Below, piece by piece: positions 1 through 5,740 of a stretch of 5,740 nt of DNA. The stretch is from contig JALUVB010000279.1 in the NCBI GenBank assembly GCA_027021085.1, positions 1 through 5,740 on the forward strand. Direction: 5' to 3'. The stretch is from a bacterium. GTDB taxonomy: Bacteria > CAIJMQ01 > JAADFP01. Within the stretch, counting starts at the first letter, position 1; each line of letters opens with the position of its first letter. Position numbers and translations under genes: made by a program. Below the pieces are notes generated by a model. The model was not told the origin of the DNA, ran no database searches, and saw only the letters and a list, made by a program, of their open reading frames with translations.

Positions 1-19
1 TCCCGGGAGAAATAATAAA

Positions 20-79
20 AATGATCTCCAAACCGCATCGCTCTTCCTTATTCTCAAATTCTTAAGAATATTGGAATAA
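20..79 (+). pseudogene. 3' remnant of a paralogue of the downstream winged-helix regulator
   Basis: Seen: an open frame running in from the left edge ends in the residues ILKFLRILE followed by TAA at 77-79. The regulator at 124-396 ends in ILKFLRTLE followed by TAA, and the DNA at 51-84 matches 368-401 at 32 of 34 positions. A shorter stretch a little upstream, encoding NDLQTAS (20-40), resembles NINLKTAS in the regulator (residues 43-50). In the remnant these two blocks are almost adjacent, whereas in the intact gene about 30 codons separate them. Inference: this is the tail of a tandem duplicate that has lost the end of its recognition helix, its wing and the following segment by internal deletion. 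The upstream block is short enough that it could be chance; the 3' block is not. The start lies outside the window or is lost. Confidence 0.45.
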
Positions 80-84
80 GGAAG
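51..84 (+). repeat. 34-bp direct repeat, copy 1
   Basis: This stretch, beginning ttctcaaattctt and ending ggaataaggaag, recurs at 368-401 with only two differences (offsets 14 and 19). Both copies span the last codons, the TAA stop and a few bases beyond. Both substitutions leave the reading frame open, one being silent (TTA/TTG) and one changing Thr to Ile. The copy also supplies the TTGGAA -35 box of the regulator's promoter. Confidence 0.9.
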
Positions 85-98
85 AAATGTGGTAAAAT
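71..98 (+). promoter_or_regulatory. Promoter for the winged-helix regulator
   Basis: A -35-like TTGGAA at 71-76 is followed after 16 bp by TAAAAT at 93-98. The TGG at 90-92 directly before it makes an extended -10 element. Transcription would start near 105, giving an untranslated leader of about 19 bases that carries AGGAGA (111-116), seven bases before the ATG at 124. The spacing and the ribosome site agree with each other, so the call is fairly firm, but it rests on motif inspection only. Confidence 0.6.
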
Positions 99-123
99 AT
101 CGCAGTTCCCAGGAGAGATAAAC

Positions 124-396
124 ATGACAAAAGATTACAGGCGATTGGAAAGAATTATGAAGGGAGTGGCAAACCACCGCCGCATCCAGATTCTGGACCT
201 CCTGGAAAGACAGCCGGAGCTATCCCTCCATGAAATTTCAGAGATACTGAATATCAACCTCAAAACCGCATCTGAGCATGTAAGAAGACTGTCAATTGCA
301 GGGCTGGTAATGAAACGGTCCGCCGGCACCAGCGTGAGACACAAGTTAACCAGCCGAGGCGTATCTATTCTCAAATTCTTGAGAACATTGGAATAA
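124..396 (+). CDS. ArsR-type winged-helix DNA-binding regulator
   Basis: A 90-residue protein consisting of little more than one winged helix-turn-helix domain. Residues 5-29 (RRLERIMKGVANHRRIQILD region) give the first helices with the NHRR..IL pattern common in ArsR-like proteins. Residues 34-60 form the helix-turn-helix with recognition helix LKTASEHVRRLSIAGLV, and residues 63-76 form the basic wing, ending in a short C-terminal helix. There are no cysteines and no evident metal or ligand site, so it is unlikely to be a classical metal sensor; its signal and targets are unknown. ATG at 124 follows AGGAGA by seven bases. No partner gene is cotranscribed unless the small open frame at 407-580 is real. 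A damaged second copy lies just upstream, suggesting a gene prone to duplication. The fold assignment is strong; the role as a repressor is family knowledge only. Confidence 0.85.
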   Translation: MTKDYRRLERIMKGVANHRRIQILDLLERQPELSLHEISEILNINLKTASEHVRRLSIAGLVMKRSAGTSVRHKLTSRGVSILKFLRTLE

Positions 397-401
397 GGAA
401 G
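368..401 (+). repeat. 34-bp direct repeat, copy 2
   Basis: This is the 3' end of the intact regulator gene, including its TAA and the AAGGAAG that follows. It is the second copy of the repeat at 51-84, 317 bp downstream of it. The AAGGAAG could serve as a ribosome site for the TTG at 407. Confidence 0.9.
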
Positions 402-406
402 TTTTA

Positions 407-580
407 TTGCAGGTGGTGGGGATAGGGCACGCGGGCAGGCCAGCCCAAAAAGGGGAAGCACAAGAAACCCGAGTCTGCAAGCTCTCTTTTGGTGATATTA
501 AGTTAAAGGGCAATACCGCCCGGCAAATACGGGACGAGACAATATCGAAAACAGGCTCAAGCGGAGGTACCGAAGGCTAA
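407..580 (+). CDS. Possible small protein of unknown function (non-ATG start)
   Basis: An open frame without stops runs from 383 to TAA at 578-580. A TTG at 407 lies five bases after AAGGAAG (395-401), giving 57 residues; GTG codons at 413 and 416 are alternatives. The predicted protein is polar and basic (RPAQKGEAQETRVCKLS, then KLKGNTARQIRDETIS) and ends in a Gly/Ser-rich tail. There is no membrane segment and no domain I recognise. Its last 24 bases overlap the convergent epimerase gene. It may instead be noncoding sequence with a chance open frame: the DNA holds several short inverted repeats (GGGC/GCCC at 433-446, GGGC/GCCC at 508-521, CCCG/CGGG at 519-533). I do not assign a function. 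Confidence 0.2.
   Translation: MQVVGIGHAGRPAQKGEAQETRVCKLSFGDIKLKGNTARQIRDETISKTGSSGGTEG
501..521 (-). terminator. Weak candidate terminator after the epimerase operon
   Basis: Read on the minus strand, GGGC (521-518) pairs with GCCC (511-508) across a six-base loop and is followed by TTTAACTT. It lies about 36 bp past the stop of the minus-strand epimerase gene. The stem is only four GC pairs and the T tract is short, so this is a weak call. Confidence 0.25.
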
Positions 581-1594
581 ACGCACGGTATCCAGGTTAT
601 TTTCTATCCAGTCCACGAGTTTATCTATGCCTTCTGCCACCTTAACCTGGGGCTCCCATCCTAATTTGTCCCTGGCTTTTTTTATATCGCAGATAAATAC
701 TGCCTGGTCGCCAGGACGAGGTTCGGCAAAGGAGATGTTCGGCTTGATATTTTTTTGTTCCATTATGTCCAGTAATTCCAGGAGGGAAAGGGTGTTGTCT
801 TTTCCGCCGCCCACATTGAATATCTCTCCTTTTACTTTATCTATGTTGTCTTTGCATTTCCAGCACAGTTCTATTAAGTCGTCTATGTAAAGAAGGTCTC
901 TCACCTGTTTACCGGTGCCGTAGATGAAAAGCGGTTTCTCCAGCAGGGTGGAGATGAAGAAATGGGCTACCCAGCCCTGGTCTTCAATGCCGAATTGACG
1001 GGGGCCGTAGATACAGGATTGACGCAGAACTACTGTGTTCATGTCGTATATCCGGGCATAATCCCGCACATACTGATCTGCGCAGCCCTTGGAACAGCCG
1101 TAGGGAGAATGGAAATCCAGGAGAAAATCTTCGCTTATGCCTTCCGGGTAATCGGGAAGTATGTATCTCTTTTCTTTTTCTTCTATTCTCAGCCTTTCCA
1201 TTCCGCCATAAACTTTATTGGTGGAAGAAAAGACAAAAGGAGGGTTTATGTTTTCCTCTCTTACTGCTTCCAGTAGGTTGAATGTGCCCAGGGCATTAAT
1301 TTCAAAGTCCTTCCTGGGGTTGTCTACAGAAAGAGTAACTGCCACCTGGGCAGCAAAGTGAAAGACTGCATCCACATCTTTATTTACATGCACTATTTCC
1401 CTTACCTCGGGATAATGCCGGATATCTGTCTGGAAGAAGCGCATTTTGCCTTTCCCGCGTAGCCATTCCAGGTTCAGCCGGCTTCCCACACGCGAGAGGT
1501 CATCAGCAATTATTACTTCTCCTCCCTCTTCCAGGATTTTATGTGCCATGTTCGCCCCAATGAATCCTGCTCCGCCAAAGATTAACGCTTTCAC
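557..1594 (-). CDS. CDP-paratose 2-epimerase-like SDR (RfbE/tyvelose epimerase family)
   Basis: A 345-residue extended short-chain dehydrogenase/reductase. The NAD-binding glycine motif GGAGFIG is at residues 7-13, followed by acidic D31/D32 at the end of strand 2, which favours NAD. Residues 123-130 read SSTNKVYG; the catalytic YxxxK is Y165/K169 in HSPYGCSKG, followed by ADQYVRDYAR. Also visible are YGPRQF, DQGWVAHFF, GKQVRDLLYIDDL and a NVGGG motif. This combination is characteristic of the family of Salmonella RfbE, which converts CDP-paratose to CDP-tyvelose for O-antigen; the substrate here is inferred from similarity. Translation starts on GTG with AAGGAGG (minus strand, about 1602-1608) seven bases upstream, and the start overlaps the previous gene's TGA as GTGA, indicating translational coupling. 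The last residues (DTVRLAFGTSA) extend past the usual end of the family fold and lie over the convergent open frame at 407-580. Confidence 0.85.
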   Translation of the reverse strand: MKALIFGGAGFIGANMAHKILEEGGEVIIADDLSRVGSRLNLEWLRGKGKMRFFQTDIRHYPEVREIVHVNKDVDAVFHFAAQVAVTLSVDNPRKDFEINALGTFNLLEAVREENINPPFVFSSTNKVYGGMERLRIEEKEKRYILPDYPEGISEDFLLDFHSPYGCSKGCADQYVRDYARIYDMNTVVLRQSCIYGPRQFGIEDQGWVAHFFISTLLEKPLFIYGTGKQVRDLLYIDDLIELCWKCKDNIDKVKGEIFNVGGGKDNTLSLLELLDIMEQKNIKPNISFAEPRPGDQAVFICDIKKARDKLGWEPQVKVAEGIDKLVDWIENNLDTVRLAFGTSA

Positions 1595-2721
1595 TCTACT
1601 AACCTCCTTCCTTCAAGCTCCTGTAATGCTTTAAGAATGTTATCTTCTGGCTGTTCCTTTTGCATCCAGTAGAGTAATTCCTCCATTCCTTCCTCCAATG
1701 AGTAACGCGGTTCAAAGGAAAGGAATTTTTTTAATTTTGCTATATCAGCAATACAGTGTCGAATATCTCCTTTTCTAAATCTGCCGGTAATTTCTTCCCC
1801 CACTTCTTTTTTAAGTATTTTTTGCAGCAGACGGGAAATTTCTCCTATGCTCACCGGTTTACCCCTTCCCAGGTTGAAGACCTGGTAGTCCGCTTCTTCC
1901 TTTTCGTAAGAGAGGAAGCAGGCTTTTGCTATATCTTTCACATGAATGAAGTCCCTGGTCTGCTTTCCGTCTTCAAAGATTATGGGTGGGTTTCCGTTCA
2001 TAATGCGGGAAGAAAAAATGGCTACCACACCGGTGTAGGGATTGGAAAGGGCCTGCCGTGAGCCAAAGACATTAAAGAATCTCAATGCCACGGTGGGAAT
2101 GCCGTAAGTTTTCCCTATGAGGAGGCACATTTCTTCCTGGTCCCTCTTGGTCTGGGCATATATAGAGGTAGGGCACAGGGGTTTATCTTCCGGGGTGGGG
2201 ATAGGATGAACTACCGCTCTGCAACGGGGACATTTCATTTCCCACATTCCCTGCCTCAGATCACTGACCTCTCTTTCTACCGGGTACACCACGCCGCAGG
2301 TATCGCAGTTATAGGCACCCTCACCGTATATACTCATAGAGGAAGCCACTACTAATTTTTTAATGTTATGTTTTTCGTTTGCCAGGATATCCAGGAGTAC
2401 CGCCGTGCCTCTTACGTTTTCATCCACATACTCTTCTATTTGATACATGGACTGCCCTACGCCCACCCGGGAGGCTAAATGAAAGATTCCTTCTGTATCC
2501 GCGACAAGGGAGGAGAGCAGTTTCCTGTCCCTGATGTCTCCCTCAATGTATTCACAGGCAGGGTTAAGGTAGGAAGGTTTTTCTTTATGTACCTGGGGGT
2601 GGAAAGAGTCAAGTACTTTAACCTGGTATCCTTCTTCTGCCAGGAGGTCAACGAGGTGTGAACCAATGAATCCTGCTCCGCCAGTAACTAAAACTTTTTT
2701 CAGCACAAGAGATTTTACCAT
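1591..2721 (-). CDS. dTDP-L-rhamnose 4-epimerase-like SDR with zinc-ribbon insertion
   Basis: A 376-residue extended SDR enzyme. GGAGFIG at residues 14-20 binds NAD; the active site shows SSMSIYG (127-133) and Y188/K192 in SIYAQTK. Family-specific stretches VGVGQSMYQI (86-95), PTPEDKP (175-181), RFFNVFGSRQALSNPYTG (214-231), FEDGKQTRDFIHVKD and GDIRHCIADI (318-327) match what I know of WbiB-type dTDP-L-rhamnose 4-epimerases, which make dTDP-6-deoxy-L-talose for surface polysaccharide. Between the active-site Ser and Tyr lies an insertion with C139xxC142 and C164xxC167, a likely structural zinc ribbon. It is the first gene of a two-gene operon. The start is uncertain: no good ribosome site precedes ATG 2721, and the GTG at 2706 (residue 6) would give the 2-4 residue lead before the first strand usual in this family. 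Exact substrate is inferred. Confidence 0.82.
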   Translation of the reverse strand: MVKSLVLKKVLVTGGAGFIGSHLVDLLAEEGYQVKVLDSFHPQVHKEKPSYLNPACEYIEGDIRDRKLLSSLVADTEGIFHLASRVGVGQSMYQIEEYVDENVRGTAVLLDILANEKHNIKKLVVASSMSIYGEGAYNCDTCGVVYPVEREVSDLRQGMWEMKCPRCRAVVHPIPTPEDKPLCPTSIYAQTKRDQEEMCLLIGKTYGIPTVALRFFNVFGSRQALSNPYTGVVAIFSSRIMNGNPPIIFEDGKQTRDFIHVKDIAKACFLSYEKEEADYQVFNLGRGKPVSIGEISRLLQKILKKEVGEEITGRFRKGDIRHCIADIAKLKKFLSFEPRYSLEEGMEELLYWMQKEQPEDNILKALQELEGRRLVE

Positions 2722-2986
2722 CCGGGAGAATAATTTTCCATCTTTTTTTGCCTACGGCTTGCGAAAGGATGTCTCAGGCATCTCTTTTTTGTAAGATGTA
2801 AGAGGTGGGAAATATTTGTTGACTATCTGGGTGCCTGCTCTCCTGACGGATGTCGGGGAAGGGCAGGTGGGCATGACAGTAGAGCGGGTTATGCTTTAGG
2901 TTATTCCTGAGACAGTCTCCCAGGATTACCAGGGAACCTGGATTACCAAGATACCAACTCCCTGCTCACTTGGGGTAGTATCTCTT
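2722..2986. other. Intergenic region between the nuclease and the epimerase operon
   Basis: This 265-bp gap lies between two minus-strand genes. It holds a REP-like palindrome (2821-2880), a small dyad GAGAC-A-GTCTC (2909-2919), an inverted pair TGTCTCAGG/CCTGAGACA (2770-2778 and 2906-2914), and a 9-bp direct repeat GGATTACCA (2923-2931 and 2940-2948). I found no convincing gene, no clear -35/-10 pair for the epimerase operon and no strong terminator for the nuclease gene. A weak inverted repeat AGATAC/GTATCT (2949-2954 and 2978-2983) just past the nuclease stop lacks a T run. Confidence 0.6.
2821..2880. repeat. REP-like dispersed palindromic element
   Basis: On the + strand the element opens with a CTGGGTGCCTGC-type arm (2827-2838) and closes with GCAGGTGGGCATGACAG (2863-2879). 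Between them CCTGC (2834-2838) pairs with GCAGG (2863-2867), and GAC (2845-2847) pairs with GTC (2852-2854) at the tip. This is the layout of the common bacterial extragenic palindromes with a CTGG..TGCC arm and a GGCATGACAG arm. It is intergenic, as expected. The assignment to a repeat family is by memory of the pattern; only one copy is in the window. Confidence 0.5.
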
Positions 2987-3865
2987 TTATTGTTTACCTA
3001 CTGTAACATAGGGTCTAATATCCCGGAGCGTTTTATGCCCTACTCCCTTCACTTTGAGTAAATCATCTACGGTTTTATAGGGACGTCCTGCAATAATTCT
3101 CCTCGCAAGTACGGGGCCAATGCCCTTGATAGATTGCAGCTCTTCTGCAGTGGCAGTATTTACATTGATTAATTCTTCCGGGGAGACGGTTTTCCCCTCG
3201 ATGCGCTTTTGTATTTCCTGCAATTCCTTCTCTTCACTGCGCTGTTTAGCCCGCAATTCAGCAATTCTCTCAGGATTGCTCTCCGACCAGATGCCTATGC
3301 GTTTCAACATTGCTGAGACTTCCATGTCTCTAAGTCTCTTTATCATTTCATCGCGTGGTATGCCGTCAGGAGTTTTTCTGCCTATACCGCGCGTGCGGGC
3401 TAAGCCTTCTTTAACCAGCAAACCGGCCAGGTCATCTCCTTCTGAGGTGATAATAAACGCATACACCCGCTTCTTTGCCGACCTCCCTCCTGCATTTGCA
3501 AAAGCTGTATAAACAGTAAAAGGTCTGGCAAGTTTACTGGCAACAAAATTTTTTGCCTTGTTGCCAAAATAAGTTATACGTGCCACATCGGCCAGGCCAA
3601 AATAGCGTGCCTGTTCTTTTACCCGCCATGCATCACTCTCGGTATCCGCGGAAGTTTCAGGACAATCAATAAAATAAAGCCTCACATATTGGGTTCTTCC
3701 CCCCATTTCCACAAAGAAGCTATCTCCGTCATTTGCCGGATTATTTAACAATCTTGCCCCGGGAAATTTCTGCAAGTCAGCAGCCCGGGAAAAAGCAGTG
3801 CCTGCAAGTATCAATACCGTGGTAAGGAGTAAAGATGTAATAAGTAACCTAACCGGGCTATTCAT
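2987..3865 (-). CDS. Exported thermonuclease-like protein with C-terminal ComEA-type helix-hairpin-helix domain
   Basis: A 292-residue protein. Residues 1-28 form a signal peptide: R6 then a hydrophobic core to about residue 24, with likely cleavage after FSRA. Residues about 36-195 are a staphylococcal-nuclease fold: DGD at 46-48, R62 and D67/E70 in VRLYFIDCPET, and R133 in KKRVYAF, matching the metal ligands and arginines of the family, so catalysis is plausible. Residues 195-225 are a charged helical linker. Residues 233-287 (INVNTATAEELQSIKGIG to VKGVGHKTLRDIRPYV) carry two helix-hairpin-helix motifs as in the DNA-uptake protein ComEA, which bind DNA non-specifically. It probably cleaves DNA outside the cytoplasm, for scavenging or uptake (inference). 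ATG 3865 has only a weak AGAAAG ribosome site, but no internal Met offers an alternative that keeps the signal peptide. It is transcribed alone from its own promoter. Confidence 0.85.
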   Translation of the reverse strand: MNSPVRLLITSLLLTTVLILAGTAFSRAADLQKFPGARLLNNPANDGDSFFVEMGGRTQYVRLYFIDCPETSADTESDAWRVKEQARYFGLADVARITYFGNKAKNFVASKLARPFTVYTAFANAGGRSAKKRVYAFIITSEGDDLAGLLVKEGLARTRGIGRKTPDGIPRDEMIKRLRDMEVSAMLKRIGIWSESNPERIAELRAKQRSEEKELQEIQKRIEGKTVSPEELINVNTATAEELQSIKGIGPVLARRIIAGRPYKTVDDLLKVKGVGHKTLRDIRPYVTVGKQ

Positions 3866-3935
3866 AACTTTCTAATATTAAGGGGTGCTCCCCCGGACAG
3901 CAGCCAGGAGCCGGTACATGAGAATCATTTTTAAT

Positions 3936-3964
3936 TTTATATAGCAAAAAATATGAGGTGTCAA
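3936..3964 (-). promoter_or_regulatory. Strong sigma70-type promoter of the nuclease gene
   Basis: On the minus strand a perfect TTGACA (3964-3959) is followed after exactly 17 bp by TATAAA (3941-3936). Start of transcription would be near 3929, about 64 bases before the ATG at 3865. The -35 box sits inside a palindrome, GAGGT-gtca-ACCTC (3955-3968), which could be an operator. A small inverted repeat GCTCC/GGAGC (3887-3891 and 3907-3911) lies in the untranslated leader. Confidence 0.7.
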
Positions 3965-4013
3965 CCTCCTTTCTTCTCCCGGGTTTAACCTCTATAGTTT
4001 TCCAAAAATTTTA

Positions 4014-4022
4014 TGGTATAAT
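4014..4022 (+). promoter_or_regulatory. Extended -10 promoter of the trp leader-trpE transcript
   Basis: TGGTATAAT carries a consensus -10 hexamer (4017-4022) with the TG of an extended -10 two bases upstream. No good -35 box is seen at the usual distance, which extended -10 promoters tolerate. The predicted start near 4028-4030 is almost at the leader-peptide ATG (4031), so the leader message would be leaderless or nearly so. Confidence 0.6.
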
Positions 4023-4030
4023 TAGTGGGT

Positions 4031-4069
4031 ATGGTTTTTAGTATATACAGGTGGTGGCCTGCCCCTTAG
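4031..4069 (+). CDS. trpL: trp leader peptide (tandem Trp codons), MVFSIYRWWPAP
   Basis: A 12-codon frame, ATG at 4031 to TAG at 4067-4069, with two adjacent TGG codons at 4052-4057. Its role is not the peptide but the position of the ribosome: scarcity of charged tRNA-Trp stalls it at the TGG pair. The Trp codons end exactly where the first RNA hairpin arm begins (4058), and the stop codon lies in that hairpin's loop. This is the same geometry as the enterobacterial trp leader, whose peptide also carries tandem Trp. It sits directly upstream of trpE. There is no clear ribosome site (only GTGGG at 4025-4029), consistent with a near-leaderless start; an in-frame GTG at 4025 is an alternative start. 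The peptide is far too short for routine gene calling. Confidence 0.85.
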   Translation: MVFSIYRWWPAP

Positions 4070-4116
4070 TCGTTATGGGGTAGGTCTCCAGAAATCAGGA
4101 CCGTGAGAGCCTCTCC
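4058..4116 (+). promoter_or_regulatory. Trp attenuator: pause hairpin (1:2) and competing antiterminator (2:3)
   Basis: Segment 1 (4058-4065, CCTGCCCC) pairs with segment 2 (4077-4084, GGGGTAGG) in eight continuous pairs around an 11-base loop that holds the leader stop codon. Segment 2 can instead pair with segment 3: 4078-4088 against 4105-4116, ten pairs with one mismatch (4081/4113) and one bulge (G4109). Segment 3 is also the 5' arm of the terminator, so 2:3 and 3:4 exclude each other. A ribosome stalled on the Trp codons would cover segment 1 and free segment 2 to form the antiterminator; a ribosome reaching the TAG would cover segment 2 and allow termination. Pairings are read from the sequence; the mechanism is the known one for trp leaders. 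Confidence 0.82.
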
Positions 4117-4169
4117 ATAGCGGCTCCCGCGGTGTATGCCGTGGGGTAGAGATGCCTCGCGGTTTTTTT
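4101..4169 (+). terminator. Attenuator terminator (3:4 hairpin plus T7)
   Basis: The 5' arm CCGTGAGaGC (4101-4110) pairs with GCCTCGCGG (4154-4162) in nine pairs with one bulged A. CTCT (4111-4114) continues with AGAG (4148-4151). An inner hairpin joins 4125-4132 to 4139-4146 with a six-base loop. Seven T (4163-4169) follow immediately. The structure ends 22 bases before the trpE start codon, so termination here would silence trpE. Confidence 0.85.
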
Positions 4170-4191
4170 ATTTTAGCTTAGGAGCATTAAA

Positions 4192-5646
4192 ATGGGGAAA
4201 CTGGGAAAAGTAGCAAGCGAGGGAAACCTCGTTCCTTATTACCACGAATTTCTGGCTGATACTTTAACTCCCGTGGGAGGATACCTCAAGGTATGCGGTA
4301 AATCTCCCTCCTTCCTCCTGGAAAGTGCAGAAGGAGGAGAGAAATGGGGAAGGTATAGTTTTATCGGGGTTTCACCCCTTTACCAGATTACTTACCGGGA
4401 GAAGGTTTTGACCATCGAGGGGAAAAATGGCTACCGGGAAGTAAAAACCTCATCAGATCCACTGGTGGAGTTGAGGGAATTCATGGGCAAGCTCAAATTT
4501 ACCAGGAGTGATGACCTGCCGCGTTTCCAGGGAGGGCTGGTAGGATACTTTAGCTACGATATGGTGCGCTGCTGGGAGAAGCTGCCGGAGATTGCCTCCC
4601 GGGATATCCCTTTCCCGGAAGCAATGTTTATCATCCCGGAGTCTCTTATAATATTTGACCATGCTACGCATAAGGTAAAAGTGCTTACCTTTATTGACCT
4701 GCGGGAGACGGATTTGCAGGAAGGGCAGAAGAAGGCAGAAGAACGCACAGAAGAAATTATGAGCACTCTTTTAGAGAAGGAAGTTCCTGTCTCCCCTGAT
4801 ATCTCCCTTTCAGGGTTGGAATCCAATTTTGCCCGGAGGCGTTTTGAAGATGCGGTGCGAAAGGCAAAGAAATATGTATACCAGGGGGATATAATCCAGA
4901 CTGTTATCTCCCAGAGATGGGAAGGGGAATTCGCAGGCAGTCCCTTTGCTATTTACCGGGCTTTACGAAGTATAAATCCTTCTCCCTACATGTTCTACCT
5001 GGACTTTGGCCAGGTTAAGCTGCTGGGGGCCTCTCCCGAGGTACTGGTAAGGATGGAGAATAATCTTATCGAGGTCCGGCCTATTGCAGGCACCCGCAAG
5101 CGGGGTAAAAATGAGGAAAAGGATAAGGAGTTAGAGAAAGAGCTTCTTTCTGATGAGAAAGAGAAGGCAGAGCATATCATGCTGGTGGACCTGGCCAGGA
5201 ACGATGTGGGAAGAGTGGCTGAGGGGGGTAGTGTTAAGGTTACCGAACTTATGGGCATAGAAAGGTACTCGCATGTAATGCATATAGTTTCCCATGTGGT
5301 GGGAAAGCTGGAGAAAGGGAAAGATGGCTTTGATGTTTTAAGGGCTGCTTTCCCAGCCGGCACAGTGAGCGGTGCTCCCAAGGTAAGGGCTATGGAAATC
5401 ATAGAAGAGCTGGAACCTTCCCGCCGGGGTCCTTATGCGGGAGCAGTGGGCTACTTTGATTTTGCCGGAAATCTTGACTTCTGTATAACCATAAGGAGCA
5501 TCATGGTCTATCAGAATCGTTTGTTCGTGCAGACAGGTGCCGGTATAGTAGCGGATTCTGTGCCTGAGAAGGAATACGAGGAGACGGTGAACAAAGCCCG
5601 GGCACTCCTGGCCGCTATTGACTGGTCTAAAAATGGCTTGAAGTAA
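4192..5646 (+). CDS. trpE: Anthranilate synthase component I
   Basis: A 484-residue cytoplasmic enzyme, normal length for the family. It converts chorismate to anthranilate, the first committed step of tryptophan synthesis, using ammonia from the TrpG glutaminase subunit. The N-terminal region carries LLES (residues 42-45) and NPSPYMFY is at 262-269; both belong to the tryptophan-binding feedback site, so the enzyme is likely Trp-inhibited. The chorismate-binding domain (about 220-475) shows GASPE (279-283), RPIAGTRKRG (296-305), H328 in AEHIMLVDLARNDVG, PAGTVSGAPK (388-397) and, near the end, QTGAGIVADSVPEKEYEET. These favour TrpE over the PabB and isochorismate-synthase relatives, and the Trp-codon leader upstream supports it. 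ATG 4192 follows AGGAG by seven bases. Expression is controlled by the attenuator upstream. No glutaminase domain is fused to it, and no trpG is seen in the 94 bases that follow. Confidence 0.96.
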   Translation: MGKLGKVASEGNLVPYYHEFLADTLTPVGGYLKVCGKSPSFLLESAEGGEKWGRYSFIGVSPLYQITYREKVLTIEGKNGYREVKTSSDPLVELREFMGKLKFTRSDDLPRFQGGLVGYFSYDMVRCWEKLPEIASRDIPFPEAMFIIPESLIIFDHATHKVKVLTFIDLRETDLQEGQKKAEERTEEIMSTLLEKEVPVSPDISLSGLESNFARRRFEDAVRKAKKYVYQGDIIQTVISQRWEGEFAGSPFAIYRALRSINPSPYMFYLDFGQVKLLGASPEVLVRMENNLIEVRPIAGTRKRGKNEEKDKELEKELLSDEKEKAEHIMLVDLARNDVGRVAEGGSVKVTELMGIERYSHVMHIVSHVVGKLEKGKDGFDVLRAAFPAGTVSGAPKVRAMEIIEELEPSRRGPYAGAVGYFDFAGNLDFCITIRSIMVYQNRLFVQTGAGIVADSVPEKEYEETVNKARALLAAIDWSKNGLK

Positions 5647-5661
5647 GCAGAAGAGGGAGAA

Positions 5662-5703
5662 GGGTAAATAGTGAACAGTAAACGGTAAGCAGTGAATAGA
5701 GAG
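5662..5703 (+). repeat. Degenerate 7-bp tandem repeat
   Basis: Six consecutive heptamers can be laid out: gggtaaa, tagtgaa, cagtaaa, cggtaag, cagtgaa, tagagag, with a consensus near nRGTRAA. The first five fit well; the last is decayed. It begins 16 bases after the trpE stop. The whole tail from 5647 to 5740 is purine-rich and I see no gene, terminator hairpin or trpG start in it. Confidence 0.6.
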
Positions 5704-5740
5704 AGTAGTGAGGGGAGAGATAGGAAACCGGTGGGGAGAA

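Follow-up and report, generated by a model that had tools for sequence, protein, structure and literature searches.

The region just upstream of trpE in the stretch of DNA analysed here (the window, 5,740 nt, which is the whole of contig C279) raises the question of how this gene is controlled, and in particular whether it is preceded by a ribosome-mediated tryptophan attenuator and how such an attenuator would be wired. The window comes from the draft genome G000 (1.93 Mb; completeness 93.9%, contamination 3.9%), and comparisons were made within its phylum, represented by seven genomes (64-96% complete), and its order, represented by three; G001 belongs to the same genus and G002 to another genus of the same family. 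The earlier, sequence-only reading had remarked that nothing else in the window pointed to an enteric organism, which agrees with this placement and with the scans against Rfam, in which neither the window nor eight related loci gave a relevant match. The identity of the regulated gene is clear. The ORF at 4192-5646 (forward strand, as all features of the leader below) encodes the 484 aa component I of anthranilate synthase, with 566 bits against the NCBIfam model TIGR00564 'trpE_most' (cut-off 518) and the Pfam domains Anth_synt_I_N (PF04715) and Chorismate_bind (PF00425), and a Shine-Dalgarno sequence (AGGAG, 4180-4184) precedes its ATG at 4192. In G001 and G002 trpG follows trpE, and in G001 a trpD-like gene comes next; unlike these, the contig studied here ends before trpG, after a purine-rich, weakly repetitive tail (5647-5740). 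A second trpE-like gene of the same genome (L004) was discarded as trpE, its neighbours being a pabC-like gene and miaA, and is most likely pabB. Elsewhere in the window, divergent from trpE, the minus strand at 2987-3865 encodes a predicted secreted protein with Staphylococcal-nuclease and ComEA-like helix-hairpin-helix domains. Near the contig start there is a winged-helix regulator gene (124-396) whose 3' end (tattctcaaattcttgagaacattggaataaggaag; 361-402) is nearly duplicated at 41-90, just upstream of the same gene, as if the near-repeat were the end of a tandem paralog.

The leader proper begins with a short ORF of 12 codons (4031-4069) that would be translated into MVFSIYRWWPAP and ends at a TAG stop codon (4067-4069), with two tandem Trp codons (TGG TGG, 4052-4057) as the presumed control codons, just as the sequence-only reading had it. 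Homologous ORFs were found in two other leaders described below, L098 (peptide MFFSICRWWPAP, then a stop codon, with two TGG) and that of G002 (ATGGTTAAATTAGGTTATTGGTGGTGGCCTACCCCATAG, that is MVKLGYWWWPTP and a stop codon, with three TGG), so that a short ORF with tandem Trp codons, its translation predicted, stands before a trp gene in all three. The peptides have a core in common (WWPAP or WWWPTP), and the Trp codons are kept across genera while the other codons vary. The promoter that had been claimed for the window could be recognised in part. An extended -10 element (TGG-TATAAT, TGGTATAAT) is present at 4014-4022 and is identical in L098, where the block resembling the window starts at window position 3992; there is no -35 consensus upstream of the window leader, and a promoter scan returned no sigma-70 site at 9/12 and no full sigma-70 site. 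The promoter of the G002 leader reads TTGACA-17 nt-TATTTT-7 nt-ATG. In both the window and L098 the end of TATAAT is 8 nt from the leader ATG, and the transcript is predicted to start at about 4028-4031, leaving a 5' UTR of probably 0-3 nt before the leader peptide. The mRNA of the leader would then probably be nearly leaderless and, since at the usual promoter spacing the RNA would start 0-3 nt before the ATG, the peptide may well be translated without a Shine-Dalgarno site. Such a start is unusual with respect to the textbook cases but not new, because the leader transcript of Sinorhizobium meliloti starts at the trpL ATG (PMC7298713) and that of Corynebacterium glutamicum ilvBNC a single nucleotide ahead of the start codon of its leader (PMC11857589).

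Downstream of the Trp codons the RNA is best read, from the computed folds, as a series of six segments that would pair as 1:2, 3:4 and 5:6 when tryptophan is plentiful and as 2:3 and 4:5 once a ribosome has stalled. Hairpin 1:2 (4056-4086, 4056-4065 with 4077-4086; -18.3 kcal/mol) carries the stop codon of the peptide in its loop, as had been proposed, and 8 core pairs are kept in all three homologs. The competing helix 2:3 (4068-4125; -26.5 kcal/mol) is present as well; its core (4070-4080 with 4113-4123) consists of 11 uninterrupted pairs, about 21 when the bulged extension is counted, instead of the ten pairs of the earlier description. The middle hairpin 3:4 (4100-4133) is formed by 4100-4105 with 4128-4133 and 4107-4111 with 4122-4126 (-18.7 kcal/mol); it is not followed by a U tract and would act as an anti-antiterminator. 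Next comes the hairpin 4:5 (4126-4145, 4126-4133 with 4138-4145; -13.4 kcal/mol), equivalent to CCCACGG:CCGUGGG in G002, which is the candidate antiterminator. Finally, the intrinsic terminator 5:6 (4138-4169), found by the terminator scan and by folding, pairs 4138-4148 with 4153-4163 (-17.6 kcal/mol) and is followed by the T7 tract at 4163-4169, which ends 22 nt upstream of trpE; this confirms the terminator proposed before trpE. The whole leader stretch folds with a z-score of -3.8 against dinucleotide shuffles (0 of 200 shuffles as good). In the favoured fold the hairpin at 4126-4145 excludes, and is excluded by, both 3:4 (4100-4133) and the terminator (4138-4163). We read it as this antiterminator in preference to the extra inner hairpin of 3:4 proposed earlier.

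To model a ribosome stalled on a Trp codon in its A site, the RNA that it covers was masked as far as 4064 or 4067. Under this mask 2:3 and 4:5 in the window leader each have a probability of at least 0.9 as long as segment 6 is incomplete. If the ribosome is placed at the stop codon or left out, 3:4 and 5:6 prevail after segment 6 has been transcribed. Terminator and antiterminator are thus mutually exclusive and chosen by the position of the ribosome, at least in the computed folds, and their pairing is conserved. The same two sets of helices were obtained for G002, where completion of segment 6 returns the terminator to its place at equilibrium even in the stalled state. Because the complete terminator is the more stable structure there, antitermination in G002 would have to be kinetic, a matter of time and not of stability.

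Homologs of this leader were sought with covariance models. When 304 kb of related loci were searched with the model built from the window leader alone, the leader of G002 scored 62 bits (E 2.6e-14); it precedes trpE by 154 nt, and downstream it has the same hairpins, with a T8 tract. In 386 genomes, a model built on two sequences recovered both source leaders and a single convincing new one, also before trpE, in G212:C43 (L098). A fourth, weak match in G092 lay inside the pnp coding sequence and was rejected as a leader; no copy of the leader core was found in viral contigs. L098 is a contig end binned with another lineage (G212) and contains the leader and the initial 112 nt of trpE. The contig of G001 starts within trpE, which accounts for the absence of the leader from its own bin, and L098 and the end of G001:C5 have an identical overlap of 91 nt. 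From this overlap, G212:C43 is probably the misbinned missing end of the contig of G001, a sister species that differs from the window by 11% across trpE. The L098 leader differs from that of the window at 8 of 139 positions, and between 4052 and 4133 (the Trp codons and segments 1-4) only position 4093 is changed, which lies in the linker that joins segment 2 to segment 3. G002 is more distant, with a TrpE that is 66% identical to that of the window. Since the genes upstream of leader and trpE differ among all three copies, the conserved block belongs to trpE and travels with it.

The conservation of the pairings was examined on structure-based alignments, which lean towards the modelled structure and were adopted because MAFFT put the terminator strands out of register. 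With the three leaders aligned to the terminated state, 94.8% of the cells are paired and 4 pairs are changed on both sides, against 40-50% and at most one both-sided change when the structure is slid as a control. Two of the compensatory pairs fall in 3:4, and two were also recorded for 5:6. For the stalled state 98.2% of the cells are paired (45-52% in the slid control); a single cell, at the end of 4:5, is unpaired, and the five varying pairs are all one-sided. The 11 core pairs of 2:3, for instance, are all kept through three one-sided changes. These figures come from three homologs, two of them very similar, and the helices of the stalled state have no double changes, which can hardly be expected of so small a set, given that each of segments 2 to 5 takes part in two helices. 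The topology of any one of these GC-rich sequences is in itself weak evidence, since a loosely defined relay is given by 12% of the spacer shuffles of the window and 6% of those of G002 (a simpler score, the sequestration of segment 5, is reached by 7% and 27% of the shuffles and is too loose to do better). The argument for the relay is its recurrence in two genera and not the topology of a single sequence.

Taking these observations together, we regard the region as probably a cis-acting, ribosome-mediated tryptophan attenuator of the trpE operon that works as a six-segment relay. Ribosome-mediated attenuation is the best explanation because leaders homologous to this one, which agree in peptide core, pairings and terminator, precede trpE amid differing flanking genes. 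With charged tRNA-Trp in good supply, the ribosome would pass both Trp codons and reach the stop codon; either 1:2 would form or the ribosome would cover segment 2, segment 3 would pair with 4, and segment 5 would be left free for 6, so that transcription would end at the T7 tract before trpE. Under a shortage of Trp-tRNA, the ribosome would halt on TGG TGG and cover segment 1. Segment 2 would then take segment 3, releasing segment 4 to take segment 5, the terminator would not be made in time and trpE would be transcribed. In short, the position of the ribosome would set 1:2 or 2:3, this in turn 3:4 or 4:5, and this the formation of 5:6 or its absence.

The main rival to this relay is a classical attenuator of four segments, in which the terminator would be the outer stem 4101-4107/4156-4162, the hairpin at 4126-4145 a harmless insert in its loop, and 2:3 would block the terminator directly. 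In the window leader the energies speak in its favour, since the nested fold (-36.8 kcal/mol) is just 2 kcal/mol less stable than the best (-38.8 kcal/mol), and four trpE leaders from unrelated lineages (see below) do fold as plain four-segment switches. This near-equivalence is restricted to the window, however. When 4:5 is forced in G002 the cost is 10 kcal/mol and the outer stem is then absent, the favoured folds of the three homologs do not have four segments, and two features speak against the nested arrangement: the compact terminator 5:6, in which segment 3 is not used, is conserved and has compensatory changes, and 3:4 is kept as a separate hairpin. We therefore consider the four-segment attenuator unlikely as an account of this leader.

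Two further explanations dispense with the stalling ribosome altogether. The leader might be nothing but a constitutive terminator preceded by a chance small ORF, and the fact that 6-12% of GC-rich shuffles give relay-like topologies is in line with this; the fold z-score of -3.8 is not, and neither is the persistence of the ORF, the Trp codons, the position of the stop codon and the alternative pairings in a genus in which TrpE is 66% identical, which makes an absence of regulation very improbable. Still harder to defend, and in our view close to negligible, is another sensor of the trpE RNA, such as a T-box for tRNA-Trp, a TRAP-type site or a Trp riboswitch, to which the short ORF would be incidental. 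A terminator before trpE would be expected from all such systems, but no Rfam family, T-box included, matches the window leader at E up to 1, the (G/U)AG triplets are irregularly spaced and form no TRAP array, and the peptide and its Trp codons are conserved across genera while other codons change.

The six-segment relay could also be a product of our folding procedure, and control leaders are informative in this respect. With the same script and footprint rule the hisL leader of Escherichia coli gave A:B, C:D and E:F unstalled and B:C and D:E stalled, as in the published model of the his leader, AB/CD/EF versus BC/DE (PMC10989985), while E. coli trpL gave 1:2 and 3:4 versus 2:3 only, that is, four segments. 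The idea that the layout follows the enterobacterial paradigm is not supported in that form, as the window leader and its homologs come out with six segments like hisL; what stands of the attenuator originally proposed upstream of trpE are the Trp codons and pairings kept by the homologs, and what lacks support is the enterobacterial wiring. Seven further trpE loci, each with a leader ORF rich in Trp codons, were treated in the same way; four (L009, L057, L070 and L082, from Deltaproteobacteria and Calditrichaeota MAGs) were plain four-segment switches, without an Rfam match at those of them that were scanned. Since these four loci and E. coli trpL give four segments, the relay is not simply the output of the script for any trp leader.

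Two of the seven, L023 and L051, showed a chain of alternative pairings, and the last, L008, gave an ambiguous fold. In L023 (a Desulfobacteria MAG, trpE at 4001) the leader (...SAWSWWWSSGRVCLPPER) and two tandem terminators, with a possible 4:5 between them, occupy the region about 120-325 nt upstream of trpE. In a single order, four genomes (L051/L115, L116, L117 and L118; L051 is titled Spirochaetales) have a Trp leader ORF before trpE. In L116, L117 and L118 this is followed by two tandem terminator hairpins, each with a U tract, and in L051 the U tract of the first hairpin is broken. In the stalled state computed for L115, L117 and L118, pairing occurs between the first hairpin (3' strand) and the last terminator (5' strand), which amounts to a relay. 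The modelled arrangements in the L051 group and in L023 suggest that a relay could arise from tandem terminators. It is possible, though we offer it as no more than a speculation, that relay Trp attenuators arose repeatedly under attenuation-only control of trp, some of them from tandem terminators whose freed first 3' strand disarms the second, and that in the lineage studied here the first terminator lost its U tract and was turned into a pure relay hairpin by which basal read-through is held down, as has been proposed for his.

This last proposal bears on the repressor. Elf and Ehrenberg argued that the extra hairpin of his meets the need for low basal read-through in an operon without a repressor, trp doing without the hairpin because TrpR serves that purpose (PMC1183508). 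Among the seven genomes of the phylum no protein scored above the cut-off for the TrpR family, in a search that gave matches above the cut-off in 2 of 14 control genomes. The best match here, a weak one in G000 (17.8 bits, cut-off 27), was rejected because its ORF, judged by its sequence, reads as a LacI-type regulator. Given that the genomes are drafts, 64-96% complete, the absence of TrpR is likely rather than proven, and a relay leader in a lineage with no detected TrpR fits the argument in a way that is suggestive only. A short His leader ORF was found at none of the twelve His-codon loci checked in G000-G002. A trp leader with his wiring and no TrpR found would be a natural exchange of parts with which the argument of Elf and Ehrenberg can be tested.

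How, then, does the leader compare with the systems already described? With E. coli trpL it shares the tandem Trp codons before trpE, at a similar codon position, the pause-type hairpin 1:2, the 2:3 competitor and the terminator with a U tract. In E. coli, however, segment 3 is common to antiterminator and terminator, while here 3:4 and 4:5 intervene, TrpR is present there and none was found in the phylum of G000, and the Rfam Trp_leader model has no match in the window (cmscan, E up to 1). Neither is there any sign of membership in the T-box or TRAP systems, by Rfam match or by (G/U)AG spacing. The trpLE(G) leader of S. meliloti has the same target, trpE, an mRNA that starts at the trpL ATG and attenuation without a repressor (PMC7298713), a likeness in design and not, as far as shown, in sequence, in which the 5' end is, on our side, predicted from the -10 spacing alone. 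The ilvBNC leader of C. glutamicum has anti-antiterminator, antiterminator and terminator hairpins in common with ours (PMC11857589); it reads branched-chain amino-acid codons and has three hairpins with a shared trinucleotide, whereas here there are five alternative helices. The trp attenuators of Corynebacterium and Streptomyces also combine GC-rich terminators with leader peptides that have two or three UGG codons (PMC1262725) but have been described as classical attenuators, with no relay hairpin (PMC1262725). In the open-licence literature we found no paper on trp relays.

The closest parallel is with hisL of E. coli and Salmonella, which has the same six segments, AB/CD/EF when terminated and BC/DE in read-through (PMC10989985, PMC1183508), and the same middle hairpin without a U tract between the pause hairpin and the terminator; under one script the topology of the window leader and that of E. 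coli hisL are the same. By gene family the two are different, as the leader studied here has Trp and not His codons (two control codons instead of seven, in a peptide of 12 codons instead of 16), precedes trpE and not hisG, and has no match to the Rfam His_leader. With this family, undetected by Rfam models, the range of leader-peptide attenuation comes to include a small uncultured phylum. Placed by covariance model outside both the Trp and the His leader families of Rfam, the window leader has the wiring of a his leader together with the sensor and the target of a trp leader.
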